This document shows, in pieces, positions 1 to 64,000 of a stretch of 64,000 nt of DNA. This stretch comes from Syntrophomonas sp. (GTDB lineage: Bacteria > Bacillota > Syntrophomonadia > Syntrophomonadales > Syntrophomonadaceae): positions 1-64,000 of the forward strand of contig JAENYG010000003.1 in assembly GCA_016841875.1 (NCBI GenBank), given 5' to 3'. Positions within the stretch are counted from its first letter, which is position 1, and each line of letters begins with the position of its first letter. The notes under the pieces were generated by a model that had not been told where the DNA came from, made no database searches, and saw nothing but the letters and a program-made list of their open reading frames with translations. A program made the position numbers and the translations under genes.

Positions 1-128
1 TGAAAGGGAAGAGTACCTGGCAAAGAGCGGAAGAATTGATCAACATCGCCCATCCCGATTTTCAAGACGAATTAATTAAAGAAGCTGAAAAAATGAACAT
101 ATGGCGGAAAATCAATAAAATGAAATAG
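1..128 (+). CDS. acetyl-CoA hydrolase/CoA-transferase family protein, C-terminal end (partial)
   Basis: Only the last 41 codons are in the window, read in frame from base 3 to the TAG at 126-128. The tail contains [13 protein letters not shown] followed by ELIKEAEKM. This is the conserved C-terminal helix region of acetyl-CoA hydrolase/transferase enzymes such as 4-hydroxybutyrate and butyryl-CoA:acetate CoA-transferases. The family moves CoA between short acyl groups and acetate in the cytoplasm of fermenting and syntrophic anaerobes. The substrate cannot be told from this fragment. A strong terminator follows 33 bases later, so this is the last gene of its unit. Confidence 0.7.
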
Positions 129-161
129 ACTGTGGGTTGAGAAACTAATCGATATAACAAT

Positions 162-188
162 AAAACGGCAGGGATCACCTGCCGTTTT
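162..188 (+). terminator. rho-independent terminator of the CoA-transferase gene
   Basis: Arms AAAACGGCAGG and CCTGCCGTTTT pair around a short GATCA loop. The T-rich arm and following TTATATT give the U-tract. It lies directly after the stop at 128. Confidence 0.85.
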
Positions 189-656
189 ATATTATTGGGT
201 GTAATTAGTAAAACAAGTACCTGTTTCTGATAATAAACATTGCCCGTGCTTTGATTGAAACTGAATATTTAACGCCATACCTGGTAGAGAAAATATCTAT
301 AAAAAATGATAGTGTTGCAAAAGTGTCATCCTATTGCGATGGGACATATCATATGTGACAGTTTTGGTACAAATATGGAGCACCAGCTCGATTGAATAAT
401 GCTGATTATTAGTTTGGTAAAATCCTCTGAAAAGGAGCTTTTATCTAGTCGGTAAAGTCGGCAAGATACCAGGTCAATGCCCCTGAACAGTAGTTTTAAA
501 TTATATTCGTGAAGATTATTAATATACTTTTCTTTCGTTGGCATGATATTTGCTTTTATATAAGACAAACGAAGCAGGAAAAAGTAATCTACCGTTTCAT
601 GTGAATCTATTAAAATGTAGAGTTTGGCCAAATTAAAAGTAAAGGAGATGGAAATT
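189..656. other. intergenic region without a convincing gene
   Basis: This 468-base AT-rich stretch holds the leader of the 657 gene, with AAAGGAG near 641-647. A minus-strand frame is open from about 626 to 326 and its predicted protein has a plausible composition, but no ribosome site precedes its possible TTG start. A short plus-strand frame ends at about 358. Either could be a gene remnant; I call neither. Confidence 0.4.
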
Positions 657-1205
657 ATGGCTAAAGTATTAGAAAGAACATCGAATGACTGTAACAACGC
701 TGTCAACAACGCAGTAAAATCTATTCATTGTCCTCGTTATATGAATGACGTGTATACTATAGGTACTAATCTTCAGGATTATATTGCTGATATTTACCTG
801 GAGTTAGCTGAAATGAGCAATGGAGACCTCAAGATCCAGTATAGAGAGATGGCGGTTGAGCAGATGGAAGTCAAGCAGCATCTAAAAGATATAGCTATGG
901 CCCGTTTGAATGAATCTCTGTGGCATTTCTATAATAACGGGGGCCCAATTATCGAATCACCGCTATCTGATAAAGAGGCCAAAGAAAAGCAGCCGTTTTT
1001 TAATCGAATTAGGGACAACTTCTTTGAAAATGTTGAGGATTCACTCACGCTGGCTGCTGATGGCAGTATCAGTTTGGGTAAGCTGGAAAGTATTATTAAC
1101 TATAATCTTATTGCAATGTATATTAACATGAGCAAATTATTTCAGGTGGATGAAATAACAAAAGCTTTTAATCAGTTGATCATTATCAGAAGACCTTTTC
1201 AGTAA
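657..1205 (+). CDS. hypothetical protein, 182 aa, mostly helical
   Basis: I do not recognise this family. The start at ATG 657 is chosen because AAAGGAG lies about 10 bases upstream; the frame also opens earlier at TTG 624, which has no ribosome site. The protein has no signal peptide and no clear membrane segment. Residues about 30-100 are helix-like and rich in charged residues (DIYLELAEM, EMAVEQMEVKQHLKDIAMARL). The C-terminal part has YNLIAMYINMSKLFQVDEI. It may share a transcript with the small membrane-protein gene 63 bases downstream. Function unknown; cytoplasmic location inferred. Confidence 0.65.
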   Translation: MAKVLERTSNDCNNAVNNAVKSIHCPRYMNDVYTIGTNLQDYIADIYLELAEMSNGDLKIQYREMAVEQMEVKQHLKDIAMARLNESLWHFYNNGGPIIESPLSDKEAKEKQPFFNRIRDNFFENVEDSLTLAADGSISLGKLESIINYNLIAMYINMSKLFQVDEITKAFNQLIIIRRPFQ

Positions 1206-1268
1206 TAGGAACAGAAAACCAAACATGTAAATCAGATTAATCCATTATTTAAAGAAAGGTGTGATATC

Positions 1269-1541
1269 ATGTTAGATTTAAAGGGCGTTATTATTCGCTA
1301 TGCTATATGTTTATGTTGTTTCCTGCTCTCGGGTACTGGAACAATTACCGGTTGGCCGGCTACGATATGCGGAGTTTTGGGAACCATAGAACTGGCAACT
1401 GCCTTACTCAGGTATTCACCTCTTTGTGAAGTATTAGCCGGTGCAGAGATAAAGGCCCCGAAAGTAGTTATGGAAGATAGCATAAGATACACCAATTATC
1501 AGAATACTCAAGCGAATACACCCATAACAAAAGCCATGTAA
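1269..1541 (+). CDS. small membrane protein resembling the DUF2892/YgaP transmembrane domain
   Basis: This is a 90-residue protein with two hydrophobic segments at about residues 8-24 and 29-50. The layout of a glycine-rich turn, then GTIELATALLRYSPLCEVLA, resembles the C-terminal pattern of DUF2892 proteins (hydrophobic pair, then a helix with Y/F-SPLC). The hydrophilic tail of about 30 residues is not part of that domain. The start ATG has AAAGGTG upstream. It follows the 657 gene and is closed by a terminator at 1592, so the two probably form one unit. Function unknown; the family assignment is by pattern only. Confidence 0.6.
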   Translation: MLDLKGVIIRYAICLCCFLLSGTGTITGWPATICGVLGTIELATALLRYSPLCEVLAGAEIKAPKVVMEDSIRYTNYQNTQANTPITKAM

Positions 1542-1591
1542 GCCAAACGATCATTCTAAACTTTGCACACTCTCTGAGTATCTCGACAGGA

Positions 1592-1618
1592 GTACCTCTT
1601 GACGGGGTACTTTTTTTT
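1592..1618 (+). terminator. rho-independent terminator
   Basis: Arms GTACCTC and GGGGTAC pair (one G-T pair) with loop TTGAC, followed by eight T residues. It closes the 657-1541 unit. Confidence 0.75.
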
Positions 1619-2017
1619 GTCCAGGGGTTTTAACATAACGGCTCACCTCTTGGACAGTGATTTTGATCCCTTCAAATGGTGAGCCATTTACTTGGTCCGC
1701 TAAATCACAGTGCACAGATAAATGGGGTAATATTCTCTAATCTGGCAGAATTCAGCGCACTGCCAAACCCTGTGCACCCACAATCGGCAACAGTCCAGGC
1801 TTACTCCGCTTATCAATCGGTGCAACTTCCAGTACACGTTAACTGAATATTTGGTGTAAAATGTTTTAGGGAGATTTTCCATGTGGTTGAAAGATCCTAA
1901 TATACATGACCAGAGTATTTCAACACAGATCAACAGGGAACAAAGAACGTAGCTATTACAGACTCTGCTTGATCTGGCCCCCAAAAATCACCCAGCAATC
2001 AATTATAGGAGAATACC
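1619..2017. other. intergenic region, possible transposase trace
   Basis: About 400 bases without a supported gene. On the minus strand at about 1622-1640 an AAGAGGTG-like ribosome site precedes an ATG whose first codons read MLKPLDKKKYPVKRY, which loosely resembles the N-terminus of some IS transposases, but the frame runs into the terminator and is not maintained. The 94-codon minus-strand frame at 1700-1984 looks like chance. Confidence 0.3.
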
Positions 2018-2731
2018 ATGCAGCTATCATTTCAATACGGAGACACAACTGTCCTATTCGATGTTACCTACAGCAGTAGAAAAACCATATCTATATCAGT
2101 AGAAGCACCTGGCAAAGTAAGAGTTAGGGCCCCCCGGGGAATATCTGAAGATGAGCTGCTCCATAGAGTACAAAGTAAAGCCCGATGGATCGTTCGGAAA
2201 CTTGATGAGCTTAAAGACATCAACATTGTACCAGTGAAGAAGCTTTTGCTTAACGGAGAGTCCTTTATATATCTGGGCAGGGACTATTCCCTGCAGTTGA
2301 TAACTAATACCAGCTTAAAAAAACCTGAAATTAAACTTGACCAGGGCATGTTTATAGTAACTACTCCGACCAGGAATGAAGAAGTGATAAAAAGAGAAAT
2401 CGAAGCCTGGTACCGCATCAAGGCCCAGGAATACATTCGAGAACGGTTAAAATACTATCAACCCATAGTAGGGGCAGAACCAGTCAGGGTTAGAATAAAA
2501 GCTCAGCAGAAAAGATGGGGTAGCTGCAGCTCCATAGGCAATCTGAATTTTAACTGGAGAGCGGTTATGGCCCCTTCGCCAGTATTAGACTACCTCATCG
2601 TCCATGAACTATGCCATCTAATCCACCACAACCATTCTCGAGGTTTCTGGAATCTAGTTTCTTCTATTCTGCCTGACTATAAAGAAAGGCGAGAGTGGTT
2701 AAAGAAGAACGGAGTATATTTGAATATCTAA
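2018..2731 (+). CDS. YgjP-like zinc metallopeptidase (SprT-like, DUF45)
   Basis: This 237-residue protein has the full hallmark of the YgjP/DUF45 family. An N-terminal beta-rich half carries SRKTISISVEAPGKVRVRAP. The C-terminal catalytic half carries KRWGSCS, then LNFNWRAVMAP and VHELCHLIHHNHSRGFW. HELCH is the zinc-binding and catalytic motif and the later H is the third ligand. Members are cytoplasmic proteases; the homologous domain also occurs in restriction-modification loci, but no such genes are nearby. Length is normal. The ATG is the only sensible start, with AGGAG upstream (TATAGGAGAATACC). It stands alone between two intergenic regions. Confidence 0.9.
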   Translation: MQLSFQYGDTTVLFDVTYSSRKTISISVEAPGKVRVRAPRGISEDELLHRVQSKARWIVRKLDELKDINIVPVKKLLLNGESFIYLGRDYSLQLITNTSLKKPEIKLDQGMFIVTTPTRNEEVIKREIEAWYRIKAQEYIRERLKYYQPIVGAEPVRVRIKAQQKRWGSCSSIGNLNFNWRAVMAPSPVLDYLIVHELCHLIHHNHSRGFWNLVSSILPDYKERREWLKKNGVYLNI

Positions 2732-2741
2732 TATAAGAGCA

Positions 2742-2946
2742 TGGACGGTTCTGGGGCCTCTATTATCAGTGGGTTTGATTCAGCCAAGCGCGCTCTTGTG
2801 CTTAAAGCGGTTTTTCTTCCTTGGAAGCCTATTCCTCTCCTCCACCCCTAGTTTGTTATATATATTCTAAAATTATATAAATAGGGTGAGGACGAATTAT
2901 TGTGAATTATTTAATCATTCCAGGCGGTATGGACCGTCCCCATACC
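2742..2946. repeat. REP-like GGACGGTTCT inverted pair
   Basis: GGACGGTTCTGGGG at 2743-2756 and its inverted partner GGACCGTCCCC at 2931-2941 bracket about 170 bases of AT-rich sequence. They belong to the dispersed GGGGACGGTTCT family seen repeatedly in this window. This pair is the most diverged copy. Confidence 0.5.
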
Positions 2947-3151
2947 TCGAAGAAGGAGGAACAATGTTCCAGGCACCTGTGGTATGCTAATAGCATAGGC
3001 AGTGAAGATCAGAACCCGCAGAAAATCTTCAAGGACCTTAAGCTTCGTGATACCTGCGAATTTTAACGATAGACTGTGATATCCGAGAGATTCTAAAGTG
3101 TCCGTTGTATCAGGAAAGCCTCAAATTATTTTAGCAAAAGGGAGAGTGAAT
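2947..3151. other. leader region of the AraC-family gene
   Basis: A good ribosome site (AAGGAGG at 2953-2959) precedes ATG 2964, which opens an eight-codon frame (MFQAPVVC) inside a GGAACA-A-TGTTCC palindrome. This may be a leader peptide or chance. No other gene is visible before 3152. Confidence 0.25.
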
Positions 3152-3985
3152 ATGGGGAGTGATAAATCAACTCAATATACGGAAAAAACGAGAAATATTG
3201 ATGAAAACCTTGATGCTGTGCAGAATAGGCTAGATAAGCTGCAAGAGTCCTTTCAAGCTGTCCTGGACAGAGAGGATCTTTTTTCAAAAATCATCGAGTT
3301 CTTCCCGTATCCTATTGAGGTATATTCATCTGATGGAACAACAGTAATGGTTAATGATGCCGTTCTTACTGAGTTCGGGGTTCCTAGTAAAGATATGATT
3401 ATAGGCAAATACAACATTTTTGAGGATCCATCTATAGCCGAGTATGGACTCCTAGACTTAATAAAAAAGGTATTTGAAGGCGGAACAGCCTGTCAGACAG
3501 ATTTAAAGGTTCCTCTCCAAGCAATTAGAGAGAACTATAACATAGATAATTATGATATTGATGCTATGTATCAAGATGCGACCGCATTTCCCATAAAAGA
3601 TAGTAATGGAGATGTGTCACATGTGGTCATGATCCTTATAACCAGAAGGATATATCGGGGCAAAGAAAGTATTATTAACGCTATGGAATATATGAAAAAC
3701 AATTGGCAAAATGATTTTAATCTTAATAAATTGGCCGGGGTGGCAAATCTCAGTCCGTATCATTTTTCACGTCTGTTTAAAAACGAAATCGGAATTACTC
3801 CCTACAACTATTATATGAATATAAAAATTGATAAATTAAAACATAACTTATGTGATGCGAATTTATCAATTGCAGAGGCATTTTCTGCTTGCGGGGTTGA
3901 CTATCATGGCCATTTTGCCGACGTCTTCAAAAAAAGTGTTGGAGTTACCCCATCAAAATATCGTGAAATAATCAGAGATAAATAG
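3152..3985 (+). CDS. PAS domain-containing AraC-family transcriptional regulator
   Basis: A 277-residue regulator. Residues about 10-45 are probably coiled coil (ENLDAVQNRLDKLQESFQAVL). A PAS-like sensory domain covers about 45-170, opening with FSKIIEFFPYPIEVYSSDGTT. The C-terminal 100 residues are an AraC double helix-turn-helix: NLSPYHFSRLFKNEIGITP then HGHFADVFKKSVGVTPSKYR. It should bind DNA in response to a ligand or redox signal sensed by PAS. I start it at ATG 3152, preceded by AGGGAGAG; the frame opens at GTG 3098 without a ribosome site. A strong terminator follows at 4023. The next gene is a paralogue of the sensory half. Confidence 0.85.
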   Translation: MGSDKSTQYTEKTRNIDENLDAVQNRLDKLQESFQAVLDREDLFSKIIEFFPYPIEVYSSDGTTVMVNDAVLTEFGVPSKDMIIGKYNIFEDPSIAEYGLLDLIKKVFEGGTACQTDLKVPLQAIRENYNIDNYDIDAMYQDATAFPIKDSNGDVSHVVMILITRRIYRGKESIINAMEYMKNNWQNDFNLNKLAGVANLSPYHFSRLFKNEIGITPYNYYMNIKIDKLKHNLCDANLSIAEAFSACGVDYHGHFADVFKKSVGVTPSKYREIIRDK

Positions 3986-4022
3986 AGAATAATTAACTAT
4001 GACAAGATAATGATGCACAGAG

Positions 4023-4065
4023 AACAGGAGGCAGATGACAATATCTGCCTCCTGTTTAATTTTTT
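4023..4065 (+). terminator. rho-independent terminator of the AraC-family gene
   Basis: A perfect 14-base stem (AACAGGAGGCAGAT with ATCTGCCTCCTGTT) and a 6-base loop, followed by TAATTTTTT. It insulates the AraC gene from the PAS-only gene. Confidence 0.9.
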
Positions 4066-4187
4066 AGGAAAAACAGCAATATTTTGACTGATTGCAGCAT
4101 TATATCACCTATCCACATGTTTCCTTTAAGTTCATACTTTTTGGTAGCAACAAGGGAAATAGAAAATAATCGTAAGGGGGGTGTAAG

Positions 4188-4700
4188 TTGGAGGAACATA
4201 AAATAAAAGAACAGCTTCTTAAAGAATTAATTGCAGCACAAAAGAAACTTGAAGAAAGATTAGAAATACAAGAACAGGGCATTAAGAATTTTGAAGCTCT
4301 AGTCGCAAATGACAACTTATTTGTTAAAATCATAGATTTTTTCCCATATCCTATTGCAGTCTTTTCCCCTGAGGGTGCAATAGAAACAGTTAACAATTCT
4401 CTGCTGGTTGAAATAGGAGTAAGTCATGAGGATTTTATTGCTTACAATCATAATGTATTTAGCGATATTGGGACTGCCGAGGCCGGGATTTTGGAAGCAA
4501 TAAAACGTGCATTAGGCGGAGAAACCGTATCATTATTCGATTTATATGACCCACTAAGAAGCCTTGGATATGCGTATGGGGGGATGAAACAGCAGGATAC
4601 TTCAAGGGGTTATGATGCCGTTTTTTTCCCCATAAAGAATGGCGGAGAAAAAACACTCCATGCAGTATTGGTACTGTTTAATCAAAAGATACTGGATTAA
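4188..4700 (+). CDS. stand-alone PAS domain protein, paralogue of the AraC regulator's sensor
   Basis: A 170-residue protein with an N-terminal coiled coil (about residues 1-40, EQLLKELIAAQKKLEERLEIQEQ) and a PAS-like domain starting FVKIIDFFPYPIAVFSPEG. That is nearly the same opening as the sensor of the gene at 3152 (FSKIIEFFPYPIEVYSSDG). It ends at the point where the paralogue's AraC domain would begin, and no helix-turn-helix remnant is seen downstream. The start is TTG 4188 behind AAGGGGGGTG. It could be a partner or competitor of the AraC protein through the coiled coil; this is inference. Confidence 0.75.
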   Translation: MEEHKIKEQLLKELIAAQKKLEERLEIQEQGIKNFEALVANDNLFVKIIDFFPYPIAVFSPEGAIETVNNSLLVEIGVSHEDFIAYNHNVFSDIGTAEAGILEAIKRALGGETVSLFDLYDPLRSLGYAYGGMKQQDTSRGYDAVFFPIKNGGEKTLHAVLVLFNQKILD

Positions 4701-4896
4701 CAGGACCAGATTTCATAATTTAATAGGCGAAATACCTGAATTTCACTAATGGTTTTGAAACAGACAATGGAACAGCAAGATATGCCTGCAGCAGTTAAAG
4801 CAATATTCTGAACTTGATACTTTCTCTTTAAATTGCTTAATAAAAACCCTGTGAACCGATGATTCTTGAAGTATTTAACTATAGGGAGGTTTTTAC

Positions 4897-5400
4897 TTGA
4901 AAAAATATTTTATTGTGATTCTTGTGCTTTTGCTTATATGTTCCTTTGCGGGCTGTAAAAGTGCATCGGATGTTGCCGGGGAGAAACTGGCAGAAAAGGC
5001 AGCCGAAGAGTTATTAGGTGACAATGTCGATATAGATGGGGATACGATTACCATAACTGATGAAAATGGAGGCAAAGCTACCTTGGGCGGAACAGAATGG
5101 CCAGAAGGTATTCTAGCAAGTGAAATACCTGATTTCAAAAAGGGAGTCGTTACCTATGCAGCAGAGTCGGAAACTGATTGTGCAATTCAATTGGAAGAGG
5201 TTTCAAAAGCTGATTTTGAAGCATATTTTACCACTGTTAAAGAAGCAGGCTTTACGGAAAATAATCTTGTTTCTTCATATGATGGTGGTATGTTCTATAC
5301 TGCCCTTAATAGCGAGGGCATAATAATCGGACTTGCCATTGATTATGAAACTAATGAACTAATGATCACGGTTTCACAGGGTGACTCTAGTGAAGGCTAG
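4897..5400 (+). CDS. lipoprotein of unknown function (DUF6591-like)
   Basis: A 167-residue secreted lipoprotein with signal peptide MKKYFIVILVLLLICSFAGC; the lipobox is SFAGC with the lipid-bearing Cys at residue 20. After an Ala/Glu-rich linker, residues 60-160 hold a compact domain with TEWPEGILASEIPDFKKG and FTENNLVSSYDG, which resembles lipoproteins annotated DUF6591. The start is TTG 4897 with GGGAGG upstream. It is anchored outside the membrane; role unknown. The next gene, 146 bases on, is also an envelope protein. Confidence 0.7.
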   Translation: MKKYFIVILVLLLICSFAGCKSASDVAGEKLAEKAAEELLGDNVDIDGDTITITDENGGKATLGGTEWPEGILASEIPDFKKGVVTYAAESETDCAIQLEEVSKADFEAYFTTVKEAGFTENNLVSSYDGGMFYTALNSEGIIIGLAIDYETNELMITVSQGDSSEG

Positions 5401-5546
5401 ACTACCCAAATTGTTTAAGGAGTATAAATTATTTTAAATAAATACTCACTGAGAAACGGGCTCTGAAAAGTTAATATGAAACTTGAACAACAGAATTTAT
5501 TAAAAGCTTCAAAGAGAAATACTTTCGTTTTTAGAAAGGAGACTAT

Positions 5547-6599
5547 ATGATGATAAAAAAGATAACGGGGTTAGTACTTACTCTAATATTGATATTTTTA
5601 ATACTCGGAACCGCTAATGCACAGGTTACACTTGAGGCCCCGCAGAATCTCTCGGTAACGTTGGTTAATCATGAAGATGGAAGACCTTGTTTTGAGTTGA
5701 AATGGACTAATCCGCAAAGTATTGAAGACTTAATCGAAGACGGAGTGGAAATTGGTGAAGCACCGATGTCTTACCAGATTGACTACAAGGTTGGTAACGG
5801 ATCATGGGATAGTGAAGTTAATGGTAATTTCCTTTACGGTAATGCACTTGAGGCCAATGAATATGTTGAAGATTATCCTGCATTTGACCCTATTGATGCG
5901 GGTTTTGAGGGTATAGTCGATATAAAATCAAATATCTATCAGTTCCGTGTTCGTTATGTGTACTATTATTGTGATGATATTGAGGATCACTATATATATG
6001 GACCATTTACCAATATTGTTTCTATAGGTACTGAAGCATACCAGAAGACCTATAGTGAAGCCAGCGCATGGGCTGTTCCTGAACTTGATAAAGCCGCCGA
6101 ATACGGGTTTATTACCGAGAAAATCAAGAATAAGATGAATGGCCCGATAACCCGCGAGGAATTTGCTGAAATTGCGGTAAAGCTCTATGAAAAGACTACC
6201 GGGAAGCAAGCCACATTATCTGATATGAATGCTTTCGTGGATACAAATAATCCCGAAGTGTTCAAAGCGTACTCCTTAGGTATCGTAGCCGGGACTGATA
6301 AAGAAAGAAAACTATTCTCACCTAATGAGTTAACCAATCGTGAACAGGTAGCAACCATGCTTTATAGGACAATTCAGGCCATGGGATTTGACACTGACTT
6401 ATCTTCACCTGGTTCGGCAGGGTTTAACGATCAGAATATGATATCTGGATGGGCACTTGATTCGGTAAAGTTTATGAACGGCCATCAATTCATAAAGGGT
6501 TCGGGAGGTAACTTTGACCCCAAAGGTACCTGTACTAGAGAGATGGCAGTACTAATCGCCTTACGCGTGTATGAAAATACAGCGACACTTCAAAATTGA
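5547..6599 (+). CDS. secreted protein with fibronectin-like and S-layer homology domains
   Basis: A 350-residue exported protein. Residues 1-26 are a signal peptide ending TANAQ. Residues about 30-165 form a beta-sandwich resembling fibronectin type III (PQNLSVTLVN, ELKWTNPQS, YQFRVRYVYYY). Residues about 170-350 hold up to three S-layer homology repeats (ASAWAVPELDKAAEYGFI, ITREEFAEIAVKLYEK, TNREQVATMLYRTI, ISGWALDSVKFMNGHQFI). SLH repeats bind secondary wall polymers, so it is probably displayed on the cell wall. The ATG has AGAAAGGAG upstream. Ligand unknown. Confidence 0.85.
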   Translation: MMIKKITGLVLTLILIFLILGTANAQVTLEAPQNLSVTLVNHEDGRPCFELKWTNPQSIEDLIEDGVEIGEAPMSYQIDYKVGNGSWDSEVNGNFLYGNALEANEYVEDYPAFDPIDAGFEGIVDIKSNIYQFRVRYVYYYCDDIEDHYIYGPFTNIVSIGTEAYQKTYSEASAWAVPELDKAAEYGFITEKIKNKMNGPITREEFAEIAVKLYEKTTGKQATLSDMNAFVDTNNPEVFKAYSLGIVAGTDKERKLFSPNELTNREQVATMLYRTIQAMGFDTDLSSPGSAGFNDQNMISGWALDSVKFMNGHQFIKGSGGNFDPKGTCTREMAVLIALRVYENTATLQN

Positions 6600-7032
6600 T
6601 GAAATAGTAGTTATATTTTACCTTATTGATGATTGCATATCGGGAACTATATGGACATTGGGACGATGTTGACCGCGGTAATTACATACATGTAATCCAG
6701 CAGAAAAGCAAACAAGGGATTGATCTCGTTGTTTGCTTTTCTAGTCTTGACTATTCACGTATATGCTCCTGCCTTGATCTATACTTCTCGGCCCGCTTCG
6801 GTTGGAGAATAAAGATAACTCCAGGTATGGCATTTCATTTCATCGTTTATCGGTGCAATTTCAGATAAATACTTTTCATGTAATAATCCTGGTTTTGCAC
6901 ATAATTGGATATAATCAGATGGCAGGAACACCATCTGATATTGAGTTATCAGACTCTATTGAACAGGTAGTCATTAAAACGATAATAATAGAGATTTATA
7001 AGCAGGAAACAGACGATTATTGCTTCATCATT
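6600..7032. other. intergenic region with two hairpins
   Basis: 433 bases between convergent genes. It holds a strong hairpin at 6702-6742 and a second at 6914-6939 (ATCAGATGG with CCATCTGAT, 8-base loop). Two short plus-strand frames here have no ribosome sites and I reject them. Confidence 0.45.
6702..6742. terminator. long hairpin, probable bidirectional terminator
   Basis: A 14-base perfect stem (AGAAAAGCAAACAA with TTGTTTGCTTTTCT) with a 13-base loop lies between the convergent 5547 and 7033 genes. The T-rich arm can act as a U-tract from either side. Confidence 0.7.
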
Positions 7033-7365
7033 TCAATCCCTGATAATTTCCAGTGCTCCTGATTTTTCCATTACTGCTTTAACCTTCTGAATGGAATGCT
7101 TGGGAATTTCAACTACCACTAGGATACCTTCCATATTCTCCAGTCCATTAATACCCTCGGCGTAAGTTTCTGGAGCATCTATGCTTATACTCTCTGTTCT
7201 CGTTTGAATCAGAACTTCCTCTTTCAGTACCTCATGCTTATTGTCTCGCTGCTGATCATCCAGATTGCAGATAATCATATCCTTGCGGCTGAATCCCATG
7301 TTTTTAAGGGTATCCACAAGAGAACCGACCTGCTGGCTATCCGACATCCTGGCTGCCAATCGCAT
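7033..7365 (-). CDS. hypothetical protein, 110 aa
   Basis: I do not recognise a named family. The N-terminal half (residues 5-35, SDSQQVGSLVDTLKNMGFSRKDMIICNL) and the C-terminal end (ILVVVEIPKHSIQKVKAVMEKSGALEI) suggest a small alpha/beta fold like stress proteins that modulate a ligand through ferredoxin-like strands. The start ATG has a strong GGAGGTGG ribosome site. It has no signal or membrane segment. Its promoter region lies next to a REP-like repeat at 7423. Confidence 0.6.
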   Translation of the reverse strand: MRLAARMSDSQQVGSLVDTLKNMGFSRKDMIICNLDDQQRDNKHEVLKEEVLIQTRTESISIDAPETYAEGINGLENMEGILVVVEIPKHSIQKVKAVMEKSGALEIIRD

Positions 7366-7422
7366 ATTACCACCTCCACCCTTAATTTAACCGGAAAGGG
7401 AGATTTCTAAACTAAATATGTT

Positions 7423-7489
7423 GGGGACGGTTCTTGACTTGCATAAATATATTAATTCGCAGCTGGTACAAGTCTTCAAACCGTCCCCA
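7423..7489. repeat. REP-like inverted repeat
   Basis: Arms GGGGACGGTTCTTGACTTG and ACAAGTCTTCAAACCGTCCCC face each other around a 27-base centre, giving a long imperfect cruciform or RNA hairpin. It lies between the 7033 gene and the 3' end of the DMT transporter gene. Confidence 0.75.
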
Positions 7490-7504
7490 TTTACAAAGAA
7501 CCCT

Positions 7505-8428
7505 TTAACCCTGTTCAGTTTCAAGCTCACCAGCCGGTTTCAATGCGAATCGCTCAGTGGTAAGAAATACTCCGCTTATTACGAAAACTGCACCTATAAC
7601 CTGATGGAGCGTAACCATCTCGCCTAAAAATAGAGAAGCAAAAAACACCGTAAATATCGGCACCAAATTCATAAATATTGATGACCGGCTCGGCCCTAAA
7701 ATACTCACTCCTTTAATCCAGGCCGCCAGGGCAATGACTGCCACTATAACAAGGTAAACGATAGCTGCAATCATCTCCCAGGAAACCGTATAGACCGGGT
7801 TAGAATGATATTGTATTATTCCAAAGGGCATAAAGTAAAGTGCCGCAAACAAAGTCGCATAAGCGGTAACATATATAGCTGAATATTCCAAAGTTGGCCT
7901 TCTTCCATAAATCGTATACAGAGCCCAGCATGTGGCTGCCAGCAGCATCATTATATCCCCGATATTGAATCTAAAGGAACTGATGATTGCCCAGGAGCCA
8001 TTGATTATTACCCATCCAACACCAAATAGGGAGACTATTACACCCAATAGCTGGATGTAACTCAGCCTTTCCTTGATGATTATCCTGGAAAGTAAAATAG
8101 TTATGATGGGGATGGTGCCATTTATCAGAGAACCGTTAATAGCGGTGGTATATTTAAGGCCGGTAAACTGGAGAAAATTGAAGCCAAATATCCCTACGAA
8201 TCCGAGCAGGGCAAATATCTTAATATTGTCCAGGGTTAGTCTTTTCCCTCTGGTAAAACGAAGCACTGCTAGTAAAACTACTGCCGCCAGGGTGGATCGT
8301 ATGGTCACAACCACCAAATGAGGCATTGCTTGAACTGCATAGCGAACCGCAGCCCAGTTGCCTCCCCACAGGATAACCGCACTCAAAAGGCACATATATG
8401 CCAATAAGTTATTGTTTTTGTTTTCCAA
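7505..8428 (-). CDS. EamA/DMT-family transporter
   Basis: A 307-residue membrane protein with about ten hydrophobic segments in two EamA halves (residues about 8-140 and 155-295), the usual drug/metabolite transporter layout and length. Marks are the N-terminal AVILWGGNWAAVRYAV, the end of the first half (SYIQLLGVIVSLFGVGWV) and the matching motif of the second (TLHQVIGAVFVISGVFL). The family exports amino acids, metabolites or small drugs; the substrate is not readable. The start is TTG 8428 with GAGGAAG upstream on the minus strand. pepT lies upstream in the same direction, 135 bases away. Confidence 0.88.
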   Translation of the reverse strand: MENKNNNLLAYMCLLSAVILWGGNWAAVRYAVQAMPHLVVVTIRSTLAAVVLLAVLRFTRGKRLTLDNIKIFALLGFVGIFGFNFLQFTGLKYTTAINGSLINGTIPIITILLSRIIIKERLSYIQLLGVIVSLFGVGWVIINGSWAIISSFRFNIGDIMMLLAATCWALYTIYGRRPTLEYSAIYVTAYATLFAALYFMPFGIIQYHSNPVYTVSWEMIAAIVYLVIVAVIALAAWIKGVSILGPSRSSIFMNLVPIFTVFFASLFLGEMVTLHQVIGAVFVISGVFLTTERFALKPAGELETEQG

Positions 8429-8563
8429 CTTAAATCTTCCTCTATTGCTTATTTTACGGTCTCTTAACTGTCGAATACCTCTGACCTGGAGACATTCCTG
8501 GAGGTGCGTCTCTTGGCCTAAAACGGAGATTCCTGATGCAAGATGAAGGGATACCGAACATGC

Positions 8564-9814
8564 TCATGTCTTACTGCTGATAGACCAGTCTTTAATTTCG
8601 ATGAGTTCAATAATCCGCATAATAACTCCGACAGCCTTTTTCATCGATTCCAAACTGATAAATTCATACCGGCTGTGAAAGTTATGACCGCCAGTGAAAA
8701 TATTAGGGCAGGGGAGTTCCATATAGGAAAGACGAGCGCCGTCTGTCCCACCCCGAATCGGTTTTATCCGCGGAATAATGCCATTATCAGCTATTGCCCG
8801 TTCTGCTAGATCAACTATATAAAAAACTGGCTCAATTTTTTCTTTCATATTATAATATTGATCCGATATCTTAATATTAACTGTTTTTTCACCATACTTG
8901 CTGTTCAGAAAGGCAGCGCAGCTTTCAAAATAAGTCTTCTTCTGCTCAAATTTAGCCCCATCATGGTCTCTAATTAAATAGATCATCTTAGCCGACTCAA
9001 CATTTCCTTCAAGCTTGTTAATATGATAAAATCCTTCATGATTACGGGTGTGTTCTGGACGTTCATGAGCCGGAACCAGAGAATTCAATTCCATGGCAAT
9101 ATGCAGTGCATTTTTCATTCGCATATATGCTGAACCGGGGTGTACATTAATTCCTTGAATATCAACGTGAGCAATCGCTGCATTGAAGGTCTCATACTCC
9201 AGTTCTCCTAAAATGCCCCCATCAATTGTATAAGCGAAATCCGCTCCAAAGCCAGCTACATCAAAAAAATCTGCACCCTGACCTATTTCCTCGTCCGGAG
9301 TAAAACATATAACTATCCTGCCGTGTTTGGATTCCGGTTTATCCATAATACCCGCTATAGCAGTCATGATAGCTGCTATCCCGGCCTTATCATCAGCCCC
9401 CAGCAGGGTAGTTCCATCGCTGGTTATAATAGTCTGGCCGACATAATCATCGAGCTCCGGATACTCTTGAACATTTAAGACGATGTTCTCAGCCTCATTC
9501 AGAATTAAATCCTGACCATCATAGTCCGGGAATACCTGCGGTTTAACGTCCTTGCCTGAAACATCAGGGCTGGTATCCAGATGGGCTATAAAACCAACCG
9601 TCGGAAGATTTTTATCGCTATTTGCAGGCAGCTCGGCCATTAAATAGCCTTTATCGCTAAGCCTGATATTACTTAAGTCTAATCCCCGGAGCTCTTTTTC
9701 CAGCAGACTGGCTAATTCCAACTGCCCCGGTGTACTCGGATGAGCAGTTGAGCCCTCATCTGACTGAGTATCAATTTTCACATACCTTAAGAATCTATCC
9801 AGGAATGTTTCCAT
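8564..9814 (-). CDS. pepT: peptidase T (tripeptide aminopeptidase)
   Basis: A 416-residue M20B metallopeptidase that removes N-terminal residues from tripeptides in the cytoplasm. All family marks are present: HLDTSPD with metal ligands H78 and D80, LGADDKAG with bridging D141, the catalytic pair DEE (E175/E176), the YTIDGG ligand at D198, and the final histidine in FTGGHNFHSRYEF. The dimerisation domain lies between about 210 and 320. Length matches other PepT proteins. The ATG start is preceded by GGAGGTAC on the minus strand. It probably recycles peptides for amino-acid use. Confidence 0.95.
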   Translation of the reverse strand: METFLDRFLRYVKIDTQSDEGSTAHPSTPGQLELASLLEKELRGLDLSNIRLSDKGYLMAELPANSDKNLPTVGFIAHLDTSPDVSGKDVKPQVFPDYDGQDLILNEAENIVLNVQEYPELDDYVGQTIITSDGTTLLGADDKAGIAAIMTAIAGIMDKPESKHGRIVICFTPDEEIGQGADFFDVAGFGADFAYTIDGGILGELEYETFNAAIAHVDIQGINVHPGSAYMRMKNALHIAMELNSLVPAHERPEHTRNHEGFYHINKLEGNVESAKMIYLIRDHDGAKFEQKKTYFESCAAFLNSKYGEKTVNIKISDQYYNMKEKIEPVFYIVDLAERAIADNGIIPRIKPIRGGTDGARLSYMELPCPNIFTGGHNFHSRYEFISLESMKKAVGVIMRIIELIEIKDWSISSKT

Positions 9815-9916
9815 AGAGTACCTCCGTGTAGCATATTTACTCTGTTTTGCGATTTCTTACTAATTTATACTACAAAAATCTCGGTTCAATGGCAAATAAG
9901 AAAATCAGCATCATTC

Positions 9917-9947
9917 GTGGGACAGGGGGACAGGTTCCTTGTCCCAC
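9917..9947. repeat. GTGGGACA hairpin, REP-related
   Basis: Perfect 8-base arms GTGGGACA and TGTCCCAC enclose GGGGGACAGGTTCCT. The core GGGGGACAGGTTC is a variant of the GGGGACGGTTC motif of the other repeats. It lies between pepT and the ArsC-like gene. Confidence 0.55.
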
Positions 9948-10071
9948 CAAATAGAATGAAAATATATATTATCTAAGTTCCTGATTGTTTTCTTTTTACC
10001 AATTAAACTGCGTGGTAAAATAATGTACAGTATTGTCTTAAGTTACAAACCAATGAAAGGTTGTAATACAG

Positions 10072-10410
10072 GTGAATATTCAGATTTTCGGAAGAAAGAA
10101 ATGCTTTGATACCCAGAAAGCTGAACGATATTTTAAGGAACGAAACATTAAATACCAATTTATAGACCTTAATCAAAAAGGTTTAAGCAAAGGTGAGTTT
10201 GCCAATGTTAAATCAGCTATAGGCCTTAAAGAAATAATTAACCCAAAGGTAAAGGACTATACTAGATTAAATATGGACCGAATTGGCAGCAGCAGTATGA
10301 GGGAAGAAATATTATTAAACAATCCGATTCTTTATAATACTCCTATTGTACGCAATGGCAAACTGGTAACCGTAGGATACCGGCCTGAGATATGGAAAGA
10401 ATGGGAATAG
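10072..10410 (+). CDS. ArsC/Spx-family thioredoxin-fold protein
   Basis: A 112-residue protein of the ArsC/Spx/YffB group. It opens with a beta strand then GRKKCFDTQKAERYF and the family pattern IKYQFIDLNQKGLS. The C-terminal half keeps NPILYNTPIVRNGKLVTVGYRPE, the usual cis-proline strand. It has a single Cys (C11) and lacks both the CxxC of Spx and the C-x5-R of true arsenate reductases. It is therefore probably not an arsenate reductase despite the family name. GTG start with AAAGG upstream. It sits 3 bases ahead of yigZ. Confidence 0.82.
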   Translation: MNIQIFGRKKCFDTQKAERYFKERNIKYQFIDLNQKGLSKGEFANVKSAIGLKEIINPKVKDYTRLNMDRIGSSSMREEILLNNPILYNTPIVRNGKLVTVGYRPEIWKEWE

Positions 10411-10413
10411 ATA

Positions 10414-11040
10414 ATGATATTCAAGACCATCAGTGATATTATCACCCTGGAATTAATCGAAAAAAAGTCTAGATTTATATGTATCTTATCCCCGCTGATC
10501 GAGCCGCAGGACATAGAGAAAATTCTTCAAGCTGCCAGCCAAAAATATCCCGGGGGTAGACATTATTGTTATGCTTATAGACTGAGACAGGATACTGGTA
10601 TCCTGGAACGGTGCAGCGATGATGGCGAACCCAGCGGTACAGCGGGATCACCTATTCTAAATGTGCTAAAGAAGAGGGAATTAGAAAATATTATGGCTGT
10701 GGTAGTCCGTTATTTTGGTGGAACCCTGCTCGGAACCGGGGGATTGGTAAGAGCATATTCCGGGGTAGTTCAATCTGCATTGGATAAAGCCAGGACTGTC
10801 AGTATGGAACAATCACGGAAGATTGTGATTACAATGGACTACAGCCATTATGGCAGTTTCGAAAATCGATTCTTCAAATCTCTAAACCAGGTAATTAATA
10901 TTCAATATGCTGATCGTATCAGTTTAGAAGCCTGGATTGCTCTTGACCAAATTCCCCGCTTCATGGCAGAAGTCGATAATCTTACCGGGGGAACAGCATC
11001 CATCGAACTTCATGAAGAAGGATTTGTTCCTCAGCGCTAA
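10414..11040 (+). CDS. yigZ: YigZ/IMPACT-family protein
   Basis: A 208-residue cytoplasmic protein of the IMPACT/YigZ family. The N-terminal domain (residues 1-120) carries KKSRFICIL, the signature CSDDGEPSGTAGSPIL and VVVRYFGGTLLGTGGLVRAYS. The remaining residues form the ferredoxin-like DUF1949 domain. In eukaryotes the homologous domain regulates Gcn2; the bacterial role is uncertain and may involve translation. Length is normal. It follows the ArsC-like gene by 3 bases and is closed by a terminator at 11082. Confidence 0.93.
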   Translation: MIFKTISDIITLELIEKKSRFICILSPLIEPQDIEKILQAASQKYPGGRHYCYAYRLRQDTGILERCSDDGEPSGTAGSPILNVLKKRELENIMAVVVRYFGGTLLGTGGLVRAYSGVVQSALDKARTVSMEQSRKIVITMDYSHYGSFENRFFKSLNQVINIQYADRISLEAWIALDQIPRFMAEVDNLTGGTASIELHEEGFVPQR

Positions 11041-11081
11041 ATATTATCAGTTTTGTGTCCAACTATCTAAACACATTAGAG

Positions 11082-11106
11082 GAAGCCTGAAAGGGCTTCT
11101 TTTTTG
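11082..11106 (+). terminator. rho-independent terminator of the arsC-like/yigZ unit
   Basis: GAAGCC and GGCTTC pair around TGAAAG, followed by TTTTTTT. Confidence 0.85.
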
Positions 11107-11445
11107 CTGCCAGTTTCACCGGGAAGTGGGGGTAGTACCTAATGCGTTAACTAAATTACTTTTAAAAGCATTATCTTAATTATTTTTATGTCAAGTTAAG
11201 CGTCCGTTTCCTTTAAACTCAGATGGATCGAGATTTTCTTGTTATTTATCTGCTAATACGAATTGGTTTTTATAATCAATTGTAATGTAATAAATAAAGG
11301 AAATTAATAATAAAACGTCGAATAATTATCTCATCATAACCTATAGTTAATCACATGCTTACTTATGGTTATAATATGGCAACTGTGTAAATATATATTT
11401 TTGATTAACGAAACGACTGGGTCAAGGTGTCAGGAGGTGTAAAAC
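11107..11445. other. promoter region of the corrinoid methyltransferase cluster
   Basis: About 340 AT-rich bases. A TATAAT box sits at 11370-11375 with a weak TTAATC 17 bases upstream, which is the best candidate promoter. ATAACC at 11336-11341 and GGTTAT at 11367-11372 form a wide inverted repeat overlapping it. No cobalamin riboswitch sequence was recognised. Confidence 0.4.
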
Positions 11446-12111
11446 ATGAGTAATAACGGGGAGATTTTACAAAGGCTAGCTCAGGGGGTTAGGGATATGG
11501 AAGAAGACTTAGTTCTTGAATCAGCTAAAAAAGCTCTGGAAAGCAATATTCCTGCCCTGAAGGCGATCAATGAGGGCCTCGTAGTTGGTATGAATGAAGC
11601 CGGGCGCCTTTATGAGGAGGAGGAGTATTTTGTTCCTGAGCTTCTATTATGCTCTGATGCTATGTACGCAGGCATGGATATTCTAACTCCACATTTAGAA
11701 AGAACAGATGATCAAAACAAATATAGAGCCGTTATCGGGGTCATTGAGGGAGATACCCATGATATAGGGAAAAACTTAGTCAAATTGATGTTAGAAGTAG
11801 CAGGATTCCAAGTTTATGATCTTGGCCGGGATGTTCCACTGGCTAATTTTGTTACCGGGGTAAAAGATCATGATGCTCATTTACTCTGCTTATCAACCCT
11901 AATGTCAACAACTATGGATGGAATGGCTGAAGTGATAAGTCTATTAGAAAATGATAATTTAAGAGAAAAAGTTACCGTATTGGTTGGTGGAGGACCAATT
12001 TCCAAGGCCTTTGCTGACCATATAGGTGCAGACGGTTATGCTAATAATGCTAATGGGGCTGTGAGGGTAGCTCAGCAGTTACTGAATAAAAAGGAAGTGG
12101 CTTTAAGGTGA
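11446..12111 (+). CDS. corrinoid (B12-binding) methyl-carrier protein
   Basis: A 221-residue protein of the MtaC/MtbC/MttC type. Residues 1-90 are the helical cap domain (INEGLVVGMNEAGRLYEEEEYFVPELL). Residues 90-215 are the B12 domain with the signature EGDTHDIGKN: D103-x-H105-x-x-G108, where His105 is the lower cobalt ligand. LCLSTLMSTTM and VLVGGGPIS are the other dimethylbenzimidazole-tail binding segments. It carries a methyl group on cobalt between a substrate methyltransferase and an acceptor methyltransferase. AGGAGGTG precedes the ATG. Its stop overlaps the next start by four bases, indicating translational coupling. Confidence 0.93.
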   Translation: MSNNGEILQRLAQGVRDMEEDLVLESAKKALESNIPALKAINEGLVVGMNEAGRLYEEEEYFVPELLLCSDAMYAGMDILTPHLERTDDQNKYRAVIGVIEGDTHDIGKNLVKLMLEVAGFQVYDLGRDVPLANFVTGVKDHDAHLLCLSTLMSTTMDGMAEVISLLENDNLREKVTVLVGGGPISKAFADHIGADGYANNANGAVRVAQQLLNKKEVALR

Positions 12112-13133
12112 GCACCATAACAAAAAGAGTCATCCAGGCATTGAATGGCGATAAAGTTGATCGTCCCCCTTTCATTTGCCCTGGTGGAATGTTGAATATG
12201 GTCACCACTGAACTCATGAAAAAAACTGACATCTACTGGCCTGATGCTCACATGGATGAAAAATCTCTTGCGAAACTGGCGATAGAGGTTCATAAATTGA
12301 CCGGGATTGAAAATCTTGGAGTACCGTTTTGTATGACTGTTGAAGCAGAAGCTATGGGCGCCAGGGTATATATGGGTACAACAGATACTGAACCCCGGGT
12401 GATTGAGTATCCGCTTACACAAATAATAGAATGGCCGAAACTACAGGCTATAAGACAAGACCGGGGGAGAATCGGACTGGTTGGTGATGCAGTTACCAGA
12501 CTATCAGTCAGTAATATTGATGCACCAGTAATTGCTAATATCATCGGGCCGATCAGCTTGGCCACCTCATTAATTGAGCCGATGATATTTTTTAGGGCTT
12601 TGGGTAAGCAACCACAGCAGGCACATGCATTTTTATCATTCCTAACCGATAACCTGATTTCATACGGCAGAACACTGTTACAGGCTGGAGCCCAGATTTT
12701 AACCATATCTGACCCCAGCGGAACTGGAGATATCCTGGGACCAAGACGCTTTGCTGATTTTGCTTTACCCTATATTAACCGTATATTAGAGGAATTAGAA
12801 GGTGAATACCAGGCCTGCATAGTTCATATCTGTGGAGGTCTGCACACTATATTAAATGAAATTAATCAATTAAAAGCCCAGGGAATAAGTATTGATTCAA
12901 ACACCAGTATAACCGCTATACATGCAGCTCTTGACAATAAGGTGGTTGTAGGAAATGTTAGCACCCACCTGCTGCAAAATGGTGACCCCGATAGAGTAAA
13001 GGCGGCCTCTTTATCATGTCTAAGGAATGGAGCAGCAGTCCTCTCTCCAGCTTGTGGAATCAGTACGAGCACTCCTGTTGCTAACCTGCAAGCCATGGCT
13101 GCGGCTGTAAGTGAGTATTTACCCCAGGGATAG
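12108..13133 (+). CDS. UroD-family methyltransferase (MtaA/MtbA/CmuA type)
   Basis: A 341-residue protein of the uroporphyrinogen decarboxylase superfamily, methyltransferase branch. The zinc site typical of the branch is visible: H240-x-C242 in VHICGG and C316 in LSPACGIS. Such enzymes move a methyl group to or from a corrinoid protein, with zinc activating a thiol or the methyl donor. Genuine UroD enzymes lack this zinc site. GTG start, overlapping the corrinoid gene by four bases. Whether it loads the corrinoid from the substrate or transfers the methyl to an acceptor cannot be settled here, because a second paralogue lies at 15077. Confidence 0.88.
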   Translation: MSTITKRVIQALNGDKVDRPPFICPGGMLNMVTTELMKKTDIYWPDAHMDEKSLAKLAIEVHKLTGIENLGVPFCMTVEAEAMGARVYMGTTDTEPRVIEYPLTQIIEWPKLQAIRQDRGRIGLVGDAVTRLSVSNIDAPVIANIIGPISLATSLIEPMIFFRALGKQPQQAHAFLSFLTDNLISYGRTLLQAGAQILTISDPSGTGDILGPRRFADFALPYINRILEELEGEYQACIVHICGGLHTILNEINQLKAQGISIDSNTSITAIHAALDNKVVVGNVSTHLLQNGDPDRVKAASLSCLRNGAAVLSPACGISTSTPVANLQAMAAAVSEYLPQG

Positions 13134-13145
13134 GAGAATTATAGT

Positions 13146-14993
13146 ATGGTAAATTTCCCAGAGCAGGTAAAGAAATTCACATTGGAGTGCCATGACGATC
13201 TGCCCTCACTGTTGTTAGATCTCCTTGATGAGGACGGAATCGAGATAGAGAGTTCCTGTGGGGGTAATGGGACTTGTGGCAAATGCAGGGTGCAAATACT
13301 GGAAGGGGATTGTCTATCAGCCGGAGATGATGAACTGGAACTTGTATCACTCCAAGAGATAAACAAAGGTATACGTTTAGCCTGTTGCTGCCAGGTAATG
13401 GGAAAGGTTACATTTCTCTTACCGAAACAGGAGAAAAGAATACGCATTCTCGAAAATTCTTTTTCTATAGATGTAGAAATAGAACCTCAAGTTAAAAAAC
13501 AGGTTGTTAGTTTATGCCATAATTGTTTCCAACATTCGCGATTGGACCAATTATTGAAAGAGGTACAATTGCCTGTTGACAGGAAGCATTTACTAGATAT
13601 ACTCAAATTTCTTGGTGAATATGAAGCAGGATTGTTGACCGTAGTTATTAATGAAACAACAATTTGTGGTTTAGAGACTTCTGATACTACCTCGCATAAA
13701 TATGGAGTAGCTATTGATATTGGCACAACAACGGTAGTTGCTAGTCTATTGAATTTGATAAACGGCCATAAATTGGCTGTAGCATCTAGCCTAAATCCGC
13801 AGACAAGATATGGCATGGACGTATTATCCAGGATTCAGCATACAAGCAATGATTCGTCTGGCACAGAAACTCTATGCAGGTTAATAGTTCAATGTAGTAA
13901 TGAATTAATAGGGGAACTGTGTACAAAGGCTGGAATAAATAGACGTTTTATCTATGAGGTAGCAGTAGCCGCGAATACCGTGATGTTACATTTACTATTA
14001 GGTGTGAATCCGAATCAACTGGGGCGGTCTCCGTATTATCCAATATTCAACCAGGGGCAGGTTGTAGATGCTGAAACATCCGGGTTGTCAATATCACCGT
14101 TTGCACGATTATATTGCTTACCATCGGTCTCAAGTTATATCGGCGCTGATATAGTATCTGGAATAATAGCTGCCGATCTGGATAAATCAGAATCCACCAT
14201 ACTTTTTTTAGATATTGGTACAAATGGCGAGATAGTGCTATTAAAAGACGCTAAACTTTTAGCCTGTTCAACCGCTGCTGGGCCAGCTTTTGAGGGTATG
14301 AATATATCCTGTGGGATGCAGGCCCAAGACGGAGCGATAGAAAAAGTCTGTCTTCACAATAAGCATCTTGAGTATAGTACTATCGGCGGGGCTTCCCCTT
14401 GTGGATTATGTGGAAGCGGACTGGTAGATCTGGTAAGTACATTATTGAATACTGGAATAATTACTCCTTCTGGGCGGATTAATACCAGAGAGAGAATTTT
14501 AATTAACGACCCTGAGGCTGTTTTAACAGAGAACATAGGCGAAGTTGATGGGAAGAGAAGATTCTGGGTGATTCCGCCTTCAGATGAATGTATTAACGGC
14601 ATATATATCAGTCAAGCTGATATACGTCAAGTTCAGTTGGCTAAAAGTGCTATCGTTTCAGGAATAAAGACCCTGATAAGCCAGGCAGGAATAACTGCTG
14701 ATGAGATAGATAAAACAATACTTGCAGGTGCTTTTGGCACCTATGTTGATACGCAAAGCTTGATTCATCTGGGTTTCTTTCCGCCAGCCTGGAAGGACAG
14801 AATATTGCTTGCTGGCAATTCAGCCTTGGCCGGGGCAGAGTTGGTGTTGTTATCAAAAAATTCACGCCTGCGAGTTGAAGATATTTCCCAAAAAATTGAG
14901 CATTTTGAACTCTCATTGCTTTCAGATTTTGAACATCGATTTATTGAAAATATGTCTTTCCCGTGTCAGGAGACTATTGATGATTATGTTTGA
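13146..14993 (+). CDS. RACo-type ASKHA ATPase with 2Fe-2S ferredoxin domain (corrinoid protein activator)
   Basis: A 615-residue reductive activator of corrinoid proteins. Residues 1-95 are a plant-type ferredoxin domain with C38-GGNGT-C44-GK-C47 and the distal Cys in RLACCCQV (residues 80-82, three adjacent Cys). From about 185 the DUF4445/ASKHA ATPase begins: VAIDIGTTTVVASLL, later LFLDIGTNGEIVLL, ACSTAAGPAFEGMN and CGLCGSGLVDLV. The protein uses ATP and a low-potential electron to return accidentally oxidised Co(II) corrinoid to Co(I). It lies 12 bases after the methyltransferase gene, so it serves this corrinoid protein. Confidence 0.93.
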   Translation: MVNFPEQVKKFTLECHDDLPSLLLDLLDEDGIEIESSCGGNGTCGKCRVQILEGDCLSAGDDELELVSLQEINKGIRLACCCQVMGKVTFLLPKQEKRIRILENSFSIDVEIEPQVKKQVVSLCHNCFQHSRLDQLLKEVQLPVDRKHLLDILKFLGEYEAGLLTVVINETTICGLETSDTTSHKYGVAIDIGTTTVVASLLNLINGHKLAVASSLNPQTRYGMDVLSRIQHTSNDSSGTETLCRLIVQCSNELIGELCTKAGINRRFIYEVAVAANTVMLHLLLGVNPNQLGRSPYYPIFNQGQVVDAETSGLSISPFARLYCLPSVSSYIGADIVSGIIAADLDKSESTILFLDIGTNGEIVLLKDAKLLACSTAAGPAFEGMNISCGMQAQDGAIEKVCLHNKHLEYSTIGGASPCGLCGSGLVDLVSTLLNTGIITPSGRINTRERILINDPEAVLTENIGEVDGKRRFWVIPPSDECINGIYISQADIRQVQLAKSAIVSGIKTLISQAGITADEIDKTILAGAFGTYVDTQSLIHLGFFPPAWKDRILLAGNSALAGAELVLLSKNSRLRVEDISQKIEHFELSLLSDFEHRFIENMSFPCQETIDDYV

Positions 14994-15076
14994 TACCAGT
15001 TTCCCACCTGTTATATTTTAAAGTATTTTGATATTCCGTTACTTAATCACTGAATAATAAAGGGAGGAGAATCGCT

Positions 15077-16129
15077 GTGAAAAAACTGGTTCCACACCTT
15101 AAAGATGAGATGACTCCTAAAGAGAGAATAGCGGCGATGGATGCGGGAAATGATTTGGACCGCATACCCTGTATTCCTCTTTTAGGTGAGCCCAGCACCA
15201 GGCTGATAGGTACTACAGTTTCTCAATATTGGCATTCTCCCCAGCTGATGGTAGAAGCTGAAATTGCTGCTTTCAATCGTTTTGGTCATGATAGTCTGGG
15301 TTTAGGTCCAGATGCTTACGGTATTGCCGAAGCTATGGGGGCCAATGTAATTTTCCCTGAAGATAACATACCTTTTGTTAAAGATGTCTTTATTACCGAC
15401 TATTCTATGCTAGCTTCTCTTGAACCATTAAACCCATATAAAGATGGGCGTATTCCTTTATTCTTGCAAGCCTGTGAAATGCTCCGGGAAGCAGCCGGTG
15501 ATATCATTGGAATAGGGTGCAGTGTAGCAGGTCCTTTTACTATAGCTGCCTATTTACGAGGTGTAGAAAATATCCTTAAAGATGTACATAAGAATCCTGA
15601 GCAGGTTCATCGATTATTGTACTTGGTTACAGAAAGCTGTAAAAACTGTATTGACGCACTATCGGTCTATGATATTGGTATCAGTATGGCGGATCCTCTA
15701 GCATCAGGAACTGTTATTGGACCAAATATTTTTAAAGAATTTGTCAGCCCCTATTTTCGGGAAATCATCAAAACCGCTATAGAAAAAACCGGGAAAAAAC
15801 CATCGCTTCACCTTTGTGGCAACACCTATAAAATATGGCAGGAAATAGCATCGCTGAATATCAGCCTATTCAGCCTCGACAATGTGGTGGATATCGGCCG
15901 GGCCAGAGATGAAATAGGTGACAAGGTTCGTCTTATGGGCAATGTGGATCCTTCTAACGTAATAATGAGGGGAAATAAAACCACCATATTGGCTGCAGCT
16001 GCAGAGTGTATTAAGAAAGCTGGAGATAATCCTAAAGGCTTTATATTAAGCTCTGGGTGCCAGATACCCATTAAGACTCCCATGCACAATATCGATTACT
16101 TTATGGAAGCAGCCAGGACATTAAGTTAA
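15077..16129 (+). CDS. second UroD-family methyltransferase
   Basis: A 350-residue paralogue of the gene at 12108 but quite different in sequence. The zinc motif is again complete: H245-x-C247 in SLHLCGNTY and C328 in ILSSGCQIP. The N-terminal part (DRIPCIPLLGEPSTRLIGTT) and the presence of MGNVDPSNV resemble the UroD-like proteins acting as substrate:corrinoid methyltransferases in O-demethylase systems. I infer that one of the two paralogues takes the methyl from the substrate and the other passes it on; which is which is open. GTG start with GGGAGGAG upstream. Confidence 0.85.
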   Translation: MKKLVPHLKDEMTPKERIAAMDAGNDLDRIPCIPLLGEPSTRLIGTTVSQYWHSPQLMVEAEIAAFNRFGHDSLGLGPDAYGIAEAMGANVIFPEDNIPFVKDVFITDYSMLASLEPLNPYKDGRIPLFLQACEMLREAAGDIIGIGCSVAGPFTIAAYLRGVENILKDVHKNPEQVHRLLYLVTESCKNCIDALSVYDIGISMADPLASGTVIGPNIFKEFVSPYFREIIKTAIEKTGKKPSLHLCGNTYKIWQEIASLNISLFSLDNVVDIGRARDEIGDKVRLMGNVDPSNVIMRGNKTTILAAAAECIKKAGDNPKGFILSSGCQIPIKTPMHNIDYFMEAARTLS

Positions 16130-16244
16130 AAGAAAAACCATAGAGCGTTCAAGGATAGTAAACGACTTCCTATTTGGTCACAAACACATTTCAGGAATTG
16201 ATAGAATCCTGGTTTATGAATTGAGAAAGAAGCAGGTACTATAT

Positions 16245-17732
16245 TTGGCAAAAGAAATTTTACGGATACATGCGCTCAATAAAACATATTCCGGCATAAA
16301 GGTATTAAGCGATATTGATTTTAGTCTGCAAGAAGGTGAAGTGCATGGCCTGGTGGGTGAAAATGGTGCGGGCAAGACTACTTTAATTAAGATTATTGCC
16401 GGAGTTGAAAAACCTGATGACGGTACCCAAATGATTATGGAAGGTAAACAGGTACATAGGTTAACACCAGCCCAGGCCATTCAGATGGGTATCTCCGTGA
16501 TATACCAGGATCTAAGTCTGTTTCCGAATTTATCGATTGCCGAAAATATTTGCATAGGCAGCTTAAAGGGGCAGATCGTTAATTGGGGAGAAATGAATAC
16601 AACTGCCCGGGCAGCCCTTAATGAAATAGGGTGTACTAATATTGATGTCAATACAAGGTTGAGTGAAGTCAGCATCGGCATGCAGCAGATCGTGGCTATA
16701 GCGCGAGCTATAACATTAAAATCCAGGATCATTATTATGGATGAACCTACCGCTTCTTTATCAGCCAGCGAAGTAAATATGCTCTATAGAATAATACATA
16801 TGCTGAAGAAAGAGGATATTTCCATTATCTATATCTCCCATAAACTTGATGAGGTCTTTACTATCGCAGACAGGATATCAATCCTGCGTGATGGAGAAAT
16901 GATAGCAACAAGACCCGTCCATGAACTAGACCAGCAATCCCTTATCAGCATGATGGTAGGCCGTGAATTAAGATTCCTGCCTATGCGAAATAATGGTGAG
17001 GTGGGAGAGAAGATTTTTGAAGTTAGAGGACTTAGCAAAAAACCATTATTCCAGGATATATCTTTTTCCTTGTATAAATATGAAATACTGGGGATTACCG
17101 GTTTAGTCGGAGCCAAAAGGAGTGAGATGGCTCAAACTCTGTTTGGTCTTTTGAAAGCAGATAAGGGTTCAATATTCATGAATGGCAGAGAAATCAAGGT
17201 AAAATCTGCCGCTGATGCAATAAGCAAAGGCATCTGTTATCTTCCTGAAGATAGGAGAGGGCAGGGTCTTTTCTTACAGCAAAGTATGGTAAATAACATA
17301 ACAGCTACTGCTCTTGATAAAGTACTGAACAGATTTAAACTGATCAGTGCTAAAAAGGAACTCTCTTCCGCTGAAGTATATATAGGCAATCTAAATATAA
17401 AGCCTAAAATACCTGAAATCAAAGTGGAGTATATGAGCGGGGGAAATCAGCAAAAAGTATTGTTCAGCCGATGGCTGAATGCTGAACCACAAATTCTGAT
17501 AGCTGATGAGCCTACCAGCGGTGTTGATGTGGGGGCCAAGGCTGAAATACATCGACTTCTTCGAGAATTAGCTGAATCGGGAGTTGGGGTAATTCTGATT
17601 TCTTCCGATCTATCGGAAGCTTTAGCGATCTCAGATCGGATTATCATTATGCGTAACGGACAGATAGTGCATGAAGTTAGAGCGGATAGTACTACTCAAG
17701 AAGATGTAATACAGAAGGGACTCATGGGATAA
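16245..17732 (+). CDS. ABC importer ATPase, double-cassette (LsrA/RbsA/MglA type)
   Basis: A 495-residue protein with two ATP-binding cassettes in one chain, the mark of the CUT2 sugar-importer class. Cassette 1 has GENGAGKTT, the signature SEVSIGMQQ and IIIMDEPTASLS. Cassette 2 has the degenerate Walker A (GLVGAKRSEMAQ) usual for this class, then MSGGNQQKV and LIADEPTSGVDVG. I start it at TTG 16245 (aligning with the family start); the frame is also open from TTG 16221. It energises the two permeases that follow. No terminator separates it from the methyltransferase genes. Confidence 0.9.
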   Translation: MAKEILRIHALNKTYSGIKVLSDIDFSLQEGEVHGLVGENGAGKTTLIKIIAGVEKPDDGTQMIMEGKQVHRLTPAQAIQMGISVIYQDLSLFPNLSIAENICIGSLKGQIVNWGEMNTTARAALNEIGCTNIDVNTRLSEVSIGMQQIVAIARAITLKSRIIIMDEPTASLSASEVNMLYRIIHMLKKEDISIIYISHKLDEVFTIADRISILRDGEMIATRPVHELDQQSLISMMVGRELRFLPMRNNGEVGEKIFEVRGLSKKPLFQDISFSLYKYEILGITGLVGAKRSEMAQTLFGLLKADKGSIFMNGREIKVKSAADAISKGICYLPEDRRGQGLFLQQSMVNNITATALDKVLNRFKLISAKKELSSAEVYIGNLNIKPKIPEIKVEYMSGGNQQKVLFSRWLNAEPQILIADEPTSGVDVGAKAEIHRLLRELAESGVGVILISSDLSEALAISDRIIIMRNGQIVHEVRADSTTQEDVIQKGLMG

Positions 17733-18691
17733 TGCAGTGGTCTTGGAAACTGGATTGGGCAAAAAAGCGTGAAGCATTGCTCTTGTTAACCATAATTGTG
17801 CTGGGAATAATTATTTCCAATCAATCTCCCGAGTTTTTACATGCTAAAAACCTGGCCAATATCCTGGCAAACAATGCTATGTACGGCATTATGGCTATTG
17901 GTATGACATTGATAATAGTAACGGGCAATATCGATGTTTCTGTAGGAGCACAGTTTGCGGTCATAGGAATTATAACTGGTACATTCGCTAACTTTGCAGA
18001 CAAAATAGGCATCTCAACACCAGCAGTCGTTTTTGCGGTAAGTATGATTATAGGAATGGTACTTGGCTTGATCAATGGATATCTGGTAGCAAAAATAAAG
18101 TTGCCTGCAGTAATAATTACTCTGGGCACCATGAGTATAATGAGAGGTTCTTTATTGCTGGTAACCAACGGTTCATGGGTAGCAACTATGCCCAAATGGT
18201 TTACGATAATCGCCAGTGTAAAGATCTGGGGACTGCATATACCAACTTATATCTGGCTTGTTACGGCAATCATTAGCTTCTTAATACTTCAATATACAGT
18301 ACTGGGAAGAAATGTCCTGGCGGTTGGGGGAAATCCAGTTGCAGCAACTAGAGTCGGAATCAATCAGGACACAGTCTATAAATTTGTTTTCGCTGCATTC
18401 GGTGCCATTATTGGAATAGGCAGCACAATATATATAGCTCAACTTGGAAGTGCCCAACCTGTCGCCGGTATGGGTTATGAAATGACATTGATCGCAGCAG
18501 CCATACTGGGCGGCAATAGTTTTTACGGAGGCAAGGCTTCGCTGTTGGGAACTTGTCTAGGGGTAATTCTCCTGGGAGAAGTAAATAATGCACTGGTATT
18601 AATGCGTATTTCGGTATACTGGCAGAGTTTTGTAACCGGGTTGATAATAATAATTGCCATTATATTTTCAAATAAGAAGGATATAAATTAG
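17732..18691 (+). CDS. ABC importer permease 1 (LsrC/RbsC type)
   Basis: A 319-residue inner-membrane permease of the BPD_transp_2 family with eight to ten hydrophobic segments. The family motif TGNIDVSVGAQ lies near residue 65, followed by INGYLVAKIKLPAVIITLGTMSIMRG, and AAAILGGNSFYGGKASLLGT near 255 is the C-terminal signature. Its ATG overlaps the ATPase stop by one base. It pairs with the different permease at 18723. Confidence 0.92.
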   Translation: MQWSWKLDWAKKREALLLLTIIVLGIIISNQSPEFLHAKNLANILANNAMYGIMAIGMTLIIVTGNIDVSVGAQFAVIGIITGTFANFADKIGISTPAVVFAVSMIIGMVLGLINGYLVAKIKLPAVIITLGTMSIMRGSLLLVTNGSWVATMPKWFTIIASVKIWGLHIPTYIWLVTAIISFLILQYTVLGRNVLAVGGNPVAATRVGINQDTVYKFVFAAFGAIIGIGSTIYIAQLGSAQPVAGMGYEMTLIAAAILGGNSFYGGKASLLGTCLGVILLGEVNNALVLMRISVYWQSFVTGLIIIIAIIFSNKKDIN

Positions 18692-18722
18692 AAGGACTCA
18701 TGGAGGGATAACCAGACCTATT

Positions 18723-19649
18723 ATGATCAAAAAATATGGAAATGAAATGACATTGCTGCTGCTAATAATTATTCTGGTCTTGATTTTTTCAATATTCAGC
18801 AGCAATTTTTTTAAGCTTGGTAATATTACGCAGATATCCGCTCAAATGGTGGAACTTTCATTGTTAACATTGGGTATGAGTGTATGTATTATATCTGGCG
18901 GTTTTGATTTATCTATCGGAGCCATGACTGGATTAGGATCTGTCAGTCTCGCAATGCTGTTAAAGACAGGAATGAATATGTGGTCTTCTATATTACTAGT
19001 ACTATTATTGCTGCTTATCTGCGGATTATTAAACGGCTCTTTGATTGGGTTTCTTAGGATAAATCCTATGCTTGTTACCCTGGGAACATCTTCCTTGTAT
19101 ACAGGATTAGCCCTGGTCTTTTCGAGAGGCACGGCCATTTCAAATCTACCTGAACAGTTTTCTATGTTTGGCCAATATTATGTCTGGATCATCCCCTATC
19201 AGGCTTTGATACTTTTGATTGGATTAATAACCTCAGTAATTTTATTAAATTTCACCATATGGGGACGCAGAGTATATCTTATTGGCAGCAATCCGGATGT
19301 TGCTCGCTTTGCAGGAATCAACTGTGGCTATAACCTGATGCTGGTATATGTATATTCTGCCGTTCTTGCCTTTTTGGCAGCACTGGTCTTGACTTCGCGT
19401 GTAGCAACCGGACGGGCTGACCTGGGTGATACCTACGTTTTACAGAGTGTTTCGGCAGCAGTATTCGGAGGTGTCGGAATTAGCGGAGGTTCCGGCACTG
19501 TGTTGGGAGCAGTTCTAGGGGTAACAATATTTGCGATTATTTCTAACGGATTTAATATGCTTGATTTTTCACCATACGCGCAACAGATTGTGATTGGCTG
19601 CACACTTATAGCAGTTCTTGCTTACAGAATGTGGCTCTCAACAAAATAA
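18723..19649 (+). CDS. ABC importer permease 2 (LsrD/RhaP type)
   Basis: A 308-residue BPD_transp_2 permease with the motif SGGFDLSIGAMTGLGS and, near the end, VFGGVGISGGSGTVLG. Having two unlike permease genes is typical of the Lsr (autoinducer-2) and Rha (rhamnose) importers and not of ribose or xylose systems, which use one. The start ATG has GGAGGGAT upstream. It lies 31 bases after permease 1. Confidence 0.9.
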   Translation: MIKKYGNEMTLLLLIIILVLIFSIFSSNFFKLGNITQISAQMVELSLLTLGMSVCIISGGFDLSIGAMTGLGSVSLAMLLKTGMNMWSSILLVLLLLLICGLLNGSLIGFLRINPMLVTLGTSSLYTGLALVFSRGTAISNLPEQFSMFGQYYVWIIPYQALILLIGLITSVILLNFTIWGRRVYLIGSNPDVARFAGINCGYNLMLVYVYSAVLAFLAALVLTSRVATGRADLGDTYVLQSVSAAVFGGVGISGGSGTVLGAVLGVTIFAIISNGFNMLDFSPYAQQIVIGCTLIAVLAYRMWLSTK

Positions 19650-19728
19650 AATAATATTGTGTGGAGAAGTGCACAGTTTTATATAAATCATCAAAATAAG
19701 AATAAGCAAGGGGAAAGGAAGGGAAGTA

Positions 19729-20751
19729 ATGAAAAAAATAAAGTCGATTATCTCTATTTTACTAGTACTGGCCTTGATGTTTTCTATAGGTGGTTGTGCT
19801 AAAGATTCAACAACAGATCAAACTGAAACAGAAGTTAAGGGTAAAATTGCATTTGTAACATTTTCCGCTGGTGTACCTTACTTTGAAGTGGGTGCAGCCG
19901 GCGCAATAGAGGCCGGTGAAGCTCTTGGTTATGAGGTTGTATATAAAGGACCTGCTGAAGCAGATTCTGCAGCTGAAATTCAAATAATCAACGACCTGAT
20001 CAGTCAAGGTGAAGTCGATGCCATAGTGGCTGCTTGTATGGATTCGTCATCAATTGTTCCTTCCCTAAAAAAAGCACGGGAAGCTGGAATTAAAGTAGTA
20101 ACCTGGGATCTTGACTGCGAACCAGAAGGTCGTGACTACTATGCCGGCTTAATGGACCTCGTCATTTTGGGTAATGCCTGGGTAGACAGCATGGTAAGAA
20201 GCATTGGAGATAGTGGGCAATATGCAATTATTGCAGCTACTCTAACCAACGAATTTATGAGCAGCAGAATCGAAAACATGAAAGAATATGCTGCAGAGAA
20301 GTATCCTGATCTTGAATTAGTGACAGTAGAATCCTGTGATGCAGATCCGCAGAAAGCATACCAGATCTCTAAGGACTTGATTACCACATATCCTGATCTT
20401 AAATGTATTGCCACAATATCTACTGAAGCATTCGGTTCGGCTGCCAAAGCAATCGAAGACGAAGGCAAGATAGGTGAAATTTATGTTGTTGGCGGGATCA
20501 CTCCCAGTCTGGCCAAATCATCATTTGAAAGCGGTGCTGCTTTAGAATCAGTTCTCTGGGATCCCGGAAAATGGGCAGGCTTTGCCGTGACTATTGCAGC
20601 TCAGTTAGTCGAAGGAAAAACCTATAATACCGAACTCGGAAAAGTTGATATTCCAGGTTACCCAGAAGCTGAACTTGTATCTGCAGATACTCTTTATTAC
20701 TATGAGCTATTAACCTTTACTCCTGATAATGTTGACCAATATGACTTCTAA
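19729..20751 (+). CDS. ABC importer substrate-binding lipoprotein (LsrB/RhaS type)
   Basis: A 340-residue periplasmic-binding-protein-type lipoprotein. The signal peptide ends in the lipobox SIGGC (Cys 23). The mature part is a peripla_BP_4 fold: KIAFVTFSAGVPYFEVGAAGAIEA, VDAIVAACMDSSSIVPSLKKAREAGIKVVTWD and KCIATISTEAFGSAAKAI, then a C-terminal VLWDPGKWAGFAV typical of LsrB/RhaS. It should capture a sugar-like ligand outside the membrane. The gene order ATPase-permease-permease-binding protein is that of lsrACDB, but no lsrK, lsrF or lsrG is present, so autoinducer-2 is not favoured. Confidence 0.9.
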   Translation: MKKIKSIISILLVLALMFSIGGCAKDSTTDQTETEVKGKIAFVTFSAGVPYFEVGAAGAIEAGEALGYEVVYKGPAEADSAAEIQIINDLISQGEVDAIVAACMDSSSIVPSLKKAREAGIKVVTWDLDCEPEGRDYYAGLMDLVILGNAWVDSMVRSIGDSGQYAIIAATLTNEFMSSRIENMKEYAAEKYPDLELVTVESCDADPQKAYQISKDLITTYPDLKCIATISTEAFGSAAKAIEDEGKIGEIYVVGGITPSLAKSSFESGAALESVLWDPGKWAGFAVTIAAQLVEGKTYNTELGKVDIPGYPEAELVSADTLYYYELLTFTPDNVDQYDF

Positions 20752-20768
20752 TCGATAAAGGATAAAGA

Positions 20769-20802
20769 GGCTGTGCCTAAACTTAAGTTTTAGGCGCAGC
20801 CC
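20769..20802. terminator. hairpin ending the importer operon
   Basis: GGCTGTGCCTAAA pairs with TTTAGGCGCAGCC (one mismatch) around a short loop. It has no U-tract. It may instead be the end of the IS1182 remnant that follows. Confidence 0.5.
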
Positions 20803-20870
20803 ATATTATAGTAAACAGAATACACAAATTTGCAGGGAGATTAAATGCAGCACAAGAAAATGGCATCCTC

Positions 20871-21206
20871 CTACCTCATGGCAGCCACTATTTTTCTCAT
20901 ATTATGGGCGATACAATGTAACCCCCATTCTAGATCTACCTTATTTAGTCCTTTAAGTACAAATCGTCGTATACCGAAGTTGCCCTTTATATTGCCAAAG
21001 ACACTTTCTACTTCTACGGGCCGTAAGCTCCTCATCTGCAGCCCGTATTCACTGATTAAATTAGCACTTGTTTTCTCTTTGATTTCATTACCGCGCCTAT
21101 TAATGTATATTCGTCTATTGTAGTCAGGGTTATCGTTTTTTTGGTACAACACTCACGGTAAGGGCGATCTTTACAATTATCACTTTCATAGACTCGGATT
21201 AAGCTT
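20871..21206 (-). pseudogene. IS1182-family transposase, C-terminal remnant
   Basis: The minus strand encodes the last part of an IS1182-type transposase. From 21206 it reads YESDNCKDRPYRECC, the cysteine-rich patch of the family, then shifts frame near 21150. It continues as ISEYGLQMRSLRPVEVESVF, NIKGNFGIRRFVLKGLNKV and WGLHCIAHNMRK, the conserved C-terminus. The N-terminal two-thirds are missing. It is a dead fragment between the importer operon and the arsenite exporter. Confidence 0.85.
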
Positions 21207-21256
21207 AGAAGCAGGCGAAGATTTAATTTATTATTTTATTAATATAAAATTATTTA

Positions 21257-21280
21257 TAGCATAATTATATAATTATGCTA
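21257..21280. promoter_or_regulatory. perfect 24-base palindrome upstream of acr3, candidate ArsR-type operator
   Basis: The 12-base arm TAGCATAATTAT is followed at once by its exact reverse complement, and TATTAT follows. It lies about 145 bases before the exporter start in very AT-rich DNA. ArsR/SmtB repressors bind AT-rich dyads of this size in ars promoters. The link is inferred; no arsR gene is in the window. Confidence 0.4.
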
Positions 21281-21425
21281 TATTATAGACAAATGTAGTT
21301 AATGAAGCTTAATAAATATCGCATTTTTTTATCATCGCAGTATGTGATTGAGCTTGTATTGCTTTAAACTTCCATCTGTAGTACAGAAATAACAATGTGA
21401 GGATATTAATGAGGAGGGGTTTGTT

Positions 21426-22487
21426 TTGGAAAAAACACTGGCATCTAAATTATCGTTTTTAGATCGTTTTTTAACTATCTGGATTTTCTTGGCTATGTTT
21501 ATCGGTGTGGCTTTGGGATATGTATTCCCTGGCTTCGCTGGCTTTCTAAAAAGCCTTTCGGTAGGCACAACGTCCATCCCTATAGCTATTGGGCTTATTA
21601 TAATGATGTATCCACCTCTGGCCCGGGTAAAATATGAAGAACTGGGAAAGGTTTTTAAAAATCGAAGAGTATTAGGCTTATCTCTCCTGCAAAACTGGAT
21701 AATTGGCCCTATTCTAATGTTTGTTTTGGCCATTCTTCTTCTGCCAGATTACCCGGAATATATGGTAGGGATCATCCTCATTGGTCTGGCCCGGTGCATT
21801 GCCATGGTAATAGTTTGGAATACCCTGGCCAATGGAGACAATGAATATGCTGCTGCTCTGGTAGCTTTTAATTCCATCTTCCAGGTAATCTTCTATTCAG
21901 TCTATGCTTATTTCTTCATAACCCTTGTACCAGACTGGCTGGGGATAGGTGGTATGGAAGTGAAGGTATCTATGGCCGAAGTTGCCAAAAGCGTTGCCAT
22001 CTACCTGGGTATACCATTTGCCGCTGGCTTCTTGACTCGCTATTTCCTGCGTCCAAGCAAAGGGGCAGAGTGGTATGATGGGAAATTCGTTCCCAAGTCA
22101 GGACCGATTGCGTTATATGCTTTATTATTTACTATCGTAGTTATGTTCTCTTTAAAGGGACAATATATAGTTTCACTGCCTCTGGACGTAGTCAGAATTG
22201 CTATTCCTCTTTTAATTTATTTTGTGGTCATGTTCAGTATTTCTTTCTTTGTGTCTAAGAAAATGGGAATCAACTATGAACAGACCACATCTCTCTCATT
22301 TACTGCAGCGAGCAACAATTTTGAATTAGCGATAGCTGTGGCTGTAGCTGTCTTTGGTATTAACTCCGGTCAGGCGTTTGCAGCCGTTGTGGGACCGTTG
22401 ATTGAAGTGCCAGTAATGATCGCTCTGGTCAATGTGGCTCTAAAGTGGAAGAAAGCATATTTTTCGGGCAGCAGGGAGACAGCTTAA
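21426..22487 (+). CDS. acr3: ACR3-family arsenite efflux transporter
   Basis: A 353-residue membrane protein with ten hydrophobic segments, the normal size for ACR3/ArsB (bile/arsenite/riboflavin transporter group). It exports arsenite using the membrane potential. Diagnostic parts are [34 protein letters not shown]-like [14 protein letters not shown] with the family's essential Cys, and [24 protein letters not shown] start with AGGAGGGG upstream. It has no neighbouring arsR or arsC; the ArsC-like gene at 10072 lacks arsenate-reductase residues. Confidence 0.93.
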
Positions 22488-22505
22488 ATGTTTAACATAA
22501 TATTA

Positions 22506-22537
22506 AGGGGAAATCCAGGTATTCCCGGGTTTCCCCT
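22506..22537. terminator. hairpin between convergent acr3 and flavoprotein genes
   Basis: AGGGGAAATCC pairs with GGGTTTCCCCT around AGGTATTCCC. It has no long U-tract and serves either or both genes. Confidence 0.55.
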
Positions 22538-22575
22538 ATGTTCGAATATACTATGATTACCCAAAAAGTTCACCT

Positions 22576-24270
22576 TTAGACCTCAGTTGCATTTTTCCCT
22601 GCCAGCCAGCCGAAAGTGAGAGCACGTCCGTGACTGTTGCCTGGGAGTATGTTGGGATAGTCATTAGCATAGTAGCATCCGGAAACATTGCCCACCGCAT
22701 ATAGTCCAGGAATGGCTTTCAATTCAGTATCCAGGACCTGAAGTTTATCATTGACCTTCAGGCCACCCAGTGTGACCAGCAGGGTTGATCCGGTTTGAAC
22801 TGCATAGAATGGTGCTTTTTCTATGGTGGTCAAACATTCGGGACGTTTACCAAAATCAAGATCCTTGCCCTGTTTTGCCAGTTCGTTGTACCTGGCTACA
22901 TTTGCTTGGAATGTCTCAACCGGCACTTCCATTTTCTCAGCCAATCCCTCAATAGTATCAGCACTTTTTATAGTTTCATCTGCTATCAAACCCTGGATTT
23001 CCTCCTCGCTGTGTAAGGCTGCTGGAGGTATCATCCTTTTGCATGCTATCTGTTCAAATATGGGTGCTTCCTCCGGCCACTTGGCATCAAATACTACCCA
23101 TTTCAAATGATCGGGCTGCTGGCACACAGCATTACAATTGTAACCATAGGGCAGGTCTTCATTGGAAAAACGTTCCCCATTAAGATTCACATACAACCAG
23201 GGCTGACGGGTGAGGGGAACAGGTTTGCCCCCCGGGCGGCCTATTACACCCTGGTCAAAGTACATAGGAGCATGAGGCAGTTCATCCATCGCTCCACCGA
23301 TCCACAGACCCATTTTATGGCCATCCCCGGTATTGACCGTACCAGGATAGGCTATATCATATATATATTCTGATGAAGGTATGTATTTTTTTAGCATCTC
23401 AGGATTATTTCCATAATCGCCAGTAGCCAGAATAACTCCTTTGCCGGCGTTGAACTTAATATAAGATCCGTCCTCAGCTTTAGCAATTACACCGCTTACT
23501 TTGCCCTGATCGTCTCTAACCAGCTGCTCGGCCGGCGTTTTCCATTGGATATCGACGCCATATTTCTGGGCATTATTCTCCAGCACCCATTTCATAGCCG
23601 CTTGTTTAGGGGAGGTGCCGGTGGGGGCAGAAGCCATGGCTTCGTCAGTGGCATTGAAAGCAAAGGCCATGGTTGAAAAATGATTCCAGGTTGCACCATG
23701 TATAGTCTGTTCTGCAAGGGGAACTGGGTTAGCCTTAATTCCGACCGACTCTGCTTTTTCTACCAGCCAGTCTACAGCAGCCCCGCTGTAGTCAGCCCAG
23801 AGTGAAACCACCCTTTGGTCAGCCTTATATCCCCCAAATCTCATTATTTCTCTTACCGCAGCGTCCCGGTCAACTTCATTACCGATGGATTTTTGCAGCT
23901 TACTGCCAATGGCGCCATAATCTATTCCCCGCAGGGCCGGGACGGTTCCCTTTTCCAGCAAGATTACCTTGGCTCCTGCCTCAGCAGCTGATATAGCGGA
24001 GCAGAAGCCAGACAACCCACCCCCGACTACTACTACATCAGCAGTAACGGTAGATTTAATTTCACTGTCTGGGATCGGTTCTGGTGGGGTTTCAAAACTT
24101 ACATTCTCAGTGGTCTCATTCTCAGTTTCTGTCTCTGTCTTGGGGGCACAACCTGGCAGCATAGCAGCGGAAGCGACTCCAACTGTACCAATAGCTGCAC
24201 CTTTAATAAACTGTCTCCTGGAGATTCCCTGTTCTGATACTTCTTGGATACTCTTATTCTCCTCACTCAT
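22576..24270 (-). CDS. Tat-exported FAD-dependent oxidoreductase (fumarate reductase flavoprotein family)
   Basis: A 564-residue secreted flavoprotein. The N-terminus has a Tat signal (SRRQFIKGAAIG) followed by a lipobox (MLPGC), so it is probably folded inside, exported and lipid-anchored. After a Thr/Glu-rich linker, residues about 78 on form an FAD_binding_2 domain: ADVVVVGGGLSGFCSAISAAEAGAKVILLEK, GVILATGDYG, and the C-terminal GLYAVGNVSG and LPGNSHGRALTFGWLAG. It belongs with fumarate/urocanate/acrylate-type reductases but has no FMN-binding or cytochrome domain of its own. The electron donor and acceptor are unknown. RBS AGGAGGTCT. A long dyad lies at 24362. Confidence 0.9.
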   Translation of the reverse strand: MSEENKSIQEVSEQGISRRQFIKGAAIGTVGVASAAMLPGCAPKTETETENETTENVSFETPPEPIPDSEIKSTVTADVVVVGGGLSGFCSAISAAEAGAKVILLEKGTVPALRGIDYGAIGSKLQKSIGNEVDRDAAVREIMRFGGYKADQRVVSLWADYSGAAVDWLVEKAESVGIKANPVPLAEQTIHGATWNHFSTMAFAFNATDEAMASAPTGTSPKQAAMKWVLENNAQKYGVDIQWKTPAEQLVRDDQGKVSGVIAKAEDGSYIKFNAGKGVILATGDYGNNPEMLKKYIPSSEYIYDIAYPGTVNTGDGHKMGLWIGGAMDELPHAPMYFDQGVIGRPGGKPVPLTRQPWLYVNLNGERFSNEDLPYGYNCNAVCQQPDHLKWVVFDAKWPEEAPIFEQIACKRMIPPAALHSEEEIQGLIADETIKSADTIEGLAEKMEVPVETFQANVARYNELAKQGKDLDFGKRPECLTTIEKAPFYAVQTGSTLLVTLGGLKVNDKLQVLDTELKAIPGLYAVGNVSGCYYANDYPNILPGNSHGRALTFGWLAGKNATEV

Positions 24271-24361
24271 AATCAGACCTCCTCTTTCTTTAGAATTGCA
24301 TCATACAGCACCCAATGTAACGTCACTACTTCTTCAATAAGAATTATTTATCGAGGTATAC

Positions 24362-24390
24362 AATTACAACTTTGCTAGAAAGTTGTAATT
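24362..24390. promoter_or_regulatory. 12-base inverted repeat upstream of the flavoprotein gene, candidate operator
   Basis: Arms AATTACAACTTT and AAAGTTGTAATT are perfect, with loop GCTAG. It lies 92 bases upstream of the minus-strand flavoprotein start and may bind a dimeric repressor. It is followed on the plus strand by TTTT, so a terminator is the alternative. Confidence 0.4.
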
Positions 24391-24456
24391 TTTAGTACTG
24401 ATAATCCAAGAGGATATCTTTTTAACTAATTGTAAACTCGTAATTCACAGGAGGGA

Positions 24457-24603
24457 ATGGAATCTGGTATCAAAAACATGTTTTTAATCGGTTACGCTGG
24501 ACGGGACACGACAACTCAAAGAGACATCAAGAAGATATTAGACGATGATCTATTTATACAATCTGCATATCAAAATCAACAAAATGTGAGAAGAGCCAAA
24601 TAG
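24457..24603 (+). CDS. possible small ORF, 48 aa
   Basis: ATG 24457 follows AGGAGGG but at only one to two bases, which is too close; ATG 24478 lies further downstream and would give a 41-residue peptide beginning MFLIGYAGRD. The rest is polar (TTTQRDIKKILDDDLFIQS). I do not recognise it. It stands between the divergent side of the flavoprotein gene and lepB. It may be a remnant or chance. Confidence 0.2.
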   Translation: MESGIKNMFLIGYAGRDTTTQRDIKKILDDDLFIQSAYQNQQNVRRAK

Positions 24604-24615
24604 AAATTAACCTTA

Positions 24616-24648
24616 CAGCCCTTTCTTTTATTTTATAAGAAAGAGCTG
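24616..24648 (-). terminator. hairpin at the end of the lepB operon
   Basis: CAGCCCTTTCTT and AAGAAAGAGCTG pair (one mismatch) around TTATTTTAT. It lies 24 bases past the lepB stop on the minus strand. The U-tract is weak. Confidence 0.55.
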
Positions 24649-24671
24649 TTGAAGGCAATCAGGTACTAAGT

Positions 24672-25202
24672 TTATCGTTGGAGAGTATGTACATGATTCA
24701 GCGGCCAGTAGGTGACAAAGGCTTTACCAATAAGGTGGTCACGGGTAAGCCAGGCACCCCACAGATGGCTGTCATAACTGGAATTGCGATTATCTCCCAT
24801 TACGAAATAGCTGTCTGGAGGAACGACTGCCGGGCCAAATCGATAATCCATAGGTGCGGCCACATAGGGTTCCTCTTGCACCTGATCATTAACATAGAGC
24901 TGACCTTTTTTAATTTCTACTTTATCACCTGGCACAGCAACCAGTCTTTTTACGAAATCATCTTTAGCATTGATTTCATCTGGTGGTTGGAAGACTATAA
25001 TATCTCCCTTTTGGGGTTCTTCAAAATAGTATATCAATTTGTTGACCATAAGGCGGTCCTGGAGTTGTATAGTAGGCAGCATTGACCCGGTTGGAACTAT
25101 CCGCCCTTCAACGATCCAGGTTCTTAAAACCATAGCCAGAACAAAAGAAATAAGTATAATACTGAACAATTCTTTTATGAATCCGCGAAATTCGTTATTC
25201 AT
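24672..25202 (-). CDS. lepB: signal peptidase I
   Basis: A 176-residue type I signal peptidase, of the short Gram-positive form. One membrane anchor covers about residues 10-28. The catalytic serine is S40 in VPTGSMLPTI and the general-base lysine is K85 in FVKRLVAVPGD. The later VMGDNRNSSYDSHLWG box is complete. It cleaves signal peptides from Sec- and Tat-exported proteins at the outer face of the membrane. Its ATG overlaps the end of the 25195 gene by eight bases, and it is the third gene of the ECF sigma operon, which suggests induction under envelope stress. Confidence 0.95.
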   Translation of the reverse strand: MNNEFRGFIKELFSIILISFVLAMVLRTWIVEGRIVPTGSMLPTIQLQDRLMVNKLIYYFEEPQKGDIIVFQPPDEINAKDDFVKRLVAVPGDKVEIKKGQLYVNDQVQEEPYVAAPMDYRFGPAVVPPDSYFVMGDNRNSSYDSHLWGAWLTRDHLIGKAFVTYWPLNHVHTLQR

Positions 25203-25563
25203 AATTCACCTCGAAACATTTTCTGATCTGGATGGAACCCCGATACTTCATGAAAAGGTAGGTCAAAACAACCGTTAAAGCTAATGTTTGAGCTAGCGCA
25301 AATTGTGGTTGAGAAATATCGCTGACCAGGTAAGCAGCGGCAGCAATCGGGCAGCTGGCAAACAGCAGCCATATGCAAGCCATAACAGCTGCTGCAAATC
25401 CACAAGCAGTACGGGTCAAACGCCTTTTTCGTTCCTGTAATGCTAAATGGGTAATCATGTCATGCAGCTGAGCTGATTTTCCTGATGGTAAATCCCCTTG
25501 TTCAGCCCAACTATTTAAAGCGGTTTTCAGCCATATATCCATATCATCTGGTGCTGATTTCAT
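25195..25563 (-). CDS. small membrane protein, candidate anti-sigma factor
   Basis: A 122-residue protein starting two bases after the ECF sigma gene's stop. A soluble N-terminal part of about 50 residues (DDMDIWLKTALNSWAEQGDLP, then LHDMITHLALQERKRR) precedes two hydrophobic segments at about 53-77 and 86-105. Position, size and topology match an anti-sigma factor that would hold the sigma factor at the membrane. It lacks the HxxxCxxC zinc motif, so the role is inferred from context only. Confidence 0.6.
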   Translation of the reverse strand: MKSAPDDMDIWLKTALNSWAEQGDLPSGKSAQLHDMITHLALQERKRRLTRTACGFAAAVMACIWLLFASCPIAAAAYLVSDISQPQFALAQTLALTVVLTYLFMKYRGSIQIRKCFEVNYE

Positions 25564-25564
25564 T

Positions 25565-26104
25565 TTAGTTTGCTCCTTTCAAGTTATCATCCTGCAGCTT
25601 TTGCCGCATGCGGGTATGAGCAGTATTAAGACGAGACTTGACCGTTCCCAGGGAGATACCAAGGTCTCTGGCGATCTCGTTCAGGGTAAGGTCACCCAGA
25701 TATCTCAGTACAATTACTTTGCGGTGTTCCTCTCCCAGGTCCATGACTACATCCCATACCAGGCTTATATCGCGTCCAGCATGTTCAGAAATCTCCTGGA
25801 TACCCGTCATTTCTTGCGGGTCAATTGGGGTTACCCGCTTACGAGTTTTTAAGATGTTCAAGCTTTGATTGACCACTATTCTCTTTATCCAGGCCGGAAA
25901 AGCGGCAGCTCCACCTCTTAAAGTACTCCTTTTAGCCCAGGCTTTCTCTACTGTCTGCTGCATAGAATCCCATGCATCCTGCTCATTACCTAGTACAGCC
26001 AGGGCAATGCGAAAGAGCTTGCCTTCTTCCTTTTTTAATAATCTTAAGAACTCGTCCTCAACCAATACCTTGCTAACCCCGCAATCCAGAGTATTTATTT
26101 TCAT
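25565..26104 (-). CDS. ECF-family RNA polymerase sigma factor
   Basis: A 179-residue extracytoplasmic-function sigma factor. Region 2 covers about residues 20-90 (EGKLFRIALAVLGNEQDAWDSMQQTVEKAW) and region 4 covers 115-170 (LGEEHRKVIVLRYLGDLTLNEIARDLGISLGTVKSRLNTA, shown in parts elsewhere) with its helix-turn-helix. The ATG at 26104 has no clear ribosome site and lies very close to the promoter-like element at 26118. A weaker start is TTG 26065. It heads an operon with a candidate anti-sigma and lepB. Confidence 0.9.
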   Translation of the reverse strand: MKINTLDCGVSKVLVEDEFLRLLKKEEGKLFRIALAVLGNEQDAWDSMQQTVEKAWAKRSTLRGGAAAFPAWIKRIVVNQSLNILKTRKRVTPIDPQEMTGIQEISEHAGRDISLVWDVVMDLGEEHRKVIVLRYLGDLTLNEIARDLGISLGTVKSRLNTAHTRMRQKLQDDNLKGAN

Positions 26105-26117
26105 CTATATATAACAA

Positions 26118-26143
26118 GACAACGCAAAATGCAAAAAGGTTCA
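26118..26143 (-). promoter_or_regulatory. candidate ECF-type autoregulatory promoter
   Basis: On the minus strand TGAACC and TGTC are separated by exactly 16 bases, matching the general ECF pattern TGAAC-N16-[CT]GTC. It lies 14 bases ahead of the sigma factor ATG, so the transcript would have almost no leader. Confidence 0.5.
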
Positions 26144-26371
26144 TTTTAATAAAATATTCTGCCATCATAGGGCAATATTCTATTGCTATTATATATTTTT
26201 TAGATAAAAACTGGATAGGGGAGATGCCTGGCATTGTTATAAGCAAAAATAATAAATGGCAATCTATATACTATTAAAGCGGACAGATCAAGAACCTTAC
26301 CCTGTCGTACATGAGAAAATATATTTGAGGTACAATTATTTATAGTAACTCAATTAAAGGAGCTATTGGAC

Positions 26372-26851
26372 ATGGCAAAAAAAAGAACCTTCAGGAGCTT
26401 CGGCCAGTTCTGGCAGGAACTGTTTTTCATATTTAAAAACCGTAAACAGATCAGGTCAGCGATGCGAAATAGTCATATCTCGCTAGCCTTCCGGGAGCGG
26501 CTTATGCTGGCGGTGACCTCAGTTAATGATTGCCGTTATTGTTCTTATTATCATACCCAGCTGGCTTTGCAAGAAGGTATAAGCGGCGATGAAGCCAGTA
26601 AACTTTTGCAGGGCAGCTTTGAGAATTGTCCGCCTGAAGAAGCTCCAGCCCTGCTGTATGCGCAGCACTGGGCGGAAAGCGATGGCAACCCCAACAGTGA
26701 AGCTGTTGGGAGAATCATTGATAATTACGGTGAACAGACCCTGCATGACATCGATATACTTCTGCATATGATCAGGATGGGTAATTACATGGGGAATGCA
26801 GTAGATATTATCCGCGAGCGGTTAACATTTAGAAAAAAACACCACCGTTGA
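26372..26851 (+). CDS. carboxymuconolactone decarboxylase/AhpD-like protein
   Basis: A 159-residue helical protein of the CMD/AhpD superfamily. The redox motif CRYCSYYH (CxxCxxxH) lies near residue 53, preceded by LRERLMLAVTSVND-like FRERLMLAVTSVND. This is the pattern of AhpD-type alkylhydroperoxidases that use a cysteine pair against peroxides. A true decarboxylase role is unlikely with this motif. I start it at ATG 26372 because AAAGGAG lies nine bases upstream; the frame opens at TTG 26366. It stands alone. Confidence 0.85.
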   Translation: MAKKRTFRSFGQFWQELFFIFKNRKQIRSAMRNSHISLAFRERLMLAVTSVNDCRYCSYYHTQLALQEGISGDEASKLLQGSFENCPPEEAPALLYAQHWAESDGNPNSEAVGRIIDNYGEQTLHDIDILLHMIRMGNYMGNAVDIIRERLTFRKKHHR

Positions 26852-27019
26852 TTATCTCAAGGACGTTTTATCTGACACTTAAAGCAGGGATAATATCTTG
26901 AATAATAGTGAAGGGGTATAAGCGTTTTTCTTCTATGTAATGACTATATAGTTTTCTTAACAATCTCGGTAAAAGCAGATATAGATATTATAATAAAAAC
27001 AGACACCCCATATAAAGGA

Positions 27020-28969
27020 TTGATTGTTATCATCAATAAAAATATTGCTTTAAAGAATAGATTGATGCGCGCTATGGCGATTGCTGCGATTCTTATTATG
27101 TGTACTTTGCTTTTATCATCTTGCACATCTGAAAATACAAGTGAATCCAACAATCAAAGTGAATCTCAAAATACAAATAAATCTAACAGCTCCATCAGCA
27201 GATTTTTTGCTGAATATGACGCTAATAATAATGAAGATTCCAGCTGGAACAGCTCCGAAACGACCAATATATTATTAAAAGGCAATTCGATAACTCTGGA
27301 CGGAACTGGTGCGGCGGTTGAAGGCAGTACCGTTACTATATTATCGGGAGGAACCTACAGCATAAATGGCACCTTGAATGACGGACAGATAATAGTAAAT
27401 ACAGTAGACAAACAGGTTGTTAAGCTGGTTTTGAATGAAGCGGATATTAGCTGTTCTTACAGCGCTCCTATTTATGTCTTAAAAGCAGAAAAAGCAATTA
27501 TCATCCTGGCAGGTGGAACTGACAACCGAATAACTGATGGAGATTCATATGTATATTTATTAGAAGATTCGCAATCGGACGAACCAGATGCCGCAATTTT
27601 CAGCAAATGTGATTTGATTATAAATAACAGCGGCTCACTGACAGTAGATGCCAACTACAAGGATGGCATTACCAGTAAGGATAAACTTATAATCACCGTA
27701 GCTAATATCACGGTCAATTCTATTGCTGATGGTATCAGGGGCAGAGACTGTATTGCTGCCCGGGATGCGAATATCACAGTGAATGCAAAAGGTGATGGTC
27801 TAAAATCCAATAATGATGAGGACGCTGAAAAAGGATTTATTATCCTGGAGAATAACACCATAGATATAACAGCCGGAGAAGATGGTGTTCAAGCCGAAAC
27901 CAATCTATTAATAAATGGTGGGAAGATGACTATATCTTCCGGCGGAGGCAGCGGCGATAGTGTTAGCAGTTTCCCAACAGATAACCGTATGCTAAATAAC
28001 TTTAATAACGATGACAGTGATTCCGTCAGCACCAAGGGAATAAAAGCGGGTGTTGATCTAACCATTGAGGGCGGTACATTCAATATAGATTCTGCCGATG
28101 ATTCCATCCATTCCAATGACAGCCTGACCATTAACGGCGGAGATATAACAGTTTCCTCCGGAGATGATGGCATTCATGCAGATTATACTCTGGCAATCAA
28201 TGGTGGAGACATAAACATCACCCAATCCTATGAAGGGATCGAAAGCGCGGTTATCACCCTTAACGATGGTAACCTTCACATTGTATCCAGCGATGACGGA
28301 ATAAATGTTGCCGGAGGAAATGACAATTCCGGAATGGGAGGACGTCCAGGGCAGGACGCCTTTAATACTTCCAGCAATCAATATCTTAATATTAATGGCG
28401 GATATATTGCAGTTGAAGCCAGGGGTGATGGCATTGATGTAAACGGTCCCGTCATTATGACCGATGGGGTTGTGATCGTGAACGGCCCAACCAGCGATGG
28501 CAATGGAGCACTGGATTACACTGGTTCCTTCCAAGTAACCGGCGGCTATCTCGTAGCAGCAGGCAGCGCGGGCATGGCCCAGGCACCAGACCAATCATCC
28601 ACTCAGAATTCAGTAATAATAAACTTTACGTCAGCAATGGCAGCAGGTACCATAGTTCATATTGAAAACGATAAAGGCGAAGAAGTGCTTACTTTTGCAC
28701 CCACAAAGCAATTTCAGAATCTGGTTTTATGCTCAGCAGAGTTGGAAACCGGTGCCACTTACAATATTTACTATGGAGGCAGCTCAACCGGTACAGTTAA
28801 AGACAGTTTGTACTCAGGCGGCACATATACTCCCGGCACTAAATATGAGAGCTTTGCCATTTCCGACATGGTAAGCAGTGTGGGTTCATACACCAACAAC
28901 AGAATGGGAGGCGGCGGAGGAGTCCAGCCAGGAGGAAGAACAAAGGACAGGAGAGCTCCGGGGCAATAG
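27020..28969 (+). CDS. beta-helix carbohydrate-binding lipoprotein (DUF4353, Cthe_2159-like)
   Basis: A 649-residue secreted lipoprotein. The lipobox LLLSSC lies near residue 35. A polar Asn/Ser linker leads into repeated parallel beta-helix turns, each with patterns such as INGGDITVSSGDDGIHAD and IEGGTFNIDSADDSIHSND, spaced at roughly 20-25 residues. This is the DUF4353 family; Cthe_2159 binds polygalacturonate and cellulose. The C-terminus is Gly-rich (MGGGGGVQPGGR). The start is uncertain: TTG 27020 abuts AAAGGA, while TTG 27062 or ATG 27065 would leave a shorter signal peptide. It should sit on the cell surface. Confidence 0.85.
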   Translation: MIVIINKNIALKNRLMRAMAIAAILIMCTLLLSSCTSENTSESNNQSESQNTNKSNSSISRFFAEYDANNNEDSSWNSSETTNILLKGNSITLDGTGAAVEGSTVTILSGGTYSINGTLNDGQIIVNTVDKQVVKLVLNEADISCSYSAPIYVLKAEKAIIILAGGTDNRITDGDSYVYLLEDSQSDEPDAAIFSKCDLIINNSGSLTVDANYKDGITSKDKLIITVANITVNSIADGIRGRDCIAARDANITVNAKGDGLKSNNDEDAEKGFIILENNTIDITAGEDGVQAETNLLINGGKMTISSGGGSGDSVSSFPTDNRMLNNFNNDDSDSVSTKGIKAGVDLTIEGGTFNIDSADDSIHSNDSLTINGGDITVSSGDDGIHADYTLAINGGDINITQSYEGIESAVITLNDGNLHIVSSDDGINVAGGNDNSGMGGRPGQDAFNTSSNQYLNINGGYIAVEARGDGIDVNGPVIMTDGVVIVNGPTSDGNGALDYTGSFQVTGGYLVAAGSAGMAQAPDQSSTQNSVIINFTSAMAAGTIVHIENDKGEEVLTFAPTKQFQNLVLCSAELETGATYNIYYGGSSTGTVKDSLYSGGTYTPGTKYESFAISDMVSSVGSYTNNRMGGGGGVQPGGRTKDRRAPGQ

Positions 28970-28980
28970 GTAATTGTCGG

Positions 28981-29145
28981 ACATTGGCAAAATATAAGCA
29001 AATATAAAGAAATAACAGCATAATTTTACCGACATTAGACTGCAGACAAATCTACAGGCCGATAACATAGGAACCGTCGGAGGTTGTAGACCTTTAAGAT
29101 CAGCCCTAACAAGCGACATAATATAAGCAAAAATAAAGAAATGGC
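28981..29145. repeat. paired 25-base repeat element, copy 1
   Basis: The 25-mer beginning ATATAAGCAAATATAAAG occurs at 28992-29016 and, with two changes, at 29121-29145, 129 bases apart. The whole stretch, including ACATTGGCAA upstream and CAGACAAAT... within, is similar to the element at 31016-31180. The repeat begins just after the DUF4353 stop. Confidence 0.75.
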
Positions 29146-29180
29146 AACGTTGCCACGAAACGTTTGCCATTTCATTTTGT
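29138..29180 (+). terminator. hairpin with T-rich tail downstream of the beta-helix gene
   Basis: GAAATGGCAACGTT pairs with AACGTTTGCCATTTC with one bulged base, followed by ATTTTGT. It overlaps the end of the second 25-mer of the repeat element. Confidence 0.6.
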
Positions 29181-29493
29181 AACAGATCAATTACTCCCCA
29201 ATTAGTTTGTTGTATTATAAACAATTACCAGTGAATTACAAGGAAATAATTAACATAATGTAGAAAGGGTTAAATCATAAGAACCTCAGTTATGAAATAC
29301 ATGCAGTATTCCAGATAATTTGGATAGATTCCTAAGGTAGTAATAAATACGATGTGCCGTTTTCTAATAGAACGTCTAATAGCGGCTAATGCCTAGAATA
29401 GACAATTGCAACGAGATGAAGCCTCATGCAATTATATGCAGTTTAATAACTCTAATCTTTGGTTTTATACTCTAAACCGGTAAAGGAGTCATA
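29181..29493. other. intergenic region, nothing recognised
   Basis: 313 AT-rich bases with no frame worth calling. AAAGGAG at its end is the ribosome site of the broken E2 gene. Confidence 0.5.
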
Positions 29494-30042
29494 ATGAAAA
29501 ATATGCGTAAAATACGAGATAGTGAGCTGATATCGTTTCCGGACAGTCGAGTTTCTACCATAGATGTTTGTGAGTTAGGCTTAAATAAACACCATATGAA
29601 AGCTTTGCTTGAAATCGATGTAACAGATGCCAGGGATATATTTAGAAGGATAAAGGAGAGAGATGGAGCGAGCCTATCTTTTACAGCATGGCTTGTTAAA
29701 TGCATCAGCACTGCAGTTGGCGAGTATAGAGAGGCGAATGCTTATTTATAGAACAGCAAAACCATGCTTATCTTTAATGATATCGATATCTCAATTACTG
29801 TAGAGAAGAAATATAGCGACTTAAATGTTCCACTACCCTATGTAATACGAGATACCAACAACAAAAGCATATTAGACATTCATCATGAAATAAGGAAAGC
29901 CAAAAAAGATACAGCAGAGGATGGTAATGTTGTAATCGGGTAACTCTAGTGGATTAAACGTTTAAAATACGGTCTTACGTTGGAGGTCAGCCAGGCAGAG
30001 GATAAAAAGGAGGAAGAACCAGAATCTCCCGATGAATCATGA
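29494..30042 (+). pseudogene. 2-oxoacid dehydrogenase E2-like acyltransferase, broken
   Basis: The first 85 codons read as the catalytic-domain start of E2-type acyltransferases (FPDSRVSTIDVCELGLNKHHM, EIDVTDARDIFRRIKER, LSFTAWLVKCISTAVGEY, NAYL) and stop at TAG 29749. The same frame continues KTMLIFNDIDISITVEKKYSDL and VPLPYVIRDTNNKSILDIHHEIRKAKK to TAA 29943, which is the expected next part of the family. After that only a stray WIKRLKYGL in another frame and a Glu-rich tail remain; the active-site HxxxD region is missing. An intact ribosome site precedes the ATG, so decay is recent. Confidence 0.85.
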
Positions 30043-30086
30043 AAGTGCCTCATTGGGGATATTGCTGAGGAGGTGGAAGCATAAGT

Positions 30087-30872
30087 ATGATTATTGAGGA
30101 TTTAACTCCGGAGCATAAGAAGTTATACTGCGTCTGCTTAGAAGATTGGTCCGATGAGATGAAAGAAGCTGGCGATCATAAAGAAAAATGGTATCACTCC
30201 ATGAAGGATAACGGCCTGAGAGTTAAGTTGGCGAGAGACGATAATGGGGAAATAGGCGGAATGATTCAATATATCCCGATTGAGCATTCCTTCGCAGAAG
30301 GTAAAGATCTATACTTTGTAAATTGCATATGGGTGCATGGACATGAACAGGGAAGAGGTAATTTTCAAAAGAAAGGTCTGGGCAAGGCCTTGATTGAAGC
30401 TGCCGAAGAGGATGTAAAAATGCTGGGAGCAAAAGGGATTGCAGCCTGGGGAGTGATATTGCCATTCTTCATGAAGGGATCCTGGTTTAAAAAGCAGGGA
30501 TATAAAACTGCTGACCGGCAGGGGATACAAGTTCTTTTATGGAAAACCTTTGCTGAGGACGCCATTCTGCCCAAATGGATACGTCAGCAAAAGAAGCCGA
30601 GTATCAAACCTGGTAAAGTAACAGTTTCAGCATTTATTAATGGATGGTGTCCAGCACAAAATATCGTATTTGAAAGAGCGAAAAGGGCTTCAACAGAGTT
30701 CGGAGACAAGGTGATATTTCAAGAATATGATACTTCTGATCGAGCAACTTTTCTTGAATGGGGAATATCGGACGCGTTGTTTGTTGATAAAAAAGAAGTG
30801 TGGACCGGCCCTCCCCCTTCATACGAAAAGATAACAAGTATAATTGAAAAGAGAGTACGAAAATTAAAATAG
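30087..30872 (+). CDS. GNAT acetyltransferase with C-terminal YoaP-like thioredoxin-fold domain
   Basis: A 261-residue two-domain protein. Residues 1-165 are a GNAT domain with the acetyl-CoA loop region FQKKGLGKALIEAAEEDVKMLG and KGSWFKKQGYKTADR. Residues about 180-260 form a small thioredoxin-like domain with NGWCPAQN in the position of the redox loop, followed by GDKVIFQEYDTSDRATFLEWGISDALFVD. Bacillus YoaP has the same arrangement. The acceptor substrate is unknown. The motif has a single Cys, so disulfide exchange is doubtful. ATG start; GGAGGTGG upstream. It follows the E2 remnant. Confidence 0.85.
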   Translation: MIIEDLTPEHKKLYCVCLEDWSDEMKEAGDHKEKWYHSMKDNGLRVKLARDDNGEIGGMIQYIPIEHSFAEGKDLYFVNCIWVHGHEQGRGNFQKKGLGKALIEAAEEDVKMLGAKGIAAWGVILPFFMKGSWFKKQGYKTADRQGIQVLLWKTFAEDAILPKWIRQQKKPSIKPGKVTVSAFINGWCPAQNIVFERAKRASTEFGDKVIFQEYDTSDRATFLEWGISDALFVDKKEVWTGPPPSYEKITSIIEKRVRKLK

Positions 30873-31015
30873 TGCGGATAGTGATTCTAAGAGACGTCGG
30901 CGGTGGTCAGCCTGGCAGGGGACCAAGAGATAGCAAGCCCCATAGAGAGTAGCAACTGTGAGTATTGGGGAGTGCAAGTTCAGTTTGCGACAATGGACAG
31001 GAGAGGCATGTCGAA
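30873..31015. other. intergenic remnant with a gene-tail-like sequence
   Basis: CGGTGGTCAGCCTGGCAG at 30901-30918 could encode GGQPGR, as could a similar stretch at 29981-30002, and both resemble the Gly-rich end of the DUF4353 gene (VQPGGR). GCCCCATA and TATTGGGG at about 30939-30980 can pair. I see no intact gene. Confidence 0.35.
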
Positions 31016-31180
31016 CATTGACAATATATAAGCAAATATAAAGAAATAGCCATCATTTTGCTAGCATCAAACTATAGACAAAGTCGATAAGATGACGACA
31101 TTAGGCCCATCCGGGGTTAGAGACCATTAAGGGGTCAATTCCAATAATCAACATTATATAAGCATAAATAAAGAAATGGC
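31016..31180. repeat. paired 25-base repeat element, copy 2
   Basis: The 25-mer occurs at 31026-31050 and, with changes, at 31156-31180, 130 bases apart, closely matching the 129-base spacing of copy 1. The upstream GGACAGGAGAG and ACATTG are shared with copy 1. It lies between the GNAT and DUF3795 genes. Confidence 0.75.
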
Positions 31181-31259
31181 ATCATTGAGGTCGGTAAATA
31201 ATACGCAGCCGGGATAATAACATCCCGAATTAAAAAGGCCATCAAGGAGTAAATCTATC

Positions 31260-31601
31260 ATGTCTATCGAAGAAATAGGTTGCTGTGGAGCATATTGCAG
31301 AACATGCCGGGGCTTCATTGAGAAAGCCTGTCAGGGCTGTAAAATAGGGTACCGGCATGGTGGAAGAGATATCAGCAAGGCTAAATGCAAGATGAAAGTA
31401 TGCTGCATAAAAAAAGAACAAAATTCCTGTGCGGATTGCGCAGAATATCCCGTATGTACTATAATCCAAGATTTCCATAATAAAAACGGTTACAAATATT
31501 CTAAGTACAGACAGGCTGTCGAATTCATAAGAAATAACGGATATGATCAATTTATTGAAATTGCAGATAAATGGAAAAATGCCTACGGTAAGTATGTGTA
31601 A
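31260..31601 (+). CDS. DUF3795 cysteine-rich protein
   Basis: A 113-residue protein with eleven or more Cys. The order GCCGAYCRTCRGF, CQGCKIG, AKCKMKVCC, CADCAEYPVC is the DUF3795 pattern, which suggests a zinc or iron-sulphur binding fold. The C-terminal part is helical. Members are common in anaerobes and their function is unknown. ATG start with AAGGAG upstream. It lies 80 bases past the repeat element. Confidence 0.88.
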   Translation: MSIEEIGCCGAYCRTCRGFIEKACQGCKIGYRHGGRDISKAKCKMKVCCIKKEQNSCADCAEYPVCTIIQDFHNKNGYKYSKYRQAVEFIRNNGYDQFIEIADKWKNAYGKYV

Positions 31602-31675
31602 CTACCAATTATACATGTTAGCAGTTAAACACCCAGTGATGTTTGGCTGCGGCAGAAAATAAGAAAGGTTTTTTT

Positions 31676-33436
31676 ATGTTTAATAAAATTATGATCCTGG
31701 TCCTGATTGTGCTCCTGCTGGCACCAGCTGCAGGATGTAATAAAAGTTCTACGGATTCTAATATACAGGATATCGAAAACCCTAAACAGGCGGAAAACCT
31801 GGAATACGAGGAGATAACTGATCCAGCTGAACTTGAACAGCTCTGGCAGGAATACCTATATGATTCCATTACTACTGTAGGCAACACCCGAGAGTTCAAC
31901 TCCGCTCAGGAAATAGATCCGCTCAATGTAGCTAAGTACTGCTGGTTTAAGTATGTGGAAGCATACGGCAAGGAAAGCTTGGAGTTGGCTGGTGAGGGTA
32001 GTACCTCGCGGCTATTTCCATTGGATACCGTTCTGGAATATGCCCAGCGCTATTTTGATCTGACCAGTCTTGATGTTTCCAATATTAAGGCGCACTCCTA
32101 TGACCAGCAAAAACAAGCCTTTCTTTTTAACCTTGGCTCTGATGACCGAAACACCCCTTCATATAATGCTGGCAACCCATGGGGTATTTACCTGGATAAG
32201 GTTACAAGAAACAATGATGGCACGATCACAGCCGTATTAATAAACTATGGACCAGGTCAGACCGAACGTATCGATTATACTGAGACTTACACCTTAAAGC
32301 AGCGGGAAGACGGCAGTCTGTACTTTGTAAATGGCAGGCGGGTTTATATAAATAACCATCTCGTTACGATAACAGGCCATTATCAGCGCTTTGATAAAAT
32401 CATAGGCTTTGAAGGAAATATGCAAGAACTGTCCATGTTGGGGGAGCTTAACGGCCTGTTGATTTTGGCCTATACACCTTATGACCAAGAAAAAACGGCT
32501 TCCCTGATGCTGGTTGATCCTGAAACCATGAAAGTGGAGAAGCAGCTTGAAGTAAGCGCGAACTTTGCGGCTGCTGATATAAGTCTGGTCGGGGATAGTA
32601 TTGTAATCCGGCTGAATGATAGAATAATAAGCGTTGATAAAACCCTTGCCCAATCGGATGAGGTTTCGCTGCCAGCAGCAATCACAGAGAAAATAAACAG
32701 GGAACCCCGTTATGATAAAAAAGGTAATAATGATATTTACTTTGGCGGGTACGACGTATCCAGTGATAAGAAAAGATATGTTTATACCGATGAAACCGGA
32801 GTTAAACTGTTGAATACTGCTGATAACAGTGAAAAACTGCTTGCCCCAACACCAGCGATTACCAGCAGAAGCTTTCAGTACATTTCCTATTATAATAGCC
32901 CCCGGTTTGTGGCCCATGAGCAAAAGGTTATAACCACCATGATAGGTTATGAAAGTGCCATGAATTATACCCTGTGCGACCTGGAAAGCGGAGCGGTAAA
33001 AACTTATGAAATCACTTCCGAAAGCTCTTCCACCTGCTTCATCCGATATGATACCGGTTTGCTGGAGGTTAATACCCCTATATATAACCGTGAAAAACAA
33101 AGCAGTGAATACAATACCTATTATCTGGATTTTAGAACCGGGGAATTTGAGCAGATTGTTCTTACCGAACCCGGTGATACAGGAGATATCAGGATGCCTT
33201 ACCATTGTTATGTCGGTCAAGGCTATTCAGCCTTTATTACCTACAACACCGACTATGATGACAACGCCAACAATATGTTCTATCTTAACCAATTGAACCT
33301 GAATACATTGCTTATCGAGACCCAAATTATATCTATCAAGGCAGCCGAAACTCATATTCTGGGTGTACTGGCTGATGGGCGGATCGTGTTTTGGTATAAC
33401 TATAATCCCAGTGAAAACGGGATCTGCATAACATAA
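31676..33436 (+). CDS. large lipoprotein of unknown function, possible beta-propeller
   Basis: A 586-residue lipoprotein. I start it at ATG 31676 with AAAGG upstream; the frame opens at TTG 31643. The signal peptide ends in the lipobox PAAGC (Cys 20). Residues about 55-200 form a domain with LEQLWQEYLYDSITTVGNT. From about 240 to the end, repeating strands such as NGLLILAYTPYDQEKTASLML, DISLVGDSIVIRLNDRIISVD and RYVYTDETGVKLLN look like a beta-propeller. I do not recognise a family name. It faces the outside of the cell. Next gene is a GH18 protein. Confidence 0.7.
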   Translation: MFNKIMILVLIVLLLAPAAGCNKSSTDSNIQDIENPKQAENLEYEEITDPAELEQLWQEYLYDSITTVGNTREFNSAQEIDPLNVAKYCWFKYVEAYGKESLELAGEGSTSRLFPLDTVLEYAQRYFDLTSLDVSNIKAHSYDQQKQAFLFNLGSDDRNTPSYNAGNPWGIYLDKVTRNNDGTITAVLINYGPGQTERIDYTETYTLKQREDGSLYFVNGRRVYINNHLVTITGHYQRFDKIIGFEGNMQELSMLGELNGLLILAYTPYDQEKTASLMLVDPETMKVEKQLEVSANFAAADISLVGDSIVIRLNDRIISVDKTLAQSDEVSLPAAITEKINREPRYDKKGNNDIYFGGYDVSSDKKRYVYTDETGVKLLNTADNSEKLLAPTPAITSRSFQYISYYNSPRFVAHEQKVITTMIGYESAMNYTLCDLESGAVKTYEITSESSSTCFIRYDTGLLEVNTPIYNREKQSSEYNTYYLDFRTGEFEQIVLTEPGDTGDIRMPYHCYVGQGYSAFITYNTDYDDNANNMFYLNQLNLNTLLIETQIISIKAAETHILGVLADGRIVFWYNYNPSENGICIT

Positions 33437-33593
33437 AGGAGCAAGGAGAGAGTTCCTGCTTATATAACGAAATAAATAGGAACCTGTCTGCTTGCTGCCT
33501 CCTGCAATAGATCTCCCGTAAATTCTGGCAGGGATGTGCAAGGTTGTATTACTTTTTGACGTAATAAATAGAATAATCAGGAAAGGTGTTAAG

Positions 33594-34865
33594 ATGAGGA
33601 AGAGAATGAAAGCAGTGCTATGGAGGATATCTGGTTACATATTGATTCTGCTGCTTGTGCTGACCTTACCGGTTATGGCTGCCAATGGTGCCCAGGATAT
33701 CAGCGTAAACATAGATGGACTGAAACTAACCACCGATGTCGCTCCGGTAATCGTAAATGATCGCACTATGGTGCCATTCCGGGCCGTATCCGAAGCATTA
33801 GGCCTTGATGTCAGCTGGGACGCTCAGCGACAGACTGTGGTAGTCAGAGGAGACAGTCTGGTAGTAGAAATGAAAATCGGTACTAAAGAAGCTTATGTGA
33901 ATGGTCTGCCTCAATTTTTGGATTCTGCACCGGTAATCGTATCAGGAAGGACCATGGTACCGCTGCGTTTTGTGGGTGAGACCTTTGGCTGTACTGTACA
34001 ATGGCAGGGAACTACCAGAGAAGTGAGTATTCAGACTCCACCTACGGCGATGGGGGTTACAGGATTCTATGCCCTGGGTGACCAGGAGACCAGCAGTTGG
34101 AATAATCTTTTTGGCAGTTCTTATCCGAATCGGACGCGAGGGAATACGGATATCGTTGATACTATAGCGTTAGGCTGGTATAGCCTGGACGAGCAAGGGA
34201 ACCTTTTAACCCGGAGTGAAACTGGCTGGCAGCGCCCTCAGGGTTGGGAGGACGTGCTTCAAGCGGCGGATGAATACCAGCTGCAAACCGAAATGATAGT
34301 ACATATGACCGATAGCAATACACGTATCCGCAGTTTGATAAGTAATGACGCGGCACTTAATAAAGCGGTTGGGGAGATTGCGGCTGAAGCATCACTATAT
34401 GATGCCGTCAACCTGGATCTAGAGGGACTGGGCTGGAACGATACCCCCGAGGAAGCTGCTCAAGTAAGAAAAGACTTTACTCGCCTGGTTACCGGACTTT
34501 CCGGCCAGTTAAAAAAGTCTGACGTGGAATTGACCCTCTGCCTGCATCCTTCTAATAGTGCTTACCAAGGCTATGATTACCAGGCTCTGGGCAAAGTGGC
34601 CGACCGGATCATTATTATGGCATATGATTATGGCAGCAAGCCAGAACCGGCAAATCTGGTCTATCAGGCCGTTGAGTCAGCGGCAGCCCAGGTTTCACCG
34701 GATAAATTGATCCTGGGTATTTCTCTGCCCAGTGAGAATACTGAAAGTATAAGGACTAAGATAGGTATTGCCAAACGTTTTCAGCTTCAGGGAGTAGCTC
34801 TATGGAGACTGGGGCTGATCTCGGATGATATGTGGAAAGAGATCCGGAACAACATTGCACCCTAA
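33594..34865 (+). CDS. GH18-family protein with copper amine oxidase-like N-terminal domain
   Basis: A 423-residue exported protein; ATG 33594 is chosen for the GGAAAGGTG before it, the frame opening earlier at 33534. A signal peptide or anchor covers about 10-32. Residues about 38-145 hold the copper amine oxidase N-terminal-like domain with its repeated APVIVNDRTMVPFRAVSEALG / APVIVSGRTMVPLRFVGETFG motif, a wall-associated module. Residues 150-423 are GH18; the catalytic DxxDxDxE appears as DAVNLDLE with E277 as the proton donor, and the first Asp positions differ. Relatives in spore formers act on wall or cortex peptidoglycan. Confidence 0.88.
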   Translation: MRKRMKAVLWRISGYILILLLVLTLPVMAANGAQDISVNIDGLKLTTDVAPVIVNDRTMVPFRAVSEALGLDVSWDAQRQTVVVRGDSLVVEMKIGTKEAYVNGLPQFLDSAPVIVSGRTMVPLRFVGETFGCTVQWQGTTREVSIQTPPTAMGVTGFYALGDQETSSWNNLFGSSYPNRTRGNTDIVDTIALGWYSLDEQGNLLTRSETGWQRPQGWEDVLQAADEYQLQTEMIVHMTDSNTRIRSLISNDAALNKAVGEIAAEASLYDAVNLDLEGLGWNDTPEEAAQVRKDFTRLVTGLSGQLKKSDVELTLCLHPSNSAYQGYDYQALGKVADRIIIMAYDYGSKPEPANLVYQAVESAAAQVSPDKLILGISLPSENTESIRTKIGIAKRFQLQGVALWRLGLISDDMWKEIRNNIAP

Positions 34866-34876
34866 GGAGGAAAATA

Positions 34877-35593
34877 ATGCTGAAGGTAGAGCACCTGACC
34901 AAGAAATATGGAAATGTTGTTGCTATAGACGATATCAGTTTTAACATAAAGCATGGTGATATAGTCGGCCTTTTGGGCCCTAATGGAGCCGGTAAAAGTA
35001 CCACCATCAAAACCATTGCCGGGTTACTACGAAAGACTGCCGGCAGCATTACCATTGACAATTATACTAACACTTCCCAGGAAGCCAAGAAGAGGTTTAC
35101 CTATGTACCTGAAGTGCCTGAACTCTACGATATGCTGACTGTGTGGGAACACCTGGTATTTATCGCCTATGCTTACAATGTTCCGGACTTTGAACAGAAA
35201 GCAGAACGCTTGATCGACCGTTATGACCTGTGGGACAAGAAAGATAAATTGGCCAAAGAATTGTCTAAAGGAATGAAACAAAAGGTCTCTATTTGTTGCG
35301 CTCTGTTGCCTGAACCTGATCTTTATCTCTTCGATGAACCGATGATCGGTCTGGACCCCAAGTCGATCAGGGAAACCAAGGTGATTTTTAAAGAGCTGGG
35401 CGAACAGCAGAAGACAGTACTGGTCAGCACCCACTTGCTCGACAGTATCGAAAACCTTTGTGACCGCGTTCTGGTGATGAAAAAAGGGGAAATCATCGTA
35501 GATATGGCTATGGAAGAAATGAAGGAAAAACTGGGGAACAATGAAATCGTATCCCTGGAAGACCTGTTCTTAGAGGTGACCAGGGATGAATGA
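34877..35593 (+). CDS. ABC exporter ATP-binding protein
   Basis: A 238-residue ATPase with Walker A GPNGAGKST, Q-loop region TYVPEVPELYDMLTVWEH, signature LSKGMKQKV and Walker B LYLFDEPMIGLD. It is of the CcmA/BcrA exporter class. The ATG at 34877 has AAGGAGG upstream; the frame opens at 34832. It lies 11 bases after the GH18 gene and overlaps the permease by eight bases, so the three genes are probably one transcript. Confidence 0.93.
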   Translation: MLKVEHLTKKYGNVVAIDDISFNIKHGDIVGLLGPNGAGKSTTIKTIAGLLRKTAGSITIDNYTNTSQEAKKRFTYVPEVPELYDMLTVWEHLVFIAYAYNVPDFEQKAERLIDRYDLWDKKDKLAKELSKGMKQKVSICCALLPEPDLYLFDEPMIGLDPKSIRETKVIFKELGEQQKTVLVSTHLLDSIENLCDRVLVMKKGEIIVDMAMEEMKEKLGNNEIVSLEDLFLEVTRDE

Positions 35594-37184
35594 ATTCAAA
35601 CTCCTGGCCCAAAGAGATGGCTGGATAATAGTTAACTATTTCGTGGAAATCCGGCAGAATCCCAAGAGGCTTCTGATCTATCTATTATATATATTCTGGA
35701 TAGGTACCCTGGTCTTTAATTCGGTGATGAGGTACAGGCATGTCAGTGCGATGCAATTACAGTCAGGTCCACAGATACTTGGAGCGGTATTTGCTGGGTT
35801 AAGCACTGCGTTTATTTTATTTTTCTTGTATCGCGGCACCAAGGAGTCTTCCACCTTTTTTACTATGGGGGATGTGCATCTCTTGTTTCCTGCTCCCGTA
35901 TCCCCTAAAAAAGTATTACTCTATAGCATGGTTAAGCAGAGTTTAGTGAATTTTCTCCTTTACGGCATAGTTATTTTGGCTTTCATGCCTATGATTATAG
36001 ATATTGTAAGTGTAAACCTGGAATATCTCCCTTTTATGTACCTGGGTTATGTTGGCCTGGTCCTGGTTATTGGACCTTTGAACTTTTTAGTTTTTGCTAT
36101 TGGGAGTAAATATAGTATCCAGCGGCGATTGCAGCAAGGACTTTTAACACTGATGGCTGTCTTTAGCTTCTATCTGCTAGGCTATATTATATCTGCCGGG
36201 AATCTGCTGCAAGGGCTGCTGCAGGGTTTGAATGCTTCCTTTATTGATTACCTGCCCGTGATCGGCTGGAGTAAAGTTGTATTTATGACCGCTATCACCG
36301 GGTACAGTACTTACAGTATGGTCGCACTTATCCTTCAGTTTTTATTTCTGCTTGGCTGCATATTCATTTCATACTATATTGCTGATGACTACTATGAAGA
36401 TACCCTGAAAGCTACCGAACAGCGAAGCCTCCGCAAGAAACGCAAGGAGGGGGCAGAAAAACCTCAGCGTTCATCCTTTCTCTTTGGCAAAAGAAAGAAT
36501 CTAATTGTGAAAAAGGTTGGAACCGGACCCTGGGCACTTTTCTGGCGCAGTAAGCTGGAGTACAGCCGAAGCGACTTCCATCCCTACCTTGGGCTTTTGA
36601 CCATATTATTTTTACTGGCGGGAATAGCTGCTGGTATCTTCACCGGCAAACAGTCCGATGATCTAACTCCCATCTATATGACCAACGGGATAATTGCCTA
36701 TATTATTTTCATTTTTTCAGCATCCACTGCCGGACAGCATGAATTGACCAAACCGTATGTCTTTCTGATTCCCGGTTCCAATCTGCTTAAGATCGTCAGC
36801 AGCAACTTGCTGGATATACTGAGGATGAGCGTAAACAGTCTGGCACTGAATATCCCGCTCGGGATAATCCTAAAGGTTCCGATTCATGTAATAGTGATCA
36901 TGGTCATATTTATGGTGAGTTTCTATACTTTGAATTTGAGTTCCAACTTTTTGATCCGCATTATTTTCCCTAATGCCCTCGACCAAAAGGCCTTGTATCC
37001 ATTATTTCTCATGCTGCAGATATTACTGCTCTTATTACCCGGAATAATAGTTGGGGGAGCTATGGCTCTGATCTACCAGAACCCGCTGCTGGCTTTTGTA
37101 GGCATTTCGCTGGTCAATATCATTATTATAGGAGTCCTGCTGCTGCTATCCAATGTGGTTTTTGCCAGGTTGGAATGGAGGTGA
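35586..37184 (+). CDS. large ABC exporter permease (putative ABC exporter family)
   Basis: A 532-residue membrane protein with about twelve hydrophobic segments, well above the length of common ABC-2 permeases. The N-terminal half has PKRLLIYLLYIFWIGTLVFNS and LLFPAPVSPKKVLLYSMVKQ, the latter found in the putative ABC exporter family. A basic cytoplasmic stretch near 280-310 (RSLRKKRKEGAEKPQRSS) divides the two halves. It pairs with the ATPase at 34877. Substrate unknown. A partial REP-like motif follows at 37191. Confidence 0.85.
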   Translation: MNEFKLLAQRDGWIIVNYFVEIRQNPKRLLIYLLYIFWIGTLVFNSVMRYRHVSAMQLQSGPQILGAVFAGLSTAFILFFLYRGTKESSTFFTMGDVHLLFPAPVSPKKVLLYSMVKQSLVNFLLYGIVILAFMPMIIDIVSVNLEYLPFMYLGYVGLVLVIGPLNFLVFAIGSKYSIQRRLQQGLLTLMAVFSFYLLGYIISAGNLLQGLLQGLNASFIDYLPVIGWSKVVFMTAITGYSTYSMVALILQFLFLLGCIFISYYIADDYYEDTLKATEQRSLRKKRKEGAEKPQRSSFLFGKRKNLIVKKVGTGPWALFWRSKLEYSRSDFHPYLGLLTILFLLAGIAAGIFTGKQSDDLTPIYMTNGIIAYIIFIFSASTAGQHELTKPYVFLIPGSNLLKIVSSNLLDILRMSVNSLALNIPLGIILKVPIHVIVIMVIFMVSFYTLNLSSNFLIRIIFPNALDQKALYPLFLMLQILLLLLPGIIVGGAMALIYQNPLLAFVGISLVNIIIIGVLLLLSNVVFARLEWR

Positions 37185-37274
37185 AACAGTCAGGGGACGG
37201 ATCATAGGTCGAAGAAATTAGCAAACCAACGCCTGGTTTGTGTACGATATATCATTGAGGAGGGGGAATGTGAA

Positions 37275-37721
37275 GTGAAAAATACATCGATGTTAAAATA
37301 TCTGGCTTTTGCACTGGTCTTATATGGCATGTTTATTGGCAGTCAATTTCTGCTGGAGTATTTGTCCGAATTAAATAGTGTTACTTATCAGTGGGGACGC
37401 ACAATATATGTAGTAATGATATTAACTTCAATGTTAATTGGATTGTTGCTGGGGATAGAAACCCTTGGGCGTGCAGCATCTGATGAGAAAGGTTCCTGGA
37501 AGATAAATTGGCAGCGGTTTTTGATATTAGGTATACCAGCACTTATTATTGTAATTAATTTTATTTTATCTCTGTTCGGCATTCCCAGTCTTTTTTTCAT
37601 GTTCACCATATGGTATACACTTATAAAATCCGAGTTTGTAATGATGAGTTCAGTGATCCTGGGCTATGTATTGGGTAGCAGTTTTTACCGGGATGAATCA
37701 AATCATCAAGCAAGTTCATGA
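37275..37721 (+). CDS. membrane protein of unknown function, 148 aa
   Basis: Four hydrophobic segments at about residues 8-28, 42-62, 76-98 and 103-135. GTG start behind GGAGGGGG, which is 9-10 bases away. No family recognised. It lies 90 bases after the exporter permease and 60 bases before a lipoprotein gene, and may be part of the same long unit. Confidence 0.65.
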   Translation: MKNTSMLKYLAFALVLYGMFIGSQFLLEYLSELNSVTYQWGRTIYVVMILTSMLIGLLLGIETLGRAASDEKGSWKINWQRFLILGIPALIIVINFILSLFGIPSLFFMFTIWYTLIKSEFVMMSSVILGYVLGSSFYRDESNHQASS

Positions 37722-37781
37722 TAAAACAGTGCAGCTAATGTATTTGCTTGTAATACAATCCCTAATCTGGAGGTTGGTTTT

Positions 37782-38570
37782 TTGAAAAACACTATTATTT
37801 TTGTATTTTGCCTTGTAATCATAACCGTGACATTATCAGGATGTTCACAGCAGTCAAACAATATAATAGATATCGATAAACCACTTACTCAATCTCAGAT
37901 TGACGAAATTATTACCCTTACCAATGAGGGTCTTATCAAAGACATAGATTATTCTAAAGTTACCAGGCCTGATGCTGAAGAACAAGCCAAAATAAATAAT
38001 AATTGTCGGAACCTGGGGGAAAAGCTAAAAGGTAATGTTACTGTTGAAAATAACACTATCATTATTGCCCGGGTTAATGGTGAAGCTGTTATATTATCTG
38101 ATTGGTATTATGAAATATTTTCGGAGATTACGAAAGCAGAAAACAGGAATAAGCCAGTTCCTTCTGACGAAGAAATATTTAATAATCTGCTAATAATCAA
38201 AACAATCAGCAGCACTGCAAGAAAACTGGGGTTGTATCCTCCTGAGAACCAGATTAATATTTATCTGGCTGATCAGCAAAAATGCATGGATCAGCTAAGA
38301 CTGGAAGAGATTATAGTTTTATTAGAGGCCTGGGATATATCAGAGGAAGAGTACTTTTTGCTAATGAAAGACCACTTTGCCGACAGCCTGGCTAAAGCTA
38401 ATTGGGGTGTTTATTTAGACAAATATTCAGATATTCCTGAAAAAGAAGAAGGATATGCAGTGAAAAGTCCTTTGTGGATTGATGAGGAAATAATAGAGCC
38501 GCTGTTAGAAAATGCTAAAGTGGAACTTACTGAAAAAGGGCTTCAATTGGGGATCAGTTATGATGAATAG
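37782..38570 (+). CDS. lipoprotein with SurA-like N-terminal region
   Basis: A 262-residue lipoprotein with lipobox TLSGC (Cys 21). Residues about 90-200 have a SurA/PrsA-like chaperone arrangement: ARVNGEAVILSDWYYEIF, then long helices with NNLLIIKTISSTARKLGLYPPE. No peptidyl-prolyl isomerase domain follows. It may be an extracytoplasmic chaperone fragment or a sensor; uncertain. The start is TTG 37782 with GGAGGTTGG upstream. Confidence 0.65.
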   Translation: MKNTIIFVFCLVIITVTLSGCSQQSNNIIDIDKPLTQSQIDEIITLTNEGLIKDIDYSKVTRPDAEEQAKINNNCRNLGEKLKGNVTVENNTIIIARVNGEAVILSDWYYEIFSEITKAENRNKPVPSDEEIFNNLLIIKTISSTARKLGLYPPENQINIYLADQQKCMDQLRLEEIIVLLEAWDISEEEYFLLMKDHFADSLAKANWGVYLDKYSDIPEKEEGYAVKSPLWIDEEIIEPLLENAKVELTEKGLQLGISYDE

Positions 38571-38624
38571 TATCTGAAATAGCTTACCATTTGAGATTGC
38601 TCAGGTATTGAAGGAGGCCTTATC

Positions 38625-38942
38625 ATGATATTTTTTTCCCCAACGGCTGTACTAATACTTATGGGATGGCTTATTAAATACAAAAAAGTAACCTGGCTAA
38701 TTTCAGGATACAATACGGCTTCTAGACAAGAAAAGGAGCGATATGACATTGAAAAGCTTTGCCAATATATGGGTAATTTTATATTCGTATTAGCGGGCAT
38801 ATTCTTTGTAATGGCAATTTTAAGCGTTTTATTTAGCGAGTATTCTGATAAGATTACGTGGATTGGTTTTGGGGTGCTGGCAGTTGCCATAGTGTGTGGA
38901 ATTATATATCTAAATACCGGAAATAGAGTCACAAAGGAATAA
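38625..38942 (+). CDS. DUF3784 membrane protein
   Basis: A 105-residue protein with three hydrophobic segments. The first is followed by TWLISGYNTASRQEKERYDIEKLCQYMG, the hallmark of DUF3784. Function unknown. ATG start with AAGGAGG upstream. Next comes a decayed gene on the other strand. Confidence 0.85.
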   Translation: MIFFSPTAVLILMGWLIKYKKVTWLISGYNTASRQEKERYDIEKLCQYMGNFIFVLAGIFFVMAILSVLFSEYSDKITWIGFGVLAVAIVCGIIYLNTGNRVTKE

Positions 38943-38983
38943 CTGCTGTTGGCCACAAAATGAATGATCCTATCCAACGTACC

Positions 38984-39297
38984 AGAACCCACTTTTTGAA
39001 TGAAAATGGTTTTATTACGGCTTTCATAGGGACGATAGTTCCATCAGTCCTGCCGTGAGTGTTTCTTCTTCCCCGGTATTTACAGTTCCCTCTACTGTTC
39101 CATCCGTTTCGTACCCATCATACTCTTCAGCATGTCACCTGTCTCTGCGCTGGTGATGTTTTCCACATTATTGATCTCTCAGTGCTCAAAAAAATACCAT
39201 CCCGCCAGAGCTAATAGACTTATAGGCCGAGAATAATTATGTCAAAATCATAATCTGACCGTGCTTTCTTCTTTTTTTGATGACAAGAATTATTCAT
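38984..39297 (-). pseudogene. decayed paralogue of the phosphodiester glycosidase gene (5' part)
   Basis: The minus strand here matches the 5' third of the gene at 49983-50980 base by base with gaps. Shared runs include CCACTTTTTGAATG, GTGATGTTTTCCACATTAT, GCTAATAGA, and the start region AATTATTCATG against AAAATCATTCATGA. Upstream DNA is similar too. The reading frame is destroyed and the catalytic part is absent. It begins at ATG 39297 and fades out at about 38984. Confidence 0.75.
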
Positions 39298-39471
39298 GCT
39301 TACTACCTGTGCCTCTACATATCTCTGATTGAAGATATTAATCTTAAAAATCTCTTAAATACTAGGAACGTGATCCGGAATTATCAAGTGGAAAATGGAA
39401 AGACCAAAAGTAATTGTTTTAAAATAAATCATCGAATAATAAATATCTAAAGAAGGAGGGGAGGGGATCAG
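39298..39471. other. upstream region of the YhhN gene
   Basis: AT-rich, with traces of similarity to the promoter region of the glycosidase gene (TCTTAAAAATCTCTTAAAT). AAGGAGGGGAGGGG ahead of TTG 39472 is an unusually strong ribosome site. Confidence 0.35.
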
Positions 39472-40170
39472 TTGAATACACCGGGTGGTATTATGATAAT
39501 TACCTATGTCTTGTTGTCAATTATGAATGTCTGGGCGGCATTCGATCGGAAATGGATACCCTTTTGTGTAAGCAAATCAATGCTAATGCCAGTACTGATA
39601 GGAGTTTATCTTCAAAAGAGTATATCCGTAATACCCTGGGTGGTCCTTGCATTATTGTTCGCCTGGTTAGGTGATGTATTACTGCTTAGGGGAGATAAGA
39701 GTGCTAGAATATCCTTTTACAGCACCAGATATGCATTTACCTGCGGCGGTTTTGCTTTTATCATGTGCCATCTTTTTTATATCCTGACTTTCTGCCAGTT
39801 AACAACTTCATTTATTGATTGGAAATTAAGCGCGGTAGTGTTCCTGGCGTATATTTTGATTGGCAAGTTATTTTATACACGTTTTGTGCAGAACTCCTTT
39901 GGGTTAGATATATCTACAAAAATAGGGATTGGAGTCTATATATTCGCTCTATTGATGATGAGTTTCAGCAGTACCTTAATAGTCAGTCCCCATGAGTCTA
40001 TTACATATATTCCCTTTGTTGGTTCGTTATTTTTTATGTTATCAGATTTCCTCCTGGCCATAGGCTGTAAAACCAACCATGCTTTCCGTTACCGTCCCTG
40101 GGCTATGGCAAGTTATTTAACCGCTCAATTCTTAATTATATGGGGATTACTTTTAATGGAGGTCAATTAA
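39472..40170 (+). CDS. YhhN/lysoplasmalogenase-family membrane protein
   Basis: A 232-residue protein with seven or eight hydrophobic segments. Family marks are WVVLALLFAWLGDVLLL, GGFAFIMCHLFYILTF, VGSLFFMLSDFLLAI and ASYLTAQFLIIWGLLL, with the acidic residues of the two GD/SD motifs that are conserved in lysoplasmalogenase (TMEM86/YhhN). The family cleaves the vinyl-ether bond of lysoplasmalogens; plasmalogens are typical lipids of anaerobes. Enzyme activity is inferred from family. TTG start. Confidence 0.85.
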   Translation: MNTPGGIMIITYVLLSIMNVWAAFDRKWIPFCVSKSMLMPVLIGVYLQKSISVIPWVVLALLFAWLGDVLLLRGDKSARISFYSTRYAFTCGGFAFIMCHLFYILTFCQLTTSFIDWKLSAVVFLAYILIGKLFYTRFVQNSFGLDISTKIGIGVYIFALLMMSFSSTLIVSPHESITYIPFVGSLFFMLSDFLLAIGCKTNHAFRYRPWAMASYLTAQFLIIWGLLLMEVN

Positions 40171-40201
40171 ACCCGGAATTAACGCACTAAACCTATTACT
40201 C

Positions 40202-41260
40202 CTACCTCCCCAACTTTATATAATATACCAATGCACTGAGCAGAATAATTACCAGATATGCGATCATGAAAGTTATCACCATGGAGCCCCAAAAGCCAGC
40301 TATACTCTCAGCCCCCATTGATGCATTGCCCACGGCAATTATAGCTGCTAGAACAATCTGTGCTATGTTGGTAGCATTGCCGGACATAAGCATCTGACCG
40401 TTGTTTTCCAGGGGGTTGTTTTGAAAACATTTCACTGCCAGCATAAAAAATAACCCCATCATAAGAATTAACATGAAGGTTTCCAGTGGGTAATTGGGGC
40501 AGTATTTAACGACTGCTGCTGCATTTTGCATATATTCACTATCCCTGCTTATGTAAGCTGGTATAGTTAGATAATGGATTATCATATTCACTTTCGATAT
40601 GAAAGCCGGGGAAAAATTAAAGATTTGGATGGTGTTGTAGTTTATAATCATGACCCCAAGCATTGATGGCAAACCTGTGAACAGCATCGCCAGACAGACA
40701 GCTGATAGCAGATGTCCGGTAAAAGAAGCGATCATAAGGCCCAGGCTAAAAAGGGCGAGAAAAGCTGCTGTAGTGAGCAAGGCCCACTTAAAAACTAGTC
40801 CCGTACTGTAACTAACTGGTAGCAGCAGCCCGGCTACAATCATAAAAAGGGCGTTGACTACTATGATTCCCGTTATAGCTGCGCTCCCGGTCAGGAATTT
40901 GGCAGTGATAATCTCTGTTCTGCTTACTGGTGTGCTGACCAGATAGTTCAGGCTCCCTGACCTTTCCTGAACCAAAATGATAACCCCCAGTAAGATAACA
41001 ATATACATTCCCACCTGTTCCAAGGTATTATGATATGAAGCGGAAAATAGTCCACTTATGTTGCCCAGTGCATGAGCTACAGTGTATCTCCCTGCATCTG
41101 CCCCAAGCAGATCCTTAATGCCGTATCCAAGCGGTTTAATAAGAGGATCATAACTCATTATTAGGAACGCGGCTAAGAAATACATCCGATTCTGCTGCCA
41201 TTCTTTCCACAACAGGCCCTTATTTACCGGCAGAATAACATTTTTAAATGGCGTAGTCAT
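40202..41260 (-). CDS. ABC-2 type permease
   Basis: A 352-residue membrane protein with about seven hydrophobic segments and the ABC-2 pattern LVQERSGSLNYLVSTPVSRTEIITAKFLTGSAAI near residues 95-130. It forms the channel for the ATPase encoded just upstream, overlapping it by 17 bases. Third gene of the GntR-ABC operon. Substrate unknown; family members export peptides, drugs or lipids. Confidence 0.9.
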   Translation of the reverse strand: MTTPFKNVILPVNKGLLWKEWQQNRMYFLAAFLIMSYDPLIKPLGYGIKDLLGADAGRYTVAHALGNISGLFSASYHNTLEQVGMYIVILLGVIILVQERSGSLNYLVSTPVSRTEIITAKFLTGSAAITGIIVVNALFMIVAGLLLPVSYSTGLVFKWALLTTAAFLALFSLGLMIASFTGHLLSAVCLAMLFTGLPSMLGVMIINYNTIQIFNFSPAFISKVNMIIHYLTIPAYISRDSEYMQNAAAVVKYCPNYPLETFMLILMMGLFFMLAVKCFQNNPLENNGQMLMSGNATNIAQIVLAAIIAVGNASMGAESIAGFWGSMVITFMIAYLVIILLSALVYYIKLGR

Positions 41261-42161
41261 AACTGTAACCCTCCTTTTTCATATAAGTGATAAAAACATC
41301 TTCCAGGCTGAGGTTTACAGGTTCAATAATAGTGGGGTCAAGATCACCAAGGGCCTCTCTGAAAGCTTGTTGGTCACCGCTGGCAGTAAAGGTATAGATT
41401 TTACCCTGTTTGCCGACTTCGATTAAGCCGGGCAGGGAATTAATCACTTTTTCGGCCAGATTATCTGAGGCAAAAACCACCTGCGATTTGTGTATAGAGT
41501 TTTTCAACTCATCAATAGAACAAGTTAATAGTAATTTGCCCTGGTTTATTACTGCAATATGGTCTGCCGTCTGCTCCAGATCATTTAGGTTATGTGAAGA
41601 ATAAAGGACGGTTGTTCTTCCCTCGGCTGCCTCATCTATCATGGCTTTCAAGAAGGCGCGCCGTGCTACCGGGTCCAACCCTGCGGTAGGTTCATCCAGT
41701 ATCAAAACCCGGGGTCTGATTGATAAAGCCAGGACCAGTGCTGCTCTAACTTTCATGCCCCTGGATAAGGTTCTTACTCTTTTACGGGTAGGGATCTTGA
41801 AATAATTACACAAATTCCGGCATTTACTTTCATCCCAGTTTTTATAAAGTTTTTGGGCCAGGATAAACATTTCTTCAACTTTGAACATAGGGTACATGTT
41901 AGGGAAATCTGGTACATATCCCACCTGCTGCCTGATATCCGGGCCTGATTGTAGGATACTTTTACCCATGATGCAGGCATCGCCTCGATCTGGAAGCAGA
42001 ATTCCCATTAAGGTCTGCAAGAGGGTAGATTTGCCTGCCCCGTTGGGTCCAATGAGGCCAAATATAGTTCCCTGAGGTATTGACAGGGACAGTTCGTCAA
42101 TAGCGATAATTCCATCATAGGATTTTGAAAGTTTACATATGTCGATTGCCGGTAATTCCAT
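41244..42161 (-). CDS. ABC exporter ATP-binding protein (BcrA/YtrB type)
   Basis: A 305-residue ATPase: Walker A GPNGAGKST, signature LSRGMKVRAAL, Walker B VLILDEPTAGLD. I start it at ATG 42161, two bases after the gntR stop and behind GGAGGG; the frame also opens further upstream at 42191, inside gntR. The C-terminal 80 residues (VINSLPGLIEVGKQGKIYTF) are the usual tail of the BcrA class. Confidence 0.93.
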   Translation of the reverse strand: MELPAIDICKLSKSYDGIIAIDELSLSIPQGTIFGLIGPNGAGKSTLLQTLMGILLPDRGDACIMGKSILQSGPDIRQQVGYVPDFPNMYPMFKVEEMFILAQKLYKNWDESKCRNLCNYFKIPTRKRVRTLSRGMKVRAALVLALSIRPRVLILDEPTAGLDPVARRAFLKAMIDEAAEGRTTVLYSSHNLNDLEQTADHIAVINQGKLLLTCSIDELKNSIHKSQVVFASDNLAEKVINSLPGLIEVGKQGKIYTFTASGDQQAFREALGDLDPTIIEPVNLSLEDVFITYMKKEGYSYDYAI

Positions 42162-42163
42162 TC

Positions 42164-42559
42164 CTAAATATCCCTCCGCTCTCTTTCCCACTCCTCCATA
42201 GTCTCTAAAAACAGGGCTTTCAATTCATCTTCTCCGATTCCCAGATGAAATGCATCTACTCTGAGTCTATCCAATGAAGGTTTAAGCAGCTTCTTAATTG
42301 CTTCATTTCCCGGCGGTGCTTTACGCTCGGCTATAAAGGTACCGCGAGAGCGCATAGTTACTATAACCCCTTCCTGCTCCAGTTTTTGATATGCTTTGGC
42401 TATGGTGTTGGGATTTATGGTAAGTTCTGAAGCCATTTCTCTCACAGTAGGGATTTTGTCCCCGGGGTTATAAAGCCCTCGGGCCACTGTGTTTTTTATA
42501 GCATCAACTATCTGCTGATATACCGGGATGCTGGAACGAGGATCAATATTAAGATGCAA
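42164..42559 (-). CDS. GntR-family (YtrA-type) transcriptional regulator
   Basis: A 131-residue regulator with an N-terminal GntR winged helix (SIPVYQQIVDAIKNTVARGLYNPGDKIPTVREMASELTINPNTIAKAYQKLEQEG, seen in parts) and a short helical C-terminal dimerisation tail, as in YtrA. These repressors commonly control the ABC exporter in the same operon and release it under cell-wall antibiotic stress. A perfect inverted repeat at 42575 lies just upstream and is the probable operator. Confidence 0.93.
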   Translation of the reverse strand: MHLNIDPRSSIPVYQQIVDAIKNTVARGLYNPGDKIPTVREMASELTINPNTIAKAYQKLEQEGVIVTMRSRGTFIAERKAPPGNEAIKKLLKPSLDRLRVDAFHLGIGEDELKALFLETMEEWERERRDI

Positions 42560-42574
42560 ATCATCACCCTCATA

Positions 42575-42595
42575 TGTACTATTTGTAATAGTACA
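42575..42595 (-). promoter_or_regulatory. candidate GntR operator
   Basis: A perfect 9-base inverted repeat, TGTACTATT and AATAGTACA with centre TGT, lies 15 bases before the gntR start. YtrA-type repressors bind dyads built on AGTGTA/TACACT-like arms, so this fits autoregulation. Confidence 0.65.
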
Positions 42596-42640
42596 AGAAT
42601 ATCAAGGATCATCGACTCTGTCAATAGAGGTAAACGCAAA

Positions 42641-42726
42641 AGACAGCCTGACGGTTCTTGCATTCAGGGAATTTAACCATGCGTGCTCTTACAAGCGGGA
42701 GACGGAAGAACGGTCCCCTTGTCTAT
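42641..42726. repeat. REP-like inverted repeat
   Basis: AGACAGCCTGACGGTTCTTG and AAGAACGGTCCCCTTGTCT face each other between the divergent gntR and blaI-like genes. One arm has mutated from GGGGACGG to CCTGACGG. Confidence 0.6.
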
Positions 42727-42737
42727 AATAAAAACTG

Positions 42738-42786
42738 TTGACATGTATGGATTACATGTGTAAGCTATAGGTATTACATTTGTAAT
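42738..42786 (+). promoter_or_regulatory. promoter with two BlaI/MecI-type operators
   Basis: TTGACA at 42738-42743 is a perfect -35 box. Two TACAnnTGTA dyads lie at 42753-42762 (inside ATTACATGTGTAA) and 42775-42784 (inside ATTACATTTGTAAT). TACAnnTGTA is the known recognition half-site pair of BlaI/MecI repressors. The second copy lies 20 bases before the start of the repressor gene, so the repressor controls itself and the sensor. Confidence 0.8.
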
Positions 42787-42805
42787 CGGAAAGGAGATTT
42801 TTCCA

Positions 42806-43177
42806 ATGCCAACAACACCCCAAATATCTGATGCGGAATGGCGGGTAATGAAGATTATCTGGGCTAATTCACCCATAACTGCCAATGAAGTAATTGATAA
42901 ACTGCAAGATAATACTCATTGGAAGCCCAAGACTATCAAGACTTTGATTCGACGATTGGTAGATAAGAAGGTTTTAGGCTTTCACCAGGAAGGAAAATCC
43001 TACCTGTATTTTCCCATAGTCTTAGAAAAGGATAGTATTAGAGTAGAAAGTGAAATCTTCCTGAAAAAGGTATTTGATGGTTCTCTTAATCTAATGCTGG
43101 CCAACTTTATAGAAGAACAAAGGTTATCAGAAGAGGAAATTGAGGAACTCAAAGGAATTATCGACAGGAGAAAGTAA
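42806..43177 (+). CDS. BlaI/MecI/CopY-family transcriptional repressor
   Basis: A 123-residue winged-helix repressor: ISDAEWRVMKIIWANSPITANEVID, then KPKTIKTLIRRLVDKKVLGF with the wing YLYFPIV. The Asn-Phe cleavage site of MecI/BlaI is not obvious, but VLEKDSIRVESEIFLKKVF is the usual dimer region. It lies 14 bases ahead of its sensor protease gene. In the family the repressor is inactivated by proteolysis on signal from BlaR1. Confidence 0.95.
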   Translation: MPTTPQISDAEWRVMKIIWANSPITANEVIDKLQDNTHWKPKTIKTLIRRLVDKKVLGFHQEGKSYLYFPIVLEKDSIRVESEIFLKKVFDGSLNLMLANFIEEQRLSEEEIEELKGIIDRRK

Positions 43178-43191
43178 AGGAGCGGTTAATA

Positions 43192-44787
43192 GTGCAGGGA
43201 TTTTACCCTATCTTGGACTGGATAGTAATATCTTCGCTAATGGGAAGCATCTTGATTTTTTTAATTCTTTTTGCCAAATTGGTGTTCAATAATAAGGTGA
43301 GCGCCAATTGGCACTATTATATTTGGTTCCTGCTTCTCCTGAGATTGATCGTTCCTTTTACTCCCGAAAGTCCGATAAGTATATATAACCTGCTTATTCA
43401 TGGTACTGAACAGATGACCTTTAGCCATTACACTCCTGCCTTCTCGGAGCCGGGCAGTCCATTAATGGAAGCTGGCATCTACGACGGTATTTCAACAGAT
43501 ATTAATGATAATCCAGAACAATTATACTCGGGACAGGTGCAGCCGAATGTTATTGATAGCCCGGGGCCAAACGATGGTAATAGTTTTAACTGGAAGGTGG
43601 TTTTGCTTCTGGTATGGCTGGCAGGAGCTGCACTGGCAGCGGGATATGCCATATATGTCAACTTCAAACTCTGGTCTCAAATTCGGCATGAACCCCAATT
43701 AGATAATGCATCAATTATTGAAATAGTACAAAACTGCAAGTCAGTTATGAATGTTTCTGCCAGTATCCCGATAGTGGTTACAAATAGAATTCATGCACCA
43801 GCCCTCTTCGGAACGATAAATCCAAAGCTGATCCTGCCGGAGAACATAATCAAAAACCTTAGTGATAAGCAAATTAAATACATATGTCTGCATGAATTAG
43901 CCCATTGGAAACGAAAAGATATTTGGCTTAACTGGATAACGGTAATATTGCAGATACTGCACTGGTTCAATCCAGTGATCTGGTATGGCTTTTATAGAAT
44001 GCATCAGGATTGTGAACTGGCATGTGACTCACTGGTCCTGTCATCAATAGAGCCTGAACAACGCAAAGAATATGGGCATACCATCATCCAGGTATTGCAA
44101 ATGAGGTTGATACCCCAATGGATTCCGGGAGCAGCTGGAATGCTGACTGGTAAATCCCATATTGAAAGGAGAATTACGATGATTGCAGATTATCAAAAAA
44201 AATCTCTTTTATTTACTATTGTAAGTGTTATCGTCTTGGCCGCTGTTGGGCTGCTTGGATGTACAAATGCCCAAAATATTGAGGAACCGTCATCAGGAGT
44301 TCAAAGCGATACTCAGACAAAAACAGAATCGGAAACTAATCAAATACTGGCAGGAGCTGTTGAATTGGAAGGCCCGGGAATAATCGTAACCCTTTCAGAT
44401 TCTGATGTTGGTAACGAAAAAGGTCCAAATTACTCTATAATTCATGATACAGATATCATTTTAATCCTTAACCATCTTAAAGATGCGGGAGCTGAAGCAA
44501 TATCTGTTAATGATCAACGTTTGATATCAACCAGCTCGATAGACTGTGCGGGTACTAATATCCTAATCAATCATAATGTGTGTACCAGTCCTTTCATTAT
44601 TAAGGTCATCGGTAATCCTGAAAAATTGGAAAATGATTTACTATCAAAAGGTGGTTATATAGAGATGTTGAGATATCTTGGCCCGGAAGCAGTTATAGAA
44701 AGAAGTGAAAACTTGTTAATTCCTAAATATGATGGAGAAATCAGCTTTGAATATGCCAAGCTGATTAGAGAACCAGAGCAGCTATAA
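43192..44787 (+). CDS. BlaR1-type M56 metalloprotease fused to an extracellular DUF881 domain
   Basis: A 531-residue fusion. Residues 1-320 are the M56 BlaR1/MecR1 protease with membrane segments at about 12-32, 43-55 and 135-158, the zinc motif HELAH at 234-238 and the third ligand E275 in QDCELACDS. A further membrane segment at about 340-357 leads outside. In place of the usual penicillin-binding sensor, residues 385-531 form a DUF881 domain: ELEGPGIIVTLSDSD, IHDTDIILILNHLKDAGAEAI, SVNDQRLISTSSIDCAGTNI and FIIKVIGNPEKLE. DUF881 proteins elsewhere are envelope proteins near cell-division genes. GTG start. Confidence 0.9.
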   Translation: MQGFYPILDWIVISSLMGSILIFLILFAKLVFNNKVSANWHYYIWFLLLLRLIVPFTPESPISIYNLLIHGTEQMTFSHYTPAFSEPGSPLMEAGIYDGISTDINDNPEQLYSGQVQPNVIDSPGPNDGNSFNWKVVLLLVWLAGAALAAGYAIYVNFKLWSQIRHEPQLDNASIIEIVQNCKSVMNVSASIPIVVTNRIHAPALFGTINPKLILPENIIKNLSDKQIKYICLHELAHWKRKDIWLNWITVILQILHWFNPVIWYGFYRMHQDCELACDSLVLSSIEPEQRKEYGHTIIQVLQMRLIPQWIPGAAGMLTGKSHIERRITMIADYQKKSLLFTIVSVIVLAAVGLLGCTNAQNIEEPSSGVQSDTQTKTESETNQILAGAVELEGPGIIVTLSDSDVGNEKGPNYSIIHDTDIILILNHLKDAGAEAISVNDQRLISTSSIDCAGTNILINHNVCTSPFIIKVIGNPEKLENDLLSKGGYIEMLRYLGPEAVIERSENLLIPKYDGEISFEYAKLIREPEQL

Positions 44788-44820
44788 ATAACAGCAAATT
44801 CAAACAAAGGAGATATAGAA

Positions 44821-45606
44821 ATGTTTAAAAAAACAATAATTGCCGGCCTTATAGCTACCATGGCCGTCACAGCTACCGGTTGCGGCAAACCTGGGGTAGA
44901 GCAGGAAAAGTTTGTGTTGACAGACAACCTGAAGGTGCAAAAAACACTGGAAGCGGATCTGAACGGGGACAATAGCAAGGAGAAGATTGTTTTTTACGAG
45001 AAAAGAGAACATGGCATACCAGCAGCCTGGACCGTAGTGGTGGACGGATACGAAATGGCGACGCTGGACAGTCAAGACAGCTGCTACACCCTGGCGGACT
45101 TCAAACTACAGGACGTCGATGGTCAAGATGGACCGGAAGTATTATTCTACCGCTACAACACCGGCAGTTCAGCTGGGCAGTCTCTAAATATCTTTAAACC
45201 CGGCCAGGATGGTTGGCGTGAAATATTCAATGTCTCCAATGATTTTAGTATGGGTGAAGAAAGGTATGAGATAAAGTACCTGGGTAACTATCAGGTAAGC
45301 TTCAAGGATCAGAAAACCGGCCTCGAACACATTATTGAACTGGAAAAAAGTGTTTATAAAGAAAACGAAGCAATGCTTGAGAGAATTTCCACCTGGGTAG
45401 ATCCCATCGCCGAATACCGGATCGATGATATTGACGGAAACGAGGTTAATGAAATCACCACCGTTCAGAGGGTTATTGGGATTGCCCACCCAGACAATAT
45501 CGCTATCCTCCAAAACGTTTACCAACTGCGCAGCGGGGTTTACCAGGCCGATAAAATAATACTTACCAACGCCGCCGGGCAGCTACTGGCTGAAAAAGAT
45601 CTATGA
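44821..45606 (+). CDS. lipoprotein with FG-GAP/VCBS-like calcium-type repeats
   Basis: A 261-residue lipoprotein with lipobox TATGC (Cys 21). Three similar segments, DLNGDNSKEKIVFY, DVDGQDGPEVLFY and DIDGNEVNEITTV, recall the D-x-D/N-G-D calcium loop of VCBS/FG-GAP beta-propellers. It lies 33 bases after the BlaR1-like gene and is probably in its operon, so it could be an effector of the same wall-stress response. No family name is certain. Good AAGGAG ahead of the ATG. Confidence 0.75.
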   Translation: MFKKTIIAGLIATMAVTATGCGKPGVEQEKFVLTDNLKVQKTLEADLNGDNSKEKIVFYEKREHGIPAAWTVVVDGYEMATLDSQDSCYTLADFKLQDVDGQDGPEVLFYRYNTGSSAGQSLNIFKPGQDGWREIFNVSNDFSMGEERYEIKYLGNYQVSFKDQKTGLEHIIELEKSVYKENEAMLERISTWVDPIAEYRIDDIDGNEVNEITTVQRVIGIAHPDNIAILQNVYQLRSGVYQADKIILTNAAGQLLAEKDL

Positions 45607-45639
45607 TTCCAACCTCGCTGTTATCACCTTAATTCAGGT

Positions 45640-45696
45640 AAAGAACCCTCCCACACTATCTTTCATAGTGCAAGTCAAGAACCGTCCCCCTGTCTA
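45640..45696. repeat. REP-like element
   Basis: AAGAACCCTCCCACACTAT and ATAGTGCAAGTCAAGAACCGTCCCC sit together; CACTAT and ATAGTG can pair. It overlaps the stop of the M14 peptidase gene region and separates it from the lipoprotein gene. Confidence 0.6.
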
Positions 45697-46620
45697 CAGA
45701 TTTCTGGCTGCAATTTCCTTGATACAGTCAATAGTCCTGGAGCTGAAATTCAGATTATCGCAAAAGCTCTTATCATAGTTGATTTGATCTTCAGTTTTCT
45801 TTTCATACGCACCTTCACCGGAGAAAGGATCTGGAAATTCAACTAAAACAGCTTTGCCCTGGTCCAAGGCCCAACCGGAAAAGAATCCAGGATATATGGC
45901 CTCTTCAACTGTCTCATGGGATAGACCCATCCCCTCGCAGAATACTGCACAAAGCTCCGGGTCTCCGGCGGCAGAATTGACCCAGCCGTGGAAGTCAATG
46001 ATAATATCGGGGTTTTCACTAAGTACCAAATCCCTCAATGCTCGAGATTCTGGCGAAGTGAAGGGAGCCTCTCCGGTCTGGTTGCGCGGATTTTCCCTGA
46101 CCTTGAAGTGATAATCGAAATCCATGTTGATATCAATTCCCTGGGACAACTGGCATCTACCGGGGCCATTGCATGTCCATCCCTCATTAACCCCATCAGG
46201 ATTAGCGCAGGGAACCACCAGCAATTCATAATTGCCCAGATCACCAGGATACTTTTTGAAATATTCGATGACATCACTTGCAATATCCACCAATAGCCTT
46301 CCATCCTGATAAAAAGCGTCTTCAAAGCCATGAATAGCAAAAACACACAGAATTTTTCGTTGAATATCAGTATTGTTATTGCTGATCCTGCAGCAGGTGA
46401 GTGGCCTATTGTTTCCAGAATAACCATATTCCTGTTCCACGAAAGCCACAGCAGTTTCCTCCTTAACCGGCTCGGCAGTCGACTCTTTTTGCTCCGGGCT
46501 GAACTCGATCTTATCCGGTGTTAAGGAATGGTTATTATTCCCATACCAGGAACGGGCTGCAAACAGCCCCGTGCTAATGACAGCCAGCAGCACTAACGCC
46601 AGCAGGAGCTTTCTGTTCAT
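45694..46620 (-). CDS. M14-family zinc carboxypeptidase, membrane-anchored
   Basis: A 308-residue protein anchored by a signal segment at about 4-22. The M14 zinc site is H97-x-x-E100 in AIHGFED with H211 in DFHGW. VVPCANPDGVNEG and INMDFDYHF are typical, and the catalytic glutamate is E261 in AVLVEFPDP. The sequence resembles gamma-D-glutamyl-diamino-acid peptidases that act on peptidoglycan peptides. I start it at ATG 46620 with AAAGGA about 12 bases upstream; ATG 46632 is too close to that site. Confidence 0.88.
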   Translation of the reverse strand: MNRKLLLALVLLAVISTGLFAARSWYGNNNHSLTPDKIEFSPEQKESTAEPVKEETAVAFVEQEYGYSGNNRPLTCCRISNNNTDIQRKILCVFAIHGFEDAFYQDGRLLVDIASDVIEYFKKYPGDLGNYELLVVPCANPDGVNEGWTCNGPGRCQLSQGIDINMDFDYHFKVRENPRNQTGEAPFTSPESRALRDLVLSENPDIIIDFHGWVNSAAGDPELCAVFCEGMGLSHETVEEAIYPGFFSGWALDQGKAVLVEFPDPFSGEGAYEKKTEDQINYDKSFCDNLNFSSRTIDCIKEIAARNL

Positions 46621-46632
46621 AAAAACAATCAT

Positions 46633-46861
46633 TCCTTTCCGCTGTGCTCAAGGCACAAAAAGTAATGGGAAACTTTTAAGCATCGGAAGCACTCTGCGAG
46701 CACCACAATTGGGGTTCGCAGGCTCAAAAGTATAAGGAAGAAACTGTGAAGCAGTTTCAACACACCGCTGCAGCGAGGCAGGGATATCTTTTCGCCCCGT
46801 TATAATGTCTGATACCTTTTTTATCTATTCGCAGCCCGACCTGTTAATTCCTGTAATAATA
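46633..46861. other. intergenic region between divergent M14 and MerR genes
   Basis: 229 bases. GAAACTG and CAGTTTC around TGAAG form a small hairpin at about 46740-46758. Otherwise nothing recognised. Confidence 0.35.
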
Positions 46862-46892
46862 TTGACCCCGACCTCAGGTAGGTGTATATAAT
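46862..46892 (+). promoter_or_regulatory. MerR-type promoter of the merR-like gene
   Basis: TTGACC at 46862-46867 and TATAAT at 46887-46892 are separated by 19 bases instead of 17, the hallmark of MerR-activated promoters. The spacer carries the dyad ACCT-C-AGGT. A near-identical promoter lies at 47819. Confidence 0.75.
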
Positions 46893-46914
46893 TGTAATGA
46901 AGGCAGGTGGTAAA

Positions 46915-47748
46915 GTGAACTCCAGTCTGTTTATTGGCGAATTTGCTGAGTTAACCGGGGTTACGGTAAAAACAATTCTGCATTACCATAAAGTTGGTCT
47001 ACTGGATGAACCCCGCCGTTCTCCAGGTGGATACCGTCTTTATGGTGCCGCCCATCTGAATCATATGCGATCCATCAAATATCTTAAATCGCTTGGTCTT
47101 AGCCTTGGCCAGATCAAGACCATGATTGGAACACAAAGTGATCCCCGGTCTATGCGAGCTGTTTTAGAAGCGCTGCAGGGTGAATTATTAACACAGATAA
47201 AAACCTTGGAGGAGCGAGTGGAAAAAATTCAGAATCTACTCAACAAAGAGCCTTTAGACATAGACAACGGGAGGGAAGACCCTCCTACTTTCAAAATAGT
47301 AACCGACATACTAGGGACCGAAGCGTACCACGACTTGCCCGAACTCATGGAACAGGACCGTAATATATATGGAGTGCTCGATGATTTTGACTGGGGACTG
47401 GAACACCAGCCAATCTTTCGCCAGGTGGCGGAATACTTTCAAGCCCACCCCGAAGAATACAGGTTGTTTATCGATTATAATGAGCGGTTTAATGCTTTAA
47501 TGCACCTGCCCGAAGATGTTCCGGAAGTGGAGCAGTTGGCCAGAGATTGTACGAGTGTCATGAGGAGTATACCCGTATTAAAGGAATTTTATCTAAAAGA
47601 AGGACCTCGGGCTTCTTTTGAGCCGGTTATCAACGAAATGCTTTCTGACCTACTCTCCCCGGCCCAGGCCAGGTTCTGCAAACTGTGCCAGCAATACCTG
47701 GATGAAGCAGCAGCGCCTGGTGATGAAAACAAGAATTCTTCCGTATGA
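46915..47748 (+). CDS. MerR-family transcriptional regulator
   Basis: A 277-residue regulator. The N-terminal 70 residues are a MerR winged helix (FIGEFAELTGVTVKTILHYHKVGLLDEPRRSPGGYRLYGAAHL, seen in parts) followed by the dimerisation helix. The remaining about 150 residues are an unassigned effector domain, helical and acidic. I start it at GTG 46915 with AGGCAGGTGG upstream, since the earlier GTG at 46882 would overlap the -10 box of its own promoter. It probably activates both its own gene and the membrane-protein gene downstream. Confidence 0.9.
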   Translation: MNSSLFIGEFAELTGVTVKTILHYHKVGLLDEPRRSPGGYRLYGAAHLNHMRSIKYLKSLGLSLGQIKTMIGTQSDPRSMRAVLEALQGELLTQIKTLEERVEKIQNLLNKEPLDIDNGREDPPTFKIVTDILGTEAYHDLPELMEQDRNIYGVLDDFDWGLEHQPIFRQVAEYFQAHPEEYRLFIDYNERFNALMHLPEDVPEVEQLARDCTSVMRSIPVLKEFYLKEGPRASFEPVINEMLSDLLSPAQARFCKLCQQYLDEAAAPGDENKNSSV

Positions 47749-47818
47749 AAGATACTATATCATCCATACTTAAAAAAGGTGAAAATAATCAGCCTCCAAT
47801 AATTTGATAGAAAAGTTA

Positions 47819-47849
47819 TTGACCCTGACCTTAGGTCAGGGTTCATACT
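47819..47849 (+). promoter_or_regulatory. MerR-type promoter of the 47926 membrane-protein gene
   Basis: TTGACC at 47819-47824 and CATACT at 47844-47849 are 19 bases apart. The spacer is the strong palindrome CCTGACCTTAGGTCAGG. It shares TTGACCC and the GACCT-AGGT core with the promoter at 46862. Confidence 0.8.
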
Positions 47850-47925
47850 TGTAGTGAAGGTAATCTGCACAACGTGTTGGGATGATAGTAGTGAAGTGAT
47901 AGGAAGGGCAGGGGAGAAAATCTTA

Positions 47926-48822
47926 ATGAAGATTCGCGATTTTTTATCAAACCCTAATTTTTCACGTTATTCATTGCTGGTTCTGTTATTGATCGTAATC
48001 CTTGATATCCTGCTAGGCTTCTCGGGGATAATCTCCCGAGAGCAGATGAAGATATTCCTCTGGATTCCTGCTGGATTAGAATCAATGTTTATCATAATTT
48101 GCTTGACCAACATTACCAGGATTATCAGGCGTTATCGCCTATTGAAGAAGGAAGGTATGGAGACTATGGATGCCTGGCAGGAGGCATTGGAAATCATCGT
48201 TCCACCCCGGCTGGCTCGCCTGGCTATGATTGAACCCCGCATTTATCACGCTTTGTATCTATCCTATAGAAGCAAACGACAAACAGATGATTCCCTGGAG
48301 TTTCAGACAAAGTTGAATAGTTATGAGTTACTGGTTAAAGTGTTTATTGGCCTATGTGCTTTAGAAATACTGCTGGTATCCATAATGCTGCCCAATCGAT
48401 GGATGACGTGGAAAATACTGCACCTGGTCCTGGGTTTATGGGCAATACTCTGGTTATGGGCAGATTATAGAGCTATGCGCCTTTACTGCCATCAGGTTAA
48501 CGATAAAAGCATTTGCTTTAGAATTGGGCTGCGATACTGCCAGGAAATACGATGGGAATCTATTGCCTCCATAACCAGGGCAGGGAAGTCGTCGCCAGGA
48601 TTCGCCCCCGGTATGTTGAAGGATCAGCCAGGATGTCTGTATCTGGTTGCCGGTGAGCAGTGCAATATTGAGATTCAGCTACAGCAACCGGAATCTTTTC
48701 AGGGGATGATTAAAGATATAAAGGATGTCAAACAATTGTATCTTTCCCTGGAAAATCCCGAGTCCTTCTTAGAGGTAGTAAGCTCTCGGTGTCAAAACCG
48801 AGGGGACGGTTCTCGTGGTTGA
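47926..48822 (+). CDS. membrane protein of unknown function, probable target of the MerR regulator
   Basis: A 298-residue protein with hydrophobic segments at about 18-35, 47-66, 136-152 and 160-180. A C-terminal soluble region (from about 195, CFRIGLRYCQEIRWESIASITR) is like a bacterial PH domain. ATG 47926 is chosen because GGGGAG lies ten bases upstream and earlier starts fall within the transcript start of the MerR promoter. The last nine residues (QNRGDGSRG) are encoded by the REP-like repeat at 48796, so the native C-terminus may have been replaced. Confidence 0.75.
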   Translation: MKIRDFLSNPNFSRYSLLVLLLIVILDILLGFSGIISREQMKIFLWIPAGLESMFIIICLTNITRIIRRYRLLKKEGMETMDAWQEALEIIVPPRLARLAMIEPRIYHALYLSYRSKRQTDDSLEFQTKLNSYELLVKVFIGLCALEILLVSIMLPNRWMTWKILHLVLGLWAILWLWADYRAMRLYCHQVNDKSICFRIGLRYCQEIRWESIASITRAGKSSPGFAPGMLKDQPGCLYLVAGEQCNIEIQLQQPESFQGMIKDIKDVKQLYLSLENPESFLEVVSSRCQNRGDGSRG

Positions 48823-48927
48823 GTGATTTCCGGATTGTTGGCTCGATTAACAGGAATTAACAGAGGCATTATTATCAAGGCATGATCCATGACCAATGAC
48901 CAACCGCAAGAACCGTCCCCTCGGTTT
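48796..48927. repeat. REP-like inverted repeat between convergent genes
   Basis: AAACCGAGGGGACGGTTC at 48796-48813 and its inverted partner at 48910-48927 are near-perfect over more than 25 bases. The left arm contains the stop of the 47926 gene; the right arm ends one base before the stop of the minus-strand gene. It is the best preserved copy of the family. Confidence 0.85.
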
Positions 48928-48928
48928 C

Positions 48929-49961
48929 CTAAAAAGCCTTAACCCTGTGCTGGGGGAATACGAACTTTCTCTGCATCCAGTAGCTGATCAGAAATAATAT
49001 AGCTTCGGTCATCAGTTTGGCAGGCACCAGATAAATCCCGAAGGCATGCACAAACATAGAAAGCAGCATATAATTACAACCCAGAAGGGCAGCTACCAGG
49101 GTATAATAACGCAAAAGTGAAGGTATGGTTTTATTCCTACCTTTTTTAAATACCAAATATTTGTTGCATAGGAAGTTGAACAGGGAGCTGCATGCCCGGG
49201 CTCCTACGACTGATAGCAGAAGATTGCCGGTCGCTCTCTGTAAAACCAGCAGCAGTATGAAATCTATGGCAGCGGATAAGATGGAGGCCCCGCTGAACCT
49301 CAAAAGGGGCAGATATACGCGGATAGAATCGGTCACTGGATTAAAATGAGATGATCTGTTACCATTCTCGTATATGGTAGAGATGGGTATTTCGCAGACT
49401 GGACAGCCCACTCGTTTCGCATCCAGCAGTATATTCAACTCGTATTCAAAACGTCGGCCTGCTACCTGCAGCAGCCATCCAAACATCCTGGCCGGATATC
49501 CCCGCAGGCCGGTTTGGGTGTCCTGAATCCTGCACCCCGTAGCAAAAGAAAACATGATCCTGGTAATTGTATTTCCCACCCGGCTGCGCCAGGGAACTTT
49601 CCCCTTTGAACTGCCTGCTTCCTAATGTGATGTGAGTGCCTTTGTCTTTTGTTACCACGGCAATCTTTAAAATATCCTCAGCTGAATGCTGCCCGTCACA
49701 GTCCGCACAGACAACACCTGCTTTTTCACCCTGTTCTTTAATGTATCGAAGGCCGGTTTTCAGTGCGATACCTTTCCCGCGGTTTTTTTTGTGATGCAGA
49801 ACAGTACACCCCATTATTTCAGCAGCGTTAAAAATATCCTGAAAAGCATTTCCGCTGCCGTCATCGACTATCACGATTTCATCCTGGGTTCTTTTTTGAA
49901 GCTGCAGAACCAAATTCAGCACTTTTTTATCCGGTTCATAAGCAGGAATTAATATTTTCAT
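48929..49961 (-). pseudogene. glycosyltransferase family 2 / GtrA fusion, frameshifted
   Basis: From ATG 49961 the frame encodes a GT2 domain: MKILIPAYEPDKKVLNLV, IVIVDDGSGNAF, KNRGKGIALKTGLRYI and VCADCDGQHSAEDI, as in polyprenyl-phosphate sugar transferases. Near 49601-49604 a run of four C (GGGG on the coding strand) shifts the frame; with one base fewer, QFKGKVPWRSRVGNTITRIMF would join smoothly to the downstream frame. That frame (48929-49579) completes the catalytic domain (DTQTGLRGYPARMFGWLL) and then four GtrA-type membrane segments. It is either a recent inactivation, programmed slippage or a sequencing error in a homopolymer. Confidence 0.8.
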
Positions 49962-49982
49962 AATAATTCGCTTCCAGGCATC

Positions 49983-50980
49983 CTATTTAACATATAAGAT
50001 GTCGCTGGTACCCCTTTCTTGATTTTTACCTAGTGGATTGTTCACACCCGGCCCATGAAATACATGGTAGAGGACCCGCCTCCGTCCAGATTATAGGCCT
50101 CCGTGCATCCAAGATCAGCAAAAACCTCAGCAAACTCGGTAAGGGTCATACCCTTGCTGTATCCATTCATTCGACCATCCACCACTATAAAAACGTAGTG
50201 ATTGGGCGCGATGATTCCTATCCCGGTGAGCGGGTTGGAACCCTGGATGGAATGGTTGCCAAAATTGGTGTCAATCTCAACCTTTCCGAGACCGGTAACT
50301 ACTTCCGCGTTGGTCACCAGGGCCGGTCCAAAGGAAAGCGTTTGCCAAACATCATCGTCCAACAGCGCCTGGGCGCTGGTTTGGGTTTCATCGTAGATCT
50401 CCATATCACCGTTTACGTAGATCGCAAGCCCGGTTCGGGCAGGGGAGTCACGATAAATCACCCCGTTGCGAATGAGAATGCCGTCTTCACGAAAGCCATA
50501 ATAGTCCCCATTAACAGCAAAAACAGCATCGTTATCCGCGGCAATCTGTGAGGTGTATTCAATGATATTCCTGCCAAACTGGTTTTTGGCAAAGGCAGAA
50601 TTGAGGCTGATGGTATCTTTCAAAAATACATCGGCCACAAAATAGGTGATCGTATCCCTGCCCGTACCGGACACCACTTTTTGAATGGATATGGTTTTAC
50701 TGTCGCTTTCGTAGTTCCGTTGGTCTGCCGTAAATGTTTCTTCATCAACTGCACTTGTATTTTCCTCTACTGTTCTATCCGTTTCCGTACCGGTCGTGCT
50801 TTTCTGTGTTTCACTTAGCTGTGTTTCGGTGATGTTTTCCACATTATCTATTTCAATATGCTCAAAAAGATATCGATCCGCTAATAGATATAAAGTTGTT
50901 CCCACTACGAGAATAAAAATCGTCAGGGCGATGAAAAGCCCGCGTTTCCCCTTTTTATTTTTGTGACCAAAATCATTCAT
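49983..50980 (-). CDS. phosphodiester glycosidase (NAGPA-type), 3' end frameshifted
   Basis: The open frame from ATG 50980 to TGA 50042 gives 312 residues. A membrane anchor lies at about 15-36, then a Thr/Glu-rich linker to about 85. The NAGPA domain follows: AVNGDYYGFREDGILIRNGVIYRD, SFGPALVTN, ALGIIAPN-like GIGIIAPNHYVFIVVDGR and LGCTEAYNLDGGGSSTMYF. The family ends with a VNxPxG...GTSDIxY tail. That tail (NNPLGKNQERGTSDILYVK) is present directly downstream to 49983 but in another frame, so one base has been lost near 50041. A decayed paralogue lies at 38984. Confidence 0.85.
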
Positions 50981-51448
50981 GAACTTTTCTTGCGCCTCCT
51001 CAATCTATGCTTTATATCTCCGTTTGTGCATAGTATACGAGGTGAAGCTTAAATTTCTCTTAAAATTTATCTCAGTTTTTTAGTTTATCTCTAATACCCA
51101 AAAGCTGAGGAAATAGACTTAAAATCTAATAAAAGATGACAATATAGGTGTTTGCCTTTGGGTTGACACGTAAAGTATTGAAAATTCACCAGAGGGGTAA
51201 GGGGATATCATTGTAAAATAATGGTGAAAAGGCAGGTATATATGGTAAAATATTACTTAATTACAATTAAAATATATAATCATTATAAAACGCTAACTAG
51301 ACTTTAAGGCAATATATCTGATTATAAGTACTGACCCTGCGGATGAATTTGAATAAACCGGAATGGTATGTAAGTATAATATGCAAGGCAAGAACCGTCC
51401 CCCCTTGCATGTGTTGTCAATAGCGACTCTACTGGGAGGCGATTGACC
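50981..51448. other. intergenic region upstream of the Agr locus
   Basis: About 470 AT-rich bases between divergent genes. TTGACA occurs at 51163-51168 without a good -10 partner, and TATAAT at 51375-51380. A REP-like hairpin lies at 51381. No gene. Confidence 0.4.
51381..51410. repeat. REP-like hairpin ahead of the Agr locus
   Basis: ATGCAAGG and CCTTGCAT form perfect arms around CAAGAACCGTCCCC. It lies 39 bases before the start of the sensor gene and would be in its leader if TATAAT at 51375 is used. Confidence 0.7.
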
Positions 51449-52804
51449 TTGGATAATATGACTTTTTATCTGATATTATTACAATCATTTACAGAGACTT
51501 TGATTCTAATATACCTGGGGCTGGTCTTAATTGGTTACAACAAGCCGCCTTTCCTAAAAGTTATGTTAATAGCTCTTTCCAGCGCCCTTTTAAGCTATTT
51601 CCTGCGCTCCATACCTCTGCCCCCGGGAGTAAATGTATTTATTCAGATTCCTGTTATAGCAGCCTTGCTAGCTTGTATATGCCAACTAACATTATTCTCA
51701 AGTATAAGCAGTACAGTTCTTGGATTTTTAGGCGTTAGTACAGCCGAAATCCTCTTCAATGCTGCGGTCTCCTTGTTTACCGGAATCTCTCCCCCGCAAG
51801 CCATGAATATACCATTATGGCGTATAATATATCCTCTTCCAGAGTTTGCATTTCTAACTGCATCAATATTTTGGCTGAGGCATAAACAGGTAGACCTGCT
51901 TGGTTTAATAAAACCCATATATAATAACAGTGCACAGAGCTTTAGAGATCACAGTAAATTCGTTATGCTCTTGAGTATGACGGTTATGCTGGTAGTATTA
52001 GCCTTCTACTGCCAGTTCTACCTGGAAGGGGCTACACCGCTATATTCAAGAGAATCTATAATAATTATCCTGTTCGCAACCTTAATCATCGCCGTAGTAT
52101 TATCACTGACCTTAACCTGGAAAATGCTATATATAAGGAATCAGATAACTCTGGCGGAAATGCAAAATAATAATATTAGCAATCTAAATAATATGATGCA
52201 GATCATTAAAGCCCAGCGCCATGATTTTATAAATCACATTCAGGTCATTTACGGACTGTTAAAGTTGGGAGAGAACCAGCAGATTGAATCTTACATCAGC
52301 GGTCTGTATAAAGACATACAGCTTACCAGCGACATACTGCAGCTAGCCATTCCCGAATTGAGTGCCTTTCTATTAGTGCAAACTGGTATAGCGACGGCCA
52401 GCGACATATCTCTGGAGATAGAGCAGGAAACAGATCTAGCTGCTCTTACCGTACCATCCCCGGAACTGATAGCAGTGGTGGGAAACCTGCTCAAGAATGC
52501 TATGGAGGCTGTGGAGGATTTAGCACCGGAGAAAAGGAAGGTCAAGCTCAAAATATTTGAACGATCGAAATATTACATTATTCAAACCCAAAACTACGGG
52601 TTGATTCCCCATGAATTTAAAAACAGGATCTTTGAATCCGGCTTCTCAACTAAAAGTGGTCCTTCTGAACGAGGGGTAGGTCTAGCTTCAGTAAAATACC
52701 AGGTAGAGAAATGCCGGGGAATTATATTACTCAGCAGTCACCCGGAATATGGAACCCGTTTTACGGTTTGTTATCCCAAAGAAAAAGGGAGGAAGATAGC
52801 TTGA
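51449..52804 (+). CDS. agrC: AgrC-like sensor histidine kinase
   Basis: A 451-residue kinase with six hydrophobic segments in the first 225 residues, the AgrC-type sensor for a cyclic peptide. The phospho-acceptor box is KAQRHDFINHIQVIYGLLK (H258), of the HPK10/GHKL class. The ATP-binding domain has VGNLLKNAMEAVEDLAP (N box), STKSGPSERGVGLASVKYQVEK and YGTRFTVCYP. I start it at TTG 51449, eight bases after GGGAGGC. It should sense the AgrD-derived peptide and phosphorylate the regulator at 53443. Its stop overlaps the AgrB start. Confidence 0.9.
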   Translation: MDNMTFYLILLQSFTETLILIYLGLVLIGYNKPPFLKVMLIALSSALLSYFLRSIPLPPGVNVFIQIPVIAALLACICQLTLFSSISSTVLGFLGVSTAEILFNAAVSLFTGISPPQAMNIPLWRIIYPLPEFAFLTASIFWLRHKQVDLLGLIKPIYNNSAQSFRDHSKFVMLLSMTVMLVVLAFYCQFYLEGATPLYSRESIIIILFATLIIAVVLSLTLTWKMLYIRNQITLAEMQNNNISNLNNMMQIIKAQRHDFINHIQVIYGLLKLGENQQIESYISGLYKDIQLTSDILQLAIPELSAFLLVQTGIATASDISLEIEQETDLAALTVPSPELIAVVGNLLKNAMEAVEDLAPEKRKVKLKIFERSKYYIIQTQNYGLIPHEFKNRIFESGFSTKSGPSERGVGLASVKYQVEKCRGIILLSSHPEYGTRFTVCYPKEKGRKIA

Positions 52805-53436
52805 GTATTCATGAAGTATCAGTTAGATGCGCAGCTTACCTGGCGGGAGAAATCGGAGGTGATTCTCGCCAGGAGACTCGCATGGCTTATGGGTTGGAAA
52901 TACTGCTGGGCGAAATCATAAAGATGACCTGCCTGGTATTATTATCCTGGTATTTTGGTATCTTGCTAGAGGTACTGAGTATCACCATCACTGCCGGAGT
53001 TCTGCGTCTGGCATCCGGAGGAGAGCACTGCAGTGGGTATTATCGCTGCCTCATCGGGGGTACTGTATGCTTCCTGCTGCTGGGCTGGGGAACTCATTAC
53101 TTAAACGTCTTTTTTACTCCACCCCATGCTTACATAGGTATAGTATTAAGTTTGCTCGTTTCCTGGGGCGTACTATGGAAATATGCACCTGGTGAAACCG
53201 AAAATAAACCGATAAACAGTGAAGAAGAAAGATTGAAATTCCGTAAGGTTTCTCTATTCCTTTTACTTATATATGGCCTGGTAATGATGACCTTTACAAA
53301 CTATATAAAACTACAGCCTTTGGTTCTTCCAATAATGATCGGAATGATCGAGCAGTCTTTTACCGTAAGCCCCTGGGGTTACCACTTTATTCATTTTGTA
53401 GACCGAGCTTTAATTTTTGAAAAAGCGGAGCTGTAG
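52801..53436 (+). CDS. agrB: AgrB-type peptide processing endopeptidase
   Basis: A 211-residue membrane cysteine protease. The catalytic pair is H76 and C83 in ASGGEHCSGYYRC, aligned with H77/C84 of Staphylococcus AgrB. Five or six hydrophobic segments follow. AgrB trims the C-terminal tail of AgrD and forms the thiolactone ring. The start is TTG 52801, overlapping the kinase stop; GGGAGGAAG in the kinase tail is its ribosome site. An ATG-less frame opens earlier at 52711 and is not used. Confidence 0.95.
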   Translation: MSIHEVSVRCAAYLAGEIGGDSRQETRMAYGLEILLGEIIKMTCLVLLSWYFGILLEVLSITITAGVLRLASGGEHCSGYYRCLIGGTVCFLLLGWGTHYLNVFFTPPHAYIGIVLSLLVSWGVLWKYAPGETENKPINSEEERLKFRKVSLFLLLIYGLVMMTFTNYIKLQPLVLPIMIGMIEQSFTVSPWGYHFIHFVDRALIFEKAEL

Positions 53437-53442
53437 AAGAGC

Positions 53443-54171
53443 ATGACTCTACAAGTTCTTATTGTTGACGACGAGCCGGCGACCGGCATATATCTTAAAG
53501 CTATTATCGAGCAAGTACCTGGAGTAAATGTACTTGCTGTAACTTCCAGCGCTAAAAAAGCTCTTGAGGAAGCAGCGAAATACTTACCCCACGTAGTGTT
53601 CCTGGATATTGACATGCCGGAAATGAATGGTCTGGAACTGGCCCGAACCCTGGTGAAAAGGCATGACGATATTAATATAGTATTTGCAACCGCTTTCCCT
53701 GATTATGCTTTACAGGCTTTTGGTTTATATGCTTTTGATTATATTCTTAAACCCTTTAATGAGAAAAGGATCAAAAATACTATAAAGAAACTAATAGGTA
53801 AAATGCAAGCACAACATCCTGCACCAGGCGAGTTAAGATATGTAAAACATATTGCGATAGACACCCAGGCAGAAAAAATCTTCTTAAACCCAGACGAAAT
53901 TCTCTTTATTGAAAGTAATAGATCAAAGCTTAATATTAAAACTGTGAGGAATGCCTACATCATTAAGGGTAAACTTCATTCCTTAGAAGAAAGGCTTGCC
54001 CCTTATGGATTTTTTCGCACTCATCGCAGCTATCTGGTTAATCTCCGCCACATCAAGGAAATTACCCCTTCGGACTATACTTTTGAGATAGTCATGTTAT
54101 CCGAAGATAGGGTTTTACTAAGCCGTCATAAAGAGAAACGCCTGCGCAAGAGGCTAAACCAACTGAACTAA
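53443..54171 (+). CDS. agrA: AgrA-like LytTR response regulator
   Basis: A 242-residue regulator. The receiver domain (1-125) has D9/D10, the phospho-acceptor D55 in VVFLDIDMPEMNG, and K104 in FDYILKPFNE. The LytTR DNA-binding domain covers about 140-240 (EILFIESNRSKLNIKT, FFRTHRSYLVNLRHIKEI). It lies six bases after agrB. LytTR proteins bind direct repeats about 21 bases apart; such a pair lies ahead of agrD at 54282. Confidence 0.95.
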   Translation: MTLQVLIVDDEPATGIYLKAIIEQVPGVNVLAVTSSAKKALEEAAKYLPHVVFLDIDMPEMNGLELARTLVKRHDDINIVFATAFPDYALQAFGLYAFDYILKPFNEKRIKNTIKKLIGKMQAQHPAPGELRYVKHIAIDTQAEKIFLNPDEILFIESNRSKLNIKTVRNAYIIKGKLHSLEERLAPYGFFRTHRSYLVNLRHIKEITPSDYTFEIVMLSEDRVLLSRHKEKRLRKRLNQLN

Positions 54172-54281
54172 ACTAACCATTCTTTACCTCAACCCTTATT
54201 CCCAATAATGTTGTATTCTAACATTTGCAGTCATTTCCTTGCCTATTATTTTTCCTGGTTGTATTTCTTATTTCCGTATTA

Positions 54282-54354
54282 TTTGCCATTCACCTTCGAA
54301 TATTTGCCATTCAGCTCTGAAGTATTGAATTCTATTTAGATATAGTTGTAAAAT
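54282..54354 (+). promoter_or_regulatory. LytTR-type direct repeats and promoter of agrD
   Basis: TTTGCCATTCA occurs at 54282-54292 and again at 54303-54313, exactly 21 bases apart, two turns of DNA. TTGAAT at 54325-54330 and TAAAAT at 54349-54354 (18-base spacer) follow as promoter boxes. This geometry is that of AgrA-type activated promoters, so agrD is probably switched on by its own signalling circuit. Confidence 0.7.
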
Positions 54355-54391
54355 ACTATAACTACTTGGGTATATATGGAAGGAGGTGGTA

Positions 54392-54517
54392 ATGATGTTT
54401 AAGTTCCCGAAAATGCGTGTTATACAATTGGCATCCATGTTTCTTTTATTCATAGCCAGTGCCGGAGTAAAACCTGCATGTTTGTTCCACTGGTACCAAC
54501 CTAAGTTGCCGGAGTAG
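54392..54517 (+). CDS. agrD: AgrD-type cyclic autoinducer peptide precursor
   Basis: A 41-codon gene behind a perfect AAGGAGGTGG. The peptide has the AgrD plan: an amphipathic N-terminal helix (FKFPKMRVIQLASMFLLFIA), a small-residue stretch, the signal core PACLFHW with the single Cys30, and the conserved C-terminal tail YQPKLPE. By analogy the signal is a thiolactone between Cys30 and the residue where AgrB cuts, perhaps W34 (ring CLFHW). Unlike most loci, agrD lies after agrA and is separated from it by 220 bases with its own promoter. Confidence 0.9.
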   Translation: MMFKFPKMRVIQLASMFLLFIASAGVKPACLFHWYQPKLPE

Positions 54518-54836
54518 AATAATGGATGAAGAATACTAATAGGTTCTAAATCAGTTGTTATAATCAATATATATTATTTTTGGCAGAATTATTGAAGAAC
54601 AGCCCATCTCGGGCCTGGGTACCCATGGATACCATCTAAAGCAACATCGTTATTAGTGCTCCTCCTGATAACAATTAGCTTTAGAGCAGAATGTTTCTCA
54701 CCTGCGTACACTACAGTGGGCGAGAAACATTCTATTATTTTCATTTCTTTGTTATTTATTTTTCCTGAATTATATTTAGAGATTAGCAGCTTTTTATTGG
54801 ACCTGGACAGGTTCTCACGAGAGGGAACCCTATCTC
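54518..54836. other. intergenic region after agrD
   Basis: About 320 bases between the agrD and ABC-F genes. It contains the agrD terminator hairpin at 54688 and no gene. Confidence 0.45.
54688..54745 (+). terminator. terminator of agrD
   Basis: AGAATGTTTCTC pairs perfectly with GAGAAACATTCT, with 22 bases between, followed by ATTATTTTCATTTCTTT. It lies about 170 bases past agrD and also faces the end of the ABC-F gene. Confidence 0.65.
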
Positions 54837-56570
54837 TTAAATGTTGGAATTATACCCGAGTTCATTTCTGCACCGTATCAGCACACGGTATTCATCTTCA
54901 AGTGCTGCATAATCAGGTTCACCGGGTTTGTACAGACTGAGTTGACTGAGCACCCTGGTAATCCTGGTTTCCAGCAGTAATTTTTCCTCTTCCATGTCGG
55001 ATATCTTGAAGCTTGTTTGATATTCAGCGGCGTACTTTCTATCCAGATAGTCTGACACATTGCCCTCGAACCGTATAATTCTTTGCTTATCAAAAATCAA
55101 CATATGGTCACACACCTGCTCCAGCAGGTAACGGTCATGAGAAATAAGGAGTATACTTCCCGGGAAATGCATGAGGCTTTGCTCCATGGATTCACGACTT
55201 AACAGGTCCAAATGATTAGTTGGTTCATCAAATATGAGCAGATCATATTCACCCATAATTGCCAGTCCCATAGAAATCTTCATCCTTTCTCCCCGGCTTA
55301 GTTCTCCCATTGCTATACCGAGACGGTCATAGTCTATCCCCAGGGCAGCTAGCAGCTGAAAAATATGTTTCTGATCATCCAGATTCCAATCTTTCACCAA
55401 AGATATAAAGTCAACTTTTTCACCCTGCGGCAGTTCCTGGCTCACATAGGTCATCCTGGCTGACTGGCTCAAGAATATTTCCCCAGCATCCAGGTTTTCC
55501 TGGCCCAGAATCATCTTCAGAATAGTACTCTTTCCACAGCCATTGGGTCCCAGGATACCTATTTTTTCGCCTCTATTTATATAAAATGTACTATCTTCAA
55601 AGAGCCGGTTATTTCCATAGCTTTTTGCAATGCCTTTTGCTTCCAGTAATCGTCGTCCTCTTTTTTTCATGGAATTCAGGATGAAATCAACCTGGCGTTC
55701 CTCTTCCGGTCGCTCGACTCCATCCTGGCGCATCTTTTCCAGCCGTTTTATTTGGGATTTTACAGATTGGTCACGCTTTTTGGCCTTTTTTCTATAGTAT
55801 TCTTTACCGCCTTTAATTCCAGCGCCCTTCTGCCGGGATTCACGGTGAGCCTTATCCGACCAGTTTTTTAACCTTGCTATAGCGTAATCGATCTCTTTCT
55901 GTTCTTTCTGCTGGGACTGATAGGCGTGTAATTTACTTTCACATTCCTGCCGCTTCAGTTCCCGGTATGAGGAGTAGTTGCCCGGGTATATCCTCACAGT
56001 ACCTTTCTCAATATCTGCTATATTAGACACCGTACGATCAAGAAAATGACGATCATGGGAGATAATGATCGCTGTTCCCTGGTAGCGGGCCAGCTCTGAT
56101 ACCAGATATTCAACTCCCTGGTAATCCATATGGTTAGTAGGTTCATCCATAATAAGCAAATCAGGATTAGAGGCCCAAATACTGGCCAGTGCCATTTTAG
56201 TCTTTTCTCCACCGCTGAGATTTTGCAACCGCTCCATCGACCAGTCCATGACCCGGTTCATGCCCAGGTGGCTGGCCAGGCGATGGAATTCACTATCCAC
56301 CTGGCAATCAGTATTCAATACATCGAGAAAAAGCTCTGTTCGAGCTTCAGTCTGTCTTAAATAACCTATATTTAGCTGCTGCCGGGTAGTAATAATACTA
56401 CCCTCATCATGATCGAGATAACCGGTTATAATATTGGCTAGAGTTGTCTTGCCAGCCCCATTGCGTCCAACCAGACCTATGCGGTCCCCCTGACATATAT
56501 CCAAATCAACACCATTTAGGACGATTAGACCGCCGAAACTTTTCTTCACTTTACGACAGCTTAACAGCAT
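54837..56570 (-). CDS. ABC-F ribosomal-protection ATPase (antibiotic resistance type)
   Basis: A 577-residue soluble double ATPase without membrane domain. NBD1 has GRNGAGKTT, LSGGEKTKM and LLIMDEPTNHMD; NBD2 has GPNGCGKST, LSRGERMKI and LLIFDEPTNHLD. The inter-domain linker of about 90 charged residues (from about 205) is the part that reaches the peptidyl-transferase centre, as in Vga/Lsa/CplR proteins giving resistance to lincosamides, pleuromutilins and streptogramin A. ATG 56570 is chosen with GGAGG eight bases upstream; a GTG opens at 56579. An attenuator-type leader precedes it. Confidence 0.92.
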   Translation of the reverse strand: MLLSCRKVKKSFGGLIVLNGVDLDICQGDRIGLVGRNGAGKTTLANIITGYLDHDEGSIITTRQQLNIGYLRQTEARTELFLDVLNTDCQVDSEFHRLASHLGMNRVMDWSMERLQNLSGGEKTKMALASIWASNPDLLIMDEPTNHMDYQGVEYLVSELARYQGTAIIISHDRHFLDRTVSNIADIEKGTVRIYPGNYSSYRELKRQECESKLHAYQSQQKEQKEIDYAIARLKNWSDKAHRESRQKGAGIKGGKEYYRKKAKKRDQSVKSQIKRLEKMRQDGVERPEEERQVDFILNSMKKRGRRLLEAKGIAKSYGNNRLFEDSTFYINRGEKIGILGPNGCGKSTILKMILGQENLDAGEIFLSQSARMTYVSQELPQGEKVDFISLVKDWNLDDQKHIFQLLAALGIDYDRLGIAMGELSRGERMKISMGLAIMGEYDLLIFDEPTNHLDLLSRESMEQSLMHFPGSILLISHDRYLLEQVCDHMLIFDKQRIIRFEGNVSDYLDRKYAAEYQTSFKISDMEEEKLLLETRITRVLSQLSLYKPGEPDYAALEDEYRVLIRCRNELGYNSNI

Positions 56571-56592
56571 CAAAAACACCTCCAGAAAACAA

Positions 56593-56797
56593 CCAAGGCT
56601 ATAAGCAACACCTGTAACTTACAGCCTTATCAAATCACATTAATACGTTCATATACCGAAACCTAATGGCGCCGGCTTTTATTGATTACTATGAAATCAG
56701 TTAACAAGTGTTCTGGTCACAGCAGGATTAGCAGAAGAACGTTAGTCCTTCCTTGATTCCTGCATATATTAATTTAGGCCAGAATACACTTGCGCAT
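56593..56797 (-). promoter_or_regulatory. attenuator leader of the ABC-F gene
   Basis: On the minus-strand transcript, CAAGTGTATTCTGG inside the leader ORF can pair with CCAGAACACTTG about 75 bases downstream (at 56705-56716). A further hairpin, AAGGCTGTAAG with CTTATAGCCTT at 56593-56627, sits just before the ribosome site. A translating ribosome stalled on the leader would free the first element. This is the layout of ribosome-mediated attenuation known for vmlR, vga and similar genes. Confidence 0.7.
56774..56797 (-). CDS. 7-residue leader peptide MRKCILA
   Basis: The ORF ATG-CGC-AAG-TGT-ATT-CTG-GCC-TAA is preceded by GGGAGAAAG on the minus strand, a good ribosome site. It lies about 200 bases upstream of the ABC-F start, and its own codons form one arm of the attenuator pairing. 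Short leader peptides that stall ribosomes under antibiotics are known ahead of ABC-F genes. Too short to rely on sequence alone; context carries the call. Confidence 0.6.
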   Translation of the reverse strand: MRKCILA

Positions 56798-57083
56798 CTA
56801 CTTTCTCCCAACTCATTCTGATGATTTATGATTGTATTTTAACATAAATAAAGGTCCCTAAAAAGCCTCTATTGCATTAATCCTGAATGAACTATAATTA
56901 CATTTCTTAAACAGAAAGTCATTTTGCTTGTTTATTAACCATTGACGAAGCACCCCTGACCTAGCTTACCGGTCTTTTGACAAAAGAATAGTATTTCTGG
57001 TTTTACACACATTTATTAGGAATGTCATATTGTGTAAATCTAGTTATTTTATACTTGATAAAAGTTATAAATGGGAGAGTTCA
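56798..57083. other. divergent promoter region
   Basis: On the minus strand TTAAAAT and TACAAT lie at about 56836-56850 and are candidates for the -10 box of the ABC-F leader transcript. On the plus strand GGGAGAG precedes the 57084 gene. No gene seen. Confidence 0.35.
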
Positions 57084-57946
57084 ATGTCTTTTTTTGATGA
57101 ATATGTAATCAACACTAGTGACTTAGTGGAATCAGTGGGCAGGCAGGAAACCCGGGTAGATTTTGAATTGGATAAGAATGCAGGGGCCCAGACAGGTTCC
57201 GTTACCGGTACAGTTAAGGATGATCTCGGAAATCCTATTGCAGAAGCTGTAGTCAAATTGAATACATGCAATATACTACCTTATTATCATACCAATACTA
57301 ATTCCCAGGGTATATTTACCATCAATAATGTTCCCGCTGGGTCATATCTTATAGCAGCAATATTAAGGAAGGTTATTTACTTCGCTTCGCACAATCAATC
57401 CCAGTTATTGACAAAATAACTACTAATGTCACAATAACCTTACTGCCAGATCCGAATGCCAATAAGAATATCATGTATGGCATTATCAAATCTAATATCG
57501 ATAACTTGCCGATAGACGAAGTGAATGTCCAGTTATATAAAAAAGAAGATCCAGAAGACCTTTTGATAGGAGTAGTCTCGACTAATATACACGGGCAATA
57601 TTTTTTTGCTGATATAGATGATGGAGAATATTACCTTAAGGTAAGCAAATTAGGTTATTATCAGACAGAAACGTCTTCCCTGGAATTATCAGAAAATGAA
57701 TATACGCAATTAGATATTTCGCTGATCTCAGACCCTGCATCAAATACCGGTGTTATTTGTGGCATTGTCACGGATAATCAATCCGGCCTCCCAGTATCCG
57801 GGGCGGTTGTTGCTTTGTATTCAGTTTCCCATGAAGTGGAAACCCTAATAAAATTAACAAGAACGAGTGTTGAAGGTAAATATCTGTTTGGTAGCATTCT
57901 ACCTGGAGAATATTTGGTAAAATCAACTCTGCAGGTTGAAGAGTGA
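57084..57946 (+). pseudogene. carboxypeptidase-regulatory/CnaB-like repeat protein, frameshifted
   Basis: ATG 57084 (GGGAGAG upstream) opens MSFFDEYVINTSDLVESVGR and then a first Ig-like repeat (GSVTGTVKDDLGNPIAEAVVKLN, NSQGIFTINNVPAGSYLIAAI) that breaks at about 57370. After a shift, GYLLRFAQSIPVIDKITTNV and TITLLPDPNANKN lead into a second and third repeat (MYGIIKSNIDNLPIDEVNVQL, GVICGIVTDNQSGLPVSGAVV, GKYLFGSILPGEYLVKSTL) up to a TGA at 57944. No signal peptide or wall anchor is present. Repeats of this type form stalk-like beta-sandwiches in surface proteins. Confidence 0.75.
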
Positions 57947-57952
57947 TGCGAG

Positions 57953-58450
57953 ATGACTTTTTATGATAAGTATTATTTGGAAAGCAGCAAGCAGTTTAAT
58001 CTGTCTGCCTTTGAAGAAATTCGGGTTGACCTTGATTTAGTTATTATTTATGGCGTCGTCAGGGATTCGTTTAACGATCGATTTATTGACAGAGCAAAAA
58101 TAACATTACTAAATATAAGGCGTAACTGGATTACGGCAATAACCCACACTAATAGTAAGGGACAGTATTTGATATACAATCTTTTGCCAGATAAATACGT
58201 TCTTTATGCCAGGCATTATAATTATATGATTGCAAGAGCAGCATCATTGAGAATTGACAACTCTGAACATGTACAGAATAATCTATATTTAACTTTGGAT
58301 AAATATCAAAACTATGAAATACAGGATATTCAAATGACTAATCAAGAAGGAATGTATTTATTCCCCCATGTTGTTCCGGGAAGATATGTTATAAAGGCCA
58401 AATTATATAATGGAACTGAAGTTCAAGAAACAATTGAGTTAACTGAATAA
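57953..58450 (+). CDS. carboxypeptidase-regulatory-like repeat protein, probable C-terminal part of the broken gene
   Basis: A 165-residue frame that is in phase with the preceding one, separated only by the TGA at 57944-57946 and two codons. It opens MTFYDKYYLESSKQFNLSAFEEIRVDLDL, which matches the start of the first gene (MSFFDEYVINTSDLVE...RVDFELD), so the original protein had at least three repeats joined by this linker. GVVRDSFNDRFIDRAKITLL and YLFPHVVPGRYVIKAKLY are Ig-like repeats. It has no good ribosome site, so it is probably not translated on its own. Confidence 0.6.
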   Translation: MTFYDKYYLESSKQFNLSAFEEIRVDLDLVIIYGVVRDSFNDRFIDRAKITLLNIRRNWITAITHTNSKGQYLIYNLLPDKYVLYARHYNYMIARAASLRIDNSEHVQNNLYLTLDKYQNYEIQDIQMTNQEGMYLFPHVVPGRYVIKAKLYNGTEVQETIELTE

Positions 58451-58493
58451 GAGTGTTATAGAAAACATTTTTTTCAACTGCACTTTGGAAAGT

Positions 58494-59060
58494 TCAATCA
58501 TCAATTCTGCAGCTCATCCCATGATTAATAATGGCTTTTTCAATTCTTTCCAGGCGCTCTTCTATCCGCTGGTAGGGACTGGTGAAGATACCGCTCTCAT
58601 TGTCAAAAAGGCGATTATCAAATATCCTCTCAAATGCAAACGAGTTGTTAAACTGGTCTTTATAGCTTACGGTTATGACCCGATTTGATTGCACCATTCC
58701 TGGATATTCGTATTCCGATGCCATCGGATATCTTTCATAAAACTGCTGTTCCGGAGTTAGGGATTCTACACTGAACCGCTTGATTTGCTGATTTCCCAGT
58801 ACAATAGGTGGATCAATACTCACTGTAATATTTTTGGCTATACCTGCACCGGTATTTGTTGCCAGCAGATAAAGCCACTCTCCTTTAATTTCCATATCAG
58901 CAATTATGTTAGGCTGTACCCTGCATTGTATATTGGTTTTGACCAGCTTGAAAGCGATGGTAACATAACCTATAGCAGCCACAGCCGCAATAATTGATGC
59001 CGACAAAGCATACAGATCCTTGTATTCCAAGAGATGATCGATTATGTCATGAAAATCCAT
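58494..59060 (-). CDS. membrane-anchored protein of unknown function, 188 aa
   Basis: One hydrophobic segment at about residues 18-38 (ALSASIIAAVAAIGYVTIAF) follows a short N-terminus. The rest is a soluble domain with beta strands (WLYLLATNTGAGIAKNITVSI, VITVSYKDQFNNSFAFERIF) and a helical end (RIEERLERIEKAIINHG). It resembles small anchored proteins found near phage or defence loci, but I cannot name it. Ribosome site GGAG before the ATG. It converges on the repeat-protein gene. Confidence 0.65.
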   Translation of the reverse strand: MDFHDIIDHLLEYKDLYALSASIIAAVAAIGYVTIAFKLVKTNIQCRVQPNIIADMEIKGEWLYLLATNTGAGIAKNITVSIDPPIVLGNQQIKRFSVESLTPEQQFYERYPMASEYEYPGMVQSNRVITVSYKDQFNNSFAFERIFDNRLFDNESGIFTSPYQRIEERLERIEKAIINHGMSCRIDD

Positions 59061-59459
59061 ACTACAACTCCAAATTCATCATTGTGTGTCAGTAAAATAC
59101 CATTCCAGTACCCGGGATGGTATTTTTAATATATTTGGCTTTTCCTTATCCTTGTATACCGTTATGTACATTGGAGTGTTACCCGGCCGATCCTACTTTA
59201 ATCCGCACCTGACAAACTGGTGCCTCACAGGGGATCGAGGAGACATTGTACTCGTGGCAATCGCATCCCTATTTCTATTAATGGAAAGGACAGCTAAAAT
59301 ACCAGATTGGACCTGTAGTACTTATCCAACAGATTTTAGAAGTAGGGGAGGGAGAAGTCATAAATAAGCACTATTTCAGACTGACCAGAAGCTTTGCTGT
59401 ATTTTGCTAATACCATATAATAAGGGAATATACACAAAAGCTGTTGGAGGTAAAAAGAT
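59061..59459. other. intergenic region with a terminator-like hairpin
   Basis: About 400 bases. AAATACCATTCC and GGGATGGTATTT form a stem at 59095-59125 followed by TTTTT on the plus strand. No plus-strand gene ends just before it, so it may be a leader element of the minus-strand gene. The 93-codon frame at 59086 crosses the hairpin, has no ribosome site and is rejected. Confidence 0.4.
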
Positions 59460-59678
59460 TTGTCTTTCATGGATCAATTAGTAACAGCAGGAATCTTTAT
59501 TGTTTTACTGCTGATGATAATTTTTAATAAGACCGCGGTAGAAAGCCTGATAAATAATTTTGAGTGTAATTCTAATATGCAAATAAGTGACACGTATAAA
59601 TCATTCATACGATATCTGTATATTGCCACTTTGACTGTATTATCGTTATATCTGTTATACGGCAGGCTGCTTGGCTAG
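59460..59678 (+). CDS. small membrane protein, 72 aa
   Basis: Two hydrophobic segments at about residues 8-24 and 51-68, with a polar stretch between (NNFECNSNMQISDTYKSF). The start is TTG 59460, nine bases after GGAGG; ATG 59469 is the alternative. No family recognised. Confidence 0.5.
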   Translation: MSFMDQLVTAGIFIVLLLMIIFNKTAVESLINNFECNSNMQISDTYKSFIRYLYIATLTVLSLYLLYGRLLG

Positions 59679-59784
59679 AACAACGGCGACTTAGATAATT
59701 AGACTGGGGATCAGTTTTGGGCATGATATGATCAAGCCAGGCAGGGGAGATCATTAGACAAAATATATTTTTGAGGTGATTAGA

Positions 59785-60345
59785 TTGAAACGCGGTATAT
59801 TGATGTTATTAACGTTTTTACTTTTAGCCTGTATTTTTCCTGGCTGTGGGAACAAGGAAGTGAAGTTACCCGACCAGGCAGAGGATAATATGCCAGATAC
59901 ATCACAGACCAAGCAGGTAGTCACAGCTGTGACTGACAATCCCATCGGCAATAATTCCTGGACCAGGCTGAGTGAAGCAAATATTGATTTAGATGCAGAC
60001 AACCAGGAAGAAATTATCACACTATATACAGCTGCCCAACGGGACAGCCAGGGAGAAATCATGTGGGATGACGGGCAGCAATGGCTTTTGATGATTGAGG
60101 ATGAAACAGGATTCTATCCATTGATTTCCGAATATATCCAACTAGGTTCTATATATTATTATATCTCTGATACCAATTTAGATACGAATACTGCACCAGT
60201 GGTTACCGGAATCACTTCAACTAGCTATAATTTCACACTTACCAACTATTCCTACAATGAGGAAAAGAAGGGGTACGAGAAAGATACGGTCTATGATTCA
60301 GGCCCTTTGAACACTGTTTACATGTCCATTCCAGGCTATAAATAG
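59785..60345 (+). CDS. lipoprotein of unknown function, 186 aa
   Basis: Signal peptide MKRGILMLLTFLLLACIFPGC with lipobox IFPGC (Cys 21). TTG 59785 is chosen with GAGGTG five bases upstream; the frame opens at GTG 59776, which is part of that site. After a linker, the mature part contains IDLDADNQEEIITLYTAAQRD, an acidic strand like the VCBS-type repeat of the 44821 lipoprotein, and a C-terminal beta-rich part. Function unknown. Confidence 0.65.
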   Translation: MKRGILMLLTFLLLACIFPGCGNKEVKLPDQAEDNMPDTSQTKQVVTAVTDNPIGNNSWTRLSEANIDLDADNQEEIITLYTAAQRDSQGEIMWDDGQQWLLMIEDETGFYPLISEYIQLGSIYYYISDTNLDTNTAPVVTGITSTSYNFTLTNYSYNEEKKGYEKDTVYDSGPLNTVYMSIPGYK

Positions 60346-60405
60346 GACAGAGAATATAATGCATGTTTACTATGAAAGCAGCCGCGACTGGTTATCCAAG
60401 AATTA

Positions 60406-60858
60406 TTATTTTCGCAGATTTGGTGAATTAAAGAACAGGCCTTCAATTGATTTCTTTCCGTTGTCATCGCTAAAGGATATTGTGATCTGAACATCACCGG
60501 ATTCCTTGGAATACTTGGCTTTATATACGACTACAGTAAAGGCCTGGTTATTATTCTTAGTAACAGTTGAGCCACTCAAGGTTTTTCCCTCATAATCACC
60601 TATTTTCGATTCAAGTAAAGTTACCATGGCATCGAATTGTTCCTGGGTAAAAGCGCTCTTCATTGAACTGCTAAAGTCCTGGGAGAATGCGGCATAATCT
60701 TTATCCTTAATCCCGTTCAATACATTATCAAGCATTGGCCCAGCATAGCTTACATCAGTTTCTGTCGTTTGCGTGCTGCAGCCTGCCAAAAGCAAAATGA
60801 ATATCATGCTTATGGCCATTAAGGTAATGATGATTTTATTTGACATACTTCTTTTCAC
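60406..60858 (-). CDS. DUF3887-like lipoprotein
   Basis: A 150-residue lipoprotein with lipobox LLLAGC. The mature domain (about 35-150) has MLDNVLNGIKDKDYAAFSQDFSSSMKSAFTQEQF followed by beta strands, the DUF3887 pattern of small cystatin-like domains. GTG 60858 is chosen because GGAGGG lies seven bases upstream; ATG 60846 is the alternative and a longer frame opens at 60921. It converges on the 59785 gene. Confidence 0.75.
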   Translation of the reverse strand: MKRSMSNKIIITLMAISMIFILLLAGCSTQTTETDVSYAGPMLDNVLNGIKDKDYAAFSQDFSSSMKSAFTQEQFDAMVTLLESKIGDYEGKTLSGSTVTKNNNQAFTVVVYKAKYSKESGDVQITISFSDDNGKKSIEGLFFNSPNLRK

Positions 60859-60921
60859 TTTATAGCCCTCCAATCTAATTTTGTCCCTTAAGGACACTAT
60901 CAAAGTCTTATCCCTTTCCAA

Positions 60922-61144
60922 AATGGTTTTGAGTTTAACTATGCTTCAGACCAGCAGCAGGTTCATCTTTATTTAGATATTTCATTACTGATTCCAAAAT
61001 ACCCTTTAATACTAAGGTGTTCAGTGAATAAATACTATTTTGCCCATTACGCCGATCACCTACTAAGTATGCCTGCTTGATAGTACCCAGATGATGATAT
61101 AAATGTTGATTTAGATCTGGTACCTCGATTTAGTGGCAATGTTA
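60922..61144. other. intergenic region
   Basis: About 220 bases between divergent genes. AT-rich, no repeat or gene recognised. Confidence 0.35.
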
Positions 61145-61193
61145 TTGACATTGGCGTTCACTATGTATATGATGTATATTAACGGCATATACA
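61145..61193 (+). promoter_or_regulatory. promoter and GntR operator of the second GntR-ABC operon
   Basis: TTGACA at 61145-61150 and TATGAT at 61168-61173 with a 17-base spacer make a near-consensus promoter. TGTATAT at 61173-61179 and ATATACA at 61187-61193, 7 bases apart, form a perfect inverted repeat right after the -10 box, where a repressor would block transcription. Confidence 0.8.
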
Positions 61194-61226
61194 GATGTGC
61201 AATAATTAAGTTTAAGAGGAATTCTA

Positions 61227-61610
61227 ATGAAAATCATTATCTCTAATATATCTGGTCAGCCTCTGTATCAGCAGATAAAAGACCAGATCAAGGCTGCAAT
61301 ACTTCATGGTGAATTACAAGAGGGGGAACTTCTTCCCTCAATTCGAGGATTGGCAAATGATCTGCATGTTAGTGTTCTTACTACCAAAAGGGTATATGAC
61401 GAACTTGAATCAGAAGGCTTTATTCTGACTAAAGCAGGAAAGGGATCATTTGTAGCACAAGAAAACCTTGAGCTATTAAGAGAATCAAAGCGTCATATGG
61501 TGGAAATAAAACTTACCGAGGCATGGGAAACTGCTCGTTCTCTGGGAATTAGCAAAAAAGAACTATACTCTATGATGGATCTGCTGTTTGTAGAGGAGGA
61601 TGAGGATTGA
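61227..61610 (+). CDS. GntR-family (YtrA-type) transcriptional regulator
   Basis: A 127-residue regulator with the winged helix GQPLYQQIKDQIKAAILHGEL, LPSIRGLANDLHVSVLTTKRVYDELESEGFI and a short C-terminal tail. It is similar in plan to the regulator at 42164 but not identical. The operator at 61173 lies ahead of it. GAGG before the ATG. Its stop overlaps the ATPase start. Confidence 0.93.
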   Translation: MKIIISNISGQPLYQQIKDQIKAAILHGELQEGELLPSIRGLANDLHVSVLTTKRVYDELESEGFILTKAGKGSFVAQENLELLRESKRHMVEIKLTEAWETARSLGISKKELYSMMDLLFVEEDED

Positions 61611-62473
61611 AAACGGTTTTAGAGGTCAAAGGACTAAAAAAGGACTTTAGCAACTTCAGCTTACAGGATGTCAGTTTTTCATTGCAGGAGGGTTGTATCA
61701 CCGGTTTTATCGGTGTTAATGGCGCTGGAAAGACCACCACGATAAAATCGATACTTGGGTTGGTCTTAAAGGATGCCGGAAACATTAAGTTGTTCGACCA
61801 GAAAATTGATCAGAACGAACGGGAACTTAAAAACCATATCGGTATAGTCTTGGATGATGGTTATTTTTATGAAGATATGACCATGAAAGAAATGAAAAAT
61901 GTTTTTGCTCCTGCCTATTCAAATTGGGATGAAGCTGTTTATAAGAGCTATACCGAACGTTTTAGGCTGCAGCTCAATCAAAAAATCTCTACCTTATCCA
62001 GGGGTATGCGGATGAAGTATGCTATTGCCTTGGCTCTTTCTCATCACGCCGACTTACTGATCATGGATGAACCTACCAGTGGACTTGATCCATTAGTGCG
62101 CAGCGAGTTGATGGACATACTTTTAGAATTTATGCAAGAGGAAGGCAAAACAGTATTTTTTTCCACTCATATTACCTCCGACCTGGATAAAGTAGCTGAT
62201 GTTCTGATATTGATTGATAAGGGCAGAATCGTGTTAAACGAGGAAAAAGACACCCTGCTGGATACGCATGGCTTGATTAAGGGTGATAAAATAGCACTTG
62301 ATGATCATACCAGAAAATTATTTATAAGACTGCAAGAAACTCGATACGGTTTCGAAGGAGTTACCAACCAAAAATCTGCGGTACGACAGCAGATGAAAGG
62401 TGTGCTGATTGAAAGACCGACTATTGAAGATATAATGCTGGCTTACGTAGGGGGAGATGAAGATGATCTTTAA
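61607..62473 (+). CDS. ABC exporter ATP-binding protein
   Basis: A 288-residue ATPase with Walker A GVNGAGKTT, signature LSRGMRMKY and Walker B LLIMDEPTSGLD, of the BcrA/YtrB type. The C-terminal region of about 70 residues (HGLIKGDKIALDDHTRKLFI) is the usual tail. TTG start, overlapping the gntR stop by four bases; it overlaps the permease by 17 bases, so the three are translationally coupled. Confidence 0.93.
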   Translation: MKTVLEVKGLKKDFSNFSLQDVSFSLQEGCITGFIGVNGAGKTTTIKSILGLVLKDAGNIKLFDQKIDQNERELKNHIGIVLDDGYFYEDMTMKEMKNVFAPAYSNWDEAVYKSYTERFRLQLNQKISTLSRGMRMKYAIALALSHHADLLIMDEPTSGLDPLVRSELMDILLEFMQEEGKTVFFSTHITSDLDKVADVLILIDKGRIVLNEEKDTLLDTHGLIKGDKIALDDHTRKLFIRLQETRYGFEGVTNQKSAVRQQMKGVLIERPTIEDIMLAYVGGDEDDL

Positions 62474-63110
62474 TCTAGTAAAAAAGGATTTAATACTGGC
62501 AAAACGCTATTTGATATTCATGCTGGTATTTGCAATTGGGGCACCAATTTATATAGAAATACAAACCGGTTCCTTAAGTGGGGGGTTTCTCGGCTTTGTA
62601 ATTACCGTTCTTTTTGTGCTGTATATGTTGTTCAATACGGTATCAATGTCAGAGGACAAATATCAAGGTTCTGCACTGCTTAGTGCTACTCCTTATACGC
62701 GGAGCGCATTGGTTAAAGCGAAGTATATTTTTATCTTGTTGATATTTGTTGGCTCCTATATCATATACTCGATTACGTCCGCTCTTGTACTAGCACACTT
62801 ACCAATGCTGAATATTTCAACTCTGGGAATTTCATTGTTTTTGATTGCCCTGTATTTCGGGATTATTATACCGCTTCAATACCAGTTCGGATACGAAAAA
62901 GTAAGATATATATCCTTTTTCGCTATATTTATAACGCCTTTTGTATTTCCGGGTATATTAAAGTGGCTTCATTCTAACAACATCAGCCTTCAAATGATGC
63001 TCCCTATTCCGCAGGGCATTCAGGACCTGCTGCCTTTTTTGCTGGCAGTACTAATTGGCTTTTTATCTATGGCGGTATCTATACGTATTTATTCGAAAAA
63101 GGATTTGTAA
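62457..63110 (+). CDS. ABC-2 type permease
   Basis: A 217-residue membrane protein with six hydrophobic segments, the short ABC-2 permease size. NTVSMSEDKYQGSALLSATPYTRSALVKAKYI near 62-95 is the conserved ABC-2 region. It is the channel of the GntR-ABC exporter. Substrate unknown; the operon type is linked to cell-wall antibiotic and stress responses. Confidence 0.9.
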   Translation: MKMIFNLVKKDLILAKRYLIFMLVFAIGAPIYIEIQTGSLSGGFLGFVITVLFVLYMLFNTVSMSEDKYQGSALLSATPYTRSALVKAKYIFILLIFVGSYIIYSITSALVLAHLPMLNISTLGISLFLIALYFGIIIPLQYQFGYEKVRYISFFAIFITPFVFPGILKWLHSNNISLQMMLPIPQGIQDLLPFLLAVLIGFLSMAVSIRIYSKKDL

Positions 63111-63149
63111 TGATGTGCGATTTATCAAGTTTTATTAAACTAGCGGAGT

Positions 63150-63188
63150 CCTGCTGATATATCGGGACAGTGACTATTTATCAGCAGG
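63150..63188. terminator. hairpin between convergent genes
   Basis: CCTGCTGATA and TATCAGCAGG form a 10-base perfect stem with a 19-base loop. It serves the permease gene or the GH18 gene; the U-tract is weak. Confidence 0.6.
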
Positions 63189-63200
63189 CTTCTCTGAAAA

Positions 63201-64000
63201 CTACTTATTAACGGCTTCTTCTAGTTTCGTCCAGTATTCATCATCTTCAAATCCCATCCGCCAGATAGCTACCCCCCGCAGTCCATAATCCTTGGCCAGG
63301 GCTACCTTACGGGTAACACTGTAACCATTTTCAAACCAAACCTGGTGTTTAGTCTCACCTACCCAATAATTATAATAGGCCGACTGTGAAACATCATCCC
63401 ATTCGATTTTTGCTTTCTGGTACTCAGCCCGGCTTAAAGCTTCCCGCATGCTTATATACTTAACTTCAGTACCTGCCTCCACCGGCCAGTCGTAACCATA
63501 AGCACCGATGCAAACTACCAGTTTATCAGCCGGGATGTATTTTAAAGCTTCCTGGATGTTTTTCTCCACCCACTCATAAGGAGATACCGATCCCGGGTCC
63601 GTGAAAGCCGCATGCTTGTCATAAGTCATAATCGTGACATAATCAGCCAATTGCCCCAGGGCTCCATAATCATAAGCGGCTCCAATTTCCTCTAAACCAT
63701 CCAGTTTAGGCATAACCGAAACTGATATCATCTTATTCTCTGCATGTAAGCGCTGGGCTAAATCACGAATAAATACTGTCAAATCATCTCGATTTTCTTT
63801 GGGCAGCAGCTCAAAATCGATATTCACCCCGGAATACTGGTTCTCCATTACTGACTCAACAATGTTATTAATAGATGTATTTCTGACCGCTGCATCAGCA
63901 AGCACGTTTTGGGATGCGGTATCCTTATTAACAAGGGGAAGCAGTTTGATTTCAGAATGGTTTCGCAGAAATTCGATGACCTCTGGTTCCAGACCTACTG
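63201..64000 (-). CDS. GH18-family glycosyl hydrolase, C-terminal part (partial)
   Basis: The minus-strand frame runs from TAA/TTA at 63201 to the edge of the window; the first visible residues are VGLEPEVIEFLRNHSEIK. The catalytic motif is YSGVNIDFELL, with the DxDxE of GH18 (E the proton donor). SVSVMPKLDGLEEIGAAYDYGAL, VTIMTYDKHAAF and GVAIWRMGFEDDEYW complete the barrel. This is the spore germination/cortex-lytic GH18 group (YaaH/YdhD type). It differs from the GH18 protein at 33594, which has a different N-terminal domain. LysM or other modules may lie beyond the edge. Confidence 0.9.
   Translation of the reverse strand, partial: VGLEPEVIEFLRNHSEIKLLPLVNKDTASQNVLADAAVRNTSINNIVESVMENQYSGVNIDFELLPKENRDDLTVFIRDLAQRLHAENKMISVSVMPKLDGLEEIGAAYDYGALGQLADYVTIMTYDKHAAFTDPGSVSPYEWVEKNIQEALKYIPADKLVVCIGAYGYDWPVEAGTEVKYISMREALSRAEYQKAKIEWDDVSQSAYYNYWVGETKHQVWFENGYSVTRKVALAKDYGLRGVAIWRMGFEDDEYWTKLEEAVNK

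Follow-up and report, generated by a model that had tools for sequence, protein, structure and literature searches.

What does a BlaR1-type receptor sense when a DUF881 domain stands where its penicillin-binding domain should be? The question is raised by a gene in the window, the 64,000-nt stretch of a Syntrophomonas sp. contig that we analyzed, which lies directly behind a blaI-type repressor gene and encodes a fusion of an M56 protease with DUF881 (Table 1). We consider, with moderate confidence, that the product belongs to the BlaR1 type of receptor and has DUF881 as its sensor; it would take a wall- or division-linked input and derepress its own operon.

Table 1. Coordinates of features in the blaI-fusion locus, in positions of the window.
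Feature	Position	Strand	Basis
Operon promoter: TTGACA 42738-42743, 17-bp spacer, TAAGCT 42761-42766	42738..42766	+	read from sequence
BlaI operator 1, ATTACATGTGTAAG, spacer and over -10	42751..42764	.	TACANNTGTA at 42753-42762
BlaI operator 2, ATTACATTTGTAAT, just downstream of -10	42773..42786	.	TACANNTGTA at 42775-42784
blaI-type repressor, 123 aa	42806..43177	+	PF03965 (Penicillinase_R) 127 bits
M56 protease and membrane part, residues 1-331	43192..44184	+	PF05569 240 bits; fold vs BlaR1 8ext
HELAH zinc motif (residues 234-238; H234, E235, H238)	43891..43905	+	BlaR1 alignment
Third zinc ligand E275	44014-44016	+	aligned to BlaR1 E242
Last transmembrane helix, residues 339-357, ends LLGC	44206..44262	+	AlphaFold
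DUF881 domain, residues 381-523, predicted extracytoplasmic	44332..44760	+	PF05949; sequence and fold match to 3gmg
Lipoprotein-like gene, 261 aa, lipobox-like TATGCGK	44821..45606	+	33-nt gap, AAAGGAG site; no Pfam match

The fusion frame (43192-44784, plus strand) opens with GTG, encodes 531 residues, and has an AAAGGAG ribosome-binding site that overlaps the end of blaI. Pfam assigned residues 14-331 to Peptidase_M56 (PF05569, 239.8 bits, cut-off 31) and residues 381-523 to DUF881 (PF05949, 142.6 bits, E 1e-41, cut-off 25), the latter spanning profile positions 3-146 of 146; beyond these, Pfam returned just a weak M48 match overlapping the protease. The structure predicted with AlphaFold (mean pLDDT 80.5, from a 35-row alignment) contains membrane helices, the protease fold, helix 339-357 between the domains, and a separate alpha/beta domain. 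The model matched both S. aureus BlaR1 (8ext; Z 20.7, rmsd 3.5, 247 residues aligned with VIA-align) and the solved DUF881 protein Rv1825 (3gmg; Z 18.0, rmsd 2.3, 133 residues). Folded alone, the DUF881 domain gave Z 18.7 and rmsd 2.1 over 134 aligned residues of 3gmg, which it also matches by sequence (E 1e-8), and no closer fold than 3gmg was seen, the next being general ferredoxin-like folds at Z ~7, within background. The domain order put forward in the sequence-only reading, that is, an M56 protease with HELAH followed by the last membrane helix and then DUF881 in full, thus held up in both Pfam and the predicted structure, with the search of the C-terminal part returning a full-length DUF881 match.

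In the alignment to BlaR1 (8exs/8exp), residues H234, E235, H238, and E275 of the fusion correspond to H201, E202, H205, and E242, at an offset that stays constant at 33 up to residue 295; D243, D279, and Y294 correspond to D210, D246, and Y261, and R326-R327 to R293-R294. The roles of these BlaR1 residues, as well as the cleavage sites, have been described together with the BlaR1 structure (PMC9834060). Judged by its residues, the zinc site is intact and the protease appears to be active. A lipobox-like LLGCTN (44248-44265) closes the last membrane helix, and the Cys at the LLGC position is present in every Syntrophomonadaceae fusion and absent from that of SKW158, a Clostridia metagenome-assembled genome (MAG) of another order; the DUF881 head might be released or lipid-anchored at this Cys.

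The repressor has counterparts for the cleavage residues of its staphylococcal relatives. Asn100-Phe101 of BlaI aligns with Asn101-Phe102 in the MecI structures (1sd6/1okr), and the cleavage site of S. aureus BlaI is Asn101-Phe102 (PMC9834060). The pair is Asn-Phe in the window's genome, G002, G031, and G022, Ser-Phe in G038 and G045, and Asn-Met in SKW158. The operon promoter is absent from the listing of a generic promoter scan; TTGACA and operator 1 running into the -10 are kept at the fusion loci of G002, G038, G031, and SKW158 as well as at the decayed locus of G022, and the G045 locus follows the same plan, but with TGGACA.

Searching for operators by pattern only, we found a tandem TACANNTGTA pair (gap 6-30) once in the 3.97-Mb genome, at the blaI promoter, against zero for the reversed control pattern. 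Exactly one such pair occurs in each of G002, G038, G045, G031, and G022, at the blaI-fusion locus, and SKW158 has two, the second preceding a further blaI-M56 pair at the end of a contig. Single TACANNTGTA sites (4 in the genome, 6 for the control pattern) provide no evidence because they are not commoner than the control, and one operator-like site at 23132, within a coding frame, was rejected as chance. The genome's second BlaI-like match (C84:98354, 31 bits) was also set aside, its frame reading, by eye, like a MarR regulator. Given that the tandem pair is found just at its own promoter, the repressor's visible target is its own operon, possibly its sole one, though targets with single or degenerate operators may exist. 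The BlaI circuit with its operators, proposed earlier from the letters of the window, is therefore borne out by the Penicillinase_R match and the two tandem sites.

Besides the window's genome, a full fusion is carried by G002 (Syntrophomonas sp. BM5_bin.8, fusion 89% identical to that of the window), G045 (STF2_183), G038 (S. wolfei subsp. methylbutyratica JCM 14075, 51% identical), G031 (a Syntrophomonadaceae MAG, in which the 717-residue protein is M56-Amidase_3-DUF881), and SKW158 (39% identical). The unit of operators, blaI, and fusion is present in four Syntrophomonadaceae relatives and one distant Clostridia MAG. These amount to at least 5 of the 63 genomes of the window's order and at least 1 of the 58 genomes of SKW158's order, both counts being lower bounds; no further fusion appeared among 398 genomes sampled evenly across the phylum, with up to three candidates scored per genome, and named genomes were scanned with two M56 peptide patterns only. 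No plasmid record covers 80% of the fusion protein, and viral contigs yielded one M56 protein with a different C-terminal part. The fusion is not an assembly accident, as it occurs in independent assemblies, including that of the named strain JCM 14075. Nor is it a common class of BlaR1, the finding that would have refuted the sequence-only reading: the counts are low, and our literature search returned no paper naming DUF881 together with M56.

Nei-Gojobori estimates of dN/dS between the window and G002 were 0.35 for M56, 0.47 for DUF881, and 0.11 for blaI; against S. wolfei methylbutyratica they were 0.24 for M56 and 0.29 for DUF881, with dS near saturation. At the level of codon comparison, both fusion domains are under purifying selection. 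The exception is the loop 62-133 (72 codons), with dN/dS of about 0.93 on 13 changes; this loop matches the sensor-contacting extracellular loop of BlaR1, and, with this loop unconserved, the signal may take a route that differs in detail from that of BlaR1. Several relatives have lost or broken the locus, indicating that it is dispensable there. In G025, which belongs to the genus group of S. wolfei methylbutyratica, the unit is gone save for a 150-bp fusion relic, directly adjoined by a flank that shares 95% identity with G038 over 707 bases, and the G022 copy carries a frame break in the M56 part. Fragments of additional or former fusion-gene copies lie beside the intact one in G002, G045, and G038, and the relic in G025 is a further such remnant (L036:14664-15075, L039:3754-4062, L037:5679-5888, L181:2619-2771). 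The operator-blaI-fusion locus is a maintained but dispensable unit.

The fusions do not share one history. In an M56 tree built by a quick method from 88 rows, the proteins of the window, G002, G038, and G045 cluster together (support 99), close to SKW158 and M56-NAGPA proteins (94 for the wider group), and G031 falls among the M56-Amidase_3 proteins of G012, G053, and Desulfotruncus arcticus (98). A single origin of all fusions was rejected on this placement of G031. In the DUF881 tree, all fusion heads, together with a stand-alone DUF881 of SKW158, fall outside a group of 16 ordinary stand-alone DUF881 proteins, a split with only moderate support (83/92, drawn open, long branches). The disagreement between the two trees indicates that at least two M56 backbones gained a DUF881 head, or that the head was passed from one to another; the SKW158 fusion may mark a third such event. 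Stand-alone DUF881 proteins have a coiled-coil-like stretch behind their membrane helix, comparable to the one that precedes DUF881 in the SKW158 fusion, and we infer that the ancestral DUF881 membrane helix was replaced by the last helix of M56. In SKW158, the stand-alone DUF881 gene (L044:7680-8378) begins ~45 bases downstream of the fusion gene. Head and likely output in SKW158 are thus of one family, in the way that the BlaR1 sensor resembles the lactamase under its control.

Other M56 proteins carry other heads. In Syntrophomonadaceae and Desulfotruncus, some M56 receptors have Amidase_3 (N-acetylmuramoyl-L-alanine amidase) as their head (L083:5433-7583, L097:5971-7680, L085:5046-6740, L102:6016-7707). 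The motif TEI(A/S) of the L097 and L083 heads has lost its Glu in L102 and L085, so the latter two heads may bind rather than cut peptidoglycan. Desulfosporosinus metallidurans encodes an M56 protein with a NAGPA (phosphodiester glycosidase) head (L046:2685-4550, Pfam), which the L045:5902-7800 protein resembles by eye. M56 is represented by just one gene in the window's genome, against about a dozen M56 matches in its close relative G002.

The gene behind the fusion starts 33 bases past its stop codon with its own ribosome-binding site, and likely belongs to the blaI-fusion operon in this genome. It has matches in just three genomes of the order, none of them among the other fusion genomes, so that the claim that a lipoprotein gene completes the operon stands for this genome and fails for the conserved unit. 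A search for an effector gene kept downstream of the fusion found none: the gene at that place varies between genomes, so that the operon itself is the one conserved output in view. No resistance gene was seen among the genes adjoining the operon. Converging on the operon is a gene for an M14 carboxypeptidase (45694-46632, minus strand), weakly like the murein peptide amidase MpaA; relatives lie near the fusion in G002, as a relic, and in G038, as a truncated copy, and a relative is present in 4 of the 5 fusion genomes of the order versus 4 of 58 others (counts uncorrected for kinship). On the upstream side, a palindrome at 42570-42592, GTACTATTTGTAATAGTAC, likely a GntR operator, precedes the divergent GntR-ABC transporter genes (40202-42559); the promoter scan placed a good sigma-70-like promoter on the minus strand at 42624-42596.

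The candidate signal comes from what is known of DUF881. The fusion gene is not in the ftsQ-ftsA-ftsZ cluster, where the genome's other DUF881 gene takes that place, between ftsQ and DUF1290-ftsA-ftsZ, in a run starting with mur genes. We take the YlxW-type proteins of Bacillota to be DUF881 members, an assignment supported by the position of this gene and by a B. subtilis control match. In C. difficile, YlxW and YlxX localise to midcell (PMC12548448). The link between DUF881 and division drawn in the sequence-only reading is thus upheld by the second DUF881 gene and by this localization, and a literature search found no ligand or activity of any DUF881 protein.

In the mechanism we favor, the M56 part would be an integral-membrane zinc protease facing the cytoplasm, and DUF881, placed outside behind the last helix, would act as the sensor, by analogy with BlaR1. 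Without a signal, BlaI dimers on the two operators over the -10 region would repress blaI and the fusion gene, along with the lipoprotein-like gene where present. Upon a signal, DUF881 would bind or lose a wall- or division-linked partner, such as septal peptidoglycan, a lipid-linked precursor, or a divisome protein, and the last helix would pass this shift to the protease, which would cut BlaI at Asn100-Phe101 and derepress the operon. Cleavage of BlaI by the fusion is a candidate activity, predicted from the cleavage residues that are kept intact. We propose a wall- or division-linked input because of the division-cluster DUF881 gene, the midcell position of YlxW/YlxX, and the wall-amidase heads found at the same position of M56 proteins; penicillin is probably not what this receptor detects, but the condition of the cell wall or of the division site.

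The strongest competitor, which we regard as unlikely while granting it real weight, makes DUF881 an address or pairing module that recruits the protease to the site of division or aids its dimerization; the signal would then come in by another way, such as the membrane part or a cytoplasmic peptidoglycan fragment that loosens BlaI. The midcell localization of YlxW/YlxX (PMC12548448) would suit an address, as would the coiled-coil-like stretch kept in the SKW158 fusion a pairing role, and the peptidoglycan dipeptide gamma-D-Glu-mDAP can release BlaI/MecI (PMC3305447); such direct release could act here as well. However, the domain at the same position of BlaR1 is the sensor (PMC9834060), and the presence there of unrelated, partly wall-related heads, Amidase_3 and NAGPA, fits exchangeable sensors better.

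Decay and drug resistance provide two further explanations. The relic at the matching place in G025, the frame break in G022, and the broken further copies near the G002, G038, and G045 loci would fit an accessory locus that is being lost and does little at present, but the retention of intact frames, the zinc site, and the tandem operators by six genomes, along with dN/dS well below 1 in both domains, makes this improbable. Least probable of all, by a small step, is a switch for resistance to beta-lactams or other wall antibiotics, with DUF881 responding to drug damage: the BlaI/M56 core is that of the bla and mec systems, but the fusion lacks a penicillin-binding domain match, scores 223 with the NCBIfam BlaR1 model against a cut-off of 400 (best stretch, profile 103-323 of 585), and adjoins no visible resistance gene.

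Returning to the favored receptor with a DUF881 sensor, a bolder version would have it report the state of the divisome or septal peptidoglycan straight to the repressor, with different M56 backbones having gained the division-type domain on two or more occasions; we offer this version tentatively, as possible and somewhat short of an even prospect. If it is true, whatever the head binds would supply the YlxW/YlxX/DUF881 family with its missing ligand. A natural protease-switch fusion with a simple promoter output turns the question of the DUF881 ligand or activity into a reporter assay. More generally, the BlaR1 chassis in Clostridia takes various wall-related heads, namely, DUF881, Amidase_3, or both together, and, as heads vary, annotating an M56 gene as a beta-lactam sensor from nothing but its protease domain would be wrong in these cases.

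Among known systems, the closest are BlaR1/MecR1-BlaI/MecI (bla, mec; MEROPS M56), which likewise pair a repressor gene with a membrane zinc protease gene and share with the fusion locus the TACANNTGTA-type operators, the zinc and structural residues, and the position of the sensor behind the last helix. The fusion is an M56 gluzincin with HExxH and a distant Glu (240 bits, Z 21), and it has a cognate repressor and operators, but it carries DUF881 in place of the penicillin-binding domain, for which Pfam gave no match in the protein, DUF881 alone lying behind the last helix. Unlike bla and mec, the locus has no lactamase or PBP2a gene: the operon holds the lipoprotein-like gene, and the genome has no second tandem pair from which another target might be read. 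By these features, the system would operate in the manner of BlaR1-BlaI without being, on the present tests, a beta-lactam receptor, given the missing penicillin-binding domain and resistance gene and the score below the BlaR1 cut-off. With the DUF881 proteins of the YlxW/YlxX type (ftsQ-ylxW-ylxX-ftsA-ftsZ) and Rv1825 (3gmg), the fusion shares the complete domain, its fold, and an outward position behind a membrane helix, predicted in the case of the fusion; it differs in being joined to a protease, in residing in a BlaI operon, and in standing apart from the division-cluster DUF881s in the tree (83/92). The M56-Amidase_3 and M56-NAGPA proteins have the same protease and an exchangeable outer domain, but a different head; the M56-Amidase_3 form that was checked, in G031, has a BlaI-type gene upstream, as in the window, and bridges both kinds by combining Amidase_3 and DUF881 in one protein.

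Follow-up and report, generated by a model that had tools for sequence, protein, structure and literature searches.

The 64,000-nucleotide stretch of DNA analysed here (the window; contig G000:C27 of genome G000) carries, on its forward strand, the four components that define an Agr quorum-sensing system: an AgrC kinase, an AgrB peptidase, a LytTR regulator and an AgrD precursor. As had been proposed in a preliminary description of the sequence, the system is complete, with family or domain matches for all four genes. The first three are tightly packed, with the end of agrC (51449..52804) overlapping the start of agrB (52801..53436) on the scale of four bases (52801/52804) and only 6 bases separating agrB from agrA (53443..54171), in agreement with the earlier view of these genes as overlapping or nearly abutting. 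The fourth, agrD (54395..54517), follows agrA after 223 bases and lies 1.06 kb from the AgrB match with agrA in between, such that the locus departs from the canonical agrBDCA arrangement, in which agrD sits beside agrB in one operon.

The agrC gene, with a TTG start at 51449 or 51443, encodes a membrane sensor kinase with a hydrophobic N-terminal half whose segments precede the kinase part, an H-box (RHDFIN), an N-box (NLLKNA) and matches in a Pfam/NCBIfam profile search to SPOB_a (62 bits) and HATPase_c_5 (45 bits). The agrB gene, also with a TTG start, encodes the AgrD-processing membrane peptidase (PF04647, 133.3 bits; cut-off, 23), in which the motif GGEHCSGYYRC places a histidine and a cysteine seven residues apart. 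The form GGxHx6C is present in 10 of 10 compared AgrB sequences, the window's included, and we take the conserved histidine and cysteine to be catalytic. A close relative, a public Syntrophomonas MAG (L042), has an AgrB 92% identical to that of the window, which points to Syntrophomonas as the genus of the window, and a search of solved structures returned no sequence relative of AgrB, the best matches being unrelated receptors (E 0.075). The agrA product is a response regulator with a LytTR DNA-binding domain (PF00072, 84 bits; PF04397, 88 bits) and the phosphoacceptor motif LDIDMP, and its matches amongst solved structures, for the 60 of 150 matches listed, were mostly response-regulator receivers. 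With 41.4 bits against a cut-off of 400 for the AgrA equivalog model NF046049, it is not an AgrA of the staphylococcal type.

The precursor encoded by agrD, MFKFPKMRVIQLASMFLLFIASAGVKPACLFHWYQPKLPE, matches TIGR04223 (36.9 bits; cut-off, 19) and consists of a hydrophobic leader, a cysteine and the tail YQPxxPE, with CLFHW as the predicted thiolactone ring. It had previously been given as 41 codons beginning 220 bases past agrA; the gene stands, and a start at 54392 is possible, but the ATG at 54395 (40 aa) is the most likely start because a closely related locus (G002) has a single ATG at that place. The claimed ribosome-binding site is likewise present ahead of agrD, as AGGAGG.

An AgrA-type box and promoter ahead of agrD

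Directly upstream of agrD lie two direct repeats of GCCATTCA (54285-54292 and 54306-54313) with a period of 21 bp, a tandem repeat that can be written TTGCCATTCA-N11-TTGCCATTCA and is here termed the box (54285..54313, forward strand). LytTR proteins of the AgrA type recognise pairs of direct repeats ahead of the promoters they control. The box is the sole perfect match in the window, for which 0.03 chance matches would be expected at three or fewer mismatches, and also the only perfect match in the whole genome, which otherwise has two sites with three mismatches and one site in the reversed control; none of the perfect kind stands ahead of agrC. The preliminary description had assigned agrD a promoter of its own, which we place at 54325..54354 on the forward strand, with a -35 element TTGAAT (54325-54330), an 18-bp spacer and a -10 element TAAAAT (54349-54354). 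The match itself is at chance level, as the promoter pattern is no commoner in real sequence than in shuffles, but the -35 element begins 11 bases past the proximal repeat, a spacing conserved in relatives, and the promoter is conserved in G002. An alternative -10 element, TATAGT, was rejected as it would leave a spacer of only 10 bases. Between the genomes G000 and G002, the sequence from agrA to the box has diverged, whereas that from the box to the agrD stop, promoter included, is ~92% conserved.

In layout, the repeats are about two helical turns apart and precede the -35 element, as in LytTR/AgrA-type promoters, and the box is centred ~62 bases upstream of the start predicted by TTGAAT-18-TAAAAT. 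Excerpts of the published work place the Staphylococcus aureus AgrA repeats near -60, with promoter spacers of 18 and 20 bp (PMC4227749), and report that, ahead of a target, RgaR of Clostridioides difficile depends on bases at positions -51 and -72, which are 21 bp apart (PMC10602386). On the strength of this match in layout the box is presumed to be the AgrA binding site. The box had escaped the preliminary description, as had the cassette copies and the second agr locus described below.

Gene order and the independence of agrD

Querying 61 genomes with the window's AgrB gave a match in 42, and 20 + 11 stretches were examined. The order C-B-A-D on one strand is found in G000, G002, G027, G015, G035:C51, G014, G020 and G064, with agrA and agrD alone left on the stretch in G005 (plus part of agrB), G030:C47 and G076. 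Elsewhere, agrD is convergent with agrA, and thus inverted relative to CBA (G024), lies on the opposite strand ~2.8 kb away from CBA (G062) or is part of the order C-A-D-B (G035:C49), and in G023 the contig ends after the box without an agrD. Within the Syntrophomonadaceae, the reordering first noticed in the window, with agrD behind agrA, is thus conserved across a group of genomes. At the remaining agr loci of the genomes examined, as at those from further families, agrD comes immediately after agrB (L056, L057, L059-L062).

A sample of 149 genomes from the phylum bears out how unusual the placement is, with 76 of 107 AgrD rows located no more than 400 bp past a same-strand agrB and only six separated from agrB by a gap the size of agrA (990-1064 bp; G000, G002, G123 twice, G202 and G112). 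These six span three families (f1, f26 and f49); the remaining rows comprise 18 for which agrB is missing from the contig or from the surrounding 20 kb, and seven other cases. Wuster and Babu (2008) reportedly surveyed agr gene order, and no report of a detached box-agrD architecture was met in the literature searched.

It could be argued that agrD is no more than the distal gene of an agrCBA operon, expressed by read-through, with the repeat incidental: in the window it is on the same strand as agrA at a distance of only 223 bases, and no terminator-like hairpin was found in the agrA-agrD gap of either G000 or G002. Against this, half of the intervals from agrA to the box contain a terminator-like hairpin (9 of 18; G015, G035 twice, G014, G030, G076, G061, G023 and G112), agrD is inverted in G024 and displaced in G062, G123 has copies remote from CBA, and the box tracks agrD genome-wide (see below), making read-through improbable. 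Together, the gap hairpins and the inverted or distant copies indicate that agrD would generally be a transcription unit of its own.

The box across the family

Amongst the relatives, the box follows the plan [ACG]CC[ATG]TTC[AG], 13 bases, the same motif again, 11 bases and TTG, for which a slightly looser search expression was used. A strict pattern with R as its first base missed most of the relatives, in which the first base is C, and was replaced by the generalised pattern. In 22 sequences totalling 672,752 bases, the joint pattern was matched 11 times, at 10 of the 12 AgrD genes present there and, for the eleventh match, at the expected place of agrD in G023. In the loci first examined, pairs of the motif occur solely at a period of 21, and TTG is at a spacing of 11 in 12 of 13 regions. 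Across 38 distinct AgrD genes, the upstream motifs are separated by 21 (23 genes) or 42 (seven genes), pointing to two or three repeats in phase, with distances of 9 and 12 found twice each, some singletons and no pair at 21 or 42 for nine genes; the middle repeat is often degenerate in f26. As the expression was written after these sequences had been viewed, the counts for the loci and for the 38 genes describe rather than predict.

A stronger test is a genome-wide search of 54 members of the family, with a simpler pattern that was derived from the same sequences, which identified 23 sites in 15 genomes compared to zero in the reversed control. Seventeen sites are ahead of an intact agrD and three precede an impaired one (frameshifted in G015:C23, interrupted by a stop in G064 and masked in G061); one is at a contig end (G062:C84) and two are not followed by agrD (G062:C81, and G062:C120 before a 157-residue membrane-protein-like frame). 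Conversely, 21 AgrD rows in the family score above 60 bits and 17 of them have the box, the exceptions being G014, G062:C81, G035:C49, which has just one good half-site, and a copy with which the contig G030:C47 begins. In one genome (G012) the box and an AgrD are present and no AgrB was matched at E ≤ 1e-5, perhaps due to an assembly gap.

A duplicating cassette

Judged from the sequences, the box and agrD act as one cassette that has been duplicated, moved or inverted in relatives. Two agrD copies occur close together in G027, G035:C51, G067 and G112, three in G030, and one good copy accompanied by a decayed one in G064 and G015. In three genomes (G035, G030 and G112) the extra copy has a 3' fragment of agrA in front of it, so the extra cassettes probably arose by duplications that carried the agrA end along. 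The largest number is found in f26, where G123, assembled as a single contig, has seven AgrD of the window type and two CBA loci, with some copies far from CBA, and G086 and G202 have four window-type AgrD each (six and five AgrD, respectively, of any type). In 398 genomes of the phylum, 14 had a match to the window-type AgrD at 1e-8, and scores above 55 bits were restricted to f1, f26 and f49.

Different LytTR proteins have similar binding sites, and the box might be bound by a LytTR regulator other than AgrA, which would place agrD under a different input; it is from the layout that we infer AgrA binding here. A precedent exists in RgaR of C. difficile, which acts on agrB1D1 (excerpts of PMC10602386). 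The distribution of the box argues otherwise, as within the 54 family genomes it is confined to those with the window AgrD type or a CBA locus of the P0002 type, the agrA fragments in front of extra copies suggest that it travels with the agrA end, and it is absent from G001, G003 and G004, which are of the same genus and also lack the locus. Binding by another regulator is accordingly given little weight relative to binding by AgrA.

There is a pattern in the genes that follow the cassettes. For 36 AgrD copies in long loci, the next gene (at least 100 residues and within 900 nt) is on the same strand in 20, and 15 of these 20 are secreted-like by a crude rule, which also picks out 54 of the 260 other genes of these loci as a background (Fisher p 1.1e-6, for copies that are not all independent). 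Pfam matches amongst the scanned next genes are DUF4879 (G014 and G030) and a C39-like peptidase domain (G035), with none or weak matches for the others. These genes are candidate effectors. In the window, which holds the single cassette of its genome, the gene after agrD is ABC-F-like and on the opposite strand, and there is thus no effector gene behind agrD.

The signal peptide

The AgrD proteins of G000 and G002 are identical, with six synonymous and no non-synonymous changes between the genes, compared to identities of 84% for AgrC, 92% for AgrB and 68% for AgrA. The precursor has therefore been held constant, and the pattern of substitutions points to strong purifying selection on the agrD behind agrA. 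Amongst the 38 distinct AgrD genes, the predicted ring is CWFHW in 16 and CLFHW in 10, with eight other rings in the remaining 12. Copies inside one genome mostly have the same ring, as expected if a single receptor serves all of them; the exception is G067 (CWFNW and CWFSW). According to excerpts of one published account (PMC3673130), staphylococcal signals are variable, unlike the near-constant ring here, and clostridial signals can also be aromatic (ACYW VYQP in C. botulinum, IWFT in C. perfringens). The ring had been described as new and unusually aromatic. Its aromatic character extends to the whole group of relatives and is not unusual amongst clostridia, and no report of a CLFHW signal was found in the literature searched, but the ring is common to eight genomes from four genera (G000, G002, G005, G027, G030, G015, G076 and G012). 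As CLFHW is chemically simple and near-constant across several genera, cross-species signalling would be directly testable.

A second agr locus

The genome has two AgrB and two above-cut-off AgrD, with the second pair on G000:C30, where agrD is ~15 bases behind its own agrB. The same pair is also present in G002 and in two genomes without the CBA-D type, G001 and G004. The preliminary description had allowed that an agrD elsewhere in the genome might be the true partner, and an AgrD from the second locus could in principle serve the window's AgrB and AgrC, leaving the agrD behind agrA as a relic. A second AgrB and AgrD do exist, but this agrD is tied to its adjacent agrB and so does not replace the one behind agrA, the pair is kept where the CBA-D type is missing, and the supposed relic shows the marks of strong purifying selection, so that a relic is very hard to reconcile with the data. 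By its gene content and distribution, the second agrBD locus is a separate, independent system.

Proposed mechanism and relation to known systems

The reading preferred here, with a probability of roughly 0.78, is an agr system with a signal gene separated from the other components, with agrD driven by AgrA, feedback on the signal only and a cassette that duplicates. In this model agrC, agrB and agrA would be expressed as a single transcription unit. AgrB would cut AgrD after the last residue of the ring, between CLFHW and YQPKLPE, and close a five-residue Cys-to-Trp thiolactone, with the leader then removed. As the peptide builds up it would bind AgrC, which would phosphorylate AgrA, and AgrA~P would bind the 21-bp tandem repeat and switch on the agrD promoter, giving positive feedback on signal production alone; in S. 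aureus, agr feedback acts on the whole operon. In relatives with cassettes ahead of secreted-protein genes, each quorum-controlled operon would also add signal.

The locus is a real, conserved agr variant and not a new kind of system, as the mechanism fits known parts. It shares with S. aureus agr (agrBDCA, P2/P3 and RNAIII) the same four protein families, AgrA-type repeats ~60 bases before the start, an 18-bp promoter spacer and an implied positive feedback, and differs in the order C-B-A-D, in having a perfect box before agrD and none before agrC, and in the lack of an Rfam match. The RgaR-agrB1D1/SpoZ system of C. difficile, from excerpts of PMC10602386, similarly has a LytTR-type regulator driving an agr signal gene through repeats 21 bp apart, but in that system the genes for the regulator and kinase lie away from agr, and agrB is switched along with agrD. 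Signal genes apart from agrB have been described for C. autoethanogenum, where agrD2C2 lacks an agrB (PMC8748961), and for C. thermocellum, whose agrD is not part of an agr operon and whose five-residue ring was demonstrated as a cyclic pentapeptide (PMC5322536); the excerpts of these two papers describe neither an AgrA-box cassette nor multiplication of the same signal.

Syntrophomonadaceae are known for syntrophic life, and next to nothing on agr peptide signalling in this family was found in the literature searched. If correct, the proposed mechanism would represent a second wiring of agr feedback, limited to the signal, and a route by which a quorum regulon could grow, with the signal gene and its switch copied ahead of a new effector.

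The region downstream of agrD

A more extended model, tentative and rather doubtful at present, is a distributed design in which a duplicating cassette of signal and box leads each quorum operon, with one receptor for all, and in which the window transcript may end in a structured RNA that exposes an anti-Shine-Dalgarno loop (CUCCUCC), making it both the mRNA of the precursor and a counterpart of RNAIII. The region at 54530-54745 is 77% identical in G002, with no other clear match amongst 61 genomes, and contains a predicted hairpin (54635..54685, forward strand) whose loop holds CUCCUCCU (54659-54666), mostly accessible in predicted folds and conserved in G002 only. This region, which is present in two genomes only, folds better than its shuffles on the forward strand (z -5.06) and also on the reverse (z -3.85), and three of 37 consensus pairs have changed on both sides in a comparison of the two sequences. 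CUCCUC in the loop is predicted to be unpaired in both G000 and G002. Stretches of the CUCCUC type are found downstream of three of the 38 AgrD genes, two being those of G000 and G002, and the RNAIII-like idea is thus without support outside this pair. A search of the window against Rfam matched no family, and thus no RNAIII homologue was seen; pairing of the loop with the Shine-Dalgarno sequence of agrD itself is predicted to be negligible. Overall, these predicted folds lend weak support to a possible RNAIII-like role. Between agrD and the converging ABC-F gene, 171 bases past agrD, is a strong terminator-like hairpin with a T-rich run (54688..54733, forward strand), which corresponds to the terminator formerly ascribed to agrD and could serve either gene.

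Related agr loci and their gene neighbourhoods

Four Syntrophomonas genomes retain a second agr-like block, found at L003:4893-7884 in the genome holding the window (contig G000:C30) and with counterparts in the stretches L193, L194 and L195 of the other genomes. The gene order is a membrane protein, agrB, agrD, and then a protein to which GGDEF and HD domains were assigned in a Pfam run on the G000 copy. The membrane protein (155-176 residues) occupies the position of AgrC and is without a kinase domain, and agrD in the block follows the pattern C[FMV][YF][GC]HYQPEVPESLRK. It is possible that the block directly links a cyclic peptide to cyclic-di-GMP.

Three related loci with AgrC-like genes adjoining agrB (L196, L197, and L198) are all from the same-genus genome G001; no AgrD was recognised in them by the AgrD pattern used, and a response-regulator-like gene comes after the AgrC-like and agrB genes in L196 and L198.

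Between the window and the close relative G002, agrA (53443-54171 and L043:7066-7794, respectively) is only 68% identical (dS 0.79), whereas the adjoining agrB is 92% identical (dS 0.20), a disparity which suggests that agrA may have been exchanged or may be fast evolving.

The neighbourhood of agrD repeatedly holds a small protein family (NILQVNASNYQPNAYP..., ~160 residues; L116:3083-3565, L122:6273-6767, L124:2396-2911, and L047:9623-10096), with clear likeness among members in G030, G062, and G077 and less clear likeness in G014; the two members scanned matched no Pfam family. Runs of N occur in L128 (G061) and L121:5853-6524 (G067), and one of these runs starts within an agrD.
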